NCBI RefSeq assembly: GCF_014207595.1
Contig: NZ_JACHGY010000001.1
Coordinates: forward strand, 2,362,836 to 2,426,835
Length of the DNA stretch: 64,000 nt
From: Algisphaera agarilytica
Lineage (GTDB): Bacteria > Planctomycetota > Phycisphaerae > Phycisphaerales > Phycisphaeraceae
Reading direction: 5' to 3'
Part shown: one piece after another, positions 1 through 64,000 of the stretch
How the letters are laid out: each line of letters begins with the position of its first letter
Numbering within the stretch: the first letter of the stretch is position 1
Notes under the pieces: model-generated
What the model was told of the DNA's origin: nothing
The model's database searches: none
What the model saw: only the letters and a program-made list of their open reading frames with translations
Made by a program: the position numbers and the translations under genes

Positions 1-114
1 CATCGGCGCGGCGGCCGGCGCATCCTGCGCCCAGGCGGAGGGGCCGGCCAGACACACAGCGGTAGCCGTGGCCACGCCGGCGAGGGTGCGGGTCAGTCGA
101 GGGGTTGCGAGCAT
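1..114 (-). CDS. N-terminus of a secreted protein (partial)
   Basis: Read on the minus strand, an ATG at 114 opens a frame that runs without a stop to the window edge (38 codons). It begins MLATPRLTRTLAGVATATAV and continues to a likely signal-peptidase site after AWA, just before QDAP. That is a basic start, a hydrophobic Ala/Leu/Val core and an Ala-x-Ala site. A Shine-Dalgarno-like AAAAGGAAA lies a few bases upstream of the ATG. The mature protein lies outside the window, so no function can be given. It is divergent from mnmA, with about 100 bases between them. The signal peptide is clear and the gene is probably real. Confidence 0.6.
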   Translation of the reverse strand, partial: MLATPRLTRTLAGVATATAVCLAGPSAWAQDAPAAAPM

Positions 115-179
115 GGGGTTTCCTTTTGATCGGGAAAAGAATCGAAAGTGGATGGTCAAATCATACTCCTTTGGGTCGC

Positions 180-206
180 TTGAAACCGCGTCAATTGGGC
201 TACAAT
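180..206 (+). promoter_or_regulatory. Candidate mnmA promoter (TTGAAA / TACAAT)
   Basis: TTGAAA at 180-185 and TACAAT at 201-206 are separated by 15 bases. The -10 ends 10 bases before the mnmA ATG, so the predicted transcript would have only a few untranslated bases. No Shine-Dalgarno sequence is visible. Confidence 0.5.
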
Positions 207-216
207 CAGGGGTTCC

Positions 217-1425
217 ATGCCCAAGAACGGTAAAAAAGTGCTCGTTGCCATGTCCGGCGGCGTCGATTCGTCCGTGGTCGCGGCCCTGCTCCAACAGGAG
301 GGGTACGAGGTCGTGGGCTGCTTCATGCGCCTGGGCAGCGACGATTCGATCGAAGCGGCCGACGGCTACGACAACATGGCTCCGTGCCCTGTCCCCGGTG
401 ATACGGGCGGGGGGGACATTGCGTTACCGCAAGTCAAAAAACACAAGCAGGGCTGCTGCTCGGTGAACGACGCGGGAGACGCCCGCCACGTCGCCGCGAT
501 CCTGGGCATCCCGTTCTACGTGATGAACTTCAAGAAGGACTTCGGCCGGATCATCGACTACTTCGTCGATGAGTACAACGCCGGGCGGACGCCCAACCCC
601 TGCGTCCGCTGCAACGACTGGCTGAAGTTCGGCAAGCTGCACCAATACGCCAAGAGCATCGACTGCGATTACGTCGCCAGCGGCCACTACGCCCGCATCA
701 GCCGTGGGCTGCGGAGTGGAGCGACAAAGCCCCGGACCGGCGAAGCGTCTGGTGCCCGCCTGCTCCGCGGCGTCGACCGCTCCAAAGACCAGTCCTACGT
801 CCTCTTCGGCAGCCCGCGCGACCGCCTCGACCACATGCTCCTGCCCATCGGCGAGATGCAGAAATCCGAGGTCCGCCAGATCGCCGACGACCTGGACCTG
901 CCGGTGTTCAACAAGCCCGACAGCCAGGAGATATGCTTCGTCCCCGACAACGACTACGCCAAGCTCGTCGAGCGCCGCACCGAGGGCGGCTTCGACACCG
1001 GCGATATCCTCGACACCGACGGCAACGTGCTCGGCCAACACGACGGCCAGCAGCACTTCACCCTCGGCCAGCGCCGCGGCATCGGCGTCGCCGTGGGCAA
1101 GCCGATCTACGTCGTCGACAAAGACCCCGCCACCAACACCGTCACCGTCGGCGGCAAGGACGACCTGCTCGCCGTGGGCTGTACCGCGAGCCAGACCAAC
1201 TGGCTCATCGACCCCAGCGACGTCCCGACCGACTGGCGCGACTGCGAGGTAAAGGTCCGCTACAACTCCCCGCCCACCCCCGGCCGGGTCCGCGTCACCG
1301 GCGACGATGCCCTCGAAGTCGCCTTCACCGACCCGGTCAGCGCCGTCACCCCCGGCCAGGCCGTGGTCTGCTACGACGGCGACACCGTCCTCGGCGGGGG
1401 CTGGATCGATGCGGTCCAAAAATAG
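217..1425 (+). CDS. mnmA: tRNA-specific 2-thiouridylase MnmA
   Basis: A 402-residue enzyme that thiolates U34 of the Lys, Glu and Gln tRNAs, using ATP and a sulfur relay. The PP-loop SGGVDSS lies at residues 13-19. The two catalytic cysteines of the family are visible in TPNPCVRCN (about residue 129) and DSQEICFV (about 235). The start is the ATG closest to the PP-loop, as in homologues. Two oddities. An acidic/Gly-rich stretch (about 48-75) sits between the PP-loop and CCSVNDAGDARHVA. A stretch at residues about 162-176 (RGLRSGATKPRTG) is the translation of a palindromic repeat found elsewhere in the window; it lies in a variable loop just before RLLRGVDRSKDQSYVL. The gene otherwise appears intact. 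Confidence 0.95.
   Translation: MPKNGKKVLVAMSGGVDSSVVAALLQQEGYEVVGCFMRLGSDDSIEAADGYDNMAPCPVPGDTGGGDIALPQVKKHKQGCCSVNDAGDARHVAAILGIPFYVMNFKKDFGRIIDYFVDEYNAGRTPNPCVRCNDWLKFGKLHQYAKSIDCDYVASGHYARISRGLRSGATKPRTGEASGARLLRGVDRSKDQSYVLFGSPRDRLDHMLLPIGEMQKSEVRQIADDLDLPVFNKPDSQEICFVPDNDYAKLVERRTEGGFDTGDILDTDGNVLGQHDGQQHFTLGQRRGIGVAVGKPIYVVDKDPATNTVTVGGKDDLLAVGCTASQTNWLIDPSDVPTDWRDCEVKVRYNSPPTPGRVRVTGDDALEVAFTDPVSAVTPGQAVVCYDGDTVLGGGWIDAVQK
702..745 (+). repeat. Palindromic repeat family A copy inside mnmA
   Basis: GGGCTGCGGAG followed by GCGACAAAGCCCCGGA matches the family A repeat flanking the transposase-like gene at 45241-45783. Here it lies in frame within mnmA and adds about 14 residues without a stop. 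The arms GGGCT and AGCCC can form a hairpin. Confidence 0.75.
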
Positions 1426-1513
1426 ACTGGATGGCGCTGGGGATTTCCGCCGATTGAACCCATAGCGTCCAGCGACGTATCATAGAGAGCGGAAACATTC
1501 CCCAAGGACCCCG

Positions 1514-1873
1514 ATGTCCCGACTCCTGCTCATCCTCGTCTTCGTTTGCACCGGCCTGGCCCCCAGCGCCAGCTGCTTCTACGCGGCCGCGGCCCAGCCC
1601 GCGGTGGTGGCCGAGGATTGCAAGATGGCCTGCTGCGGCGCGGCGTGCTGCTGTGTCACGGATGCGCCGACCCCCGCTTCCACCCCCGAAGCCCCCGCCA
1701 CACCGCCGCGCCCGGTCGACACCGCGCCGACGGTGCTCCTCCTGCCCGCCTCCTGGACCCTCGACTGGAGCGATCCGCTCGACCGTCCCACATATCCCCA
1801 GACCGATAGCACCGTTCTCCCCGGGCCGACGCCCCGATCGGTCCACACCATGTACTGCCGCTGGTTGACCTAG
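1514..1873 (+). CDS. Small cysteine-rich secreted protein, function unknown
   Basis: A 119-residue product with an N-terminal signal peptide (MSRLLLILVFVCTGLAPSAS). After it comes a dense cysteine cluster, CKMACCGAACCCV (residues about 37-49), then a Pro/Thr/Ala-rich linker and an unremarkable C-terminus. The cluster suggests metal binding, which is an inference only. A Shine-Dalgarno AAGGA lies 5 bases before the ATG. It is followed by a CxxC-repeat/HMA lipoprotein and an outer-membrane protein on the same strand, so the three may form a periplasmic metal-handling group. I do not recognise a named family. Confidence 0.6.
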   Translation: MSRLLLILVFVCTGLAPSASCFYAAAAQPAVVAEDCKMACCGAACCCVTDAPTPASTPEAPATPPRPVDTAPTVLLLPASWTLDWSDPLDRPTYPQTDSTVLPGPTPRSVHTMYCRWLT

Positions 1874-2028
1874 CCACCGGGCGGTCGGCTGCGCGCTCAC
1901 TTTATTTTGCCGCTCAACCTGCGAGGTGCGATTTTCGATCGCGCTTCGGTATCTGAGCAATTCGGCATGCCGGACAGACCCGGCGTGCCATCCCCCTGAA
2001 CCCAACCATCCTGAAAGGATGATGTGTT

Positions 2029-2625
2029 ATGCGATTTATGATTCCCCTAAGTTTGATGATGTGCCTGTCGTTACTGGTGGGCTGTGCCTCGACCCCCGAC
2101 TCGGCCTCCGAAGGCGTGACCAAGCCCGCGTGTTCGAACTGCGCCGCGGGCACCGAGTGCAAGAACTGCGACGCGAAGAGTGCCAGCGAGGCCTGCACGG
2201 TTTGCGTCGCGTCGGAAGGCAAAACCAGTTGTGAAAGCTGCGCCGCGGGCAAAGACTGCGCGTCGTGCGATGCCAAGAAGAAAGGCGAACACGCCTGTGC
2301 GACCTGTGCCGCCGGCGAAGCCTGCACCAAATGCACGGCCAAGCAATCCGAGGCCGCTCCCGCAGAACTTACGATGTCTGAACGCGTCGCCACCATCGAC
2401 GCCAAGGGCATGAGCTGCCCGCTGTGTGCGTCCAACATCGACCGCCGGATGCAGAAGCTCGACGGCGTCAGCTGGACCAAGATCGACCTGGGCAAGGGCC
2501 AAGTGATCGTCGGCCTCGAAGACGACACCCCCGCGCCCTCGGCCGACGAGTTGTTCCAAGCGGTCAACGACGCGGGCTACACCGCCGGCGAAGTCACCCT
2601 GCCTGAAGAAGTGGTGACACCGTGA
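2029..2625 (+). CDS. Lipoprotein with CxxC repeats and a C-terminal HMA domain
   Basis: A 198-residue product. It starts with a lipoprotein signal (MRFMIPLSLMMCLSLLVGC, lipobox LVGC). Residues about 35-105 carry seven CxxC motifs (CSNC, CKNC, CTVC, CESC, CASC, CATC, CTKC) spaced by Ala/Gly/Lys-rich linkers. The C-terminal 75 residues look like a heavy-metal-associated domain: the motif GMSCPLCASNIDRRMQKLDG is the ferredoxin-like GMxCxxC site, followed by IDLGKGQVIVGLED. The likely role is periplasmic binding of soft metals such as Cu or Hg, inferred from the motifs. A Shine-Dalgarno AAAGGATG precedes the ATG. Its stop codon overlaps a possible GTG start (2622) of the next gene, so the two are probably co-transcribed. 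Confidence 0.8.
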   Translation: MRFMIPLSLMMCLSLLVGCASTPDSASEGVTKPACSNCAAGTECKNCDAKSASEACTVCVASEGKTSCESCAAGKDCASCDAKKKGEHACATCAAGEACTKCTAKQSEAAPAELTMSERVATIDAKGMSCPLCASNIDRRMQKLDGVSWTKIDLGKGQVIVGLEDDTPAPSADELFQAVNDAGYTAGEVTLPEEVVTP

Positions 2626-2645
2626 CGCATGGTTTTAACACAACC

Positions 2646-3491
2646 ATGAAAACCGTCACTCGGGCGGGCGCGGTCCTGGTGGCCGCGCTCGCCGGGGTGG
2701 GGGGCGCTCACGCCCAGCAGTCCACCGACATGCCCGCCGCGGTTCAGCCCGGCTGGGAGGTGCTGATTGTCCGGCAGGAGACCCACTTCTCCCGCATGGA
2801 CGACCCCCGCCCCGGTGGCTTCGGCCGGGTCGACATGTGGGAGTTCGAGACGACGCTGGCCTACGGCCTCACCCGTGAATCGGCCCTCATGGTTCACGTC
2901 CCGGTCATGTATTGGGACCTGGAAAACGCAGCGCCGAATCCCGACGCCGACGGCTGGGGGCTGGACGACATCACCCTGATGTACCAATACCGGTTCTATC
3001 AGAACGACGTCGGCCCCATCGAGACCCGCCGGGCCGTGCTGCTCACCGGAGCGGAAGTCCCGACCTTCGACGACGGCTTCTCCAGCGACAGCCTCGACCC
3101 GCTGCTCGGCGTGGCCTACACCCGCATCGACGGACGCCACGGCCTCAACGCCTCGGCCCTGTGGAAGTTCAACACCGGCAGCGAAGACGGCTTCGTCATC
3201 GAGTTCGGCGACAGCAAGTACGACGCCCTCAAGCTCGACGGCTCGTACCTCTACCGCCTCTCGCCCGAGGAATACTCGGCCGACACCGTGGGCTCGCACT
3301 ACGTCCAGGCCCAGCTGCTCGGACGCTACGAGACCAACGGCGACACCTCGATGATGTTCGCTCCCGGCTGGATGTACGAGGGCCCGCAGTGGGCGTTCGA
3401 AGCCACGTTCCACGTCCCGGTCTTCCAGGAGCTGGACCACCGCACGGATCTGGAGTTCGGCATCAACTTCGGCATCCGCTACCTGTTCTAA
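2646..3491 (+). CDS. Outer-membrane beta-barrel-like protein
   Basis: A 281-residue product with a clean signal peptide (MKTVTRAGAVLVAALAGVGG, cleavage after AHA). The body has alternating polar/aromatic strands (VDMWEFETTLAYGLT, ITLMYQYRFYQ, LEFGINFGIRYLF) and ends in aromatic Phe, as outer-membrane barrels do. It resembles the loosely defined MetA/phenol-degradation-like transporter group often found beside metal genes. The assignment rests on overall appearance. ATG 2646 was chosen because it starts the signal peptide directly; a GTG at 2622, overlapping the upstream stop, would add 8 residues. It is the last gene of the cysteine-rich cluster and is followed by a hairpin. Confidence 0.6.
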   Translation: MKTVTRAGAVLVAALAGVGGAHAQQSTDMPAAVQPGWEVLIVRQETHFSRMDDPRPGGFGRVDMWEFETTLAYGLTRESALMVHVPVMYWDLENAAPNPDADGWGLDDITLMYQYRFYQNDVGPIETRRAVLLTGAEVPTFDDGFSSDSLDPLLGVAYTRIDGRHGLNASALWKFNTGSEDGFVIEFGDSKYDALKLDGSYLYRLSPEEYSADTVGSHYVQAQLLGRYETNGDTSMMFAPGWMYEGPQWAFEATFHVPVFQELDHRTDLEFGINFGIRYLF

Positions 3492-3515
3492 ATCTCGTGA
3501 TTGGAAACCCCCCGG

Positions 3516-3551
3516 CCTGCGTACGATCTCCGATCGTGCGTGGGCTTTTTT
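3516..3551 (+). terminator. Rho-independent terminator candidate
   Basis: The stem CGTACGATC / GATCGTGCG with loop TCC is followed closely by GGGCTTTTTT. It lies 25 bases after the stop at 3491 and just before the murB -10. Confidence 0.6.
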
Positions 3552-3571
3552 CGTGGCTTTGCGACTCTCGC

Positions 3572-3577
3572 TACAAT
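3572..3577 (+). promoter_or_regulatory. TACAAT six bases before murB ATG (leaderless -10)
   Basis: TACAAT is followed by exactly six bases and then the murB ATG (3584). Transcription from this -10 would begin at or near the A of ATG. No Shine-Dalgarno sequence is present and the -35 is weak. Confidence 0.55.
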
Positions 3578-3583
3578 CCGCAA

Positions 3584-4507
3584 ATGCCCGACAGCTCTTT
3601 CACCGTCCGCCCCGACTTCCTCGCCGACCTGAACATCAAGCACACCGCCGACGCTCCGCTCGGCGCCCTGACGTGGTACCGAACCGGCGGCCACGCCGCG
3701 ATCCTCGCCTCGCCCAGCAACGTCGCCCAGCTCTCGACTTTGGTGTCACGCTGCCACGAAGAGCACGTGCCGATCACGGTCCTGGGCGCGGGGGCCAACC
3801 TGCTCGTGCGCGACGAGGGCGTCGACGCCGTGGTCGTTCGGCTGGACGACCCCAACTTCAAAAACATCACCATCGACGAGAAGCAGGGCAGCATCGTCGC
3901 CGGCGCTGGCGTGGACCTGTTCAAACTCGTGCCCGCCTCGGCCCGCGCGGGGCTCGACGGCCTGGTCCACATCGCCGGCATCCCCGCCACCGTCGGCGGG
4001 GCGGTCCGCATGAACGCCGGCGGCGCGTTCGGCGACATCGGCGAATCCGTCAAGCGGGTCCAGGTCATGTCCGACGCCGGGCAGGTCTACTACCGCGACC
4101 GCGACGACCTGGAGTTCAACTACCGCAGCACCAACATCACCGCGCCGTTCATCCTCGAGGTCGAGTTCGAACTCACCCCCGCCGACTCCGACGAGCTGAT
4201 GAAACGCTACAAAGAAATCTACTTCTACAAAAAGAACAGCCAACCCATGGGCGACAAGTCCGCCGGCTGCTGCTTCAAGAACCCGCCCGCCGAGGTCGGC
4301 GCGACCGCCGGCCAACTCATCGACCGGGCCGGCCTCAAGGGCTACACCGTCGGCGGGGCCAGCGTCTCCGAACTCCACGCAAATTTCGTCGTCGCCGAGC
4401 CCGGCAAGACCACCTCGTCCGACCTCCTGGCGGTCATCGACCACGTGCAACAAACCATCGCGCAGCGCCACGGCATCGACCTCGAACGCGAAGTGGTGGT
4501 GTGGTAA
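3584..4507 (+). CDS. murB: UDP-N-acetylenolpyruvoylglucosamine reductase MurB
   Basis: A 307-residue FAD enzyme that reduces UDP-GlcNAc-enolpyruvate to UDP-MurNAc in peptidoglycan synthesis. FAD-binding motifs are present: TWYRTGG, VLGAGANLLVRD (about 65-76) and GIPATVGGAVRMNAGGAFGD (about 128-147). The C-terminal domain holds DKSAGCCFKNPP (about 222-233) and LIDRAGLKGYTVGGASVSELHANFVV. In most MurB proteins the SAGSxFKNP motif supplies a serine proton donor; here that position is Cys. The start was set by homology (MPDSSFTVRPDFL) and by the TACAAT six bases upstream. Its presence fits a planctomycete that still makes a peptidoglycan wall. Confidence 0.93.
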   Translation: MPDSSFTVRPDFLADLNIKHTADAPLGALTWYRTGGHAAILASPSNVAQLSTLVSRCHEEHVPITVLGAGANLLVRDEGVDAVVVRLDDPNFKNITIDEKQGSIVAGAGVDLFKLVPASARAGLDGLVHIAGIPATVGGAVRMNAGGAFGDIGESVKRVQVMSDAGQVYYRDRDDLEFNYRSTNITAPFILEVEFELTPADSDELMKRYKEIYFYKKNSQPMGDKSAGCCFKNPPAEVGATAGQLIDRAGLKGYTVGGASVSELHANFVVAEPGKTTSSDLLAVIDHVQQTIAQRHGIDLEREVVVW

Positions 4508-4532
4508 TCGCCCCCGCAGATCGTTTTAATCG

Positions 4533-4727
4533 TCAGTTGTCATCCGGCATGACAAAGTACAGCAGGATGTAGACGAGTATCCCGGGGAAGGCCGCCGAGA
4601 AAAACGAAATCAAAACGTAGGCCACCCGTACAAGCGTGGGGTCCCAGCCCAGCCATTTGGCTAAGCCGCTGCAGACCCCGCCGAGCATGGCGTCGTCTGT
4701 CGATCGTGTTAGGGCGTTACCTGTCAT
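4533..4727 (-). CDS. PspC-domain membrane protein
   Basis: A 64-residue single-domain protein. It begins LTRSTDDAMLGGVCSGLAKWLGWDPTLVR and continues into one long hydrophobic helix pair (VAYVLISFFSAAFPGILVYILLYFVMP), the typical PspC fold. PspC-type proteins usually act in envelope-stress signalling; the role here is inferred from family only. The 3' end converges on murB with about 25 bases between the stops. A TACAAT lies exactly six bases upstream of the ATG, so the mRNA is probably leaderless. Confidence 0.85.
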   Translation of the reverse strand: MTGNALTRSTDDAMLGGVCSGLAKWLGWDPTLVRVAYVLISFFSAAFPGILVYILLYFVMPDDN

Positions 4728-4733
4728 GCACCC

Positions 4734-4739
4734 ATTGTA
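4734..4739 (-). promoter_or_regulatory. TACAAT six bases before pspC ATG (leaderless -10)
   Basis: On the minus strand TACAAT is followed by GGGTGC and the ATG at 4727. There is no room for a Shine-Dalgarno sequence after a start point seven bases downstream of the -10. Confidence 0.55.
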
Positions 4740-4801
4740 CGGATGAAAACGCTTTGTTCGATGGGGGTTTCACACATACGGGAATCAATGGCGTGGGTTT
4801 A

Positions 4802-5788
4802 TCAATCCCGTAACTTGATGACCAGCTTGCCCGTGGCCGTCCCGCTGGCTTGGAGTTCGTGTGCGGCGGCGAGGTCTTCGAGGGGGAAGGTTTGCGAGAC
4901 GTGGGGTTTGAGCGTGCCGGCCTCGACCATGGCCTTGGCTTGCTTGAGGATGCCGCCCTGGTGGGCGGGCGTGCCGCCGTTCATCGCGGTACTGCCCATG
5001 AACTCGGCGTGGAGGCTGGCGCTCTTGAGGAACAACGGGTTCAGCTCGGCGTCGGCGGGGATGCCCACGATGGTGCCGAGGCAGCCACGCGTCGCGACGA
5101 GCGGGATACTCGCCTTGAACACCTCGGCCCCGACCAGGTCGAACACCGCGTCGCAGCCCTGGCCTTCGGTGATCTGCATCACGCGGGCTTCGACGTCTTC
5201 GGATTTGTAGTTGATCGTGTGATCGACGCCGAGCGTATCGAGCAGCGCGAAAGACTCGTCCGACGATGCGGTGCCCAGCACCACGCAGCCCCGCGCCTTG
5301 GCGAGCTGGACCGCGAAGTGCCCGACGCCCCCGGCCGCGGCGTGGATCAGCACGGTCTGGCCTTCGCTAACGTGGGCCATGTCGTAGAGCAGCTCCCACG
5401 CGGTGAGCAGCGCCAGGGGAATCGCCGCCGCCTCGACGTGTGACAGGCACTCGGGTTTGCGGGCCGCCAGGCGTTCATCCACTAGCACATACTCAGCGTG
5501 GGCCGCGGGCTTGAACAACGGCGGCGAGGCGAACACCGCGTCGCCCGGGCGGAAACGCGTCACCTCGGGGCCGATGCCCACGACCCGCCCCGACACATCA
5601 AACCCCGGCACCAGGGGGAACGTCACCGGGGCGCGGAACTTGCCGCTGCGGAGCTTGGTGTCCACGGGGTTGAGCCCCGAGGCGTGGACCTCGATGAGCA
5701 GGTCGTGGTCGCCGGGCGTGGGCTGGTCGAGTTCAGCGAGCGTCAGCACCGACGGCTCGCCGGTGGCGGGGATGGTCATGGCTTTCAT
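4802..5788 (-). CDS. NADPH:quinone oxidoreductase-like MDR protein
   Basis: A 328-residue member of the medium-chain dehydrogenase/reductase superfamily. The N-terminal GroES-like domain includes HASGLNPVDTKLRSG and FPLVPGFDVSGRVVGIG. The Rossmann motif AAAGGVGHFAVQLAKARG lies near residues 151-168, and GTATGKLVIKL is at the C-terminus. The structural-zinc cysteines of alcohol dehydrogenases are not seen, so this is a zinc-independent quinone oxidoreductase/enoyl reductase type. The substrate is unknown. A TACAAT lies seven bases upstream of the ATG (5796-5801), close to a leaderless arrangement. Confidence 0.85.
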   Translation of the reverse strand: MKAMTIPATGEPSVLTLAELDQPTPGDHDLLIEVHASGLNPVDTKLRSGKFRAPVTFPLVPGFDVSGRVVGIGPEVTRFRPGDAVFASPPLFKPAAHAEYVLVDERLAARKPECLSHVEAAAIPLALLTAWELLYDMAHVSEGQTVLIHAAAGGVGHFAVQLAKARGCVVLGTASSDESFALLDTLGVDHTINYKSEDVEARVMQITEGQGCDAVFDLVGAEVFKASIPLVATRGCLGTIVGIPADAELNPLFLKSASLHAEFMGSTAMNGGTPAHQGGILKQAKAMVEAGTLKPHVSQTFPLEDLAAAHELQASGTATGKLVIKLRD

Positions 5789-5795
5789 GGTGGAA

Positions 5796-5801
5796 ATTGT
5801 A
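5796..5801 (-). promoter_or_regulatory. TACAAT seven bases before the quinone reductase ATG
   Basis: On the minus strand TACAAT is followed by TTCCACC and the ATG at 5788. This is one base longer than the six-base spacing seen at other genes here. Confidence 0.45.
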
Positions 5802-5851
5802 TCTCCTCGCGCAACGCCGCGGCATCGTGGGCCGGTTTACCGAGTGCAAAA

Positions 5852-5883
5852 GAAAACGACACGGCGTTGGCCGTGTCGTTTTC
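5852..5883 (-). terminator. Strong terminator hairpin after PEP-CTERM gene
   Basis: AAAACGACACGGC / GCCGTGTCGTTTT is a perfect 13-bp stem with loop GTTG (as read on the plus strand) and T-rich sequence on either side. It lies between two minus-strand genes and serves the PEP-CTERM gene that ends at 5910. Confidence 0.8.
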
Positions 5884-5909
5884 GCGGGTGCGGGTTGTGG
5901 TGGGGTTGG

Positions 5910-6491
5910 TTAGCCGAGGCGTTGGCGTCGGCGACCGAACGCCGCGAGGGCGGTGCCGGCCATGAGGAGGCCCGCAGTTGCAGGCTCGGGGACGACGTTG
6001 AACGTGATCTCGTAGAAGTAGTTACCCGACGCGGTTTGTTGGATCCAGAAGGCGTGGTCGCCTTCACCCAATGGCAGGATCGTCGGGAAGATGTTGGAGC
6101 TGGTGTTGTTGAACAGAGCAGAGGCGTCGATGTTGCCGCCGCCTTGGCCGGCGAACGCATTGCCCGCGACGTAGGCGCTGAACGCGAGGTCGCCGGCGTT
6201 GGTGTCGCTGGTGTAGCTGTCCACCACAATCGCGTCCAGGCTTTGGCCGGTACCCAGCGTGAAGGTGAAGTAGTCGGCGTCGCTGCCGTTGGTGGCACCC
6301 GTGTTGCCGTTCGTGCCCACGCCGCCGATGACCGTGTTCGCCCCCAGATTGAACGTGAGTCCCGTCGGCGAACCGAACGCGCCGGACAGATCGCCGTCGA
6401 CCGTTTCATCGTGAACCGTCGTCGCCATGGCCGGGGCCGCGCACGCTAGAGTTAAGGCACAAAGCCCCGCTGACATAATTCCACACTTCAT
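5910..6491 (-). CDS. PEP-CTERM sorted exported protein
   Basis: A 193-residue product. It has a signal peptide (MKCGIMSAGLCALTLACAAPAMA) and ends with the PEP-CTERM sorting signal: VPEPATAG, a hydrophobic helix (LLMAGTALAAFG) and the basic tail RRRQRLG. The middle is Gly/Asn/Thr-rich beta-sheet-like sequence with no catalytic motif that I recognise. PEP-CTERM proteins are exported, processed by an exosortase and retained at the surface or in exopolysaccharide; no exosortase is in this window. A Shine-Dalgarno GGAGG lies upstream of the ATG, unlike the leaderless genes nearby. Confidence 0.85.
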   Translation of the reverse strand: MKCGIMSAGLCALTLACAAPAMATTVHDETVDGDLSGAFGSPTGLTFNLGANTVIGGVGTNGNTGATNGSDADYFTFTLGTGQSLDAIVVDSYTSDTNAGDLAFSAYVAGNAFAGQGGGNIDASALFNNTSSNIFPTILPLGEGDHAFWIQQTASGNYFYEITFNVVPEPATAGLLMAGTALAAFGRRRQRLG

Positions 6492-6616
6492 ATCCGTCCT
6501 CCGTAGGGAAATGATTACGGCTTATCAACAAGTAATCCTAGCTGGCGGGCGTGGCGTGGCCAAGACAATTCTGAGATTTCGACTGCTCATAGAACAGAAA
6601 CACATTCCCGGACACT

Positions 6617-8116
<1,500 letters not shown>

Positions 8117-8304
8117 GGCGACGGGTCCGGAGCGGGGCAAGAGAAAGGGAACGCGGGAGCCGGACGGATCGTACCCCATGCACGGTTGAATCGTGCGGAT
8201 AGCTTGGTATCGTCAGACGAGCGAAAACATCAAACGCGGATTCTCCGCACGCGTCACGTCATCCGACTCCTTACTTCCAACCCCCACCCCGACGAGAACA
8301 TTCC

Positions 8305-9102
8305 ATGTCCACCCAGATCGCAGCCCAGATGTACACCCTCCGCGACCACTGCGAGACCCCGTCGGACATCGCCAAGACCTGTGCCCGGCTCAAGGAGATC
8401 GGCTACGGCGCGATCCAGGCCTCGGCCTCGGGTTTCGCGACCATCGCGGCGGATGAACTCAAGACCATCCTCGACGACACCGGCATGGTCTGCGCCGCGA
8501 CGCACCGGTCCTACGAACAACTCCAGGACCACCAGGCCGAGATCGACTACCACGCGACCATCGGCTGCACCATCTCGGCCCTGGGCGGCTGGGGCTGGCG
8601 CGGCGACGAAACGAAAGACCAGTGGATCGAATTCATCGACGACTTCAGCGCCTTGGCCGCGAAGTACGAAGGCTCGGCGATGAAGATCGGCTACCACAAC
8701 CACAGCCACGAGTTCGCGCCCTTCGGCTGGAAGGACGCCCCGGACAAGATCGACCCCACGTCCACGCCCTACACCGTGCTCGAGTCCAAGCTCGGCCCCG
8801 CGGCCTTCTTCGAGGTCGACACCTACTGGGTCGCCCACGGCGGCGGCGACCCCGCGGCCTGGCTCAAGCGGTTCTCCGGCCGGGTCCCCGCCATCCACGT
8901 CAAGGACATGACCATCACCGGCGACCGCGAGCACAAGATGTGCGAGGTCGGCGCGGGCAACCTCAACTGGCCCGCCATCCTCGCCGCGGCCAAGGACGCG
9001 GGTGTGCAGTGGTACATCGTCGAACGCGACGCGGGGGACCTCGACCCGTTCGACAGCCTCACGATCAGCCTCGAAAACCTCAAATCCTGGGGCCTGAGCT
9101 GA
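8305..9102 (+). CDS. Sugar phosphate isomerase/epimerase (AP-endonuclease-2 fold)
   Basis: A 265-residue TIM-barrel protein of the xylose-isomerase-like superfamily. Visible metal-site and barrel motifs include YHNHSHEF (about 133-140), FFEVDTYWVAHGG (about 171-183), IHVKDMTI (about 197-204) and WYIVERDAGD near the end. These match the divalent-metal Glu/Asp/His set of inositol or hexose isomerase relatives. The substrate cannot be read from the sequence; keto-sugar or inositol epimerisation is typical. No obvious Shine-Dalgarno sequence precedes the ATG. Inverted repeats follow the stop at 9119. Confidence 0.8.
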   Translation: MSTQIAAQMYTLRDHCETPSDIAKTCARLKEIGYGAIQASASGFATIAADELKTILDDTGMVCAATHRSYEQLQDHQAEIDYHATIGCTISALGGWGWRGDETKDQWIEFIDDFSALAAKYEGSAMKIGYHNHSHEFAPFGWKDAPDKIDPTSTPYTVLESKLGPAAFFEVDTYWVAHGGGDPAAWLKRFSGRVPAIHVKDMTITGDREHKMCEVGAGNLNWPAILAAAKDAGVQWYIVERDAGDLDPFDSLTISLENLKSWGLS

Positions 9103-9118
9103 GAAGGCGGGGGGAGGC

Positions 9119-9236
9119 GTAGGCCAGGCATGCCTGCCTGACGCGAGCGCTGACCACCATGGTGTCAGGCAAGCATGCCTGACCTACACACTGATCATCG
9201 ATCACCCCCGCGTGAGGTCGAAGACCTGACCTACAG
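9119..9236. repeat. Three arms of the GTCAGG...CCTGACCTAC inverted repeat
   Basis: Arms at 9119-9145 (AGGCATGCCTGCCTGA), 9161-9188 (GTGTCAGGCAAGCATGCCT) and 9212-9236 (GAGGTCGAAGACCTGACCTA) share a CAGG...CCTGACCTAC core and can pair with each other. The same family occurs at 54815-54880 after rmuC. With the rest of 9103-9390 the region holds no gene. Confidence 0.75.
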
Positions 9237-9390
9237 CCCCGAATCGTGGTTTTTGGCCCCTTCAGCGGGGTTTGCTTGCAAGAAATCCCCAATCCGATAC
9301 CATACGCGGCTCCCCATCGCGGGAGCTGTCCGCCCATTGAACCCCACCGCCCGCACGCCCCGGGCTTAATCGCACCCTGAAAGGTACCCC

Positions 9391-9591
9391 ATGGCAATCC
9401 GAATCAAAGCCCGCAGCGGTGAATCGGCCGAGCAACTGATGCGTCGTTTCAAGAAGCTCTGCGAAAAAGAAGGCCTGACCAAAGACATCAAGAAGCGTGC
9501 CTACTACGAGAAGCCCTCTGAGCGCAAGCAACGCGCCGCCCGCAAGAGCGTCAACCGCGTCGTCGGCGGCAACAAGTCGCGCAAGGGCTAA
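9391..9591 (+). CDS. rpsU: 30S ribosomal protein bS21
   Basis: A 66-residue very basic protein starting MAIRIKARSGESAEQLMRRF, with KRAYYEKPSERKQRAARKS in the middle. This is the bS21 signature and length. It binds the 30S platform near the anti-Shine-Dalgarno end of 16S rRNA. It is preceded by GAAAGG six bases before the ATG and followed by a strong terminator at 9722, so it is probably a single-gene transcript. bS21 is of interest here because many genes in the window lack Shine-Dalgarno leaders. Confidence 0.93.
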   Translation: MAIRIKARSGESAEQLMRRFKKLCEKEGLTKDIKKRAYYEKPSERKQRAARKSVNRVVGGNKSRKG

Positions 9592-9721
9592 CTCGCCCCG
9601 AAACGATTCGGACGCGTCGGGTTGGGTTAAGAACCTAAGCTCAGACCGCCCGTTTCTGGTGCGGATTAACGCTTAGCGCCGGCGATATTTACTCGACAGT
9701 CTGCTCAATTCATTATTTAAT

Positions 9722-9759
9722 AAACACCGACACGGATTAACGTGTCGGTGTTTCTTTTT
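9722..9759 (+). terminator. Rho-independent terminator after rpsU
   Basis: AAACACCGACACG / CGTGTCGGTGTTT is a perfect 13-bp stem with loop GATTAA, followed by CTTTTTG. Confidence 0.9.
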
Positions 9760-9880
9760 GATGTATGGTTTGTCATATCTTGCTAGTTAATCATTAGACA
9801 TCCCGGCTGGCCTGCTCGCGCGACCTCTGTGTGAAGAGGATCGTCGGGGCGGTGGTCGAGTCGGGTGGAGAATCCTGCCC

Positions 9881-12454
<2,574 letters not shown>

Positions 12455-12478
12455 ACGGCTCCTCAACCCGCTTCAAAC

Positions 12479-12511
12479 AAAACCCACGAGACCCGCGCCC
12501 GTGGGTTTTTT
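12479..12511 (+). terminator. Terminator after hppA
   Basis: AAAACCCACG / CGTGGGTTTTTT with a short GC loop. It lies directly before TATGGT (12514), a possible -10 for the next gene. Confidence 0.8.
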
Positions 12512-12553
12512 CGTATGGTGATTGCGATCAATCATGTGTTTCCGGAGTTCTGT

Positions 12554-13315
12554 ATGACCACCGATTCCCAAGAACCCTTCGCGTTTCTCGACGAATACGC
12601 TGAAGACACCGATCAGTTCAGCGCCGCCGATGGCGCGCGGGTGATCGGCCTGTTTGTCTGGGAACTCGTGGGTCGCTCGTTCTGGCGTCTGATTTTCATC
12701 TTTATCTCGGTCTTCCTCGGGGGCTTCCTGCCCGCCGGCCTGATTGTGTTGGCGCTGACGCTCGCGTCGCAGACCTACACCCGGACGGGGCTGATGGTCG
12801 TGGTGGCGCTGTGTCTGATCCCGCTGTCGGCAATCGCGAGCTTTAACTTCACCGCCTACCGCGGCCTGCGCGATATCGCAGACCGGCTGGCGTTTGGCAA
12901 AAAAATGGGTGCTTCCCTCGTGGCGTTCATCGAGCCAACGGACCGCATGCGGATCCCCATCAACGACTTCACCGACCGCCTCAAAGCGTTTTTGACCAAG
13001 ACCCGTAATGAAGTCCCCCGCCCCAAACCGCTGCTGCAACGGATCGTATTCCGTGTGACCAACACCACGGTCTTCTTTACCGTCCGTTTTGTCCTGAACC
13101 GCTTGGCCAAGGACTGTGTGGTCGATGGCGAAGTCGATCTCGAGCGGTTCGCCATCGGGGTTGGCGAGCGGGCCGACGGCCTGTTGATCGTCTACTTCAA
13201 GAAGTTCTTGTGGGACCTCACCCGCTTGGTGTTGGCGATCGGGGTGTTCGTGATCTGGTTCCTGCTGGCGTTGTTCTCGCTCGTTTTACGTTGGCTTTCG
13301 ATTTGGTTGGGCTGA
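12554..13315 (+). CDS. Integral membrane protein, function unknown
   Basis: A 253-residue product. The N-terminus is acidic and soluble, followed by two hydrophobic segments (about 40-90), a cytosolic-looking central domain (DIADRLAFGKKMGASLVAFIEP to NEVPRPKPLLQR), another hydrophobic patch, and a strong C-terminal helix (LVLAIGVFVIWFLLALFSLVL). ATG 12554 was chosen over the upstream GTG/ATG codons because GGAG lies six bases before it. No family is recognised. It is followed by the DUF3137-like and lemA genes on the same strand and may be part of that group. Confidence 0.65.
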   Translation: MTTDSQEPFAFLDEYAEDTDQFSAADGARVIGLFVWELVGRSFWRLIFIFISVFLGGFLPAGLIVLALTLASQTYTRTGLMVVVALCLIPLSAIASFNFTAYRGLRDIADRLAFGKKMGASLVAFIEPTDRMRIPINDFTDRLKAFLTKTRNEVPRPKPLLQRIVFRVTNTTVFFTVRFVLNRLAKDCVVDGEVDLERFAIGVGERADGLLIVYFKKFLWDLTRLVLAIGVFVIWFLLALFSLVLRWLSIWLG

Positions 13316-13401
13316 CCGCAAGGCGAACGCACAGACGCCACCACGGCTTGGAGATGTCCCAGCCCTGCAACACGCTTGAGCGTTATGCTTTCTTCGAACG
13401 C

Positions 13402-14112
13402 ATGCCTGGGTTAATCGTTCTTATCTTCGTTGGCTTCCTCGTGCTGATCATTGTCGGCGCGATCTTCGGCAATGCCCAGCGGCAGAAGCGCATCGCGGCG
13501 CTCGAGGCGTGGTCGGCTTCTCTCGGCCTGTCGTTCGAGCCCCGCAAGAACCGGCGCTTCGAGAAGCGCTTCGCCGAGTTCGCGTGCTTCAAGCAGGGCA
13601 ACGACCGCTACGCCTACAACCTCGCCCACGGCCGGTACGAGGGCCGACGCGTCTACGCCTTCGACTACCACTACACCACCACCTCCACCAGCACCGACTC
13701 CAAGGGCCGGACCACCACCCGAACGCATCACCACCATTTCTCCGCGGTCATCCTCGAGCCCAATATCCCGCTCAAGCCGATGCTCATCCGCCCCGAGGGC
13801 TTCGGCGACCGCATCGCCAACTTCTTCGGCCGCAACGACATCGACTTCGAATCCGCCGAGTTCAGCAAGCGTTTCTTCGTTCAGGCCGAGGATCGACGTT
13901 GGGCCTATGACGTGCTCCACGCCCGTACGATGGCGTTTCTGCTCGACCAGCCGCCGCACGTGATCGAGTTCGAGCCGGGGCGGGTGTTGATCCTGCGCAA
14001 CCGCCGGGTGATGGACGCCTCGCAGTTCCACACCGCGATCCACATCGCCGACCAGCTCCTCGACGGCCTGCCCGACTACGTCCGCCAGCAGCAATTAGAA
14101 TCCCTCTCATGA
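13402..14112 (+). CDS. DUF3137-like membrane-anchored protein
   Basis: A 236-residue protein with one N-terminal transmembrane helix (MPGLIVLIFVGFLVLIIVGAIFG) and a soluble domain containing WSASLGLSFEP, then GRYEGRRVYAFDYHYTT, HHHHFSAVI and VIEFEPGRVLILRNRR. This resembles the DUF3137 family, which commonly neighbours LemA. Its stop overlaps the lemA start by four bases (ATGA), so the two are translationally coupled. The start was placed at the codon that begins the helix; TATGCT lies 12 bases upstream. Function unknown. Confidence 0.65.
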   Translation: MPGLIVLIFVGFLVLIIVGAIFGNAQRQKRIAALEAWSASLGLSFEPRKNRRFEKRFAEFACFKQGNDRYAYNLAHGRYEGRRVYAFDYHYTTTSTSTDSKGRTTTRTHHHHFSAVILEPNIPLKPMLIRPEGFGDRIANFFGRNDIDFESAEFSKRFFVQAEDRRWAYDVLHARTMAFLLDQPPHVIEFEPGRVLILRNRRVMDASQFHTAIHIADQLLDGLPDYVRQQQLESLS

Positions 14113-14672
14113 TTCCTCTCATCGTCCTCGGCGTCATCGTGCTGGCCTTCTTCGGCTGGGTGATCGGGACCTTCAACGGCCTGGTCCGTCTGCGTACACA
14201 CACCGACGAGTCCTGGGCGGGCATCGACACCGAACTCACGCGGCGCTACGACTTGATCCCGAATCTGGTCGAGGTCTGCAAGGGCTACGCCGAGCACGAA
14301 AAGACGGTGTTCGATCAGGTCACCCAGGCCCGCGCCAGCGCCATCGCCGAGGCCAACGGCGTCCTCCCCCAGGCCCAGCGCGAAAACGCATTAACGGGCT
14401 CACTCAACTCCCTCTTCGCGGTCAGCGAGGCCTACCCCGACCTCAAAGCCAGCGAACACTTCCTCGCGTTGCAGGACCAGCTGGCCAACACCGAAGACCG
14501 CATTCAGGCCGCCCGCCGGTTCTACAACGCCAACGTCCGCGATCTCAACACCCGCGTGCAGCAATTCCCCTCGAGCATCATCGCCTCGATGTTCGGCTTC
14601 ACCAACGCCGACTATTTCCAGGTTGACCAAGCCGCCGTCCGCGCTAACCCGCAAGTGGATTTGGGTTCCTAA
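14109..14672 (+). CDS. lemA: LemA family protein
   Basis: A 187-residue product with an N-terminal membrane helix (MIPLIVLGVIVLAFFGWVIGTFN) followed by the LemA helical domain. Signature stretches are THTDESWAGIDTELTRRYDLIPNLVE (about 31-56) and RRFYNANVRDLNTRVQQFPSSIIA (about 138-161). The family is membrane anchored with the helical bundle outside; its molecular role is unsettled. It overlaps the upstream DUF3137-like gene by four bases. Confidence 0.93.
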   Translation: MIPLIVLGVIVLAFFGWVIGTFNGLVRLRTHTDESWAGIDTELTRRYDLIPNLVEVCKGYAEHEKTVFDQVTQARASAIAEANGVLPQAQRENALTGSLNSLFAVSEAYPDLKASEHFLALQDQLANTEDRIQAARRFYNANVRDLNTRVQQFPSSIIASMFGFTNADYFQVDQAAVRANPQVDLGS

Positions 14673-14677
14673 ATTTA

Positions 14678-14700
14678 GCCGCGGGTCAATGACCCGCGGC
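14678..14700. repeat. Perfect 10-bp palindrome after lemA
   Basis: GCCGCGGGTC / GACCCGCGGC with loop AAT lies five bases after the lemA stop. No T-run follows, so it may be a REP-like element or a weak terminator. Confidence 0.6.
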
Positions 14701-14723
14701 AGCTTCGGCGTTGGTTTTGCCTT

Positions 14724-14850
14724 ACCCCCTCTCCCTCCGGGAGAGGGCCGGGGTGAGGGCGGGTTGAAGTTCTTGTGCGTGGGACGTGGCACAGGTTGAT
14801 GGTGAGTGCCCTCACCCCAACCCTCTCCCGGGGGGAGAGGGGGCCAAGGC
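14724..14850. repeat. Inverted repeat of CCCTCTCC...GGGAGAGGG type
   Basis: ACCCCCTCTCCCTCCGGGAG at 14724-14743 continues to GGCCGGGGTGAGGG. The mirror arm near 14810-14850 has CCCTCACCCCAACCC and CTCTCCCGGGGGGAGAGG. Each arm is itself a hairpin. The whole interval 14673-15386 carries no convincing gene. Confidence 0.7.
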
Positions 14851-15178
14851 AGTGTCATCCGTATGCGCACGGTGGGGGACGCCCGAAAGCAAAAAATCAA
14901 CACCGCAGAAAATTTCTTACTCCTTGTCAGTACTCACTTCCTCGAAACGGGCGACTTTTTCGTGCGCACACCCGAAGCGTCTCGTCCCCTTATGTCGGAC
15001 CACGGTGGCACTCCAGGCGTGAAGGTCGCGCAGGCAAGGCACCAAGCACGCCCAAACCCGTGGAGCCGGGCTGACGCACACGTCGGGTGCGTGGCGACAC
15101 TTGAGCTCACCACCTTGCCGGGATCGCTCAAGGTCGGAACCCGTCGTCGTTGGTCGAGGGTCCGTGTTCAAGGGGACT

Positions 15179-15315
15179 CGTTTCGATCCACCACGGAGAT
15201 TGGGAGGCACGGAGACACGGAGGAAGGCAGGAAGACTTAGGTTTCAATCTTCAATGCCTTTGTTCTTCTCCGTGCCTCCGTGCCTCTTGTCCTCCGTGGT
15301 GGATCGAAACGACAA
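15179..15315. repeat. Long inverted repeat GTTTCGATCCACCACGGA
   Basis: GTTTCGATCCACCACGGA at about 15179-15196 is the exact reverse complement of TCCGTGGTGGATCGAAAC near 15293-15310. Inner arms GGAGGCACGGAGACACGGAG and CTCCGTGCCTCCGTGCC also pair. The enclosed 95 bases encode nothing recognised. It could be a MITE-like element. Confidence 0.7.
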
Positions 15316-15386
15316 CCCAACCCATTCACCCCACGCCAGCCACGGCAGCGGGTGTTACGGGGGACACGGGTTCGCTCTTTGGCAAT

Positions 15387-17276
15387 TTAGTCAGACTCGG
15401 CCGGACGGATGTCAACGAGATGGAGTTCGGGGCTCGTCACGCCGCGCCAGGTGTTGGTCTTGGGTTGGAAGACGACGTCCACGGCGATGCCTGCGGGCAG
15501 GTCGTCGGCGAGGTCGCCCAGGCCGAAGCCCACGGCTCGGAGGCCGGTGCCTTGGTCGTCGCGTAACGAGACGCTGAGGTGTTTGCCTTCGCCGCCCATG
15601 CGTTGCGCGGCGCGGGCGGTGATGGCGCCGCGGACCAGGAGGCGCGGCTTTGGATTCGATCGGCCGAAGGGCGCGAGGCTTTCGAGCCGGTGGAACAGCT
15701 GCAGGGCGCAGTCGCACAGTGCGAGCTCGGCGTCGATCTTCACCGTCGGGATCAAGCCCTCGGCGGGCAGCACCGCGTTGACCGACTCGATCAGGTCGTC
15801 GCGGAATGCGTCGAGCTTGTCGGGTTCGAGGGAAAGGCCTGCTGCCATCGCGTGGCCGCCGAAGCGGGTGCAGTGCGCCGCGGCTTTCTCGGAGATCGCC
15901 GCGTGGAGGTTGACCGCGTCGATGCTGCGGGCCGAGCCCTTGGCTTCGTTTTTTTCCGTGTCGATGCCGAGCAGCACGGCGGGGCGGTGGTAGGTCTCGA
16001 CGAGGCGTGACGCGACGATGCCGATCACGCCGGGGTGCCAGTCTTCGTGGGCCAGCACGATCGCCCGGCGGTCCTCGGCCGCGTGGCCTTGTTCTTCGAC
16101 CATGGCCTTGGCCTGATCGACGATGCGACACTCGGTGTTCTTCCGGCGGTCGTTTTCTTTCGTGAGAAAACCGGCCAGCTCTCGCGCTTGGGCGGGTGAC
16201 GCGTTGGTGAGCAGCGTCACGGCTTGCTTGGCGTGGCCCATCCGACCGCAGGCGTTGAGCCGGGGGCCGAGTACGAAGCCGACGTGGTACGCATCGACTT
16301 TCTCGGCACGCAGCTCAGCGGCATCGATCAATGCGTTGAGCCCGAGGAAGTTGGTGTGCTTGATGCGGGACAGGCCGTGCACGGTGATGACGCGGTTCTC
16401 GCCGACGAGGGGGACGATGTCGGCGATCGTGCCGAGGGCCGCGAATGCCAGCAGGTCGCACATCAGATTCTGCAACTCGGCGGGCAGGCGGTCGGCGTTG
16501 TGGAACGTCCGGGCGGTCTGCCAGGCGAGCTTGAAGGCGACGCCGGCGCCGCAGAGCGGCGATGGGGATTTGGGATTTGGGTTTTGGGGTTTGGGGCTTT
16601 CATGCTCAGAGACATTGGCGTCATCGGCCTTTCCCGAAATCCCAAATCCCAAATCCGAAATCCCCCCAAGCTCGGGATGCACCAGCGCCACCGCATCCGG
16701 CAAATCGTCCGCATCAAACTCATGGTGATCGGTGATGATCAGTTCGATGCCCAGCGACTTGGCGTGGGCCGCGACGTCGACGGCGGTGATGCCGCAGTCG
16801 ACGGAGATGACCAGCGGGAGTTGATCGCCCTCGCCCAGGCCGTTGGCTTTCCGCCACTCGCTATCGGTCATGGACGAGAACGCTTCGGCGTTGAGGCCGT
16901 AGCCTTCGTCGAGGCGGTGGGGGACGTAGGTCGCGACGTGTTCGTGGCCGAGGGTTTTGAGGGTGTGCCAGAGGATGGCCGAGGCGGTGACGCCGTCGAC
17001 GTCGTAGTCGCCGTAGATCAGGATGGGCTGCTGGTCGCGGACGGCCTGGGCGATGCGGGTCGCCGCGGCGGCGCAGCCGGGCAGGTCGGCGGGGTCGTCG
17101 AGGTGGTTGAGCTTGGGGCTGAGGAAGCGCTGGGCGTCGTCGGGGGTGGCGATGTTGCGGAGGGCCAGGAGGCGGGCGAGCAGCGGGTGGCCGCCGGCGT
17201 CTTTGGCGTCGAGCGTCTCCACGCCGTCGGCCACGTCCCGGAAGACCCAGCGTTTTCGCGTCCCTGCGGTGAGCAT
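15387..17276 (-). CDS. recJ: Single-stranded-DNA exonuclease RecJ
   Basis: A 629-residue 5'-3' exonuclease used in recombination and mismatch repair. DHH-superfamily motifs are present: YGDYDVDGVTASAILWHTL (about 85-103), SVDCGI, TDHHEFD (about 161-167), then LCGAGVAFKL and GRMGHAKQAV. The DHHA1 region has GGHAMAAGLSL. The start MLTAGTRKRW was chosen because TATCAT lies exactly six bases upstream. Between LVHPEL and LCGAG, residues about 204-238 (GGISDLGFGISGK ... PKPQNPNPKSPS) are encoded by a heptad-type inverted repeat found elsewhere intergenically; the frame stays open. Confidence 0.93.
   Translation of the reverse strand: MLTAGTRKRWVFRDVADGVETLDAKDAGGHPLLARLLALRNIATPDDAQRFLSPKLNHLDDPADLPGCAAAATRIAQAVRDQQPILIYGDYDVDGVTASAILWHTLKTLGHEHVATYVPHRLDEGYGLNAEAFSSMTDSEWRKANGLGEGDQLPLVISVDCGITAVDVAAHAKSLGIELIITDHHEFDADDLPDAVALVHPELGGISDLGFGISGKADDANVSEHESPKPQNPNPKSPSPLCGAGVAFKLAWQTARTFHNADRLPAELQNLMCDLLAFAALGTIADIVPLVGENRVITVHGLSRIKHTNFLGLNALIDAAELRAEKVDAYHVGFVLGPRLNACGRMGHAKQAVTLLTNASPAQARELAGFLTKENDRRKNTECRIVDQAKAMVEEQGHAAEDRRAIVLAHEDWHPGVIGIVASRLVETYHRPAVLLGIDTEKNEAKGSARSIDAVNLHAAISEKAAAHCTRFGGHAMAAGLSLEPDKLDAFRDDLIESVNAVLPAEGLIPTVKIDAELALCDCALQLFHRLESLAPFGRSNPKPRLLVRGAITARAAQRMGGEGKHLSVSLRDDQGTGLRAVGFGLGDLADDLPAGIAVDVVFQPKTNTWRGVTSPELHLVDIRPAESD
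16563..16668 (-). repeat. Heptad hairpin repeat inserted in frame in recJ
   Basis: GGGGATTTGGGATTTGGG... (16564-16597) faces CCCGAAATCCCAAATCCC... (16632-16667) as an imperfect inverted repeat built from about seven-base units. It lies inside recJ and is translated as a Gly/Asn/Pro-rich loop of about 35 residues. Confidence 0.8.
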
Positions 17277-17282
17277 CGGGAC

Positions 17283-17288
17283 ATGATA
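17283..17288 (-). promoter_or_regulatory. TATCAT six bases before recJ ATG (leaderless -10)
   Basis: On the minus strand TATCAT, then GTCCCG, then the ATG at 17276. It supports the chosen recJ start. Confidence 0.5.
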
Positions 17289-17359
17289 ACGCGGGGCGGA
17301 CCTCGGGCGGTGGGAAGTTTGAGATTGCCGTGGAGGCCTGGACGTGATACACCAAGGCC

Positions 17360-18769
17360 ATGCGACGGATCGCACCCCCCCGGATTTTCATGGCCCTCGG
17401 CACCCTCGTCTTCGCGGCGTGGCTATCGGCGTGTGGCGGGACGGGCGAGCCGTCGTCGCCGAATCAGCAACCCGCACGCACCTGGGACCGCACCGGGCTC
17501 ACCCCGGCGACGCCGAGGTCGAGCACGATCCCGGCGTCGGAGCACACCGGTGGCGGGCCGTGGCCGGGGCCGAGGCTGGAGCAGATCACGCGCGAGCCGG
17601 CGATCCGCGTGCGGGTGCAGACCAAAGCATCGACGCTGACGATCGACAAGGTGCCGGGCGAGTCCACGGCGGTGCGGGCGACGGGGCCGCGGTCGAGCGG
17701 GGCGAAGGTGTATCGGTACAAGCTGCCGATGACCGTGACGCTGCGGGACGGGGCGTGGGTCCTACGCGACGCGGCGGGCAAGGCGGTGCGTTGGCGGCTG
17801 ACGAGTCTGCTGATCGAATGTGACGACGGCAGCTCGCTGAAGCTCGGCGACAAGAGTTATCCGCGGCGGCTGGTGCTGACGCCGCGGCAGGCGACCGACC
17901 CGCAGGGCGCGGGGTTGTTCGATGTGGTCAACCACGTGCCGCTCGAGACGTACCTGCCCGGCGTGATCGAGCGGGAGCTGTACGGCAACTGGCAACTCGA
18001 AACGTTCAAGGCCCAGGCGGTGGCGGCGCGGTCGTATGCGTTGTGGGAGATGACGGTCGCCAGTGGTCGGCATTACGACCTCGAATCGACCACGGCCAGC
18101 CAGGTCTACGGCGGCGAGGCGAGTAACCGCACCGCGCTGCAGGCGGTGCTGGCGACGCGGGGCGAGGTGATTGCGTACGAGGGCAAAGTTGTGCCGGCGT
18201 TTTTCTCGTCGAGCACGGGCGGGCTGGGGCAGGACGCATTGGTGGCGTTTCCCAATCGGGTGGAAGACATCGCGCCGCTGCGGGCGCGGGAGCACGGGGC
18301 GTGGGACCACGCGAGCCCGACTTATCGCTGGGGACCGATTGTTCGGGATCGGGCGACGCTGTCGAAGCGCATCCGGGAATGGGGCAAGCGTCACAAGCAT
18401 TCGGTGCAGGCGCTGGGGACACTGCAGAGCGTGCGCGTGTCGGCGCGGAATCGCGTGGGGCGTCCGGCGCAGTATCTCCTGGTCGACACCAGCGGCAAGA
18501 GCTACCGCATCGGTTGTGAGTTCTTCCGCAATTCCTGCAACTTCACCCGTGATGGCGAAATCCCCTTAGACAGCAAGCGAAAACTGCTCTCGGCCCACGT
18601 GGATGTGGACGTCTCGGCGACGCAGGTCCGCTTCACCAACGGGCGCGGCCACGGGCACGGCGTGGGCATGTCGCAGTGGGGCGCCCAAGCCATGGCCAAA
18701 GCGGGGCACGGCTACGCCGCGATCCTGGGGTTCTACTACCCCGGGGCGCGGGTGACGCCGATTTATTGA
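17360..18769 (+). CDS. SpoIID/LytB-domain lipoprotein
   Basis: A 469-residue protein with a lipoprotein signal (lipobox WLSAC). Its SpoIID domain (about 190-465) has the typical sequences VPLETYLPGVIEREL, FKAQAVAARSYALW, SSSTGGLGQD, and near the C-terminus GRGHGHGVGMSQWGAQAMA followed by ILGFYYPGA. SpoIID-type enzymes are lytic transglycosylases that act on denuded peptidoglycan glycans; outside spore formers they work in wall remodelling. It is divergent from recJ (83 bases apart), and its last bases overlap the converging gene at 18763. Confidence 0.88.
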   Translation: MRRIAPPRIFMALGTLVFAAWLSACGGTGEPSSPNQQPARTWDRTGLTPATPRSSTIPASEHTGGGPWPGPRLEQITREPAIRVRVQTKASTLTIDKVPGESTAVRATGPRSSGAKVYRYKLPMTVTLRDGAWVLRDAAGKAVRWRLTSLLIECDDGSSLKLGDKSYPRRLVLTPRQATDPQGAGLFDVVNHVPLETYLPGVIERELYGNWQLETFKAQAVAARSYALWEMTVASGRHYDLESTTASQVYGGEASNRTALQAVLATRGEVIAYEGKVVPAFFSSSTGGLGQDALVAFPNRVEDIAPLRAREHGAWDHASPTYRWGPIVRDRATLSKRIREWGKRHKHSVQALGTLQSVRVSARNRVGRPAQYLLVDTSGKSYRIGCEFFRNSCNFTRDGEIPLDSKRKLLSAHVDVDVSATQVRFTNGRGHGHGVGMSQWGAQAMAKAGHGYAAILGFYYPGARVTPIY

Positions 18770-19179
18770 GGCGACGGGGTTCCGTCGTGTTGTACGGCTT
18801 GCTCACGCTGCATCCACCACCCGATCGCGGGGAACTGGATCCAGAACGAGAAGTAGAAGAAGCTCAGGTACCAGTACGGGAAGACAAACCCGATGCCGAG
18901 GTTTTTGTACCACGCCAGCAGCAGGTAGTCGTAGACGAACAAAGGCAGAGTGAGATAAAGCGCGAGCCAGAGCGAGTTGGTCAGGTGCTTGCCGTCTGAC
19001 CAGTATTTCCGGAGCGTGCAGGCGGTCCCGGGAAAGTACCCGGCGGTGACGAGGATACAGATGACGATCTTGGACCAGAACGGCCAGTGCTGGTAGTACT
19101 CGGGCAGGCCGATGAGGTAGAACGTCAGCCAGGTGACGAAGCTGTAGAGCAGCAGTTGGAGGTGGCGTTTGGCGGACAT
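18763..19179 (-). CDS. Small polytopic membrane protein, function unknown
   Basis: A 138-residue product with four hydrophobic helices (LLLYSFVTWLTFYLIGL, IVICILVTAGYFPG, LWLALYLTLPLFVYDYLLL, YWYLSFFYFSFWIQFPAIGWW). It is rich in Trp, Tyr and Phe. No motif or family is recognised. The 3' end overlaps the convergent SpoIID gene by seven bases, and the sequence upstream of the start contains a small GC hairpin (GGCGATGTCGCC-type). Confidence 0.6.
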   Translation of the reverse strand: MSAKRHLQLLLYSFVTWLTFYLIGLPEYYQHWPFWSKIVICILVTAGYFPGTACTLRKYWSDGKHLTNSLWLALYLTLPLFVYDYLLLAWYKNLGIGFVFPYWYLSFFYFSFWIQFPAIGWWMQREQAVQHDGTPSPQ

Positions 19180-19229
19180 GGTGGAGCCGTGGCGGGCGAT
19201 GTCGCCCGGCTATGGGGGGGTGGTAGTTC

Positions 19230-19256
19230 TGGCTAAGCCGCAAGCGGTTTTCTTTA
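19230..19256. repeat. Single copy of the GCTAAGCCGCAAGCGG repeat
   Basis: GGCTAAGCCGCAAGCGG followed by TTTTCTTTA lies at the 3' end of the oxidoreductase gene. The same sequence family forms an inverted pair at 39998-40056 and a single copy at 50082-50104. Confidence 0.65.
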
Positions 19257-20363
19257 GTTGTCGAGATTGCCGTCTTGCAAGTTCTCGGGGATGAGAGCGG
19301 GTTTGGTGAAGTTGGTGTCGAGGTCGACGAAGCGGCCGTCGGCGGAGGAGTCGAGAAGGCCCTGCATCGCTTCGAGGACGCAGTAGGCGAGGCGTTCGTT
19401 GGCGCGGTGGTCACGGCCGGTGCGGATGGCGGTGGCTAGGTCGGCGATGCCGAGCGATCGGCCGTTGGGGTGGGTGTGTTGGATATCGACTTGTTGGTAT
19501 TCCTCATCGCCGATTTTTTGGAGGAAGACCGGGCCGTCGAAGCCATTGGGGTCGGGGACTTTGAGGGTGCCTTGGGTGCCGTAGATGGTGATGGGGTTGG
19601 TGCCGTCGTAGGGCGCGAAGCGGGTGGCGAAGCTGGTGACGATGGTGCCGAGGCAGCCGTCGGCAAAGCGCAGGGTGCCGGCGACGTGGTCGGGGGTGTT
19701 GACGTCGATCGGCGTGCCGTTTTTGGGCTCGCTGGTGATGGTGCGGGGGTTGATCTGGATATCGGCTTCGCCGGCGACGCGGGTGATGGGGCCGAGCATG
19801 TTGACCAGGGCGGTGAGGTAGTACGGCCCCATGTCGAACATCGGCCCGCCGCCGGGCTGGTAGTAGAAGTCGGGGTCGGGGTGCCAGGACTCGTGGCCGG
19901 GGCAGAGCATGAACGCGGTCGCGGCGACGGGCTTGCCGATCGCGCCCGATTCGATGAGGGCTCGGCAGGCCTGGTGCGACGTGCCGAGGAACGTGTCGGG
20001 CGCGTTGCCGACGCGGACGCCTTTGGCCTTGGCGGCGTCGAGCACGGCCTTGCCTTCGTCGGTGTTCACCGCGAGGGGTTTCTCGGTGTAGACGTGCTTA
20101 CCCGCTTCGATGATCTGCAACGAGACCTTGGCGTGCACCGCGGGGATGGTGAGGTTGACCACGAGCTCGATCGACTCGTCGGCTAAGAGTTCTTCGACGC
20201 TGCACGCCTTGGGCACGCCGAACTCCTCGGCCCGGGCCTGGGCGCGGGACACGTCGAGGTCCGACAACGCGGCGACGTCGAGGATGGGGAATTGCTTGGC
20301 GTGCTGGAGGTAGTTGCTGCTGATGTTGCCGCAGCCGATGAAGCCGATCTTGACGGGTTGCAT
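19254..20363 (-). CDS. Gfo/Idh/MocA family oxidoreductase
   Basis: A 369-residue NAD(P)-dependent sugar or polyol dehydrogenase-like protein. The Rossmann motif IGFIGCGNISSNYL is at residues 6-19, the EKPLAVN motif that carries the catalytic lysine is at about 94-100, and the C-terminal alpha/beta domain contains GGGPMFDMGPYYLTALVNMLGP. Substrate specificity is unknown; such proteins are numerous in planctomycetes and often act on sulfated or unusual sugars. A second, partial member lies at the window's right edge. No clear Shine-Dalgarno sequence is present. Confidence 0.88.
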   Translation of the reverse strand: MQPVKIGFIGCGNISSNYLQHAKQFPILDVAALSDLDVSRAQARAEEFGVPKACSVEELLADESIELVVNLTIPAVHAKVSLQIIEAGKHVYTEKPLAVNTDEGKAVLDAAKAKGVRVGNAPDTFLGTSHQACRALIESGAIGKPVAATAFMLCPGHESWHPDPDFYYQPGGGPMFDMGPYYLTALVNMLGPITRVAGEADIQINPRTITSEPKNGTPIDVNTPDHVAGTLRFADGCLGTIVTSFATRFAPYDGTNPITIYGTQGTLKVPDPNGFDGPVFLQKIGDEEYQQVDIQHTHPNGRSLGIADLATAIRTGRDHRANERLAYCVLEAMQGLLDSSADGRFVDLDTNFTKPALIPENLQDGNLDN

Positions 20364-20398
20364 AAGGGTCTTTCTTGAACGGATGGAAGACTTGGGGG

Positions 20399-20458
20399 TT
20401 CGCGGAGCGGAACGGCGATCTGCGATCGCCCGCTAAACGGGGCGTAGCGTCGGGTGAT
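20399..20458. repeat. Repeat of the CGCCCGCTAAACG type
   Basis: GGAACGGCGATCTGCGATCG followed by CCCGCTAAACGGGGCG lies between the oxidoreductase and LOG genes. It resembles the inverted pair at 26311-26398, sharing GCCCGCT(T/A)AACG. Confidence 0.5.
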
Positions 20459-20473
20459 ATTGACAGAGTTGGG

Positions 20474-21208
20474 TTAGGGGTCGCAGACGTTGAGCCGGGG
20501 GCCCGGGATGGTGGGGCGGACCTGGTTCCGCCAGGCTTCGCGGTCGAAGCTGCCGACGACGTGGTCCATGGCCTCGTCGAGCGAGTCGGTGAGGATCAGC
20601 AGGTCCAGGTCGTGGGGGCTGATGGTGTGGTGCTTCTCGGCCATGGTCTCTTTGATCCAGTCGATCAGGCCCTTCCAGTAGTCGACGCCGACGAGGGCGA
20701 CGGGGAAGGTCTTGATCTTTTCGGTTTGGATCAGGGTGAGCGATTCGAAGAGCTCGTCCATCGTGCCGAACCCGCCGGGGAAGATGATGAAGCCTGCGGC
20801 ATACTTCACGAACATCACCTTGCGGATGAAGAAGTAGCGGAAATTGAGCTCGTGGGTCTGGTAGGGGTTGGGCTTTTGCTCGAAGGGCAGGTCGATGTTG
20901 AGGCCGACGGATTTAGCGCCCTCGACGCCGGACTCGAACGCGCCCTTGTTGGCGGCCTCCATGATGCCCGGCCCGCCGCCGGTGATGCAGGCGAGGTTTT
21001 GCTCGACGATGCGCCGGCCGCATTCGACGGCCTGCTGGTAGTACGGGTCGTCGGGCTTGGTGCGGGCGCTGCCGAAGACGCTGACCGCGGGCCCGACGTC
21101 GGCCATGACCTCGAAGCCGTCGACGAATTCGGAGAGGATGCGGAACAAACGCCAGCTCTCGCGGGACAGGGCCATGTCTTGGTGGTCACGGTTGGGGTGA
21201 TCGGTCAT
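20474..21208 (-). CDS. LOG-family protein (Rossmann-fold nucleotide phosphoribohydrolase-like)
   Basis: A 244-residue protein of the LOG/YgdH-related group. It has the diagnostic motifs GGGPGIMEAANKGAFE (about 98-113) and PGGFGTMDELFE (about 151-162), the PGGxGTxxE signature of cytokinin riboside 5'-monophosphate phosphoribohydrolases. Bacterial members hydrolyse nucleoside 5'-monophosphates to base plus ribose phosphate; the natural substrate here is unknown. The start MTDHPNRDHQDMA was chosen because the longer frame upstream is only the rplT antisense. Confidence 0.85.
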   Translation of the reverse strand: MTDHPNRDHQDMALSRESWRLFRILSEFVDGFEVMADVGPAVSVFGSARTKPDDPYYQQAVECGRRIVEQNLACITGGGPGIMEAANKGAFESGVEGAKSVGLNIDLPFEQKPNPYQTHELNFRYFFIRKVMFVKYAAGFIIFPGGFGTMDELFESLTLIQTEKIKTFPVALVGVDYWKGLIDWIKETMAEKHHTISPHDLDLLILTDSLDEAMDHVVGSFDREAWRNQVRPTIPGPRLNVCDP

Positions 21209-21293
21209 TGCGGGCTCACAGAAGGGACAGATGAGAGAATCGAGACCCTCACAAAATACCCGTTTGCGGCGGGGTTGCCGAATCTGGAAGCGC

Positions 21294-21326
21294 AAAGAAA
21301 AACCCACGGAACGGATCCGTGGGCTT
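21294..21326 (-). terminator. Terminator after rplT
   Basis: On the minus strand GCCCACGGA / TCCGTGGGT with a short loop is followed by TTTTTCTTT. Confidence 0.8.
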
Positions 21327-21354
21327 CGTGGTTTGTTGCTGTGTTGAGCGTGTC

Positions 21355-21729
21355 TTACGCGGCGGCCGCGGGTTGACCCAGGGCCTGGGTCGCGGTTTCG
21401 ACGAGGGTGTCGAAGGCGGCGGGCTCGTGGATGGCGATCTCGCTGAGCATCTTGCGGTTCAGGCCGATGTTCGCGGCCTTGAGGCCGGCGATGAAGCGGC
21501 TGTAGTTGATGCCGCGCTGCTTGCAGGCGGCGCTGATACGGGTGATCCAGAGAGCGCGGTACTCGCGCTTCACCAGACGGCGGTCGCGGTACTGGTTCAC
21601 ACCAGCGCGGACGACGGCTTCCTGGACCCGACGCCATTGCGTCCGACGGGCTCCACGGTTGCCTTTTGCTTTCTTAAACCAACGGTTCTTCGCCTGACGG
21701 CGGGCGGCGCCTTTTTGTGCACGTGGCAT
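21355..21729 (-). CDS. rplT: 50S ribosomal protein bL20
   Basis: A 124-residue basic protein with the bL20 sequence: a long basic N-terminal helix (KGAARRQAKNRWFKKAKGNRG), then YRDRRLVKREYRALWITRIS and GINYSRFIAGLKAANIGLNRKMLSEIAI. It is an early-assembly 50S protein. A strong Shine-Dalgarno AAGGAG lies seven bases before the ATG. It follows rpmI in the usual order, separated by about 145 bases that hold a heptad-type hairpin repeat. infC is not adjacent in this window. Confidence 0.97.
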   Translation of the reverse strand: MPRAQKGAARRQAKNRWFKKAKGNRGARRTQWRRVQEAVVRAGVNQYRDRRLVKREYRALWITRISAACKQRGINYSRFIAGLKAANIGLNRKMLSEIAIHEPAAFDTLVETATQALGQPAAAA

Positions 21730-21810
21730 GGTGCAACTCCTTTTCGCGACGGCGGGGAAGGGTGAGCACTCGTCACCCTTACTTGTTCAACTTTCCCGGC
21801 TCGCAGAATG

Positions 21811-21880
21811 ATCTGAATTGGTGATTTCAGATTTATGATTGATGAATTCAAAAAATCATCAATCACAAATCATTCAATCG
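21811..21880. repeat. AT-rich heptad inverted repeat between rpmI and rplT
   Basis: GTGATTTCAGATTTATGATT... faces AATCATCAATCACAAATCAT... across a short centre. It abuts the rpmI stop codon. Similar hairpins lie at 48260-48353 and 49902-49990. Confidence 0.65.
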
Positions 21881-22128
21881 GCATTTGCCGGGGTGGTTGC
21901 GGGGCCGACGTTCGAGGGCTGGATGCGGACGTGCAGCAGCTTTTCGATGAGCTTGCGGTCGCCCTTCTTGACGACGATCTTGTTGCGCTTGTCACGCAGG
22001 GTCGTGCCGTCCATGTGGCTGTTGATGTGGTTCTTCCCGGGGCGGGCGAACTTCACCTTGTTGCGGCCGGTGAGCTTGATGCGTTTTTTGAGGCCCTTGT
22101 GGCCCTTCATTTTGGCGGAGTTAGACAT
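21874..22128 (-). CDS. rpmI: 50S ribosomal protein bL35
   Basis: An 84-residue basic protein with the bL35 pattern: KMKGHKGLKKRIKLTGRNKVKFARPGKNH followed by RDKRNKIVVKKGDRKLIEKLL. The C-terminal tail (RIQPSNVGPATTPANAD) is longer than the usual 65-residue form. The gene has a Shine-Dalgarno AAGGAAG and a normal leader of about 25 bases behind a recognisable promoter. It is transcribed away from dnaN. Confidence 0.93.
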   Translation of the reverse strand: MSNSAKMKGHKGLKKRIKLTGRNKVKFARPGKNHINSHMDGTTLRDKRNKIVVKKGDRKLIEKLLHVRIQPSNVGPATTPANAD

Positions 22129-22155
22129 TTTTGGCTTCCTTCTATGTCGAGCCGA

Positions 22156-22183
22156 GTATTGTACCTAGGATCGAGAAGATCGC
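22156..22183 (-). promoter_or_regulatory. Promoter of rpmI-rplT (TTGCGA-N16-TACAAT)
   Basis: On the minus strand TTGCGA is separated by 16 bases from TACAAT, which lies about 27 bases before the rpmI ATG. This is a classic sigma-70 layout, with room for the Shine-Dalgarno AAGGAAG. It shows that TACAAT is the working -10 in this genome. Confidence 0.65.
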
Positions 22184-22195
22184 AACCTCGTTCAG

Positions 22196-22306
22196 CGGGG
22201 GTGGGGGCTTAGGGGATAGGATATTGGGGGCTTGGGCTGGCGGTCCGGGCCCCCGACTATCGTCCTAAGCCCCTAACACCCAAGCCCCTAAGTCCCCAAA
22301 CCCCCA
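22196..22306. repeat. GC-rich heptad inverted repeat upstream of dnaN
   Basis: GGGGGCTTAGGGGATAGG...GGGGGCTTGGG (22196-22240) faces CCTAAGCCCCTAACACCC...AAGCCCCTAAGTCCCC (22264-22305). A similar element follows dnaN at 23473-23601. Confidence 0.75.
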
Positions 22307-22372
22307 TTTGCCGCTGGCCCCCCCGGGAGGTACCTTTAACGGCTCTAAAACCCTTCCTAAGGCAAGACCAAG

Positions 22373-23473
22373 ATGAAAGTGATCTGTGACCGTGGTGCGT
22401 TGGTGGAATCGCTGGGCCTGGTGGCCGGCGTGGTCGTCGCCCGGACCCCCAAGCCCGTCCTCACCTGCGTCAAACTGACCGGGAACAACGACGGCCTGGT
22501 CCTCGAAGCGACCGACACCGAGGTCTCGGTCCGCCTGTCCACCCCCCGCGTCGAGGTCGAAGAGCCCGGCGAGGCCCTGATCCCGGCCGACAAGCTCCAG
22601 CAGATCACCCGCGAATCTATCGACCCCACCCTCACGCTCACCACCGAGCAAGACGTGGCCCATATCGTCGGCCAGGACTCGAAGTTCAAGATCTTCGGCC
22701 ACCCGCCGTCCGATTTCCCCGCTACCTCCGCCTTCGACGGCGACCCCGACTTCACCATCAATGCCGGGGACCTGCACCGCCTGGTCGCCCAGACCCTCTT
22801 CGCCACCGCCCGGGAAAACTCGCGTTACGCGATCAACGGCGTCCTGGTCGAGCGGCAGGGCAACAAGCTCGCCGTGGTCGCGACCGACGGCCACCGCCTC
22901 GCCCTGGCCAAGGGCACCTGCAAAGCCACCAACGACGAGACCCGCTCGGCGATCGTCCCGACCAAGGCCCTGAACCTCTTGCTGCGTCTGTTCGACGACG
23001 CCGAGCAGAGCGTCGCGGTGAAGGTCGAGGACAACCAGATCCTGTTCCAGACCGACGACGCGGTGCTCGTGTCGAATCTGGTCGAGGGCAACTTCCCGCC
23101 GTATGCGGATGTGATCCCTAAGGACGGCGACAAGAAGGCCACCCTCGCGACCGACCTGTTCATCTCGGCTGTGCGTCGTGCGGCCCTGCTCACCAACGAA
23201 GAGTCCAAGGGCGTGCGTATGGCGTTCGACGCTGAGGGTTTGACGCTGTCCAGCCGTGCCCCGGAGATGGGCGAGGCCGAGATCCACGTGCCGATGCCCG
23301 AGTACACCGGCGACGCGGTCGAGATCGGGTTCAACCCCGCTTACCTGCTCGACGCCCTGAAGGTGATCGACGACAGCCAGGTCCAGCTCGAGCTCAAGGG
23401 CCCGAACAAGCCCGGCGTGATGCGGACGGGGCCGAACTTCCTCTACGTCGTGATGCCGGTGAACCTGTCGTAG
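22373..23473 (+). CDS. dnaN: DNA polymerase III sliding clamp (beta subunit)
   Basis: A 366-residue beta clamp of usual length. The N-terminus MKVICDRGALVESLGLVAGVV matches domain I, VERQGNKLAVVATDGHRLALAKG is the conserved central segment (about 159-181), and the C-terminus NPAYLLDALKV...RTGPNFLYVVMPVNL is the hydrophobic-pocket end that binds polymerase peptides. It encircles DNA and tethers polymerase III. dnaA and recF are not beside it, so this is not a classic dnaA-dnaN origin locus. It is bracketed by GC-rich heptad repeats on both sides. Confidence 0.96.
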   Translation: MKVICDRGALVESLGLVAGVVVARTPKPVLTCVKLTGNNDGLVLEATDTEVSVRLSTPRVEVEEPGEALIPADKLQQITRESIDPTLTLTTEQDVAHIVGQDSKFKIFGHPPSDFPATSAFDGDPDFTINAGDLHRLVAQTLFATARENSRYAINGVLVERQGNKLAVVATDGHRLALAKGTCKATNDETRSAIVPTKALNLLLRLFDDAEQSVAVKVEDNQILFQTDDAVLVSNLVEGNFPPYADVIPKDGDKKATLATDLFISAVRRAALLTNEESKGVRMAFDAEGLTLSSRAPEMGEAEIHVPMPEYTGDAVEIGFNPAYLLDALKVIDDSQVQLELKGPNKPGVMRTGPNFLYVVMPVNLS

Positions 23474-23601
23474 GTGGGGGTTGGGGGCTTGGAGGTTAGG
23501 GGCTTAGGAAAGCGTCCCGAGCTTCAGATCGTGACGGGCTTTCTTCAGAGCCCGAGTGATCGCCCCATACCTAAGCCCCCAACACCTAAGTCCCTGCCCG
23601 C
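23473..23601. repeat. GC-rich heptad inverted repeat after dnaN
   Basis: GGGGGTTGGGGGCTTGGAGG...GGGGCTTAGG (23475-23506) faces CCTAAGCCCCCAACACC...TAAGTCCC (23571-23594). The centre contains a GCCCGTCACG/CGTGACGGGC-type segment. The first arm starts at the dnaN stop. Confidence 0.75.
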
Positions 23602-23732
23602 CCTTGGCGGGCACGGCTTAACTGATTTTTCACCCCCGACCGCGACTCCCGCCGCAACTTGCGGTATGGTTAAACTTTGCGGTCGGCCTTACTCCCGACG
23701 CCGGGGCGGCGATATAATCGGATTGAGGCGAA

Positions 23733-24494
23733 ATGACTTCGCAGGAACAACTGACCACCGCTGACCCCGACGCCCCCTCGGCCGAACCGTCCGAGCCGGT
23801 GGCGAACGCCGATCCGTCCCCGATCCCGAATCCCATGTCCGAAGCCGCGTCCCCCGAGTCCGTGAACCCCTCGATGTCCAAGGCCCCGCCCGTCCGGCCG
23901 GTGTTCGACGACCCCGAGGTCGGCCTGTGGGGCCGGTTCGTCCGCTGGGGGGAAAACAAGTTCTCCGAGCTCTCGGTCAAGAACAACTTCTGGCACCGGC
24001 TCTGCTCGTACCTCTTCCTGCCCATCAGCTACCGCTCGGGCATCAAGTTCCGCCACGCCAAGGCCAACACCCAGACCGACGGCCCGTTCGAGTGCGTCGT
24101 CCCCTTCAGCCGGTTCAACAAGAACTGGTACAACGCGATGGCGGGCGCGGCGCTGCTGGCCAACAGCGAGGTCGCCGGGGGCATGTACATCTTCCAGAAG
24201 TGCGGCAGCGACTACACCGTGGTGTGCAAGCACCTGGAGTACAAGTTCCGCCGGCCGTGCGTCGGCCCGGCGATCTACCGCGTCAACCCCCGCGAAGACA
24301 TCGAGCCCCTCGTCGAGACCGGCGACGAGTTCAACATCACCGTCGACATGACCATCCTCCAGGCGGTCGTGAAGAAAGACGAAAAAGAACGCAAGGTCGG
24401 CATGTCCACCGCGACCTTCCACGTCACGCCCAAGGCGAAGTACCGGGCACGCAAAGCCAAGCAGGCCGAGCGTGCGGCGGCGAAGAAGAACTAG
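23733..24494 (+). CDS. DUF4442-like hotdog-fold protein
   Basis: A 253-residue protein. The first 65 residues are low-complexity Pro/Ser/Glu/Ala, probably disordered. The folded part (about 70-230) contains PFSRFNKNWYNAMAGAALLANSEVAGGMYIF, VVCKHLEYKFRRPCVGPAIYRV and VDMTILQAVV. This is the helix-strand pattern of the DUF4442/thioesterase-like hotdog fold. The C-terminal tail is Lys/Arg/Ala-rich. An acyl-CoA or acyl-carrier substrate is plausible but not shown. TATAAT lies 14 bases upstream of the ATG with GAGG between them. Confidence 0.65.
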   Translation: MTSQEQLTTADPDAPSAEPSEPVANADPSPIPNPMSEAASPESVNPSMSKAPPVRPVFDDPEVGLWGRFVRWGENKFSELSVKNNFWHRLCSYLFLPISYRSGIKFRHAKANTQTDGPFECVVPFSRFNKNWYNAMAGAALLANSEVAGGMYIFQKCGSDYTVVCKHLEYKFRRPCVGPAIYRVNPREDIEPLVETGDEFNITVDMTILQAVVKKDEKERKVGMSTATFHVTPKAKYRARKAKQAERAAAKKN

Positions 24495-24495
24495 T

Positions 24496-24861
24496 ATGCC
24501 GCCCTCGGAACCCGATTTCGAGTTAGAAGAAATTGGACGGCTGCAGATTCGAAACCGCGTTATCTTCTACCTCTCGGGTTTTGTATTCTGCGCCACACTG
24601 ATCACGATTTTTACTCCTAAAGTTCTGCATGGATGGCAAGGCGCCTTTTTTTTATTCATGGCTCCGTGTTCTTTTCCGCTTTTGATCTTGAGCGGACTGG
24701 TTTTGGGGGGCAGCTTACGCAACAAACGTTACCTCACAACTCAACTGAAGTTGTGCCGCAACCAGCGCGGTTTGTGTTTCAAATGTGGCTACAACCTGAC
24801 GGGTGGCGTAAGTAAAACCTGCCCGGAATGCGGATGCTGGCTTGGACAGTCTTCAAAATAA
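24496..24861 (+). CDS. Membrane protein with planctomycete-type zinc ribbon
   Basis: A 121-residue product with two hydrophobic helices (VIFYLSGFVFCATLITIF and FFLFMAPCSFPLLILSGLVLGG) and a C-terminal zinc ribbon: CFKCGYNLTGGVSKTCPECGCW (residues about 94-115), four cysteines in CxxC...CxxC. This CxxCGY-L-G...CPECG ribbon is common in planctomycete membrane proteins of unknown role. It starts one base after the previous stop, so it may be in the same transcript. Its base composition looks clearly less GC-rich than its neighbours, which could mean recent acquisition. Confidence 0.7.
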   Translation: MPPSEPDFELEEIGRLQIRNRVIFYLSGFVFCATLITIFTPKVLHGWQGAFFLFMAPCSFPLLILSGLVLGGSLRNKRYLTTQLKLCRNQRGLCFKCGYNLTGGVSKTCPECGCWLGQSSK

Positions 24862-24870
24862 AACTAATCC

Positions 24871-24980
24871 GTCGGGTGGCCGGGGCAGAGTCTTCGATGC
24901 CCCGGAACCATTGACCACGGCCAAGCCTATTGGAGTTCGTTCCGGGGCTTCCCCGAGCGTCAGCCCCGGCCACCCGATTC
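24871..24980. repeat. Inverted pair of CCGGGGCA palindromes
   Basis: Two hairpins, CCGGGGCA...TGCCCCGG (24889-24905) and CCGGGGCT...AGCCCCGG (24942-24969), lie inside an outer inverted repeat GTCGGGTGGCCGGGG / CCCCGGCCACCCGAT. The layout resembles a bacterial interspersed mosaic element. No other copy was seen in the window. Confidence 0.7.
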
Positions 24981-25047
24981 AACGATCCGTGGTGACGTCT
25001 ATCCTTTGCGTTCTTCGCGGCGTTGCGTGAGACCTTCCCCATCACGT

Positions 25048-25053
25048 TACAAT
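25048..25053 (+). promoter_or_regulatory. TACAAT six bases before the ATG at 25060 (leaderless -10)
   Basis: TACAAT, CCCGCG, ATG. The in-frame upstream start at 25006 would lie before the -10, so 25060 is preferred. Confidence 0.55.
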
Positions 25054-25059
25054 CCCGCG

Positions 25060-26292
25060 ATGCCCGTTTCTGAATCCGACACCGCGCCCACCCCACGCTC
25101 CGGCCTCGGCCCGGCGTTGTTGTGGGCGTGCTTCCTGGGGTGTTCGTGGACGTGGGTGATCGGGATGTTTCTGCCGATCATGCTCGTGCGGGACTTCGGG
25201 GTGTGGGGGTGGATCGTGTTTGCCACGCCCAACGTGATCGGGGCGGCGGCGATGGGCACGGTGCTCAAGTCGCCGCGGGTGAGTTGGGAGCTGACGCAGA
25301 AGCACGCCTGGGCGCTGCGGTGGTTCGCGGGGGTGACGATCGCGTATCAGGTGTACGTGGTTTTCTGGCTGTTCAACGGCCTCTGGCTGGCGCTGATCTG
25401 GGTGCTGCCGTGGCTGGTGATGGATCGGCAGCGGCGTGAACGCGTGGGCAGTTGGCTGCCGGCGGTGAGCGTCGGCGTGGCGATTCTTTCGTGGGGCTGT
25501 TTCTCGATGGCGGGGCGGCTCGACGGGGCGTGGCTGGACGTGGATACCGACGTGTTGCCCTCGCGTTTGGCGGACCTGGACCTCTGGCTGCTCGCGCCGG
25601 GGTTGGTGGTGGGCTTTTTCCTGTGCCCGTATCTCGACCCGACGTTCCACCGGGCGCGGTACAGCACCGGGTCGGGCACGGGACGCGTCGCCTTTGCCCT
25701 GGGCTTCGGTGTGGTGTTCTGCAGCATGATCGTGTTCACGCTGATGTACGCCGGGCTGTTCCGTCCGCTGGTCAACGGCAACGCTGAGTTCGAACTCGCC
25801 TCGTCCTGGACCGCGATCCTGGCGATCCACATCGGGGTGCAGGTGGCGTTCACGCTGCTGGTGCACAGCCGGGAGCGGTTCGCGGTGGTAGAGAAAACCG
25901 ACCGCTGGCCGTTCTTCTGGTTCGCGGGGCTGATGCTGGCGGCGCTGGCCTGGGCGGTGCTGAGCCGGCAGTCGGGCTGGACGCTGCCCACGGCCGACGG
26001 CGGCAGCCTTACACTCGGCGAGGTCGGCTACCGGCTGTTCCTGCTGATCTACGGCGTGTTCTTCCCGGGGTACGTGCTCATCTGCATGATCCCGTCGCTT
26101 CGGCCGGGCATCTCGATGGCGTCTCGCCGCAAGGTGTTTTGGGTGTCGTGTGCCGTGGCGTATCCGCTGGCGATCATGGGCTTCATCGTGGGCCCGTCGT
26201 GGTGGCTGCTGGGGCTGTACGGCACGCTGGGCGTGGGCCGAATCGTGGCGGACTGTTTACCGAGTGCGGACCCGCCGCCGCGTGAGGTTTAA
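25060..26292 (+). CDS. Polytopic membrane protein, function unknown
   Basis: A 410-residue protein with about ten hydrophobic helices. Examples are ALLWACFLGCSWTWVIGMFL, FAGVTIAYQVYVVFWLF, VSVGVAILSWGCFSMAG, VAFALGFGVVFCSMIVFTLMY and LFLLIYGVFFPGYVLICMI. Short loops carry charged residues (DRQRRERVG). No transporter signature is recognised. The N-terminal 15 residues are polar. The start was set by TACAAT six bases upstream. A pair of inverted repeats follows the stop before the rdgC-like gene. Confidence 0.7.
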   Translation: MPVSESDTAPTPRSGLGPALLWACFLGCSWTWVIGMFLPIMLVRDFGVWGWIVFATPNVIGAAAMGTVLKSPRVSWELTQKHAWALRWFAGVTIAYQVYVVFWLFNGLWLALIWVLPWLVMDRQRRERVGSWLPAVSVGVAILSWGCFSMAGRLDGAWLDVDTDVLPSRLADLDLWLLAPGLVVGFFLCPYLDPTFHRARYSTGSGTGRVAFALGFGVVFCSMIVFTLMYAGLFRPLVNGNAEFELASSWTAILAIHIGVQVAFTLLVHSRERFAVVEKTDRWPFFWFAGLMLAALAWAVLSRQSGWTLPTADGGSLTLGEVGYRLFLLIYGVFFPGYVLICMIPSLRPGISMASRRKVFWVSCAVAYPLAIMGFIVGPSWWLLGLYGTLGVGRIVADCLPSADPPPREV

Positions 26293-26310
26293 CCTCATCC
26301 CATCTCACGA

Positions 26311-26398
26311 ATGCGTTTAGCGGGCGGCACGCAGTGCCCCGCGTTGGTGTGATCCGCAACACGCGGGACGCTTCGCGTCGCCCGCTTAACGCGTGTTT
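26311..26398. repeat. Inverted pair of TTTAGCGGGCG / CGCCCGCTTAA arms
   Basis: TGCGTTTAGCGGGCGGCACG (26311-26330) faces GCGTCGCCCGCTTAACGCG (26375-26393). Internal sequences ACGCAGTGCCCCGCGT and ACGCGGGACGCTTCGCG also pair. A related single arm lies at 20399-20458. Confidence 0.65.
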
Positions 26399-26506
26399 CC
26401 GACATCTTTACGCCATCCCCGCGCCACGTCACCGTCACCTGCCGACAAGTTATCCACGACGCTTACGACACCTTGCCAGACACCCCAATGTGACGCTTTC
26501 CAGCGG

Positions 26507-26512
26507 TACAAT
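26507..26512 (+). promoter_or_regulatory. TACAAT six bases before the rdgC-like ATG (leaderless -10)
   Basis: TACAAT, TCCGCG, ATG (26519). No Shine-Dalgarno sequence is possible in the predicted transcript. Confidence 0.55.
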
Positions 26513-26518
26513 TCCGCG

Positions 26519-27805
26519 ATGCCTTTCGACTCCGGCCGTGTCACATTCACCCGTTTCCACGTCAACGGCGACGCCCCGTCGCACGTCGATGATGCCTTCC
26601 TCTCGATCCTCAGCGAGTCGCGCTTCCGCGAGCACGAGCTGGGCGAGCCCGACGAGGTCGAGGCCGGCTTCACCACCGGCGTGCACCTCTTCGACACCCA
26701 GTTCACCTACGACAAGAACGGCTTCGGCACGCCCGGCAACGGGATGGCCCTCTTCGCCCTCCGCATGGACACCCACAAAGTCCCCGCCGACGTGAAGAAG
26801 GCCTACCGCGTCATGAACGAGCAGGCCGCCGCGTCGGGCAACCCCACCGGCTTCCCCTCCAAGAGCGAGAAACGTGAGGCCCGCGAGACCGCCAACCAGC
26901 AGATCCGCGACGAGTTGGCCAGCGGCAAATACCGCAAATCCAAGGTTGTGCCCGTGCTCTGGGACTTCGCCAGCCAAACACTGTACTGCGGCGCGGCCGG
27001 CACCACCGTGATCGAGCACCTCTCGCGTCTGATGCGTCACGCCTTCGCCGTCGAACTCGACAACCTCAGCGCCGGCGTCCTGGCGGGCAACCTCATCAAG
27101 GCCCAGGGCAAGAGCCGCGACTACGAAGACCTCCAGCCGTCCGCCTTCACCGCGCCGCCGGATGCGCCGCGGCCTGTCGGGGACGATGATGCGCCGTCCT
27201 TCGGCGACGGCTCGCTGCCCGTGCTTCCGTGGATCGCTAAGTCGGTCGACCTCAAGGACTACCTCGGCAACGAGTTCCTCATGTGGCTGTGGTGGCACGG
27301 CGAGAAGAACGCCGAGACCCCCACCCTCAAAACCACGGCGGGTGACATCTTCGTCGCGATCGACAAGGCCCTCGACATGGACTGCGCCTGGGACCTCACC
27401 GGCAAGCAGACCCTGCGCGGCGATGGCCCCACCCGCCTGCCCGAAGCCGGCGACGCCCTGACCACCGGCAAGTGGCCCCGCAAGACGGGCCTCATCCTCG
27501 CCGACGCCGAGCACCAGTGGGAGCTGACGCTGCAGGGCGACCAGTTCGTCGTCAGCGGCGCTGCGCTCCCCGAGATCGAAGACGTCGAGACCGCCCGCGA
27601 ACTCACCGAGCGCCGCCTCGAACTCGTAGTTGCCTTGTCCGACACGCTCAACGCGTTGTTCACCGCGTTCCTGGATCGCCGAGCGAGCGGGCCGTGGAAG
27701 TCCGACCGCGACGCGATCAAGGCGTGGATCAAGGATCGGCAGAAGAAGTCGGCTGCCACTCCCGCCTTAATGCCGTCAGCGGCGGCCGCACCCGCCCCGG
27801 TCTAA
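26519..27805 (+). CDS. rdgC: RdgC-like recombination-associated protein
   Basis: A 428-residue soluble protein resembling the longer RdgC-annotated family. It opens FDSGRVTFTRFHVNG. It contains basic helices (KSEKREARETANQQIRDEL), VPVLWDFASQTLYCGA, the segment LGNEFLMWLWWHGE (about 243-256) and VAIDKALDMDCAW, then ELTERRLELVVALSDTLNALFTAFL. RdgC binds double-stranded DNA as a ring and restrains RecA-dependent recombination in proteobacteria. Similarity was judged from memory of motif order, so the name is probable, not certain. The leaderless-type -10 fixes the start. The C-terminal tail is Ala/Pro-rich. Confidence 0.55.
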   Translation: MPFDSGRVTFTRFHVNGDAPSHVDDAFLSILSESRFREHELGEPDEVEAGFTTGVHLFDTQFTYDKNGFGTPGNGMALFALRMDTHKVPADVKKAYRVMNEQAAASGNPTGFPSKSEKREARETANQQIRDELASGKYRKSKVVPVLWDFASQTLYCGAAGTTVIEHLSRLMRHAFAVELDNLSAGVLAGNLIKAQGKSRDYEDLQPSAFTAPPDAPRPVGDDDAPSFGDGSLPVLPWIAKSVDLKDYLGNEFLMWLWWHGEKNAETPTLKTTAGDIFVAIDKALDMDCAWDLTGKQTLRGDGPTRLPEAGDALTTGKWPRKTGLILADAEHQWELTLQGDQFVVSGAALPEIEDVETARELTERRLELVVALSDTLNALFTAFLDRRASGPWKSDRDAIKAWIKDRQKKSAATPALMPSAAAAPAPV

Positions 27806-27841
27806 TTTCGGTCAATCCGTGACGTCGCCAGTGGCCTCCGG

Positions 27842-27871
27842 TATGCTGAATCCATTCTTCAGCTCCGGAGG
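27842..27871 (+). promoter_or_regulatory. TATGCT -10 and GGAGG ribosome site of the 27880 gene
   Basis: TATGCT (27842-27847) lies about 20 bases before a strong GGAGG (27867-27871), which is eight bases from the ATG. The short spacer CTGAATCCATTCTTCAG can form a small hairpin. This is a conventional leader, in contrast to the leaderless gene just upstream. Confidence 0.5.
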
Positions 27872-27879
27872 CAAACGCA

Positions 27880-30090
27880 ATGAATCACGGGCTCCGTTTC
27901 TGTATTTTGGTGTTGTTGGGGATGATGTTCGCTGGGGCGGGGACGTCTCAGGAGGCTGCACTCCCTGCACCTCAACTCCAGGCCGAGGACCGTCCCACGC
28001 GTCCCGAGCGTCGGCGGGTGTTTTACCAAGACCAGTTCCTCGGTGGCTACGAGACCTATGGGCGTGCCGATGCCCCGTGGCGCGAAGAGGGGATTGCGCT
28101 GCTTAATAACTTCGCGGCTTACCTGGCCTACGACGACCACGGCTTCCACCCCCACCCCGAGGGCCTGCCGACCATGGCCGACTTGGCCGAACAGCGGTCC
28201 GTGCTGATCGAAGCCGGGGCCGATGAACCATACCTCGATTACTTCTGCATGCTGGTCGATCCCGAGCGGAATTCGCGTTTCCGAGCGGTGCATTTCGAGA
28301 TCCAGGAGGCGATGCGTGCGTACGCAGCAGAAGCGGGCAATCCAAAGCGTTTTGAGCGGGTTCTGCTATGTGTCGAGCATTGGGTCATGCGTAGCGCCTT
28401 GGCCCGCAACGACAACCGGGGCAGGCGGGAATGGGCCAGGAAAGACCGGCTGACCGCTAGTGACAATTACTCGTTGCTCTTCGCGGAAGATGTATTGCTT
28501 TCGCCCAACGACCAAGAGAATTATGCCGAGCTGTTCCGGTATTACGTGAACGATATCGACAACACACAACTCCCCAAGCTGATGCGTGCGACCGAGCAGG
28601 TCGCGCCGGGCAAGCAGTGGTTGGCTCATGTGCTCAGAGGGATGGTCTTTATCCAGAGCGCCTGGGAGGCGCGGAGCAGCAAGTGGGGTAAAGACGTCGC
28701 CGACGACCAGTGGCGAAAGTTCGGCGTTTACCTGCAGTTTGCAGAGGATGAATTCACCGCCGCGATAGCGTTGCACCCCGAGCGTTCGACCGCCGCCACC
28801 GAACTCATCACGGTGAGTATGGGGCAGAGCAACGACAATGAGCTCGAATGGTTCGGACACGCCATGCGGGCCGACCCGCAGGACAGCAAGGCCTACATCA
28901 ATCTGCAATGGGCCAGCCGGAAGCGGTGGGGGGGCGATGCGACGGCGATGTTGGCGATCGCCCGCCAAGCGTTCGAGTCGGGGCGGTACGACATCGATCT
29001 GCCCGATCGTTTTGAGCGAGGCATCGCCAATATCATCAGCGATTACGGCTACGACCGGATCGCTCCCGGCGCGATGGATGGAGAAGGTGACGAGATCTGG
29101 CAGATGCTACAGACCTATTTCGAAAAACGTGCGGCGCAGCCCACCGCCGAACGCCCCGCCGACTGGTGCTGGTCGCGCGGCTTCCGCCTGGCTCGGCGGG
29201 CCGATCGCCCCGATGCGCAGTGGGACTACTTCACCAAGCTCGACCAGAACCCCGACCGCCTGTACAAGCCGTACTACATCGGCATCGACAAGCGGTGGGA
29301 CATCGGTGCGTTTGCGATCGAGCGCGAACCCGAGGCCCTTTTCGCCTTTGAGCGGGCCAAGCAGATGCTCAATTCCGGGCTTTATGAACAAGCCGAGCGG
29401 GCGCTCACGGAAGCGGAAGCCAAAGCGGAAAACCCCTGGGCGAAAACCCATGTCCGTGACCTGAAACGCCTCACGGCCTGGGACCGCGCGTTCTGGAACG
29501 GCGAGCAGGTCGACGTGCTCGAGCATGGCCTCGAAGGCTGGCGTCCCTCACGTGGATTCGCCCAGGACACCGAGCGTGGCATCGAAGTCACCGCCAACGA
29601 CGCGAAAGAAGCCCGCCTGTTCTGTGGGCTCAACCTCGGGGAACACTACGAGGCCGAGCTCACCATGACGGTGCCCGAAGGGTTCCACGGCCCGTTCTGG
29701 GGCGGCGCGGGATTTGTGCTCTCCCCAACCGTTACCCGCAAACCGTTCAACACCACGATGCTCTTCGCGGCCCGCGATGACGAGGTGGGCGTCTACCTTC
29801 AGGACCCCGACGTGGAGCCTAAAAACGACTTGAATCTCGGCCAACCGGTCAACACGCAGACCATGACGATGACTCTCCAACGCTGGGGCAAACGACTGCG
29901 CTGCTCAGTCAACGGCATCGCCATGATCGACAGCTACGAATTGGCCACGGAACAATACGGCGAAACCGAACTGGGCCTGGGCCTCTGGTACGGCACCCAG
30001 CTAGGCAAGTTCCACTTCGAATCACTCCGTGTCCGTCTGCTCGAAAGCTCGCCTTTTGAGAACGCGCCGGTGCGGCCACAGGCGTTCTAG
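27880..30090 (+). CDS. Large secreted protein with helical repeats and C-terminal beta domain
   Basis: A 736-residue product with a signal peptide (MNHGLRFCILVLLGMMFAGAG). Residues about 50-540 look like alpha-helical TPR-type repeats (FAEDEFTAAIALHPERSTAATELITV, HAMRADPQDSKAYINLQWASRKRW, ALFAFERAKQMLNSGLYEQAERALTEAEAKAENPW). The last 180 residues (HYEAELTMTVPEGFHGPFWGGAGFVLSP ... QLGKFHFESLRVRLLES) look like a concanavalin-type beta sandwich of the kind used in carbohydrate or lipid binding. No catalytic residues were identified. It probably acts in the periplasm or at the surface. A strong GGAGG precedes the ATG. Function unknown. Confidence 0.7.
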   Translation: MNHGLRFCILVLLGMMFAGAGTSQEAALPAPQLQAEDRPTRPERRRVFYQDQFLGGYETYGRADAPWREEGIALLNNFAAYLAYDDHGFHPHPEGLPTMADLAEQRSVLIEAGADEPYLDYFCMLVDPERNSRFRAVHFEIQEAMRAYAAEAGNPKRFERVLLCVEHWVMRSALARNDNRGRREWARKDRLTASDNYSLLFAEDVLLSPNDQENYAELFRYYVNDIDNTQLPKLMRATEQVAPGKQWLAHVLRGMVFIQSAWEARSSKWGKDVADDQWRKFGVYLQFAEDEFTAAIALHPERSTAATELITVSMGQSNDNELEWFGHAMRADPQDSKAYINLQWASRKRWGGDATAMLAIARQAFESGRYDIDLPDRFERGIANIISDYGYDRIAPGAMDGEGDEIWQMLQTYFEKRAAQPTAERPADWCWSRGFRLARRADRPDAQWDYFTKLDQNPDRLYKPYYIGIDKRWDIGAFAIEREPEALFAFERAKQMLNSGLYEQAERALTEAEAKAENPWAKTHVRDLKRLTAWDRAFWNGEQVDVLEHGLEGWRPSRGFAQDTERGIEVTANDAKEARLFCGLNLGEHYEAELTMTVPEGFHGPFWGGAGFVLSPTVTRKPFNTTMLFAARDDEVGVYLQDPDVEPKNDLNLGQPVNTQTMTMTLQRWGKRLRCSVNGIAMIDSYELATEQYGETELGLGLWYGTQLGKFHFESLRVRLLESSPFENAPVRPQAF

Positions 30091-30109
30091 TTGGTGGGGG
30101 GCGGAACGC

Positions 30110-31180
30110 TCAAGGAGATGAGGCCCCGATCAACGGCTCGAGCAGCATGTAGCCCGACATGAGTAGCCAGGTGATCACGATCGTCCAGTACAGGACCGGG
30201 TGGCCGCGGCGGGGGATGGGTTCGATGAAATAGGTCACGCCGGTCTTGAGGTCGGGCAGTACCCAGATGAGAAACAGGACGCCCCAGACCCACGAGGTCT
30301 CGGTCAGCACGGTGAGGTAGACGAGGGCCAGACCTAGGATCGTGCGCCACTTGGCGAAGACGGAGCTGCCGGGTGTGGGCGCGAACGCCGATGCCGAGGA
30401 TGCGCCGCTGCTTCCCGGGGCGGTGCCGGTGCCGGCTTGGGTGAGGTAGCAGGCGGCGCCTTGCGGGTCGCGGATGAGGTGGTGGGTGCCGTCGTGGTTG
30501 GTGTGGGTGTAGAGGACTTGGCCGCCGAGGGACTGGGTTTGTTGGACCGCCCGGTCGAGGTCGGGCACGGCGAAGAACGAGGCCCAGTATTCCTTGTCGC
30601 CCTTCACCTCATTGGACGCGACCTGCACCGCACCGATGCGCTGGCCCGCGCGGTTGTGGATCGCGTAACGGTCGGCGTCGTCTTGCTCGGCACGCAGCGA
30701 CCAGCCGAAGAGGGTTTCGTAGAAGGTCTGAACGCTGGCGAGGTCGGAGACGAACAGCTCGCTCCACGCCCAACGGCCGGGTTGGCGATCGGGCGACACG
30801 GCGGAAGGGGCGTCGCCTTGGAAACACGTGAACCCCGCGCCCGCGGGGTCGCGGATCAGCGCGATTCGGCCGAGCGGGTTGCTGTCCTCCAGCTCCACCT
30901 TCGCCCCGAGTTCCTTGGCCTGCACCACGACCGCGTCCACGTCGTCCACGGCGATGTACGTCATCCAGAACGACGGCATCTTGATCTTGCGGAAAAACGC
31001 CGGCATCGAAAACAACCCCGCACACGCCTCGCCCCCCACGGCACACGTGCGGTAGCCGCCGTCCCCGGAATTGCCTTCGGCGTCATCGATCACTTGCCAG
31101 TTCAGCACCCGGCTGTAGAACGCCGTGGCTTGTTCGAGGTCGAGCGCCGAGAGGTCGGTCCAGGTGAAGTCGCCGTGCAT
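30110..31180 (-). CDS. Two VOC (glyoxalase-like) domains fused to a membrane domain
   Basis: A 356-residue protein. Two vicinal-oxygen-chelate domains lie in tandem: FTWTDLSALDLEQATAFYSRVLNW...IRDPAGAGFTCFQ (1-125) and RWAWSELFVSDLASVQTFYETLFGW...LIRDPQGAACYLTQ (137-250). The C-terminal about 100 residues hold three hydrophobic helices (ILGLALVYLTVLTETSWVW, VLFLIWVLPDLKTGV, YWTIVITWLLMSGYMLLEPLIG). VOC tandem pairs are common and often bind small molecules; joining them to a membrane segment is unusual. The ligand is unknown. The protein may sense or process something at the membrane. Confidence 0.8.
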   Translation of the reverse strand: MHGDFTWTDLSALDLEQATAFYSRVLNWQVIDDAEGNSGDGGYRTCAVGGEACAGLFSMPAFFRKIKMPSFWMTYIAVDDVDAVVVQAKELGAKVELEDSNPLGRIALIRDPAGAGFTCFQGDAPSAVSPDRQPGRWAWSELFVSDLASVQTFYETLFGWSLRAEQDDADRYAIHNRAGQRIGAVQVASNEVKGDKEYWASFFAVPDLDRAVQQTQSLGGQVLYTHTNHDGTHHLIRDPQGAACYLTQAGTGTAPGSSGASSASAFAPTPGSSVFAKWRTILGLALVYLTVLTETSWVWGVLFLIWVLPDLKTGVTYFIEPIPRRGHPVLYWTIVITWLLMSGYMLLEPLIGASSP

Positions 31181-31253
31181 TGTGATGGCTCTAAATTACT
31201 TGGATGTGGCCGTTGAGTCTCGCGTATATCAAATAGCCGGAGTCGATACTGAA

Positions 31254-31610
31254 CTATTCAAACATGCGGCGAACTGTGGGTGGAAGCTGAAACAGCCCAT
31301 CGTCATCAGCCGTAAACGGGACAACGTCCAGTACGGCGTCCAGGTTCAGTGGTCCGTAGATGTGTGGGAAGAGCCGGTCGCCGCCTTCGCAGTTTTCGTA
31401 GCGGACTTCGGGGACAATCTTGCCCCGGTCGATGCACAGCAGCACGAGGCCGGCCTGATCTTTGAATAAGACGTTGGCCACTTCGAGCACTTGTTCGTTG
31501 GTCGAGCAGTGGATGAAGCCTTGCGAATGCAGGCTTGGCGTTTCGTATCGGCCTTCCGCCTGGACGTCGCTCCAAGCTTGCTCTTGGGTGATGTGCAGGA
31601 TGATGGGCAT
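31254..31610 (-). CDS. DUF952 family protein
   Basis: A 118-residue protein with the DUF952 pattern: ILHITQEQAWSDVQAEGRY, GFIHCSTNEQVLEVAN, and PHIYGPLNLDAVLDVVPF near the C-terminus. The fold resembles ADP-ribosyl-processing folds, but the biochemical function is not established. It starts four bases after the dapA stop and is almost certainly co-transcribed with dapA. Confidence 0.88.
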   Translation of the reverse strand: MPIILHITQEQAWSDVQAEGRYETPSLHSQGFIHCSTNEQVLEVANVLFKDQAGLVLLCIDRGKIVPEVRYENCEGGDRLFPHIYGPLNLDAVLDVVPFTADDDGLFQLPPTVRRMFE

Positions 31611-31614
31611 CGCG

Positions 31615-32499
31615 CTAAACAGCCGAGCTGGTGGCGGGCAACACGCTATCCAACAACGCCTGCAACTTCTTCCGCGGCTCGTCTTCGAGTTCGGTGAGCG
31701 GGAGGCGGACTTCGCCGGTGTCCATGCCGGCGATCTGCATGGCGGCTTTGATCGGGATGGGGTTGGTGGCGAGGGTGAGGCAGCCCTTGCACAGGGCGAA
31801 GAGCTCGAGGTGGCGCTGCTTGGCGGCGGCGAAGTCGCCCTCGGCGGCGGCGGTGACGACGGCCTTGACCTTGGCGGGCAGGAGGTTGGACAGGACGCTG
31901 ATGACGCCCACGCCGCCGATGGACATGAGCGGGAGGGTCATGCTGTCGTCGCCGGAGATCTGGGCGATGTCGCAGCGCGAGGCGATCTCGCTGGCGAGGT
32001 CGAGGCTGCCGGTGGCTTCCTTGATCGCGACGATGTTGGGGTGTTCGTTCAGACGCACCACAGTGTCGGCGGACATGGTGACGTTGGTCCGGCCGGGGAT
32101 GTTGTAGAGGCAGATCGGCAGCTCGACCGCATCGGCGACGGTCATGAAGTGGCGATACAGGCCTTCCTGCGTCGGCTTGTTGTAGTAGGGATTCACCATC
32201 AGGGCGACATCCGCGCCGGCGGCCTTGGCGTCTTGGGTGAGCGAGAGGGCTTCCTTGGTGGAGTTGCTGCCCGTGCCGGCGACGACCTGACACTTGCCCG
32301 CGGCGGCTTCGACGGTCTTCTCGATGACCTTGGCGTGTTCATCGTGGGAGAGCGTGGGCGATTCGCCGGTGGTGCCGACGGGCACGACGCCGTCGATGCC
32401 GTTGTCGATCTGAAAGGCGACGTTCTTGGCCAGGCGGTCGTAGTCGACTTCGCCCTGGTTGAACGGGGTGACGAGCGCGGTGTAGGTGCCGTTGAGCAT
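31615..32499 (-). CDS. dapA: 4-hydroxy-tetrahydrodipicolinate synthase DapA
   Basis: A 294-residue TIM-barrel aldolase that condenses pyruvate with aspartate semialdehyde in lysine and meso-diaminopimelate synthesis. Visible active-site motifs are GTTGESPTLSHDEH (about 42-55, Thr-Thr of the triad), LPICLYNIPGRTNV (Tyr, about 132) and VAIKEATGSL (Schiff-base Lys, about 160). The start was chosen at MLNGTYTALVTPF, where homologues begin. N-acetylneuraminate lyase is a related alternative, but the GTTGE and NPYYNKP context fits DapA. The upstream region holds a GGTGGGCATTGCCCACC-type hairpin. It fits with murB as part of wall synthesis. Confidence 0.92.
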   Translation of the reverse strand: MLNGTYTALVTPFNQGEVDYDRLAKNVAFQIDNGIDGVVPVGTTGESPTLSHDEHAKVIEKTVEAAAGKCQVVAGTGSNSTKEALSLTQDAKAAGADVALMVNPYYNKPTQEGLYRHFMTVADAVELPICLYNIPGRTNVTMSADTVVRLNEHPNIVAIKEATGSLDLASEIASRCDIAQISGDDSMTLPLMSIGGVGVISVLSNLLPAKVKAVVTAAAEGDFAAAKQRHLELFALCKGCLTLATNPIPIKAAMQIAGMDTGEVRLPLTELEDEPRKKLQALLDSVLPATSSAV

Positions 32500-32592
32500 G
32501 GTGAGCCTTGGGGTAGGGTGGGCAATGCCCACCGCGTGGGGATTCGTAGTCAGGGGCGGAAAGTCCGCCGAGCGGGAGTATTTTACCGATCG

Positions 32593-33180
32593 CTAGCTCT
32601 TACGCAGGGCGAGGATCAGTTCGATCTTGCCCACGTGTTCGCCGAGCTGTTTGGCGATGTCCTCGGCGGACTTCCCGGCGTCGGCGAGGCGGGCGACTTC
32701 GTCGGTGAGTTGCTGGGTCTGGGCCTCGGTGGTGAGCGGGCTTTCGACGACTTCACTGAGCTGCTTGGTGATGGCTTCGGGTGAGGCGGGCTTGGGGGTG
32801 GGCTCGCCGGCGGCCGGGGCGGGGCCGGCGTCGGGCAGCTTGCCGTGTTCGTCGCGCATGGCTTTCTGGAGCTGGGCGATGCGGAGGTCGGCCTCGTCGA
32901 TTAGCTTCTCCAGCCGCATTGACTTGGTGTCGAGCTGGTTGCCCAGGCGTTTGGCGAGTTGTTCGATCTCGACCATGAGGCCTTCGAGGTCGTTGCGGAC
33001 GCCGTCTTGTTGCTTGTAGCGTTCGAGGTTTTCGCGGGCGGTGGGGTGGTCGGGGCCGTGGACGCTGCGTTTGCGGATGCGCATGAGCAGCCAGGCGGAG
33101 ATGAAGACGACACCGACGATGAGCAGGCCCAGCGAGATGGGGTCGTTGGGGTTGAGCTGGGCGAGGAGGGGTAGTGTCAC
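32593..33180 (-). CDS. Membrane-anchored coiled-coil protein, function unknown
   Basis: A 195-residue product. An N-terminal helix (ISLGLLIVGVVFISAWLLM) anchors it, followed by a basic stretch and a long charged coiled coil (LERYKQQDGVRNDLEGLMVEIEQLAKRLGNQLDTKSMRLEKLIDEADLRIAQLQKAM). A Pro/Ala/Glu linker and a second helical region follow (LTDEVARLADAGKSAEDIAKQLGEHVGKIELILALRK) that looks like a DNA-binding-type helix pair used in stage-specific anchors. A GTG start overlaps the LarC-like stop by four bases (GTGA), so they are coupled. No named family is recognised. Confidence 0.65.
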   Translation of the reverse strand: MTLPLLAQLNPNDPISLGLLIVGVVFISAWLLMRIRKRSVHGPDHPTARENLERYKQQDGVRNDLEGLMVEIEQLAKRLGNQLDTKSMRLEKLIDEADLRIAQLQKAMRDEHGKLPDAGPAPAAGEPTPKPASPEAITKQLSEVVESPLTTEAQTQQLTDEVARLADAGKSAEDIAKQLGEHVGKIELILALRKS

Positions 33181-33692
33181 GGTTGTCCCCCCTTGGCGAG
33201 GAGGTCGTCCGCCGCGGCGCGGGCGGCGTCCATGGCCTGCCGGACCGGGACGTTGGCGGTGGCGGCGAGGTCGCGGACGGTGTCGAATTCGGGCTGGGCG
33301 GTGAGGGGCGTGCCGTCGAGGCTGCCGACTTTGATGGGCACGTCGCCGAGCCGGGTGGCGGCGGTGACGTGCTCACGGTCGAGGACGAGCCGGTCCCATT
33401 CGCGGAAGCGGACGCCGAAGCTGCCGGTGAGTTCGAGGATGCGTCGGGCGGTGGCTTGAGCGGCATCGGGGGTGGACAACACAGAGAGCATGACGCCGGG
33501 GCGCTGCTTCTTCATGTGGATGGGGGTGGTCCAGACGTCGAGGGCGCCTTGGTCGAGGAGGGTTTGCGTGGCGTGGCCTAGGATTTCGCCGGTGGTGTCG
33601 TCGAGGTTGACCACGAGCTCGACCACGCGGGTCGCGGCGGATTCGTTGCCGGTGTGGGTTCCGGGGGTGGGCGGGGGAGCGTCGGCGGACAT
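33177..33692 (-). CDS. Stand-alone LarC C-terminal domain (LarC2-like)
   Basis: A 171-residue protein matching the C-terminal part of LarC, the nickel insertase that loads Ni into the pincer cofactor of lactate racemase. Recognisable parts are VVELVVNLDDTTGEILGHATQTLLDQGALDVWTTPIHMKKQRPG and LSVLSTPDAAQATARRIL, then VPIKVGSLDGTPLTAQPEFDTVRDLA. The N-terminal LarC1 part is not in the window: the upstream divergent gene is tilS. In some bacteria LarC is made from two frames by ribosomal frameshifting, but here only the second half is present. TAAACT lies eight bases before the ATG. Confidence 0.75.
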   Translation of the reverse strand: MSADAPPPTPGTHTGNESAATRVVELVVNLDDTTGEILGHATQTLLDQGALDVWTTPIHMKKQRPGVMLSVLSTPDAAQATARRILELTGSFGVRFREWDRLVLDREHVTAATRLGDVPIKVGSLDGTPLTAQPEFDTVRDLAATANVPVRQAMDAARAAADDLLAKGGQP

Positions 33693-33723
33693 GCACTTTT
33701 AGTTTACTGCATCGGCGGGTTGG

Positions 33724-33729
33724 TAGACT
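33724..33729 (+). promoter_or_regulatory. TAGACT six bases before tilS ATG (leaderless -10)
   Basis: TAGACT, TTGAAA, ATG (33736). It supports MAENAQ as the start, not the TTG two codons upstream. Confidence 0.45.
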
Positions 33730-33735
33730 TTGAAA

Positions 33736-34482
33736 ATGGCTGAGAACGCCCAGGCTCCGAGCTATCTCCCGTTGGTCCGTGCCGTTGCGGACGGGTTGCG
33801 CCACCGCTGCGGAGTGCTCGAAGGCGACCGGGTGTTGGTCGCGTGCTCGGGTGGGGCGGACTCGGTGGCGCTGCTGCGGGCGCTGCATCTTCTTCACGAT
33901 CGACGGAAGTGGAACCTATCGCTGACGGTCGCGCACGTACAGCACCACCTGCGTCCCGAAGACGAGGCGGAGGGCGATGCGGCGTTCGTCGAAGCCTTGG
34001 CGGGGCGGTTGGGTTTGAAGTACGTGCGTCGCGACATCACGCCGGGTGAAGCGGAAGGCAACATCGAAGCGAACGCGCGGGAGCAGCGCTACGCGGCGTT
34101 GGCGGAGATGGCCGGCGAGGTCGGGGCGACGTATGTCGCTACCGCCCACCACGCCGACGACCAACTCGAAACCCTGCTCATGGCGATCCTGCGCGGCACC
34201 ACCGCCAAGGGCCTACGCGGCATCGCGTGGCAACGTTCGCTGCACGATACGGTCACGCTCATCCGCCCGATGCTGAATGCGACGCATGCCGAGGCGATTG
34301 AGTTGTTAGAGTCGCTCGATCAGCCTTGGCGGGAGGATGTGACGAATCTCGACAAGTCACGCACGCGGGCACGGCTGCGTCACGAGGTGTTGCCGGTGTT
34401 GCGGGAGTTGCGGCCGAGCGTGGCGCGGAAGGCGGTGGAGTTGGGGGATCATTTACGCGATTCGTCCAGCGAAGCGTTGTGA
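33736..34482 (+). CDS. tilS: tRNA(Ile)-lysidine synthase TilS (short form)
   Basis: A 248-residue PP-loop enzyme that modifies C34 of tRNA-Ile(CAU) to lysidine. The motifs are intact: VACSGGADSVALL (about 35-47), VAHVQHHLRPE, TAHHADDQLETLLMAILRGT (about 133-152), RPMLNATHAEAIELL and RTRARLRHEVLPVL. The protein ends 21 residues after that last motif, with no C-terminal substrate-binding domains, whereas most TilS proteins are 320-430 residues. Its last 30 bases overlap the converging low-GC gene at 34453. Either this lineage has a minimal TilS or the 3' end was lost. Confidence 0.88.
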   Translation: MAENAQAPSYLPLVRAVADGLRHRCGVLEGDRVLVACSGGADSVALLRALHLLHDRRKWNLSLTVAHVQHHLRPEDEAEGDAAFVEALAGRLGLKYVRRDITPGEAEGNIEANAREQRYAALAEMAGEVGATYVATAHHADDQLETLLMAILRGTTAKGLRGIAWQRSLHDTVTLIRPMLNATHAEAIELLESLDQPWREDVTNLDKSRTRARLRHEVLPVLRELRPSVARKAVELGDHLRDSSSEAL

Positions 34483-34848
34483 TTTTGCTCTCCGGACGCC
34501 AATAACAGAGATCGTGATTGCGGTGGGTATGCAGCAGAAAAGTGTGGCGAAAAATCCCACCGTGAGGAATTCGATCAAGTCAAAGCTATGGCTGATTTGC
34601 TGTTGATATTTCATACTTTGTAGTAGCACGCTACCCACCATCGCGAAGATCGTGAAGAAAGCCCCCAGCGCTATGTATGGCAGGCGTAGAGACAAAAACA
34701 GCATGGGTACCAACGCCGAAAGGGCCGGCATGATGATCACGTTGCCGAGCGCAGCTTCGTGATAAAGGAAGTAGCCGATTCCCCAAAACACTAGAGGTGG
34801 GATGGTGAATCTAGCCACGTTTAGTTGATTGTTTTGACTGCGTCCCAT
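34453..34848 (-). CDS. Low-GC membrane protein overlapping the tilS 3' end
   Basis: A 131-residue product with four hydrophobic helices (FTIPPLVFWGIGYFLYH, VIIMPALSALVPMLFLSL, IALGAFFTIFAMVGSVLLQ, FLTVGFFATLFCCIPTAITISVIG) and a basic C-terminus. The sequence is clearly AT-richer than its neighbours and uses codons such as ATA/TTA/AAT more freely, which suggests transfer. It converges on tilS with a 30-base overlap. No family is recognised. The start MGRSQNNQ is the first plausible ATG before the membrane helices. Confidence 0.6.
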   Translation of the reverse strand: MGRSQNNQLNVARFTIPPLVFWGIGYFLYHEAALGNVIIMPALSALVPMLFLSLRLPYIALGAFFTIFAMVGSVLLQSMKYQQQISHSFDLIEFLTVGFFATLFCCIPTAITISVIGVRRAKSQRFAGRIA

Positions 34849-34868
34849 CGGAATAGCCTGCTGATCAA

Positions 34869-35288
34869 TTATGCTCGTCGCCACTTCACCTGTGGGGCGT
34901 CGCCCCACATCATTTCGAGGTCGTAGTGGCCGCGGGTGGCGGGTTCGAAGAGGTGGACCATGACTTCGACCAGGTCGACGACGCACCAGGTGGAGGCGGC
35001 GTCGCGGTCGCTGCCGTAGCGGTCGAAGCCGTGCTGGGCGCCGAGGTCGGCGACCTCGCTGCCGACGGACTTGATCTGGCGGTCGCTGGTGCCCGAGGCG
35101 ATGACGATGAAATTCGTCACTTGGCTCATGCCGGTGACGTCGAACACGACGATGTCCTCGCAGCGCAGGTCGCTGACGAGGCGGGCGGCCTCGACGGCGA
35201 CGAGGCGGGCGGCGTCGGGGCCTTTGGCGCTGGCGGGCGTGCTTCCGGGGGTGGAGCGGGTGGTGAACTCGTCGGGCGTGGTGGTCAT
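34869..35288 (-). CDS. rsfS: Ribosomal silencing factor RsfS
   Basis: A 139-residue protein with the RsfS/Iojap fold: EDIVVFDVTGMSQVTNFIVIASGTSDRQIKSV (about 45-76), DAASTWCVVDLVEVMVHLFEP and HYDLEMMWGDAP. It binds uL14 and blocks 30S-50S joining in starvation. The N-terminal 25 residues are Ser/Thr/Pro-rich and look disordered. TACAAT lies exactly six bases upstream of the ATG. The gene follows the ilvB terminator on the same strand and therefore has its own promoter. Confidence 0.93.
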   Translation of the reverse strand: MTTTPDEFTTRSTPGSTPASAKGPDAARLVAVEAARLVSDLRCEDIVVFDVTGMSQVTNFIVIASGTSDRQIKSVGSEVADLGAQHGFDRYGSDRDAASTWCVVDLVEVMVHLFEPATRGHYDLEMMWGDAPQVKWRRA

Positions 35289-35294
35289 GGTGTC

Positions 35295-35300
35295 ATTGTA
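35295..35300 (-). promoter_or_regulatory. TACAAT six bases before rsfS ATG (leaderless -10)
   Basis: On the minus strand TACAAT, GACACC, ATG (35288). The region upstream where a -35 would sit is the T-rich tail of the ilvB terminator. Confidence 0.55.
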
Positions 35301-35303
35301 GGG

Positions 35304-35339
35304 GTGAAAGAAAGCCCGCGGATGGGGTCCGCGGGCTTT
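35304..35339 (-). terminator. Terminator after ilvB
   Basis: On the minus strand AAAGCCCGCGGA / TCCGCGGGCTTT is followed by CTTTC. It is a 12-bp stem. Confidence 0.8.
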
Positions 35340-35361
35340 GGGGTTGGATTGAGTTTTGGCC

Positions 35362-37206
35362 TTAGCGGGGTTGCTTGACTTCGCCGCCGCCGCCGGCGCC
35401 TTGGGCGGGGCCCAGGACCATCTCGTCGACGGACTTGCCGGCGGGGACCATGGGGTACACGTGTTCGTGCTTCTCGACGAGCGCGTCGAGGATGGCCGGG
35501 CCGTCGTAGGCCAGGAACTCGTCCATCACCTTCGGCAGGTCTTCGAGCTTGGTCACGCGGAACGCGCCGCAGTGCATCGCTTCGATGAGCTTGCAGAAGT
35601 CGGGGTTGTGCATCTCGGTGTGGCTGTAGCGTTCTTCGTAGAACAGGTCCTGCCACTGCTTGACCATGCCCTGGAAGTCGTTGTTGAGGATGATGGTCTT
35701 GGCGGGGATCTTGTACTGGGCGGCGGTGGTCATCTCCATGGCGGTCATGGAGAAGCTGCCGTCGCCGTCGATGTTGACGACCTGGCGAGCCTTGCGGCCT
35801 TCCTTCTCGGCCTCGACCATCTCGCCGAGCTGCGCGCCCACCGACGACGGCACGCCGAAGCCCATGGTGCCCAGGCCGCCGGAGGTCAGCCACTGGCGGG
35901 GCTCGGTGTACTTGTAGAAGTGGGCGGCCCACATCTGGTGTTGGCCTACGCCGGTGGTGATGATCGCGTCGCCCTTCGACGATTTGTACAGCTGCTCGAT
36001 CACGGCCTGCGGCTTGAGGTGGAACTCACGCTCGTCGTGGTCGTAGCGGTACGGCTCGTCCTTCTTCCACTGGGCGAGTTGCTCCAGCCACGGCGTGCGG
36101 TCGTTTTCCTGGGTGAGGTGCGGCAGCAAGAGCTCGAGGTTCTTGCGGGCGTCGCCCTCGACGCCGATGGTGACGGGCACGGCCTTATTGATGTTTTCCG
36201 GGGCGATGTCGAAGTGGATGATGCCGCCACGGCCTTCGCGCTCGGCGGCGCGGGCGGCGGGGGCGAACTTCGCCACGTTGCCGGTGACGCGGTCGTCGAA
36301 GCGGGCACCGATGGACACGACGACGTCGGCGTCACGCATGGCCCAGTTGGCGTAGGCGGCGCCGTGCATGCCGAGCATGTCCACGCTGCGGGGGTCGTTC
36401 TGGTCGAACGCGCCCAGGCCTTGGAGCGTGGTGGTCACGGGGATGTTGCCGGCGTCGACACACTTCCGCAGGACTTCGGTAGCGCCCGAGAGGATCGCGC
36501 CCTGGCCGACGTAGAACAGCGGCTTCTTGGCCTGGTTGATCATGGCGGCGGCGCGTTCGATTTCGGACGACGTGCCCAACTCGCGGATGTGGTAGCCGGG
36601 CATGTGCGGCTCGGCGTAGACCTCTTCGTCGAGGACCTGAGCGGTCACGTCCTTGGGCAGGTCGACGAACACGGGGCCGGGCCGGCCGGTGGTGGCGACC
36701 ATGAAGGCCTGGTTGATGGCGCGGGGGATGTCGCGGACGTGCTTGACCAGCACGTTCCACTTGGTGCACGGCCGGGTGATGCCGGTCATGTCGGCTTCCT
36801 GGAACGCGTCGGTGCCGATTGCGCTGGTGGCGACCTGGCCGGCGAAGACGATCAGCGGGGTGCCGTCCATCAGGGCGTCTTGGAGCGGGGTGACGGTGTT
36901 GGTCGCCCCTGGGCCGGAGGTCACCAGGACGATGCCGGGCTTGCCGGTGACGCGGGCGTAGCCCTGGCCCATGTGGCCGGCGCCTTGTTCGTGGCGGGAG
37001 AGGATGAACTTGAACTGGTTCGACTCGTGGATGGCGTCGAACACGGGGAGGATCGCGCCGCCGGGGTAGCCGAAGATCGTGTCGACGTCATGCTCTTTCA
37101 TCATGGCGTTGAAGATCTGGGCACCGGTCATGCCGCGGTACTTGTCGGTGGGGGTGCCGCGACGGGCTTGGAGTTCGGTGGCGCTGAGTTGTTGGGCGGG
37201 GGCCAT
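35362..37206 (-). CDS. ilvB: Acetolactate synthase large subunit
   Basis: A 614-residue ThDP enzyme for the first common step of valine, isoleucine and leucine synthesis. Motifs include the ThDP-activating Glu region (GYPGGAILPVFDAI, about 43-56), RHEQGAGHMGQGYARVTGKPGIVLVTSGPGATN (about 73-105), FDDRVTGN, and the ThDP-Mg motif GDGSFSMTAMEMTTA...NNDFQGMVKQW. The N-terminal 20 residues are an extra Ala/Gln/Thr stretch. No regulatory subunit gene ilvN is adjacent; rsfS follows instead. A leader with a Val-rich short open frame and a consensus promoter lies upstream (37346-37459). Confidence 0.94.
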   Translation of the reverse strand: MAPAQQLSATELQARRGTPTDKYRGMTGAQIFNAMMKEHDVDTIFGYPGGAILPVFDAIHESNQFKFILSRHEQGAGHMGQGYARVTGKPGIVLVTSGPGATNTVTPLQDALMDGTPLIVFAGQVATSAIGTDAFQEADMTGITRPCTKWNVLVKHVRDIPRAINQAFMVATTGRPGPVFVDLPKDVTAQVLDEEVYAEPHMPGYHIRELGTSSEIERAAAMINQAKKPLFYVGQGAILSGATEVLRKCVDAGNIPVTTTLQGLGAFDQNDPRSVDMLGMHGAAYANWAMRDADVVVSIGARFDDRVTGNVAKFAPAARAAEREGRGGIIHFDIAPENINKAVPVTIGVEGDARKNLELLLPHLTQENDRTPWLEQLAQWKKDEPYRYDHDEREFHLKPQAVIEQLYKSSKGDAIITTGVGQHQMWAAHFYKYTEPRQWLTSGGLGTMGFGVPSSVGAQLGEMVEAEKEGRKARQVVNIDGDGSFSMTAMEMTTAAQYKIPAKTIILNNDFQGMVKQWQDLFYEERYSHTEMHNPDFCKLIEAMHCGAFRVTKLEDLPKVMDEFLAYDGPAILDALVEKHEHVYPMVPAGKSVDEMVLGPAQGAGGGGEVKQPR

Positions 37207-37345
37207 GATGGGGCTTCCGTAAAAGGTGGTGTTGTTCGGGGGGTGTTTTTAGACCTACATCGGCCTCGTGGGAGGCGGCGGGTCATGATCAAGTGTTATC
37301 GGGTCGTTCGAGCGGGATCGGCGAGTGAGGGCACGGGTCGTCCGC

Positions 37346-37420
37346 TCAGATAACGACCACGCCGACCGTCGCGACGACGGCGGGGAGGGCGATGACGAGA
37401 TGGGCGCGATCGCGTTTCAT
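37346..37420 (-). CDS. Candidate ilvB leader peptide (24 codons, Val/Ile/Leu-rich)
   Basis: A short frame, ATG to TGA, beginning MKRDRAHLVIALP and ending AVVATVGVVVI. Twelve of 24 residues are Val, Ile or Leu, with a VVVI run right before the stop. It starts nine bases after a TATAAT with a TTGACC 18 bases upstream, so transcription begins about two bases before the ATG. About 140 bases separate its stop from ilvB; they contain GTTATC...GATAAC complementarity and a GCCTC-CCAC-GAGGC hairpin. The layout matches the branched-chain attenuation leaders of ilvB and ilvG in enterobacteria. No U-tract was seen after the hairpin, so termination is unproven. Confidence 0.55.
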   Translation of the reverse strand: MKRDRAHLVIALPAVVATVGVVVI

Positions 37421-37429
37421 GGGCCGAGG

Positions 37430-37459
37430 ATTATATCGACCCACCGGCGTGGGGGTCAA
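37430..37459 (-). promoter_or_regulatory. Consensus promoter TTGACC-N18-TATAAT for the ilvB leader
   Basis: On the minus strand TTGACC (37454-37459) is separated by 18 bases from TATAAT (37430-37435). It is among the best sigma-70 matches in the window. Confidence 0.7.
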
Positions 37460-37494
37460 TACGTTGTTTGCGATCTTGCCGGGCTTTAACGCAG

Positions 37495-37532
37495 AAAACC
37501 CGCCCCGGCCGTGGCGGTCGGAGCGGGCGTGA
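37495..37532 (-). terminator. Terminator after the PEP-CTERM gene at 37552
   Basis: On the minus strand CCCGCTCCGACC / GGCCGGGGCGGG is followed by TTTTC. The stem has one or two mismatches. Confidence 0.65.
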
Positions 37533-37551
37533 TGGGGTTGGGGTTGGGGGT

Positions 37552-38259
37552 TTAGGCGGTTTCACGGCCGCGGCGGCGGGCCAACAGCACGCTGCCCAGC
37601 CCGCCCAGGGCCAGGGCCCCGGCCGGCTCGGGGACCGCGCGGAAGCTGTCCACGGCGAATTCCTGCCCGCCGACGCTGAAGAGGTTGATCGGGGTCACGC
37701 CGTCGCCGAGGGTGAGCCGGCCGATCTCGTTGCTGCCGCCCAGGCTTTGGCCGGTGAGCTCGAAATCGACGCCGTTGTAGGTGCCGTTGGTCGTGGACAG
37801 CGCCGCCCCGAGGGCCACGCCGAGGATTTGGCTGAGCCCGCCGTTGACCGCGTCCACGGCCCCGTTGACCTGCAGGTTGCTCACGCCGCCGTAGAAGGCG
37901 TAGTCGAACTGCATCAGGGTCGGGCTGCCGCCGAAGTCGAAGGTGGCCAGCACGTTGTTGAGTTCGAGTTCCTGGTCGCCGTCGCCGAAGCCGCTGGCGG
38001 GGGGGATGAACACCCGGCTCTGGACCTCGGCGAAGTTGGAGGTGAACCCGCCGCCGGGCAGGTGCATGGGGCTGACGGTGATGTCGATGCCGTCGGAGTT
38101 GAAGGTCGATACGGGCACGGCCGTGGTCCCGCCGGGCAGGGTCTCAAAGCCAGTGGCGGCGGGTAGGGCGTAGCCGGTTACAGGCAGGAGCACCGCGGCG
38201 CACGCGGCGGCGGTCCACCGGGCACGGGCCGAAGTTTGGGGGGCGATCGTTCGAAACAT
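37552..38259 (-). CDS. PEP-CTERM exported protein
   Basis: A 235-residue product with a signal peptide (MFRTIAPQTSARARWTAAAC, hydrophobic core, cleavage after YALPA) and a C-terminal PEP-CTERM anchor: AVPEPAGALALGGLGSVLLARRRGRETA. The middle is beta-rich (FDFGGSPTLMQFDYAFYGGVSNLQVNG, VDFELTGQSLGGSNEIGRLTLGDG). It probably ends up on the surface or in the matrix after exosortase processing. GGAGA lies six bases before the ATG. No enzymatic signature is seen. The terminator hairpin follows the stop. Confidence 0.85.
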   Translation of the reverse strand: MFRTIAPQTSARARWTAAACAAVLLPVTGYALPAATGFETLPGGTTAVPVSTFNSDGIDITVSPMHLPGGGFTSNFAEVQSRVFIPPASGFGDGDQELELNNVLATFDFGGSPTLMQFDYAFYGGVSNLQVNGAVDAVNGGLSQILGVALGAALSTTNGTYNGVDFELTGQSLGGSNEIGRLTLGDGVTPINLFSVGGQEFAVDSFRAVPEPAGALALGGLGSVLLARRRGRETA

Positions 38260-38361
38260 CTCGGGTCTCCGGGGTGGCGGGGGAGGGGGGCCACCGCGGC
38301 GGCAACGCCACCGCTCACCGCGGGCAACGCGAACACGCGTCGGGCCGGTCACTGCGGATAC

Positions 38362-38392
38362 GAAAACACCCGGCGCGGTCTGCGCCGGGTGT
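38362..38392 (-). terminator. Terminator after the sugar dehydrogenase gene
   Basis: On the minus strand ACACCCGGCGC / GCGCCGGGTGT with a five-base loop is followed by TTTTC. It is an 11-bp perfect stem. Confidence 0.85.
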
Positions 38393-38416
38393 CGGAGATT
38401 TTCATCGGTTGGGTGC

Positions 38417-39904
38417 TCAGTCGACCGGGACCAGCCGGCGGATGAAGCCCGGGTCGCCGCGGTTCTCAACGGCGACGTACAACGCCCCGTCCGGCCCGGG
38501 CATCACGTCGCGGATACGGCCCTGGCCGCGGTAGATCGGCTCGTCTTCGATCACGGTCTTGCCGTCTTCGCTGAGGCGGACCCGGCGGATTTCTTCCTTC
38601 GCCAAGGCCGCGACGAACAGGTCGTTCTGCCAGTTGGGGAAGCCGTCGCCGACGTAGAAGCTGCTGCCGCATTGGGCGATCGAGGGCAGCCAGTAGTACA
38701 CCGGCTCGACGAATCCCTTGTCTTCGTGGAACGGCGGGTTCTTGCCGAAGGGCGTGCGGTTGTAGTTCATCGAGTACGACACGACGGGCCAGCCGTAGTT
38801 GTTGCCGGGCTCGACGAGGTTGATCTCGTCGCCGCCGCGGGGGCCGTGCTCGATGTCGTAGAGCAGGCCGGTCACGGGGTGCTTGGCCAGGCCCTGGGGG
38901 TTGCGGTGTCCGTAGGACCAGACCGAGGGCATGGCGTTCGAGTCGCTGAGGAACGGGTTGTCCTCGGGGATCGAGCCGTCGGTGTGGATGCGGTGGACCT
39001 TGCCGTTGGGGCGGTCGAGCTCTTGGGAGCGGGGCATCTGGCCGCGGTCGCCGATGGTGAAGAACAGCGTGTTGTCGTCGTCGAAGACGAACCGGCTGCC
39101 GTAGTGCACCCGCCCGGGGCTGGCGTGCTCGGCCGGGGTTTCGAAGAGTGTTTCCTGGTTGGTCCACACCCAACGCGACCCGCGTTTCTCGAGCTTGCCC
39201 CGCACCACGGCGGTCATGCCCGCGGGCTTGTCGCCCGAGTCGTCGGTGATCTCGGAGTAGGACAGGTAGATCCAGCCGTTGCCGGGGTGGCCGGGCGTGT
39301 CGTAGTTCGGGTCAACGGCGATGTCGAGCAGGCCGCCCTGGCCGTGGTTCCAGACCTTGGGGGTGCCGACCACGGGTTGTTTGACCAGCTTGTCGTCGAT
39401 GATCAGGCGGAGCTCGCCGTTGCGTTCGCTGACGAGCATGGTGCCGTCGGGCAGGAACTCGATCGACCACGGGCGGACCAGGCCTTCTGCGACCGTCTCG
39501 ACTTTGTAGCTGTGATGTTGGGTGGCGAAGACGCCTTGGCCGTCGGGCTTGCTGTCGCCCAGGGCTTCACGGCGTTTTTCGTCGCGGGCTTCGCGGAGGT
39601 AGACGACCAGCGCCCACGACTGGGCCTCGGTGAGTCCGCCCTCGAAGGCGGGCATGCCCGCGTCTTCGATGCCTTTGTAGATGGCGTTGAACAGTTCGCG
39701 GTCGCTGCCGTCGGTGACCCAATCATCGTTGAGCATGGACGAAGCGCTGCCCCCGGCGTAGTTCTCGCCGTGGCAAGCGATGCAGTTGTTCTTGAACAGT
39801 TCTTCCACGTTTTGCGCCGGGGCGGAGCCCAGGGTCACGGTGGAGAGCAGTGCAGTGGAGAGGAGAGAGAGTCGCCGCGGTGAGAAAGAAGGGGGGGTAA
39901 GCAT
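38417..39904 (-). CDS. PQQ-dependent aldose sugar dehydrogenase with N-terminal cytochrome c domain
   Basis: A 495-residue exported protein. After a signal peptide (LSLLSTALLSTVTLGSAPAQ) comes a c-type heme site, CIACH, at about residue 42, followed by a distal methionine candidate in DAGMPAFEGGL. The remaining 370 residues are a six-bladed propeller of the soluble glucose/aldose dehydrogenase type: VAEGLVRPWSIEFLPDGTMLVSERNGEL, GQGGLLDIAVDPNY, YGHRNPQGLA, IEHGPRGGDEINLVEPGNNYGWP and GDGFPNWQNDLFVAALA. It would oxidise a sugar and pass electrons to its own heme. TACGAT lies eight bases before the ATG. Confidence 0.88.
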   Translation of the reverse strand: MLTPPSFSPRRLSLLSTALLSTVTLGSAPAQNVEELFKNNCIACHGENYAGGSASSMLNDDWVTDGSDRELFNAIYKGIEDAGMPAFEGGLTEAQSWALVVYLREARDEKRREALGDSKPDGQGVFATQHHSYKVETVAEGLVRPWSIEFLPDGTMLVSERNGELRLIIDDKLVKQPVVGTPKVWNHGQGGLLDIAVDPNYDTPGHPGNGWIYLSYSEITDDSGDKPAGMTAVVRGKLEKRGSRWVWTNQETLFETPAEHASPGRVHYGSRFVFDDDNTLFFTIGDRGQMPRSQELDRPNGKVHRIHTDGSIPEDNPFLSDSNAMPSVWSYGHRNPQGLAKHPVTGLLYDIEHGPRGGDEINLVEPGNNYGWPVVSYSMNYNRTPFGKNPPFHEDKGFVEPVYYWLPSIAQCGSSFYVGDGFPNWQNDLFVAALAKEEIRRVRLSEDGKTVIEDEPIYRGQGRIRDVMPGPDGALYVAVENRGDPGFIRRLVPVD

Positions 39905-39997
39905 GGTGGAAGATCGTAGCCTGTGGATGGACGGATCGACAGGGTGAACTTCCAAAATTAACGGGCGGGATCTAGGGGGCCAACCTCTATATGGATT

Positions 39998-40056
39998 TTG
40001 CCGCTTGCGGCTTAGCGTTCCGATTCGTCGGTCGTGCGCTAAGCCGCAAGCGGCAA
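39998..40056. repeat. Inverted pair of GCCGCTTGCGGCTTAGCG
   Basis: TTGCCGCTTGCGGCTTAGCG (39998-40017) faces CGCTAAGCCGCAAGCGGCAA (40037-40056), a perfect 20-base inverted repeat across an 18-base centre. It lies between the dehydrogenase and anti-sigma genes. Single arms occur at 19230 and 50082. Confidence 0.85.
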
Positions 40057-40085
40057 AAGTATGAGAGGGTCAGGTTGAGGGTTGC

Positions 40086-40955
40086 TCAGAGCGCCGAGGC
40101 GAGGTGGATGGAGGGTTGAGCTTGTTTGACGTCGTCCATGGTGTCGCCGACGAGGTAGAAGACCATGTCGCCTTCACGCCAGACCATCATGGGCTGCTCG
40201 GTGTGGTCCGTCGGCGGGATGTAGGGCACGCCGGGGTCGAGGGTGGGCTTGCCGTCGTAGGCCTTGATCCACAGCGAGAGCATTTGGCCCTTGTCGTTTT
40301 CGTACATGACGTGGACCGACTTGTCGCCGGGGAGCGGGCAGAAGCCCGCGAGCTTGTACTCGTAGCCCAGGGTCGAGAGATCGAGGGCGGCGCCGTCGAG
40401 TTCCTGGCCGACGTGCTGCACGAGCGAGTCGTCGAGTTGGCCGATTTCAGCGGGGAAGAGCTGGCCGTCGTAGGGGGCGGACTGACCGATCGAGCATTTC
40501 ACGTGACGCTCGCCGAAAGTCTGCGCGAGGCTGGCGGTGAGGATGCCATCGGAGTGGTAGCCCCGGTTGGAGTTCATCACGCTCAGGGCGACCAGCGCCC
40601 CGATGAACAGCGTGGCGGCGACCGCGATCGGGGCGAGCCATTGGCCGATGCGGCCGATCACGGGGCTGTCGTGTTCCTGTACCGACGCGCTTGTCGGAGC
40701 GGGCTGTTCCTGGGTGTGTTCGTTGGCGATCGAGCAGATCTTGTCACGCAGTGCATCCGGGCACCGCATGTCCTGCGAATCCATGATGCGTCCGCACGCC
40801 TGCTTGAGCTGTTGCTGATGCAGGACCCGCTTGGTGTTCGCCGGGTCGGCGGCCATCTGCTCCAGGGCGCGGAGGCTCTGTTCTTCGTTCAGCTCGCCGT
40901 CGGCGTAGCCAGAGAAGAGTTCGTGCGCTTCTTGGGGGGTCATGCCGTTGCTCAT
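40086..40955 (-). CDS. Anti-sigma-factor-like transmembrane protein
   Basis: A 289-residue protein. The cytoplasmic N-terminus (SNGMTPQEAHELFSGYADGELNEEQSLRALEQMAADP) has the typical anti-sigma domain start. The canonical zinc HxxxCxxC is not evident, although cysteines lie at QACGRIM and DMRCPD. A single helix (WLAPIAVAATLFIGALVALSV, about 106-126) separates an extracytoplasmic domain of about 160 residues. It is encoded 88 bases downstream of an ECF sigma gene on the same strand, the usual place for its cognate anti-sigma factor. It should hold the sigma factor at the membrane until a signal arrives. Confidence 0.8.
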   Translation of the reverse strand: MSNGMTPQEAHELFSGYADGELNEEQSLRALEQMAADPANTKRVLHQQQLKQACGRIMDSQDMRCPDALRDKICSIANEHTQEQPAPTSASVQEHDSPVIGRIGQWLAPIAVAATLFIGALVALSVMNSNRGYHSDGILTASLAQTFGERHVKCSIGQSAPYDGQLFPAEIGQLDDSLVQHVGQELDGAALDLSTLGYEYKLAGFCPLPGDKSVHVMYENDKGQMLSLWIKAYDGKPTLDPGVPYIPPTDHTEQPMMVWREGDMVFYLVGDTMDDVKQAQPSIHLASAL

Positions 40956-41043
40956 GATTCGTTTGCTCGTGCTTCTTTCTGCCCGTTGGTGTGTTTGGGG
41001 TGTTTGCCACCCGTTGTTGGTTCGTTGTTCGATGCGGCGGGTT

Positions 41044-41598
41044 TCAGTTCACCGCGATGCCTTGTTCCTCGGCCAGCCCCGCGAGCTTCTCGCTGAGGAT
41101 GCCGCGGGCCCGGTACAGCCGGCTCATCACCGTGCCCAGAGGCACGTCCAGGACTTCGCCGACTTCCCGATACTTCAGGCCTTCCACCGCCCAGAGCAGC
41201 AGCACCTCGCGGTACTGGTCGGGCAGTTCATCGATCGCCTGCTTCAGCCGATCATCGACCTGTTGCCAGTCCATGTGCTCCAGGTCCCACGCCGGGGGCG
41301 GAGCGTCCACTTCGCTGGGGGTGCTTTCATGGATGTACTCATCGGGGATCGTGGGCTCCCGCTTTTTCTTCTGGTACCTGGTGTAGAACGTGTTGTGCAA
41401 AATCTTGAACAACCACGGCCTGACCCCTTTTTCCCCGAGCTGGAAACGCCCCTCGGCCTTGAACGCCTTCAGGTAGGTCTCCTGCATCAGGTCCGACGCC
41501 TCGTCGGGGTGCCGGCTCAGGTGCATCGCCATCCGATACACCGCATCCATTTCGGCTAACGCCAATTCTCGAAACGCTTCACTATCCACGTGCCACAC
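41044..41598 (-). CDS. ECF RNA polymerase sigma factor (first pair)
   Basis: A 184-residue sigma-70 family protein. Region 2 has AVYRMAMHLSRHPDEASDLMQETYLKAFKAEGRF (about 18-51) and WLFKILHNTFYTRYQKKKRE; region 4 has IDELPDQYREVLLLWAVEGLKYREVGEVLDVPLGTVMSRLYRARGIL (about 125-171). It directs polymerase to stress or envelope genes. The GTG start (VDSEAF would be the next option, three codons later) is the best with GAGGAAAAGG upstream. It pairs with the anti-sigma gene at 40086. Confidence 0.9.
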   Translation of the reverse strand: MWHVDSEAFRELALAEMDAVYRMAMHLSRHPDEASDLMQETYLKAFKAEGRFQLGEKGVRPWLFKILHNTFYTRYQKKKREPTIPDEYIHESTPSEVDAPPPAWDLEHMDWQQVDDRLKQAIDELPDQYREVLLLWAVEGLKYREVGEVLDVPLGTVMSRLYRARGILSEKLAGLAEEQGIAVN

Positions 41599-41718
41599 CT
41601 TTTCCTCATCACGAAACGAACGCCGTTTCGCTGACAGGATAACTACTTACCTCGGAAATCTATTCCGCAAGGAAGCGAGGTCTGCAAATTTCGCGGTTTA
41701 TTGGGCTTAGAAACGTAT

Positions 41719-42345
41719 TCAGCCCGTGATCGAACCCGCATCCGCGCCCGGCAGGAAGCCGGTGGGGGAGGGCTCAGCCTGGGGTTGCCACTGCTGGCGG
41801 ATGTGGTCGGCGGCGGTCTGGAGATCGGCCCGAAAGGCGTTAAGTTCTTGCTCAATCGGGTTTTGCAGGCCGGTTTCGGGAGCGATCAACGCCACGGAGA
41901 ACTCGTTCAGGCGCTCGGGCCAGGCGATCGCGGATTCGACCGAGGGGTCGATCCGCTGGCCCATCTGGGATTCCAGCTCACCCAGACCCGCCAGGAGCGA
42001 TCGGACGGAGGGCCCCAGCGTGTCGGGCCGGGGCTCGGCCGCGAGGATGCCGGGCGAGGGGCTCGAGGGGTCGGGCATCACGAGCTGGGTCAGCGTGACC
42101 ACACCCAGGAGCGCGGCGGTGCTGAGTCCGCCCAGCCCGATCAGCCACAGCACCCGAGCGGCCACGCCGGGCCCGGTCGCCTGGGCGCGGTCCTCGGCGG
42201 TGCGGGGCGGGTAGTCGCCCACGGGGTAGGCCGGGGCGAGCTGCTCGAGCGTGGATCGGCGGTGCTGGGCACCGTCGCGCAGCTGCTGTTCGAGGTCTTG
42301 GACGTCGGGTTTGGGGGCGGGGTTGGTCTTCATGGCGTTCACCAT
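41719..42345 (-). CDS. Membrane-anchored partner of the second ECF sigma factor
   Basis: A 208-residue protein with an N-terminal cytoplasmic region (VQDLEQQLRDGAQHRRSTLEQLAPAYPVGDYPP), one helix (VLWLIGLGGLSTAALLGVVTLTQLV, about 67-91) and an extracytoplasmic helical part (LAGLGELESQMGQRIDPSVESAIAWPERLNEF). It begins five bases after the stop of the ECF sigma gene at 42351, so it is very likely its anti-sigma or regulatory partner. It lacks a recognisable zinc anti-sigma motif. The start MVNAMKTN was chosen over the internal ATG at 42333. Confidence 0.65.
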   Translation of the reverse strand: MVNAMKTNPAPKPDVQDLEQQLRDGAQHRRSTLEQLAPAYPVGDYPPRTAEDRAQATGPGVAARVLWLIGLGGLSTAALLGVVTLTQLVMPDPSSPSPGILAAEPRPDTLGPSVRSLLAGLGELESQMGQRIDPSVESAIAWPERLNEFSVALIAPETGLQNPIEQELNAFRADLQTAADHIRQQWQPQAEPSPTGFLPGADAGSITG

Positions 42346-42350
42346 CGGGG

Positions 42351-43007
42351 TTACATCGCGGCCAGGGCCGGGGTGTGTTTGAGTTTCTCGCTGAGGATCT
42401 TGCGGGCCCGGTGCAGCAGGACGCGGGCGTTCACACGGCTGATGTTCATCGCCTTGGCGACCTCGGCGGGGGTTTGGTCCTCGCCGTAGTGCAACCAGAG
42501 CGCGGTCCACTGCGCGGGCTTGAGCACTTCGTCGGCCAGCCGCCAGATTTCCGAACGGCGGTCGTGTTGCTCGGCCTCGATCGTCCGTTGCAGCGGGCCG
42601 TCGGACTGATCGGGCAGGGCGATGATCGCGTCGCCGCCCGCGGTGGGTTCGTGCCCCGACGGGGCGACGTGCTTGGCGTTGGCCCGGCCGTGGTCGATTG
42701 CTTTGCGGACCGCGATCGTGAAGAGCCAGGTGCTGAACTTCCGCTTGGGGTCGTAGCGGCCGATCTTTTCGTACGCCGTAAAGAGCGTGATCTGGGCCAG
42801 GTCCTCAGCATCGGTTTCCCGACCGACGCGGCGACGCAGCAGGTGGATCAGCCGGACGCGGTACCGCCGGTCGAGTTCTTCGTAGCTCTTGACGCAGCCG
42901 GTCTGCACCCGCGCCGCCAGGGCTTCGTCGGTGGCCGCGTCCTGTTCGACGGGCTCGACAGCTTCGGCGGGTGGGGTGACGGGGCTGGGCGTCATCATGG
43001 CGGTCAT
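42351..43007 (-). CDS. ECF RNA polymerase sigma factor (second pair)
   Basis: A 218-residue sigma-70 family protein. The first 30 residues are a Pro/Glu/Ala-rich extension. Region 2 runs from VKSYEELDRRYRVRLIHLLRRRVGRETDAEDLAQITLFTAYEKI to FSTWLFTIAVRKAIDHGR (about 39-106). Region 4 has LKPAQWTALWLHYGEDQTPAEVAKAMNISRVNARVLLHRARKIL (about 162-205). It is encoded just upstream of a membrane partner and next to another sigma/anti-sigma pair, so two signalling units lie back to back on the same strand. Confidence 0.9.
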   Translation of the reverse strand: MTAMMTPSPVTPPAEAVEPVEQDAATDEALAARVQTGCVKSYEELDRRYRVRLIHLLRRRVGRETDAEDLAQITLFTAYEKIGRYDPKRKFSTWLFTIAVRKAIDHGRANAKHVAPSGHEPTAGGDAIIALPDQSDGPLQRTIEAEQHDRRSEIWRLADEVLKPAQWTALWLHYGEDQTPAEVAKAMNISRVNARVLLHRARKILSEKLKHTPALAAM

Positions 43008-43081
43008 ACGCGGAGGGTTCCCTCAAGGCTCGACGATTTCTCTTACGAATCTCGGGCGGCCGCGGTTACAGGAGCGAAACG

Positions 43082-43119
43082 AAAAACCGGTTGCGGGCCC
43101 CGGCGTCGTGCCGGGGCCC
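43082..43119 (-). terminator. Terminator after the secreted protein at 43147
   Basis: GGGCCCCGGC / GCCGGGGCCC is a perfect 10-bp stem; about eight bases downstream on the minus strand there is a TTTTT run. Confidence 0.6.
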
Positions 43120-43146
43120 ACGGGAGTCGGGAGAAATGGCCGGGCG

Positions 43147-50608: not shown

Positions 50609-51304
50609 ATGTCCGAAGAACACAACGACTACGCCGCCGAAGAAACCGTCGAAGCCCCCGCTCCGGAAGCCCCGGCCGTGTCCCCCGAGATCGAAGACCA
50701 GATCGACGAAGACGAACTACTCGTCATGCCCGGCATGAACTGGTTCGTCCTCCGCGTGGCCTCCAACAAAGAGTCCAGCGTCCGCAAGACCCTGCTCCGC
50801 AAGATCAAGATCGAGGGCTACGACGGCGAAGACCCCGAAAAGCCCCACCTGGTCAACCGGATCCTCGTGCCTACCGAGAAGACCAAGACCATCAAGGCGG
50901 GCAAGCAGAAGATCATCGAAACCAAGCTGTACCCCGGCTACGTGTTCGTCGAGATGATGCTCGAAGACGACGGCCGTATCCCCCAGGACATCTTCTTCCT
51001 CATCAAAGAAACCACCGGCGTCGGCGACTTCATCGGCACCGCCGGTCGGCCCTCGCCCATGTCGATCCCCGAGATCGAAAAGATGCTCATGGCCTCCAAG
51101 CCTGCGGAAGAACAGCCGCAGGTCAAGATGGAGTACCAGAAGGGCGACCACGTCAAGATCACCTCCGGTGCCTTCGAGAACATGGAAGCCACCGTCGACG
51201 AACTCATGCCCGACCAAGGCAAGGTCAAGGTCATCGTCACCATCTTTGGCCGTGCGACCCCCGTCGAACTCGAATACTGGATCATCGAACGCATCGAAGA
51301 GTGA
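50609..51304 (+). CDS. nusG: Transcription elongation/antitermination factor NusG
   Basis: A 231-residue protein. An acidic N-terminal extension (about 1-45) precedes the NGN domain (NWFVLRVASNKESSVRKTLLRKI, LYPGYVFVEMMLED, FLIKETTGVGDFIG) and the KOW domain (YQKGDHVKITSGAFENMEATVDELMPDQGKVKVIVTIFGRATPVELEYWII). It couples RNA polymerase to the ribosome and to Rho. The start MSEEHNDY was chosen because the longer upstream reading is the translation of the palindromic repeat. The usual downstream rplK-rplA genes are absent; a hypothetical gene follows. Confidence 0.94.
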   Translation: MSEEHNDYAAEETVEAPAPEAPAVSPEIEDQIDEDELLVMPGMNWFVLRVASNKESSVRKTLLRKIKIEGYDGEDPEKPHLVNRILVPTEKTKTIKAGKQKIIETKLYPGYVFVEMMLEDDGRIPQDIFFLIKETTGVGDFIGTAGRPSPMSIPEIEKMLMASKPAEEQPQVKMEYQKGDHVKITSGAFENMEATVDELMPDQGKVKVIVTIFGRATPVELEYWIIERIEE

Positions 51305-51341
51305 TTCGCAGAATTCCAGGTTCCACATTCCCGCCCCCAAG

Positions 51342-51368
51342 AAACCGCCGACCCTTCGGCGGTTTTTT
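51342..51368 (+). terminator. Terminator after nusG
   Basis: AACCGCCGA / TCGGCGGTT with a four-base loop runs into TTTTTT. Confidence 0.9.
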
Positions 51369-51386
51369 CATGCCCCCTAAACGCCC

Positions 51387-51435
51387 CAAGCCGAGGGCTG
51401 CGGAGCCCCGAAGGTGCGACAAAGCCCCGGATCAA
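51387..51435 (+). repeat. Family A palindrome after the nusG terminator
   Basis: AAGCCGAGGGCTGCGGAGCC then GCGACAAAGCCCCGGATC. A single arm in the same orientation as the secE-nusG copy. Confidence 0.8.
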
Positions 51436-51573
51436 GCCCCATAAAAACCGCCCCCACGCTTCCGGATTAACCCTCGCCTTCAAGTGTGGGGCGATTCTGG
51501 ACGATAAGACCGTGAGGCGGGCGGTACGTCGCCACCCGCGTTCTCGGCCAGGAGGACGAAAGGGGGCTTCCCC

Positions 51574-51939
51574 ATGTCCAGCATCGGAACCGGCATCGCC
51601 ACAGGGGTCGCGGCCGTCGCCCAGACGGCCCAGCAGACCGCCCGCAACAAAGACCTCGTGCGCAACACCCAGCAGCGGGTCGCCAAAGACAACGCCGATT
51701 CGTTCGTCGAACGCCTCCAGTCCGCTGGCCAAGCCGACGATCCCGACGCCGAACTGCCCGACCACCAGGCCCCGGGCTACGAGCAGCTCTACCTCCACGA
51801 CGGCGACGGCGAGCCCATAAGCCCTGATCCACTCAAGCCGGAGGCTGCGGAGCGCAGCGACAAAGCCCCGGATATCAGCGATCAGTCCCCGCCCCCGCCC
51901 GGCCACCCGCTGTACCAGCACCTCGACATCAAGGCCTAA
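51574..51939 (+). CDS. Hypothetical protein carrying a translated repeat
   Basis: A 121-residue hydrophilic product. The first 25 residues (MSSIGTGIATGVAAVAQTAQQTARN) are Ala/Gly-rich, then a charged region follows with QQRVAKDNADSFVERLQSAGQADDPDAELPD. Residues about 87-100 (KPEAAERSDKAPD) are the translation of a family A palindrome in a frame different from the one used in mnmA. The C-terminus is PPPPGHPLYQHLDIKA. No family is recognised. A GGAGG lies about 20 bases before the ATG. It converges on the ankyrin gene with ten bases between the stops. Confidence 0.55.
   Translation: MSSIGTGIATGVAAVAQTAQQTARNKDLVRNTQQRVAKDNADSFVERLQSAGQADDPDAELPDHQAPGYEQLYLHDGDGEPISPDPLKPEAAERSDKAPDISDQSPPPPGHPLYQHLDIKA
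51833..51874 (+). repeat. Family A palindrome inside the gene at 51574
   Basis: TCAAGCCGGAGGCTGCGGAG then CGCAGCGACAAAGCCCCGGA lies in frame within a reading frame and introduces no stop. Confidence 0.8.
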
Positions 51940-51948
51940 CACCTCGGC

Positions 51949-53196
51949 TCAGCCCACCCGAAACGCCTCGATCCGCCGGAGCGCCGCCCGGTTGACCAGC
52001 CGTTTCCCGTGGAAGCGCTGCCCCCACGACACCGCGGTCACGTCGTAGTAGGTGTGTACGGCCTCATCTTCAGCGTTGAGTAGCGCCTTGCGCAGCGACG
52101 CCCGGCGGTGAGGATCGGCCCCGGCATCCAGAAGCATCCCCGCCAAGTGGTCACGCTGCGGCTCGTAGGCGGCACACGTCACCACCGCGTTGAACAACGA
52201 CGTATGTCCCCCGAAGCTCTCAGCATCCACCGCCGCCGTCGCATTCGGATCTGCACCGCGATCAAGCAGCCAACGCGCGATCTCCAGTTCGTCGTACTCG
52301 CCGCAGAGGTGCAGCAGGGTCGAACCTTCCAACGGCGTGCCGCAAAGCCCGCCGGGGTCCTCGGCCGGGAATCCCACTTCATGCGGGAACAGCTCGGCCA
52401 ACGTGAAGCGTCGCTCGAGTAGCGTGGGGTCGTCTACCAGGTGTTTTTCCAACAGATCGACCCGGCCCCGATGAAACGCCATCGCCGGGGTATCGGGCAG
52501 CACCGTCCCGTGCTCGTCACAGATTTCCAGGCACCGGTGCTTGCCCTCGGGGTCACGCTTGTAGGTACGCAGGACCTGAGCGACCGGGGCCAAGCGGTTG
52601 CCGTGCGCGTCGGCCAGGTCCGCGCCATGTTCGAGTAAAAACTCCAGGCCCGCGGGATTCAACAGCTCGCAGGGGTGCATGACCGCGCCGGGCTTGGCGC
52701 CTTGGCCGTCGGGTTCAAGGAACCATTCGCCGAGTTGCTGGAGCCCGATCGCCTGGGCCTCGTGGTTTGCCGCGGCCAGGTCTTTGCCATCGAGTTGCGC
52801 CAGCAGGGCGGCGGCCTGGGGCCGGTCCGACGCCGTGGCATAAGCGAACGGCACGCCCCAGGTCGCGCTGGTGTCCAGCCCTCGGGCGCCCTCCCGCAGG
52901 ATGTCGGGGTGGTGTTGGACCACACGCTCCAGCGTGGCCAGGTCTTGGTCATCGATCGCCACCAGCAGTTCCACCGCTGCCTTGAGCCGGGGCCAGCTCG
53001 GGAACCGATACGAACGCGCCAGGGTGAGCTGGGCGTCGCTCAGCGTGGCTTCGGTCGGGCCGGGCGGGGTGGGGTGGTACTCCGAAAAATCCGCCATCGC
53101 TTCGGGGAATTCACGGCGAAAGTCGGCCAGCAGCGTTTTCGCTTGGCGTCGGACGTGGTCGAGATCGGGACGGTGGGGGAGGCGGCGCTTGGCCAT
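51949..53196 (-). CDS. Ankyrin-repeat protein
   Basis: A 415-residue soluble protein. Ankyrin-like units are visible in the middle and C-terminal parts: LEFLLEHGADLADAHGNRLAPVAQ (about 181-204), STLLHLCGEYDELEIARWLLDRGADPNATA (about 292-321) and HTSLFNAVVTCAAYEPQRDHLAGMLLDAGADPHRRA. The N-terminal third (RPDLDHVRRQAKTLLADFRREFPEAMADF ... SYRFPSWPRLKAAVELL) is typical of proteins annotated as ankyrin proteins in planctomycetes and proteobacteria. The partner is unknown. A GAGGAG Shine-Dalgarno precedes the ATG. Confidence 0.85.
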   Translation of the reverse strand: MAKRRLPHRPDLDHVRRQAKTLLADFRREFPEAMADFSEYHPTPPGPTEATLSDAQLTLARSYRFPSWPRLKAAVELLVAIDDQDLATLERVVQHHPDILREGARGLDTSATWGVPFAYATASDRPQAAALLAQLDGKDLAAANHEAQAIGLQQLGEWFLEPDGQGAKPGAVMHPCELLNPAGLEFLLEHGADLADAHGNRLAPVAQVLRTYKRDPEGKHRCLEICDEHGTVLPDTPAMAFHRGRVDLLEKHLVDDPTLLERRFTLAELFPHEVGFPAEDPGGLCGTPLEGSTLLHLCGEYDELEIARWLLDRGADPNATAAVDAESFGGHTSLFNAVVTCAAYEPQRDHLAGMLLDAGADPHRRASLRKALLNAEDEAVHTYYDVTAVSWGQRFHGKRLVNRAALRRIEAFRVG

Positions 53197-53428
53197 AAGA
53201 GAGCTCCTCTGATGCGCGCCCGCTGTCCGCGTGTTCGGGCTCAGAAAAGCTGGAATGTGAGAACGTCGTCGAGGCGTGGCAGATGGACTCTATCCTTCCC
53301 GCGGACCGGGCGGTCTCTGCCAAGACCACCGCCAACGGTAACCCAAGGCCATCAGCGAGGCAAGCAAATTCGGATGTCGCGTCGTGGCTCGGGGTCGCGG
53401 TTTTGAGTTCGCCGGGGTGCGGGGGCGA

Positions 53429-53434
53429 TACAAT
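53429..53434 (+). promoter_or_regulatory. TACAAT six bases before rmuC ATG (leaderless -10)
   Basis: TACAAT, CGAGGG, ATG (53441). A TTGAGT lies 20 bases upstream, longer than ideal. Confidence 0.55.
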
Positions 53435-53440
53435 CGAGGG

Positions 53441-54817
53441 ATGCTCCTCGAAATCGCTCTCGCTGTTGCTGTCGTCCTGCTGCTCGTGGCCGCCGTTGTG
53501 GCGGGCGTGCTGGTCCGGGCCCGTACGTCCATGGCCACGGAGTTGCATAACGCCAAGGCGGAAAGCGAATCGCTGCGCGAGACCAATCGCGAGCTGGAGA
53601 CCAAGGCCGCCGTGGCCCAGCAGAGCCTGGAGGAAACCCAGTCCGTCAAGGCCACGGCCGACAAGCTCCGCGACGAGAACACCGACCTGGTCAAGCAGGT
53701 CGAACGCCTGACCGCCGACCGCGAAGCCCTCGAGAAGCTGCACAAGAAGCTCGACGACTCGCTCGCGGGCCTCGCCACCAAGTCGCTTAACGAATCCAAC
53801 AAGCAGTTCCTCGAACTCGCCAAGAAAACGTTTGAGAGTGAGAAGAAAGATGCCGACGCCTCGCTCAAGCAGCGGCAGGTCGCCATCGAAACGTTGGTCA
53901 AGCCCATCCAGGAAAAACTCCAGCAGACCACCCAGGCGATCAACGAGATCGAGAAGAACCGCAAGGAAGCCTACGGCGGACTCAAGCAGCACCTCGCCGC
54001 CATGGTCACCGACCAGAAACAACTCCGCGACGAAACCGCCAACCTCGTCAAGGCCCTGCGCCGCCCCGAGGTGCGTGGGCAGTGGGGCGAGATGCAGCTG
54101 CGACGCGTGGCCGAACTCGCGGGCATGGCCGCCCACTGCGACTTCACAGAACAGACCTCGGTTGATTCGGGTGCGCTGCGTCCGGACATGATCGTTGATC
54201 TTCCGGGGGGTCGGCAGATCGTGGTGGACGCCAAGACGCCGATCACCGCCTACATCGACGCCGCCGAGGCCACCGAAGACGCCGATCGCGACACGAACCT
54301 CGGCCGACACGTCAAGCACATCGAGGAGAAGATCGCCGAGCTGTCGAGCAAGCGTTACCAGGACCACTTCGCCACCGCCGACTTCGTCGTGCTCTTCATC
54401 CCCGGCGAGTCGTTCCTCTACGCCGCCGCGTCTCGCAAGCCCGACCTCATCGAAAACGCGATGAACCGCAACGTTGTCATCGCCACACCGACGACGCTGA
54501 TTTCGTTGCTCAAGGTCGTCGCGCTGGGTTGGCGCGAAGAACAACTCGCCGACAACGCCAAGAAGATCCAAGACCTCGGCCAGGAACTGCACAAGCGTGT
54601 CGCCACGCTGACCCGCCACCTCGACAACCTCGGCAAGGCGGTGGGCAAGACCGTCGAACACTACAACAAGTTCGTCGGCAGCTACGAGTCGCAGGTCATG
54701 GTCCAGACCCGAAAGTTCCAGGAACTCGGGGCCGACTCACCCAAAGAGCTTCCTGCCGAGGGCGAAATCGAGATCATCGAATCCAGCCCGCGCACGCTCA
54801 AGGCGATCGAGGAGTAG
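53441..54817 (+). CDS. rmuC: DNA recombination protein RmuC
   Basis: A 458-residue protein with an N-terminal membrane helix (MLLEIALAVAVVLLLVAAVVAG), a long coiled coil (about 30-200) and the RmuC nuclease-like core: VRGQWGEMQLRRVAELAGM (about 207-225), MIVDLPGGRQIVVDAKTPITAYIDA (about 248-272), VLFIPGESFLYAAA and NVVIATPTTLISLLKVVALGWREEQ (about 347-371). The VVDAK motif is the PD-(D/E)xK nuclease signature. It limits DNA rearrangement at inverted repeats in E. coli, which is notable in such a palindrome-rich genome. Inverted repeats begin at its stop. Confidence 0.93.
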   Translation: MLLEIALAVAVVLLLVAAVVAGVLVRARTSMATELHNAKAESESLRETNRELETKAAVAQQSLEETQSVKATADKLRDENTDLVKQVERLTADREALEKLHKKLDDSLAGLATKSLNESNKQFLELAKKTFESEKKDADASLKQRQVAIETLVKPIQEKLQQTTQAINEIEKNRKEAYGGLKQHLAAMVTDQKQLRDETANLVKALRRPEVRGQWGEMQLRRVAELAGMAAHCDFTEQTSVDSGALRPDMIVDLPGGRQIVVDAKTPITAYIDAAEATEDADRDTNLGRHVKHIEEKIAELSSKRYQDHFATADFVVLFIPGESFLYAAASRKPDLIENAMNRNVVIATPTTLISLLKVVALGWREEQLADNAKKIQDLGQELHKRVATLTRHLDNLGKAVGKTVEHYNKFVGSYESQVMVQTRKFQELGADSPKELPAEGEIEIIESSPRTLKAIEE

Positions 54818-54880
54818 GTCAGGTCTTCGACCTGACGCCCAAACCCCCGTCGACGGTGTCAGGTCGAAGGCCTGACCTAC
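54815..54880. repeat. Inverted pair TAGGTCAGG / CCTGACCTA after rmuC
   Basis: TAGGTCAGGTCTTCGACCTG (54815-54834) and GTCAGGTCGAAGGCCTGACC (54858-54877) pair. Same family as 9119-9236. The first arm includes the rmuC stop codon TAG. Confidence 0.8.
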
Positions 54881-54885
54881 GGGTA

Positions 54886-55797
54886 TCACAACGATCGTTT
54901 TTCGTGATACGTCAGCCGCTTGCGCCGCCCGAGCACGACGTGGTCGGGATAGACGTCGGGGTCGCGGTCTGCGCCCGTATCGCGGTCCAGGAACAGGGGG
55001 AACTGGTCGGCTTTGGGTTTGGCCCAGTCGTAAGCCCAGTCGTAACTACGCATCAGGATCCGTTGTTCGCGGTTGAGCGTGTCCAGCCAGGCCGGGTCGC
55101 TGTGCCATCGATCTTGATTCGTGATCCACGCCGGGCTGTAGGTGAGGAAGAAGTTTTTGCGGACCATGTCACTCTCGTTGGGTTCGACGCGGTGCCACAG
55201 CGCGTTATGCATCAGCGTCATCGTGCCGGCCTTACAGGTGAGGATTTTTTCGCCGGGCACCGAGTCGTGCGTGTCGTAGAAGTCCTGATATTCCTGGTGA
55301 TGGCTGCCGGGCAGGCAGACGAAGTTGCCCATCTTGTGTTCGGGTAGGTCCGTGAGCCAGTAGCCGAACTTGACCTGCAACGGCAGGTGGGGGCTAAACA
55401 CGTTGTAGGGCAATCCCCGCGGCCCGTCGGGGTGCCAGAAGTTGTGCCACCCGCCGCGCGGCCGGATCATGAGTTGGGATTGCTGGAGCTTGGTGAGTTC
55501 GCCGTAGCAATCGTAGGCGAATCCGATATGCCGGGGGTGGTCGATCAGTTCAACGAACGCGGGGTCTTTCTCGACGAGGTTCTCCGCATTGAAGAACCCG
55601 CCGGGATCGCGGCGGTTGAGACGTTGGATGAAGGCGTCGTGCAAAGCGAGATACCGCTCCACGTCTTCGGGGCTGATCGCGTCCTCAATCACCAGGAAGC
55701 CGTCACGCATAAACGTGTCCCACTGCTCGTCGGTGAATCCGGGCGGCGCGGCGATCGGGGCGGAGTCGGCGACGGATACGGCAGACGGGCTGGACAT
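54886..55797 (-). CDS. Phytanoyl-CoA dioxygenase family protein
   Basis: A 303-residue Fe(II)/2-oxoglutarate oxygenase of the PhyH type. The metal triad is visible: HNFWHPDG (His-x-Asp, about 117-124) and a distal His in TMTLMHNALWHRVEPN (about 192-207), with an Arg for 2-oxoglutarate in the following region. Typical flanking sequence is RDGFLVIEDAISPEDVERYL at the N-terminus and NFVCLPGSHHQEY. PhyH proteins hydroxylate small molecules or halogenate them; the substrate is unknown. A CGGAG Shine-Dalgarno precedes the ATG. A short intergenic gap separates it from the gene at 55915. Confidence 0.85.
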   Translation of the reverse strand: MSSPSAVSVADSAPIAAPPGFTDEQWDTFMRDGFLVIEDAISPEDVERYLALHDAFIQRLNRRDPGGFFNAENLVEKDPAFVELIDHPRHIGFAYDCYGELTKLQQSQLMIRPRGGWHNFWHPDGPRGLPYNVFSPHLPLQVKFGYWLTDLPEHKMGNFVCLPGSHHQEYQDFYDTHDSVPGEKILTCKAGTMTLMHNALWHRVEPNESDMVRKNFFLTYSPAWITNQDRWHSDPAWLDTLNREQRILMRSYDWAYDWAKPKADQFPLFLDRDTGADRDPDVYPDHVVLGRRKRLTYHEKRSL

Positions 55798-55914
55798 GGA
55801 ATAGCTCCGGGAAAAGAAGAAAGAAGCGGAGAAACGCGGAGGTGCGTGAGACGGAAAGCTATATGAAGTTTACCGTTGACAATCGATACGCCAAGTTTTG
55901 TTCAAACCACGGCG

Positions 55915-56199
55915 TCAGATCAGCTTGGGTAACTCGGCGTCGGCTTCGTCGAATTTCCGTCGAACGACCGAGCAATCGAACTTCGGCGGGATGTCCTGGG
56001 CCGAGCCGTGATCCAGCAAAAACTTGAAGACCGCCTCGACCACCCGCGACGGGCTTACCCGGCCGCGGCACCACAGGTCGTAGTCCTGGAAGCTCAGGGT
56101 GACGGCGTGCGGGAAGGTCCGCCCGTCGGCAAACACGGTCACGTCGTAGGCCCACGAGGTGGCGTGCTCGACTTCCTGTCCAACTTCGATCTCGGCCAT
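55915..56199 (-). CDS. Small conserved-looking protein, function unknown
   Basis: A 94-residue protein, slightly acidic, with VEHATSWAYDVTVFADGRTFPHAVTLSFQDYDLWCRGRVSPSRVVEAVFKFLLDHGS as the core. This alternation of strands and one helix suggests a small single domain. No family name is recognised. TACCAT lies exactly six bases before the ATG. It is upstream of the phytanoyl-CoA dioxygenase on the same strand and might be transcribed with it across about 118 bases. Confidence 0.65.
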   Translation of the reverse strand: MAEIEVGQEVEHATSWAYDVTVFADGRTFPHAVTLSFQDYDLWCRGRVSPSRVVEAVFKFLLDHGSAQDIPPKFDCSVVRRKFDEADAELPKLI

Positions 56200-56205
56200 G
56201 GCGCT

Positions 56206-56211
56206 ATGGTA
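56206..56211 (-). promoter_or_regulatory. TACCAT six bases before the ATG at 56199 (leaderless -10)
   Basis: On the minus strand TACCAT, AGCGCC, ATG. Confidence 0.45.
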
Positions 56212-56374
56212 GAGGGTGGGCGGGCTCTGTTCACGCGGGCGGGCCCGTCGGGGCCGCGAGGCCCTGAGGCTGTATTCGATTCTGCATACTTATTACAATT
56301 GACTTCGAATCTTCGTAAACCGTTGCTTTTGCTTGTGTCACGGGGCAACGGGGCGTGTCGGACAGGTGATCATC

Positions 56375-57424
56375 ATGCGAGTAACCATCAAAGATGTGGC
56401 AGAGAAGGCCCAGGTCAGCGTGACGACGGTGTCGATGGCGATGGGCAGCCCGGGCCGGATCGCCGAGGCGACCCGCGAACGCGTCCTGAAGGTGGCCGAG
56501 GAGATGGGGTATCGGCCCAACATGCTCGTACGCGGCATGCAGAAGGGCCAGACCATGTCGGTGGGGGTGCTCATGAACTTTTCCGGCGACAGCTTCGAGG
56601 GCCGGATCTTCCAGGGCGTCCACCACACGCTGGTCGATGCGGGCTACGTGCCGATCGCGTTGATGCCCAACGACCGGGCCCCGGCCCTCTCACAGATCCA
56701 CTCGCTGCTGGACCGCCGGGTCGATGGCATCCTGATGCGTCCCACCGGCGAAGCGAAGTGGGAAGAGCACCTGCACGAGGCGCTGCGGCGGCACGTGCCG
56801 GTGGTCTCGGTCGACTCCGAAACTGTTGGTGAAAGCGGCAAAAGCGAGCGGCAGATCGATTTTGTTGGGACCGACGACTACCTCGGCGGGAAGATCGCCG
56901 CCACGAAGATGCTGGAGGCGGGGCACCGGCGTCTGGCGGTGTTGTCGATGGGCGACGAGACCGATCCGATGTACCAGCGGTGCAAGGGTTTTGTGGACAC
57001 GCTGAAGACAGTTGCGGACACGACTTGCGAGGTCGTCGATCTGAGCTGGGAGTATGTGCATTCGGAGTCGCCCGAGCTGGCGATGAAGCTGCTGGGCAGC
57101 GAGAGTCGGCCGACGGGGGTTTTCCTGACGATGGACATGATTGCGCCCGGGGTTTACCGCGCCGCGGCCAGCCTGGGGTTGAACCTGCCCGATGATCTTT
57201 CGGTGATTGGTTTTGCCGACGAAGCGGTGGCCCATTACCTCACGCCCAGCCTGTCGACGCTCCGGCAGCACCCCCGGGAGATCGGCCAACACGGGGCCGA
57301 GCTGCTTCTCAAGCGGATCGAGATGTTCCGAAAAAGCAAGAAAACCCCGGTCTTTGAGCGCACCATCAAACTGCTCGAACCGACCTGGGTCGAGCGTGAT
57401 TCGGTGACCGCGCCGCCCGCCTGA
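56375..57424 (+). CDS. LacI-family transcriptional regulator
   Basis: A 349-residue repressor. The helix-turn-helix is at the N-terminus: MRVTIKDVAEKAQVSVTTVSMAMG (about 1-24), with the hinge AEEMGYRPNMLVRGMQKGQT. The periplasmic-binding-protein-like core has VDGILMRPTG, VDSETVG, IDFVGTDDYLGGKIAATKMLEAGHRRLAVLSMGDE (about 167-201), and the end VIGFADEAVAHYLTPSLSTLRQHPREIGQHGAELLLKRI. It probably binds a sugar and controls a carbohydrate locus; the glycoside-hydrolase-like gene at 58972 is a nearby candidate. The start follows AGGTGA and opens directly on the helix-turn-helix. Confidence 0.93.
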   Translation: MRVTIKDVAEKAQVSVTTVSMAMGSPGRIAEATRERVLKVAEEMGYRPNMLVRGMQKGQTMSVGVLMNFSGDSFEGRIFQGVHHTLVDAGYVPIALMPNDRAPALSQIHSLLDRRVDGILMRPTGEAKWEEHLHEALRRHVPVVSVDSETVGESGKSERQIDFVGTDDYLGGKIAATKMLEAGHRRLAVLSMGDETDPMYQRCKGFVDTLKTVADTTCEVVDLSWEYVHSESPELAMKLLGSESRPTGVFLTMDMIAPGVYRAAASLGLNLPDDLSVIGFADEAVAHYLTPSLSTLRQHPREIGQHGAELLLKRIEMFRKSKKTPVFERTIKLLEPTWVERDSVTAPPA

Positions 57425-57594
57425 GTTCGGCGGAAAAGGGCGTTTTTACATTGATATGGATACACGATCGACGCTTCGCCGAAGCGTTTGTTCACGGTGA
57501 TCCACGGCTGAGTCAACCCCGGCCGTCGGGCCACGGGGCCTTTCCTGACGCCATGGCACAAGTACCCGTAAGAACGAGCTAAGATACCGGCGTC

Positions 57595-58887
57595 GTGAAC
57601 TTTCTTTTTGCAACATTGCGGCTGGGGCTGGCCAATCTGTGGGTCCACAAGCTGCGCTCGTTGCTGACGGCGCTGGGCATCATCATCGGCGTCGGGGCCG
57701 TGGTCGCGATCGCGGCGTACGGCGAGGGCACCAAGCGCGCCGCCATCCAGGACATCATGCGCCTCGGGGCGAACAACATCATCATCCGTTCGGTCAAGCC
57801 CCCGGGCTCCAACGTGGCGGGCCAGAACGAGGCGACCCGCCTCAGCGAGTATGGCCTAACCCGCAAAGACGTTCGCCGACTGAAGCAGACCGTGCAGCCT
57901 ATCGAGCGCATGGTCGAACTCAAACGCGTCGGCGACCGGATCCGCCGGGGGACCCGCAGCGTGCCGGGGGCGGTGTTCGGCACCACGCCGGGCCTGCAGG
58001 AAGCCGCGTCGCTAACGGTCGAGCGGGGGCGTTACCTCACCGACTCGGACAACGACGGGTCGCGGAACTTCGCGGTGATCGGTGCGGAGGTCGCGGAGCT
58101 GCTGTTTCCGTTGGACGATCCCGTGGGCGGGAGCTTTCTCATCGACACCCAGCGGTTCGTTGTGGTGGGCGTGCTGCGTCGCGTCGGGCTGGCGGGCGGC
58201 GCGGGAACCGCATTAGTCGGACGCGATCTGAACTACGACATCCACATCCCGCTACGCACGGCCAACACACGCTTCGGCGACGTGCGGCAGTCGCTGGGGC
58301 AGGGCAGCCGGGAACGCACGAAGATCGAGATCAGCGAAGTCATCGTGCAGCTGGCGAGCCAGGACCAGGTGCGCGGCGTCGCGGCGAAGATCGAGCGCCT
58401 GATCGACACCGAACACAGCGAGACGAACGACGTGTCGCTGATCGTGCCGCTGGAGCTGATCGAGCAGGCCGAGCGGGTGCAGTTCCGCAGCAACGTGCTG
58501 ATGATCGTCATCGGCGGCCTGAGCCTGTTCGTCGGCGGGGTGGGCATCATGAACATCATGCTCGCTTCCGTCACCGAGCGCACGCGTGAGATCGGCATCC
58601 GCCGGGCGCTCGGCGCGACGCGTCGGCACATCGTGGCGCAGTTCCTGGTGGAGACGACCACGCTGTCGTGCGTGGGCGGGCTCATCGGCGTGGGCTGCGG
58701 GTTGGCGGTGTCGCTGGGGCTGCAGTGGTACGCCCAGAACTTCGGCGGCGTCGAGCCGCCGGTGGTGATGCTGTTGCCCGTGGCGATCGCGTTCAGCTTC
58801 GCGGTGTTGGTCGGCATCGCGTTCGGGCTGTACCCCGCGGTGCGTGCATCGCAGCAGGACCCGATCGTGGCCCTGCGGCACGACTAA
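57595..58887 (+). CDS. MacB/FtsX-type ABC transporter permease
   Basis: A 430-residue permease with the MacB topology: an N-terminal helix (HKLRSLLTALGIIIGVGAVVAIAAYGEGTK, about 20-49), a periplasmic domain of about 230 residues and three C-terminal helices (VLMIVIGGLSLFVGGVGIMNIMLASVTERTREIGIRRALGATRR, IVAQFLVETTTLSCVGGLIGVGCGLAVSLGL, VAIAFSFAVLVGIAFGLYPAVRASQQDPIVALR). No ATPase gene is adjacent, so its partner is elsewhere. GTG start; TAAGAT lies nine bases upstream. The substrate is unknown; MacB-type pumps export lipoproteins, toxins or antibiotics. Confidence 0.9.
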   Translation: MNFLFATLRLGLANLWVHKLRSLLTALGIIIGVGAVVAIAAYGEGTKRAAIQDIMRLGANNIIIRSVKPPGSNVAGQNEATRLSEYGLTRKDVRRLKQTVQPIERMVELKRVGDRIRRGTRSVPGAVFGTTPGLQEAASLTVERGRYLTDSDNDGSRNFAVIGAEVAELLFPLDDPVGGSFLIDTQRFVVVGVLRRVGLAGGAGTALVGRDLNYDIHIPLRTANTRFGDVRQSLGQGSRERTKIEISEVIVQLASQDQVRGVAAKIERLIDTEHSETNDVSLIVPLELIEQAERVQFRSNVLMIVIGGLSLFVGGVGIMNIMLASVTERTREIGIRRALGATRRHIVAQFLVETTTLSCVGGLIGVGCGLAVSLGLQWYAQNFGGVEPPVVMLLPVAIAFSFAVLVGIAFGLYPAVRASQQDPIVALRHD

Positions 58888-58971
58888 CTCTGCCGGGTCT
58901 ACAGCCGGCAGTCTTGCAATCGATGGGTCTTTTCTAAGTTCGGCCACCGTTTCATTTCTTGGAGTTTCGTC

Positions 58972-61173
58972 ATGAATGTTTGGCTACGCCTATGGGCTTC
59001 TGTCTGGTGTCTGCTGGTTGTGGTGGGTTTTTCCGATCCAGCATCTGCTCAGATCGAAGCGCGTTCCAACTATTTCGTTCAGGAGTCAGCCCGATGTGCG
59101 ATGGTTGATTTCGCGATCAGTCGACTCGATATCCCGGACGGCGTTGAGGTTTTGGTGCAACGCAAAGACGGTTACCCGCCGCAGGGTTTCGCGGTGATCA
59201 AGGGCCCCGTGGATGTCGAAGGCGATCAGTCTTGGGTTGTCGATGCGACCGATGACCACGGGTTGATGTACGGGGTCCTGGACCTGGCGGAAAGTCTGCG
59301 TTTGGGGCTTAACCCGGCCAAACGATCTTCGCCCGACATCCACCGCCGAGGGCTGAAGTTCAACATCCCGTTGGACGCCCGGGCCCCGAGCTACGACGAC
59401 ACCGGCGACGCCGCGTATCACGCCATCGAACAGGTCTGGGACCGTGCGTTCTGGGAGGGCTTCCTCGATCGGATGGCCGAGCACCGTTACAACGTGTTGA
59501 CGCTGTGGTGCAACCACCCGTTTACGACCATGGTGAAGCTCGAGGAGTACCCCGACGTGGCGTTGCCCGACGTCGCGGTGCGGGCGTTCGAGGTCGACGA
59601 CCATGAACTGATCCAGTACCGCCAGGCGAAGCTGCGCGAGCCCGGTGCGTTCGAGGTGATCAAGCCGATGACCATGGACGAGAAGATCGAGCATTGGCGA
59701 TACGTCATGCGCTACGCCAAAGAGCGCGGGATCGACATCTACTTCATCACGTGGAACGTCTGGGTCCACGGGGCCGAGGGGCGGTACGGCATCACCGCGG
59801 ACCAGACCAACGAACACACCACGCGGTACCTGCGTCGCAGCATGGAGCAGATGGTGCTCACCTACCCCGACCTCAAGGGGTTCGGGATCACGGCGGGCGA
59901 GCACATGAAGAACAAGCTCGAAGGTGAAAACTCGACGGGCAACTGGTTCTGGAAGACCTACGGCCTGGGGATCAAGGACGCGCTGGCGCAGCAGCCCGGC
60001 CGCGAGTTCGATTTCATCTACCGGGTCTGGTACACCGGCCTGGGCGAGATGAAGAAGACCTTCATCGACAAGTACACCGACGCGGGGCACGGCCAGATCG
60101 ACATCGGGTTCAAGTACGCCCGGGCCCGGCTGTACTCGATGCCCGATCCGCCGTTCTTCAACAACCAGCTCCGCGACGAGGCCGAGACGAACGGCCTGGC
60201 GACGTGGATGAACCTGCGCAACGACGACATCTTCAACTTCCGCTGGGGCGACCCGGATTATGTGCGGGCGTTCATGGAAAACCTCCCGCCCGAGCCCACG
60301 CTGGCGGGCTATCACATGGGGTCGGACGGCTACGTGTGGACGCGCGAGTTCACCAGCACCGAGCCCGAGTCGCCCCGGGAACTTGAGTTCGACAAGCACT
60401 GGTACAACTTCATGCTCTGGGGCCGACTGGGCTACGACCGGAAGCTGGGGCGGGAGTTTTTCGAAGCGCACCTGGCCAAGCGTTTCCCGCAGGTCGATGC
60501 GGCCCGGCTCTACGAGACCTGGAAGACCGCGTCGCAGATCGTGCCGCTGGTCAACCTGGCGCACTGGCGCGACTGGGACCACATGTGGTCGGTCGAGACG
60601 TGCATGAGCAAGAAAGAGGGGTACCACTCGGTGGACCACTTCATTGAGTTCGGCCCGATGTGGGGACGGGGCATGGTGTCGATCAAGGACTACGTGGAGC
60701 AGCCCGGCAAGGCGGGGCGGTCGCCGATGGATGTGGCGGACGAGCTGGACGCGTTGTCGGACAGCGTGTTGCGAGGTGTTGCGGCGCTGCGGCAGGCGGT
60801 GGGTGAAGCGCCGTCGAAAGAGCTGCGGCTGACGCTGGGGGACATGGAGGCGTTTGCGTACCTCGCGGCGTACTACGCCGACAAGTTCCGCGGCTCGACT
60901 CAGGTGCACCGTTTCCGCGTCACCGGCGAAGAAGACGTTCGGCAAGAGGCGATCGTTCACTTGGAAGCCGCCGTCGGGCACTGGGAAGATTACGGCCAAG
61001 TCGCCGCAGCTCAGTACACCCCGCAGCTATTGGCCCGGGTGAGTACGACCGATTGGCTGGGCGTGCTGCTGGAGTATGCCCGGGCGGATATCGAGTTGGC
61101 GAAGAACGCGGAGCCGGGCGAGTTCCCTGCGTCGGTGATCCACTCGAACCTGCCGGATTACATGGATAAGTGA
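58972..61173 (+). CDS. Secreted glycoside-hydrolase-like protein (GH20/GH67-type N-terminal domain)
   Basis: A 733-residue secreted protein. After a signal peptide (LWASVWCLLVVVGFSDPASA) the first 100 residues (DGVEVLVQRKDGYPPQGFAVIKG, WVVDATDDHGLMYGVLDLAESLRLG) match the small N-terminal domain seen before the barrels of GH20, GH67 and GH115 enzymes. The central part looks like a (beta/alpha)8 barrel (FLDRMAEHRYNVLTLWCNHPF, YAKERGIDIYFITWNVWVHG, YPDLKGFGITAGEHM, FDFIYRVWYTGLGEMKKTF, IGFKYARARLYSMPDPPFF). Acidic residues in these strands are catalytic candidates. The remaining 200 residues are helical. The exact family and substrate are uncertain. It may belong to a LacI-controlled locus. Confidence 0.65.
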   Translation: MNVWLRLWASVWCLLVVVGFSDPASAQIEARSNYFVQESARCAMVDFAISRLDIPDGVEVLVQRKDGYPPQGFAVIKGPVDVEGDQSWVVDATDDHGLMYGVLDLAESLRLGLNPAKRSSPDIHRRGLKFNIPLDARAPSYDDTGDAAYHAIEQVWDRAFWEGFLDRMAEHRYNVLTLWCNHPFTTMVKLEEYPDVALPDVAVRAFEVDDHELIQYRQAKLREPGAFEVIKPMTMDEKIEHWRYVMRYAKERGIDIYFITWNVWVHGAEGRYGITADQTNEHTTRYLRRSMEQMVLTYPDLKGFGITAGEHMKNKLEGENSTGNWFWKTYGLGIKDALAQQPGREFDFIYRVWYTGLGEMKKTFIDKYTDAGHGQIDIGFKYARARLYSMPDPPFFNNQLRDEAETNGLATWMNLRNDDIFNFRWGDPDYVRAFMENLPPEPTLAGYHMGSDGYVWTREFTSTEPESPRELEFDKHWYNFMLWGRLGYDRKLGREFFEAHLAKRFPQVDAARLYETWKTASQIVPLVNLAHWRDWDHMWSVETCMSKKEGYHSVDHFIEFGPMWGRGMVSIKDYVEQPGKAGRSPMDVADELDALSDSVLRGVAALRQAVGEAPSKELRLTLGDMEAFAYLAAYYADKFRGSTQVHRFRVTGEEDVRQEAIVHLEAAVGHWEDYGQVAAAQYTPQLLARVSTTDWLGVLLEYARADIELAKNAEPGEFPASVIHSNLPDYMDK

Positions 61174-61191
61174 TTCGCGGTGTGTCGTGGC

Positions 61192-63000
61192 CTAGGGCCG
61201 AAGCACCTCGGCGGCGATGCGGGCTTCGCGGGCCGCGACGGGGTCGCTGCTTTGGAGCCGGTCGGCCTCGGCGAGCAATTGATCGACACGACGGTGCGAG
61301 AGGTGGTGACGCAATTCTCGTGCGAGCCGTGAGGACATCTTGTCCAGCAGTTCATCCACAAGGTCGTCGTCGCTGCGCATCCGCAGGGGGTCTTCGTGTA
61401 GGCCCAGGTCGCGGCGGATGTTTTCGAGGGTGGCGTCGTGGTCGGTGACTTCGGTGGAGAGCGGATGGGCCGGGGTGCCTTGCTCGGTCAGGGCGTAGCT
61501 GGCGAGCAGCGAGACGGTGCGGCGGTGGTCCAGCCGGGTGTACGTCCAGTACTCGGTCCGGGTCTTGGTGATGAAGGTGGGCGTGGAGGCGAGGCGGTGG
61601 CGGACGCGGCGGTGATCGCTGCGGGCGTCGTTGTATTCACAGCGGGCCTGCTCGAGTTGGCGGTGGACGCGGTGGACTTCGTGCGGGCAGCCGCATTCGG
61701 GGCCGTGTGGGTGTTGGGCGTGGAGGATGTGGTAGCGGTGTTCGAGGTGGCTGATTTTTCGAGAGAGCTCGTTGATGCAGTCGTCGATCGAGGCGAGCTT
61801 GTGTTCGAGGCGATCGATCTCGTGGTTGGGTACGTCGTAGTGGACGGTGTAGGGGTGCTTGAGCTGCTTGGCGGTCACGGTCGCGGGGGGCAGGTCGAGC
61901 GCATCGAGCGTGATGGCGATGCGTTCGCCCCCGGGCTCGAAGCCGAGCGCGGCCTGGCGGTGGCGGGACAGCTTGTCCTGGATGATGTCGGCCAAAGCCT
62001 CGGCGAGCTTGGGGTTGTCCTCGCCGTGCGCGGTGAGTTGAAGGTCCAGCCGGTGGCGGTTGCGGATGAGCTGGGTGGCGTAGTCGCGACGCTGCGCGGC
62101 CTTGGCGTGCTCGGCCTTGCCGTGGGCGTGGCCGTGGACATGGTCGTGGGCCTGAATGAACCACACGCGGGCGGCACCGGGCAGGTCCTGGGAGAGCGCC
62201 TGTTCGCCTCGGGCCAGGTCGATCCGTGCGAGGGCGGGCTGCAGCTCGGGGTGCTTGGGGCGGTAGTCGAGGGTGCGTAGCGTTTGGTTCTCCGCATCGT
62301 CGAAGCGGCTTTCCTTGAGCGCCTGGGCACCACGGTCGAGCATATCCCTCGCCGCCGCATCGAGGGTGGGTTCGATCGCCGCGCGGGCGGGGAGAAACTG
62401 CGGGTCGGTGATGACCGCTTGGCGATAATTGGCCAATGCACTGTCCCACGCCAGCTTGGCGCGGTCGGCCTGGCCTTGCCGGTACGACGCGGGCTGCTGC
62501 TCGATGGGCAGGCGGAGGCTGGCCAGCGCGGCGGCTGCGTCGGGGTGATCGGGCACATGACCCAAAGCGAGTTGCAACTGCTCGCGGGCACGTCCGAGGT
62601 CCGAGTCGTCGGCGGCCGCCAGGGCACGCTTGTGGTATTGATCCGCCGCGTCGGCGTGTGCCTGATCGAGGCCTTCCAGCGCGGGCAGCCAATCGGCGTG
62701 GTGTTCGAGTGCTTGGGTAAAGCACTCGATGGCGTCCAACGGGCGGTGCTGACGCAGCGCTTGTTGGCCCTCGACCACGGCGGCGTCGCGCCGCGCGACC
62801 CGGAAGTTCTCGGCAAACTCGGCCTTACGCATCAGCTTGGGATCGTGTTCGAGCGCGCGTGCAAAATGGTGTCGGGCCTTGACCGGGTCGTTGGCGACCA
62901 ACGCGGCCTCGCCGCGTTCCATATGGCGCTGGGCCGAGCAGCCGATGCCGGCCAGGGTGGTGACAAGAAGCAGAAGAACCAGTGGAAGGGATCGGCGCAT
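61192..63000 (-). CDS. TPR-rich lipoprotein with His/Cys clusters
   Basis: A 602-residue lipoprotein (LVLLLLVTTLAGIGC, lipobox AGIGC). The N-terminal half has TPR-like repeats (RGEAALVANDPVKARHHFARALEHDP, LDAIECFTQALEHHADWLPALEGLDQA, AREQLQLALGHVPDHPDAAAAL, LPGAARVWFIQAHDHVHGHAHGKAEHAKAA). The middle is a helical region with HILHAQHPHGPECGCPHEVHRVHRQLEQA, a dense His/Cys patch that could bind metal. The C-terminus is helical and charged. No enzyme motif is seen. It probably acts as a scaffold at the periplasmic side of a membrane. Confidence 0.75.
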   Translation of the reverse strand: MRRSLPLVLLLLVTTLAGIGCSAQRHMERGEAALVANDPVKARHHFARALEHDPKLMRKAEFAENFRVARRDAAVVEGQQALRQHRPLDAIECFTQALEHHADWLPALEGLDQAHADAADQYHKRALAAADDSDLGRAREQLQLALGHVPDHPDAAAALASLRLPIEQQPASYRQGQADRAKLAWDSALANYRQAVITDPQFLPARAAIEPTLDAAARDMLDRGAQALKESRFDDAENQTLRTLDYRPKHPELQPALARIDLARGEQALSQDLPGAARVWFIQAHDHVHGHAHGKAEHAKAAQRRDYATQLIRNRHRLDLQLTAHGEDNPKLAEALADIIQDKLSRHRQAALGFEPGGERIAITLDALDLPPATVTAKQLKHPYTVHYDVPNHEIDRLEHKLASIDDCINELSRKISHLEHRYHILHAQHPHGPECGCPHEVHRVHRQLEQARCEYNDARSDHRRVRHRLASTPTFITKTRTEYWTYTRLDHRRTVSLLASYALTEQGTPAHPLSTEVTDHDATLENIRRDLGLHEDPLRMRSDDDLVDELLDKMSSRLARELRHHLSHRRVDQLLAEADRLQSSDPVAAREARIAAEVLRP

Positions 63001-63052
63001 GAGAGGGTCTCCACCCTATGGGGCAGAATCGCCGGGTTTGGGGTTGGCCCAT

Positions 63053-63080
63053 AAAAAACCCACGCTCTGGGCGTGGGTTA
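63053..63080 (-). terminator. Terminator of the partial Gfo/Idh gene
   Basis: On the minus strand AACCCACGC / GCGTGGGTT with a five-base loop is followed by TTTTAT. Confidence 0.85.
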
Positions 63081-63104
63081 GGAGGATTCAGAAGGGGGGT
63101 AAGC

Positions 63105-64000
63105 TCAGGCGTGCTTGGCTTTCATCGCCTTGCCCGCCTGGGCGCTCTTGCCCGCGAGGTCGAGGATGTGGATCGGCCGACGCGCCCATTCGGGAGTGAT
63201 CACCAGGTCGGCCTGGCCGGTCATGTACTCGGCGATGTTTTTGTAGAACAGGTCGCCGCGGCTCTTGGGGTGCTTGCCCGAGGTCTCTTTGATCTGGTGC
63301 TTGCGGTTGGCCTTTTTCAGGATCCACTGCTGCGGGTCGTCTTGCCAACCGAAGTGGTTGATGATGTAGGTGCCCTTGGTGCCGTAGAAGGTCAGCGGGG
63401 GCCGGCGGACCGGGTCGAGCTGGGTGATGCACAGGTTGGCCACGCAGCCGTTGGCGAAGCGGACGACGGCGGTGGCTTCGTCTTCGTTCATGTCGCCGAT
63501 CCACGGGAAGTTCTTGGGGGCCTGGCTTTCCCAGTAGCCGTTCTTGGCATAGCCCGAGACCTCGACGATGTCCGAGTCGACGACCTGCAGGGTGTACTCG
63601 AGCAGGTGGCAGCCCCAGTCGTAGAGCACCCCGCCGGAGACGGACTTGCTGGTGCGCCACCAGTCGCGTGGCATGCCGTAGCCGCCGAAGTGGGCTTCGA
63701 CTTTGTACACGTCGCCGATGGTTTTCTTCTCGACGATCTCGCGGACCGCGCGCATGATCCAGCCGTCCCAGTGGCGGTTGTGGTAGGTGCTCACCATGAC
63801 GTTGTGTTTGTTGGCGAGGTTGATCAGGCGGTCCGCTTCGGAGGTGGTGACGACAAACGGCTTCTCGGTCACCACGTGCTTGCCCGCCTTCACGCACTTG
63901 GCCGCGAGGGGGTAGTGAAGGTTGTGCGGGGTGATGTGCACGAGCAGGTTCACGTCCGACTGCTTGAGCATCGCGTCGAGGCTGCCGTAGGTCTCGATGC
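63105..64000 (-). CDS. Gfo/Idh/MocA family oxidoreductase (partial, N-terminus outside window)
   Basis: The visible 298 codons form the latter part of a Gfo/Idh/MocA enzyme: the region AGKHVVTEKPFVVTTSEADRL (the catalytic-lysine EKP motif), GGVLYDWGCHLLEYTLQVV (GG...D.G.H..D-type signature), and the C-terminal beta sheet (RPPLTFYGTKGTYIINHFGWQDD). The Rossmann N-terminus and start lie beyond position 64000; the internal Met at 63971 is not the start. The C-terminal 60 residues (ITPEWARRPIHILDLAGKSAQAGKAMKAKHA) match the family end. NAD(P)-dependent oxidation of a sugar or polyol is expected. Confidence 0.88.
   Translation of the reverse strand, partial: IETYGSLDAMLKQSDVNLLVHITPHNLHYPLAAKCVKAGKHVVTEKPFVVTTSEADRLINLANKHNVMVSTYHNRHWDGWIMRAVREIVEKKTIGDVYKVEAHFGGYGMPRDWWRTSKSVSGGVLYDWGCHLLEYTLQVVDSDIVEVSGYAKNGYWESQAPKNFPWIGDMNEDEATAVVRFANGCVANLCITQLDPVRRPPLTFYGTKGTYIINHFGWQDDPQQWILKKANRKHQIKETSGKHPKSRGDLFYKNIAEYMTGQADLVITPEWARRPIHILDLAGKSAQAGKAMKAKHA

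Follow-up and report, generated by a model that had tools for sequence, protein, structure and literature searches.

The 64,000-nucleotide stretch of the Algisphaera agarilytica genome analysed here (the window) raises the question of whether a short valine-rich reading frame ahead of ilvB is a regulatory leader, which amino acid it might sense and by what means. Enterobacteria and actinobacteria are known to control ilvB through leader peptides; in the E. coli ilvB, ilvGMEDA and trp attenuators, a short leader rich in codons for the end product is translated during transcription. An earlier note on this DNA had read the frame as a candidate attenuation leader of this branched-chain type.

The leader and ilvB lie on the minus strand of the 4.17 Mb genome. 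As the earlier note had claimed, the frame is preceded by a near-consensus sigma70-type promoter; TTGACC (37459..37454) and TATAAT (37435..37430), 18 nt apart, agree with the consensus in 11 of their 12 positions, and this was the sole promoter-like site between 37180 and 37600 (shuffles, 0.0 ± 0.2). The leader peptide gene (37420..37346, minus strand) starts with an ATG 9 nt after the -10 box and encodes MKRDRAHLVIALPAVVATVGVVVI in 24 codons, with 7 Val, 2 Leu and 2 Ile, ending in TGA at 37348..37346. Its conserved C-terminus, GTG GTC GTT ATC TGA (37346..37360, minus strand), has Val at codons -4, -3 and -2 from the stop. The stop is directly followed by a mini-hairpin, GCGGACGACCCGT (37345..37333, minus strand), of the form GCGG-ACGAC-CCGT with a G-U closing pair, where the consensus is GCGG-NNGAC-CCGC; this most conserved part of the element had been overlooked in the first reading. 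A C-rich, G-poor untranslated stretch (37240..37332, minus strand) comes next and is a candidate Rho loading region. The presumed controlled gene, ilvB (35362..37206, minus strand), encodes the large subunit of acetolactate (acetohydroxyacid) synthase (AHAS), with all three TPP-enzyme domains present, and its ATG (37206) lies 139 nt from the leader stop, in agreement with the earlier estimate of about 140 bases. A terminator-like site (37517..37500) separates the upstream gene from the leader promoter, so that the leader probably forms a transcription unit of its own. The product of that upstream gene (37552..38259, minus strand) had no Pfam match; its C-terminus, PEPAGALALGGLGSVLLARRRGRETA, resembles a PEP-CTERM sorting signal.

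A covariance model of the element (R1) was run over 51 genomes of the family Phycisphaeraceae. It yielded 71 matches at E ≤ 1.5e-6, assigned by hand from contig positions to ilvB (45) or to valS, the gene of valyl-tRNA synthetase (26); nowhere outside ilvB and valS was an E of 1e-5 reached in the 51 genomes. The training set of R1 comprised 65 elements, mostly among the 71 matches, 10 of which (9 valS, 1 ilvB) lay outside it. ilvB was found in 47 of the 51 genomes, and in 45 of these 47 together with the element, counting G023, where the contig ends 235 nt past the element and before ilvB; in G074 the element's own contig also showed the ilvB start. Conservation in relatives had been set as a test by the earlier note, and frame, valine codons, promoter and post-stop hairpin all recur in these 45 genomes. 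The two family exceptions, G005 and G013, keep ilvB without the element. Upstream of ilvB in G013 (L325), the promoter is kept and there is a leader with an internal LVVV and without the mini-hairpin.

In addition, 62 upstream regions were read. The leaders of the relatives (e.g. MQRSHAHNLVLDSVVVS, MLSVVGVGVAVS and MQEGRTDIVRVVVAGVIVS) differ in their N-termini and are alike at their ends, and every one of them continued with TGA GCGG NNGAC CCGC or a close variant. Counts refer to a set of 46 ilvB loci from 44 genomes of the family, G041 of a sister family and the named record L049. Relative to the regions read, this set adds L154 and drops L047 (same genome as L128), L044-L046, L055 and L129-L132 (other families, with another stop context), L040, L008, L017, L048 and L050 (without the element) and L041, L125 and L133 (upstream sequence too short). 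Identity among the 46 loci was 89% across the element (-9 to +13) and 27-35% in both flanks, i.e. at background. An exact-motif scan of 397 genomes of the class, judged by the 40 bases upstream and losing some matches as the end letters of the pattern exclude T, detected Val-leader matches only in Phycisphaeraceae and in G041. Other exact-motif matches in these genomes had no Val leader and look like chance; a match at an aminotransferase gene (L166, in G025) had no matching leader and was likewise taken as chance.

Codon counts from the 46 loci are biased towards Val, because the stops of 42 of the 46 leaders were picked by hand from Val/Ile/Leu-rich frames (those of L124, L029, L016 and L154 were picked by the hairpin), and the R1 genome search, not this set, supplies the unbiased count. 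Within the set, codon -2 was Val in all 46 loci, codon -4 was Val in 42, Leu in three and Ile in one, and codon -3 was Val in 26, Ala in 12 and Leu in five, the other residues being I, P and E. Codon -1 varied (S, I, R, L, M or A at ilvB, also G at valS), giving the C-terminal pattern V-x-V-(S/I/R) before the stop. The share of Val was 9% in the N-terminal part vs 45% in the last eight codons. Synonymous changes were observed at the Val codons, with GTC, GTG and GTA at -4 and GTC, GTT and GTG at -3, as in a frame that is translated; a conserved short ORF thus precedes the operon, and its regulatory codons match the amino acid of the pathway, i.e. Val, at ilvB (45/47 genomes) and valS (26/47). 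On this codon evidence the sensed amino acid is valine rather than branched-chain amino acids generally, so that the earlier reading of an ilvB attenuation leader is supported, with its specificity corrected. Codon -2 is nearly invariantly GTT and codon -1 often AGC, which exceeds what Val would need and suggests that part of the leader-end sequence has another role. Arrest of the ribosome at the stop by a nascent C-terminus VxVS, with free valine or something else as cue in the manner of TnaC, would account for the GTTAGC conserved beyond codon needs, for the strict spacing of V-x-V-S to the stop and for the many valS leaders with only two Val codons near the stop. It appears unlikely, however, as codons -1 and -3 vary and the N-terminus has no conserved residues in leaders of 14 to 54 codons. 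This range of length (46 loci) indicates that only the leader end is under constraint.

All 46 ilvB loci of the set had a promoter of the form TTGACN-N16-18-TATACT in the equivalent position ahead of the leader. In every one of them an in-frame start (45 ATG, 1 GTG) lay 6-11 nt past the -10 box. ATGs at this distance were in frame in 45 cases and out of frame in one; L003 showed ATGs at both 0 and 9 nt. An SD-like 4-mer was observed in one of the 46 leaders. From the distance between -10 box and ATG and the near-absence of SD sequences, we predict a leader mRNA that is probably leaderless. Scanning the interval from leader to ilvB for a further promoter gave scores no better than chance (7 of 45 regions scored ≥8; mean 6.1 vs 5.9 in shuffles), and the leader promoter is therefore the likely promoter of ilvB.

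The hairpin is 13 nt long, with a 4-bp stem (GCGG-NNGAC-CCGC) and no gap after the stop, and a C-rich, G-poor stretch lies beyond it. TGA, GCGG, the loop G and CCG were invariant in the 46 loci; in the loop NNGAC, G was found in 46, A in 43 and C in 41. Most valS copies showed the stem GGGG-NNGAC-CCCC, a compensatory change. Among the 65 elements, all 260 of 260 stem cells held standard pairs, vs 30-58% in slid controls. Thirteen double changes were observed at the second stem pair, all at valS, and these may derive from few events. Judged by its pairing, the post-stop hairpin is an RNA structure. It is weak, with energies of -3.5 to -4.9 kcal/mol, and folding of the leader RNA of the window alone gave an uninformative z of -1.07. 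GGTC in the Val codons could also pair with GACC in the hairpin, but by eye this alternative seemed to lack covariation and was dropped. The conserved loop sequence NNGAC (46 loci) is what would be expected of a binding site, and the element might accordingly act on translation or RNA decay, with the hairpin binding a factor or directing cleavage, or with ribosomes reinitiating at ilvB. The element lies, however, at a large and varying distance from the ilvB start (about 87 to 303 nt), too far for reinitiation, and folding of the region downstream is only marginally more stable than that of shuffles (mean z -0.5); we consider control of this kind improbable.

Classical attenuation, in which the position of the ribosome picks an antiterminator or an intrinsic terminator as in the ilv leaders of E. 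coli and Corynebacterium, would agree with a leader carrying regulatory codons, with terminator-like hairpins in individual genomes (L016, L022 and L118) and with the larger stop-adjacent hairpins of sister families described below. Against it, no intrinsic terminator was conserved; terminator-like sites were limited to 17 of 45 downstream regions (mean score 5.3 vs 4.1 in shuffles) and TTTTT to 3 of 46, so that the missing U-tract pointed out by the earlier note holds for the relatives as well as for the window. The earlier note had also suggested complementary GTTATC/GATAAC and a GCCTC/GAGGC hairpin. These sequences are present in the window, but the pairings are not conserved, and complementarity between the leader 3' end and the region downstream was at the level of shuffles (mean z -0.04 ± 0.15, 46 loci); the GTTATC/GATAAC pairing of leader and downstream region was rejected on these grounds. 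Neither a terminator with U-tract nor an exclusive antiterminator pairing was found as a feature of the element, and a classical attenuator is improbable.

The region past the hairpin is distinguished by its base composition. In the 78 nt after the hairpin, C exceeded G in 45 of 46 ilvB loci and 23 of 25 valS loci, vs 5 of 27 control regions upstream of trpE (p 6e-11 for ilvB and 1e-7 for valS, Mann-Whitney test); this contrast is indicative only, because the controls may be partly untranscribed or coding. A C-rich, G-poor region of the type known from tnaC and mycobacterial cys leaders thus adjoins the leader stop. Rho was found in 48 of the 51 genomes and in 33 of the 33 more complete ones, which is permissive only. 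Since no intrinsic terminator is conserved, Rho is the best candidate terminator, and we infer that premature termination is probably Rho-dependent, one of the two mechanisms suggested by the earlier note and one that fits the base composition.

The second target gene is valS, which was found in 47 of the 51 family genomes with the element ahead of it in 26. The A. agarilytica valS element reads MLAAATNLASVPVS TGA GGGGACGACCCCC. In 17 of the 30 valS loci read, short Val-ended leaders lay behind -10-like boxes, as at ilvB. With Val leaders ahead of the genes of AHAS and of valyl-tRNA synthetase alike, Val-tRNA would be the natural signal. The trpE gene of A. agarilytica (TrpE by Pfam) is preceded by a 12-codon frame, MNPARRSMIWWP TGA GCGGCCGACCCGC, with a leader end Trp-Trp-Pro and the same post-stop hairpin (L136 1465..1503, corresponding to C1 3239391..3239429). 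It ranked below the 71 matches of R1 at E 0.0018, with noise beginning at 0.0079. This trpE element is probably genuine but not certain, because it is found in one of 49 family genomes with trpE and by eye has no promoter at leaderless distance. It was absent from the 30 other trpE loci read (27 with 400 nt upstream; the A. agarilytica locus is outside this count), and a single rule match at L225 was unrelated; trpE as a general third target was thus rejected. Trp-rich short frames without element or hairpin were also observed before trpE in L220, L235, L236 and L238.

The element is very probably a valine sensor, since a Val leader with its hairpin recurs in nearly all relatives and also before valS; the response itself is read from this arrangement. 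With reasonable though far from full confidence, we regard it as a leader-peptide attenuator that senses charged tRNA-Val and acts by premature termination, likely by Rho. The comparison shows the parts (the promoter and its leaderless geometry, a frame that is translated, Val codons at a set distance from the stop, the hairpin and the C-rich tract) and their sharing by ilvB and valS; the response to Val-tRNA, its direction, the termination and the role of Rho are what we infer from them. Transcription would start at the leader ATG or no more than a few bases from it, giving a leaderless mRNA that is translated immediately. With ample Val-tRNA, the ribosome would clear the two or three Val codons before the stop, terminate and depart; the hairpin could then form, the C-rich RNA would be free and transcription would stop before ilvB, most likely via Rho. 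With scarce Val-tRNA, the ribosome would stall on the Val codons beside the stop, and its leading edge would block the hairpin. The stalled ribosome would hold off the terminator machinery, and RNA polymerase would proceed into ilvB. The same device ahead of valS would yield more valyl-tRNA synthetase.

A ribosome at a stop codon extends its footprint about 10-12 nt beyond the stop, which places codons, stop and hairpin within about one footprint. Against an attenuator sensing tRNA-Val, a ribosome stalled at codon -4 would hardly extend as far as the hairpin, the 4-bp hairpin is weak and G005 and G013 do without the element. More tentatively, and with somewhat less than even confidence, we propose that leaderless Val codons, stop and 13-nt hairpin form a switch of one footprint, in which the ribosome itself gates Rho or a loop-binding factor and no alternative folds are involved; ilvB and valS would then make up a minimal valine regulon in the Phycisphaeraceae, with larger stop-adjacent stems in the equivalent position in sister families.

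Related leaders were observed in other families of the same class. Of 17 ilvB loci read in family f11, at least eight (L328, L330, L332, L335, L336, L339, L340 and L342) had leaders ending in VVVR or VAVR with a TAG stop. By eye, an apparent larger stem starts at the stop and is followed by C-rich sequence without a U-tract, e.g. CCGGCAAAGGGC..GCCCTTTGCCGG CCCCCC in L339. The stems of L328, L330, L332, L336, L339 and L342 are of the GGCCGG..CCGGCC type and seem to represent a separate, though related, RNA element. Val-ended leaders were also seen in L360 and L373 of f15, with a stop-adjacent GGTCGC..GCGGCC stem (by eye), and in L362 and L363 of f10. By the same rule, a Val-ended leader was absent from most of the other 20 stretches read, and in f9 none of 13 loci (L345-L357) had a Val leader. 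The larger stop-adjacent stems in sister families suggest that the combination of a Val leader with a stem at the stop may predate the mini-hairpin.

Like the E. coli ilvB, ilvGMEDA and trp leaders, the leader described here is a short frame with end-product codons ahead of a biosynthetic gene. Unlike them, the element has no conserved antiterminator/terminator pair or U-tract, is probably leaderless, and has Val codons fixed at the stop and a stop-adjacent mini-hairpin. In E. coli tnaC, free Trp is sensed via the nascent chain in a catabolic operon, and a Rho site lies just past the leader stop. The two are alike in having the control point at the leader stop codon and a Rho region, here a candidate, directly downstream; they differ in that the codons here are for a biosynthetic end product and a hairpin adjoins the stop. 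Leaderless polycysteine sORF attenuators in mycobacteria are said to have been described by Canestrari in 2020. For actinobacterial cys leaders, the portion of PMC1262725 used here describes Cys codons near the stop and no obvious terminator, and Rho is suggested. These polycysteine and cys leaders are closest in plan, with a leaderless short ORF, regulatory codons by the stop and no obvious terminator, whereas the element described here has valine codons, belongs to another phylum, has a hairpin directly after the stop and precedes a biosynthetic and a tRNA synthetase gene. Attenuators with a uORF, an intrinsic terminator and an alternative antiterminator are reported, in the parts of the two papers drawn on, for Corynebacterium ilvB (ilvB-II motif, PMC10272879) and Mycobacterium tuberculosis ilvB1 (PMC13236596). 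By these accounts they share with the element a branched-chain-rich uORF some 40 to 150 nt before ilvB, and differ from it in that an intrinsic terminator is not conserved here. Leaders 10-11 bp before genes, Planctomycetes included, are treated in PMC4833913, the relevant portion of which does not cover the ilvB/valS element.

Searches of Rfam 15 gave two chance matches only in window positions 36900-37800 (E up to 10) and no match at gathering score in seven loci, a search that covers ilvB-II, ilvB-OMG, T-box and ppGpp riboswitch insofar as they are included. A literature search for planctomycetes with leader peptide or attenuation found no description, and one on leader peptides of valS or valyl-tRNA synthetase found nothing on the ilvB/valS element; in the literature searched, leader-peptide control in planctomycetes is thus without prior description. 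The element is unusually compact and uniform, has covarying stems and stands before both a biosynthetic gene and the gene of the corresponding tRNA synthetase. As it lacks the textbook competing hairpins, it offers a clean test of how a ribosome near the stop gates termination. The gene of the ribosomal silencing factor RsfS (PF02410; 34869..35288, minus strand) lies 73 nt past the end of ilvB on the same strand. If it is co-transcribed with ilvB, valine shortage would also raise a ribosome-silencing factor. The element further implies that leaderless initiation and coupling of transcription and translation operate in these bacteria.
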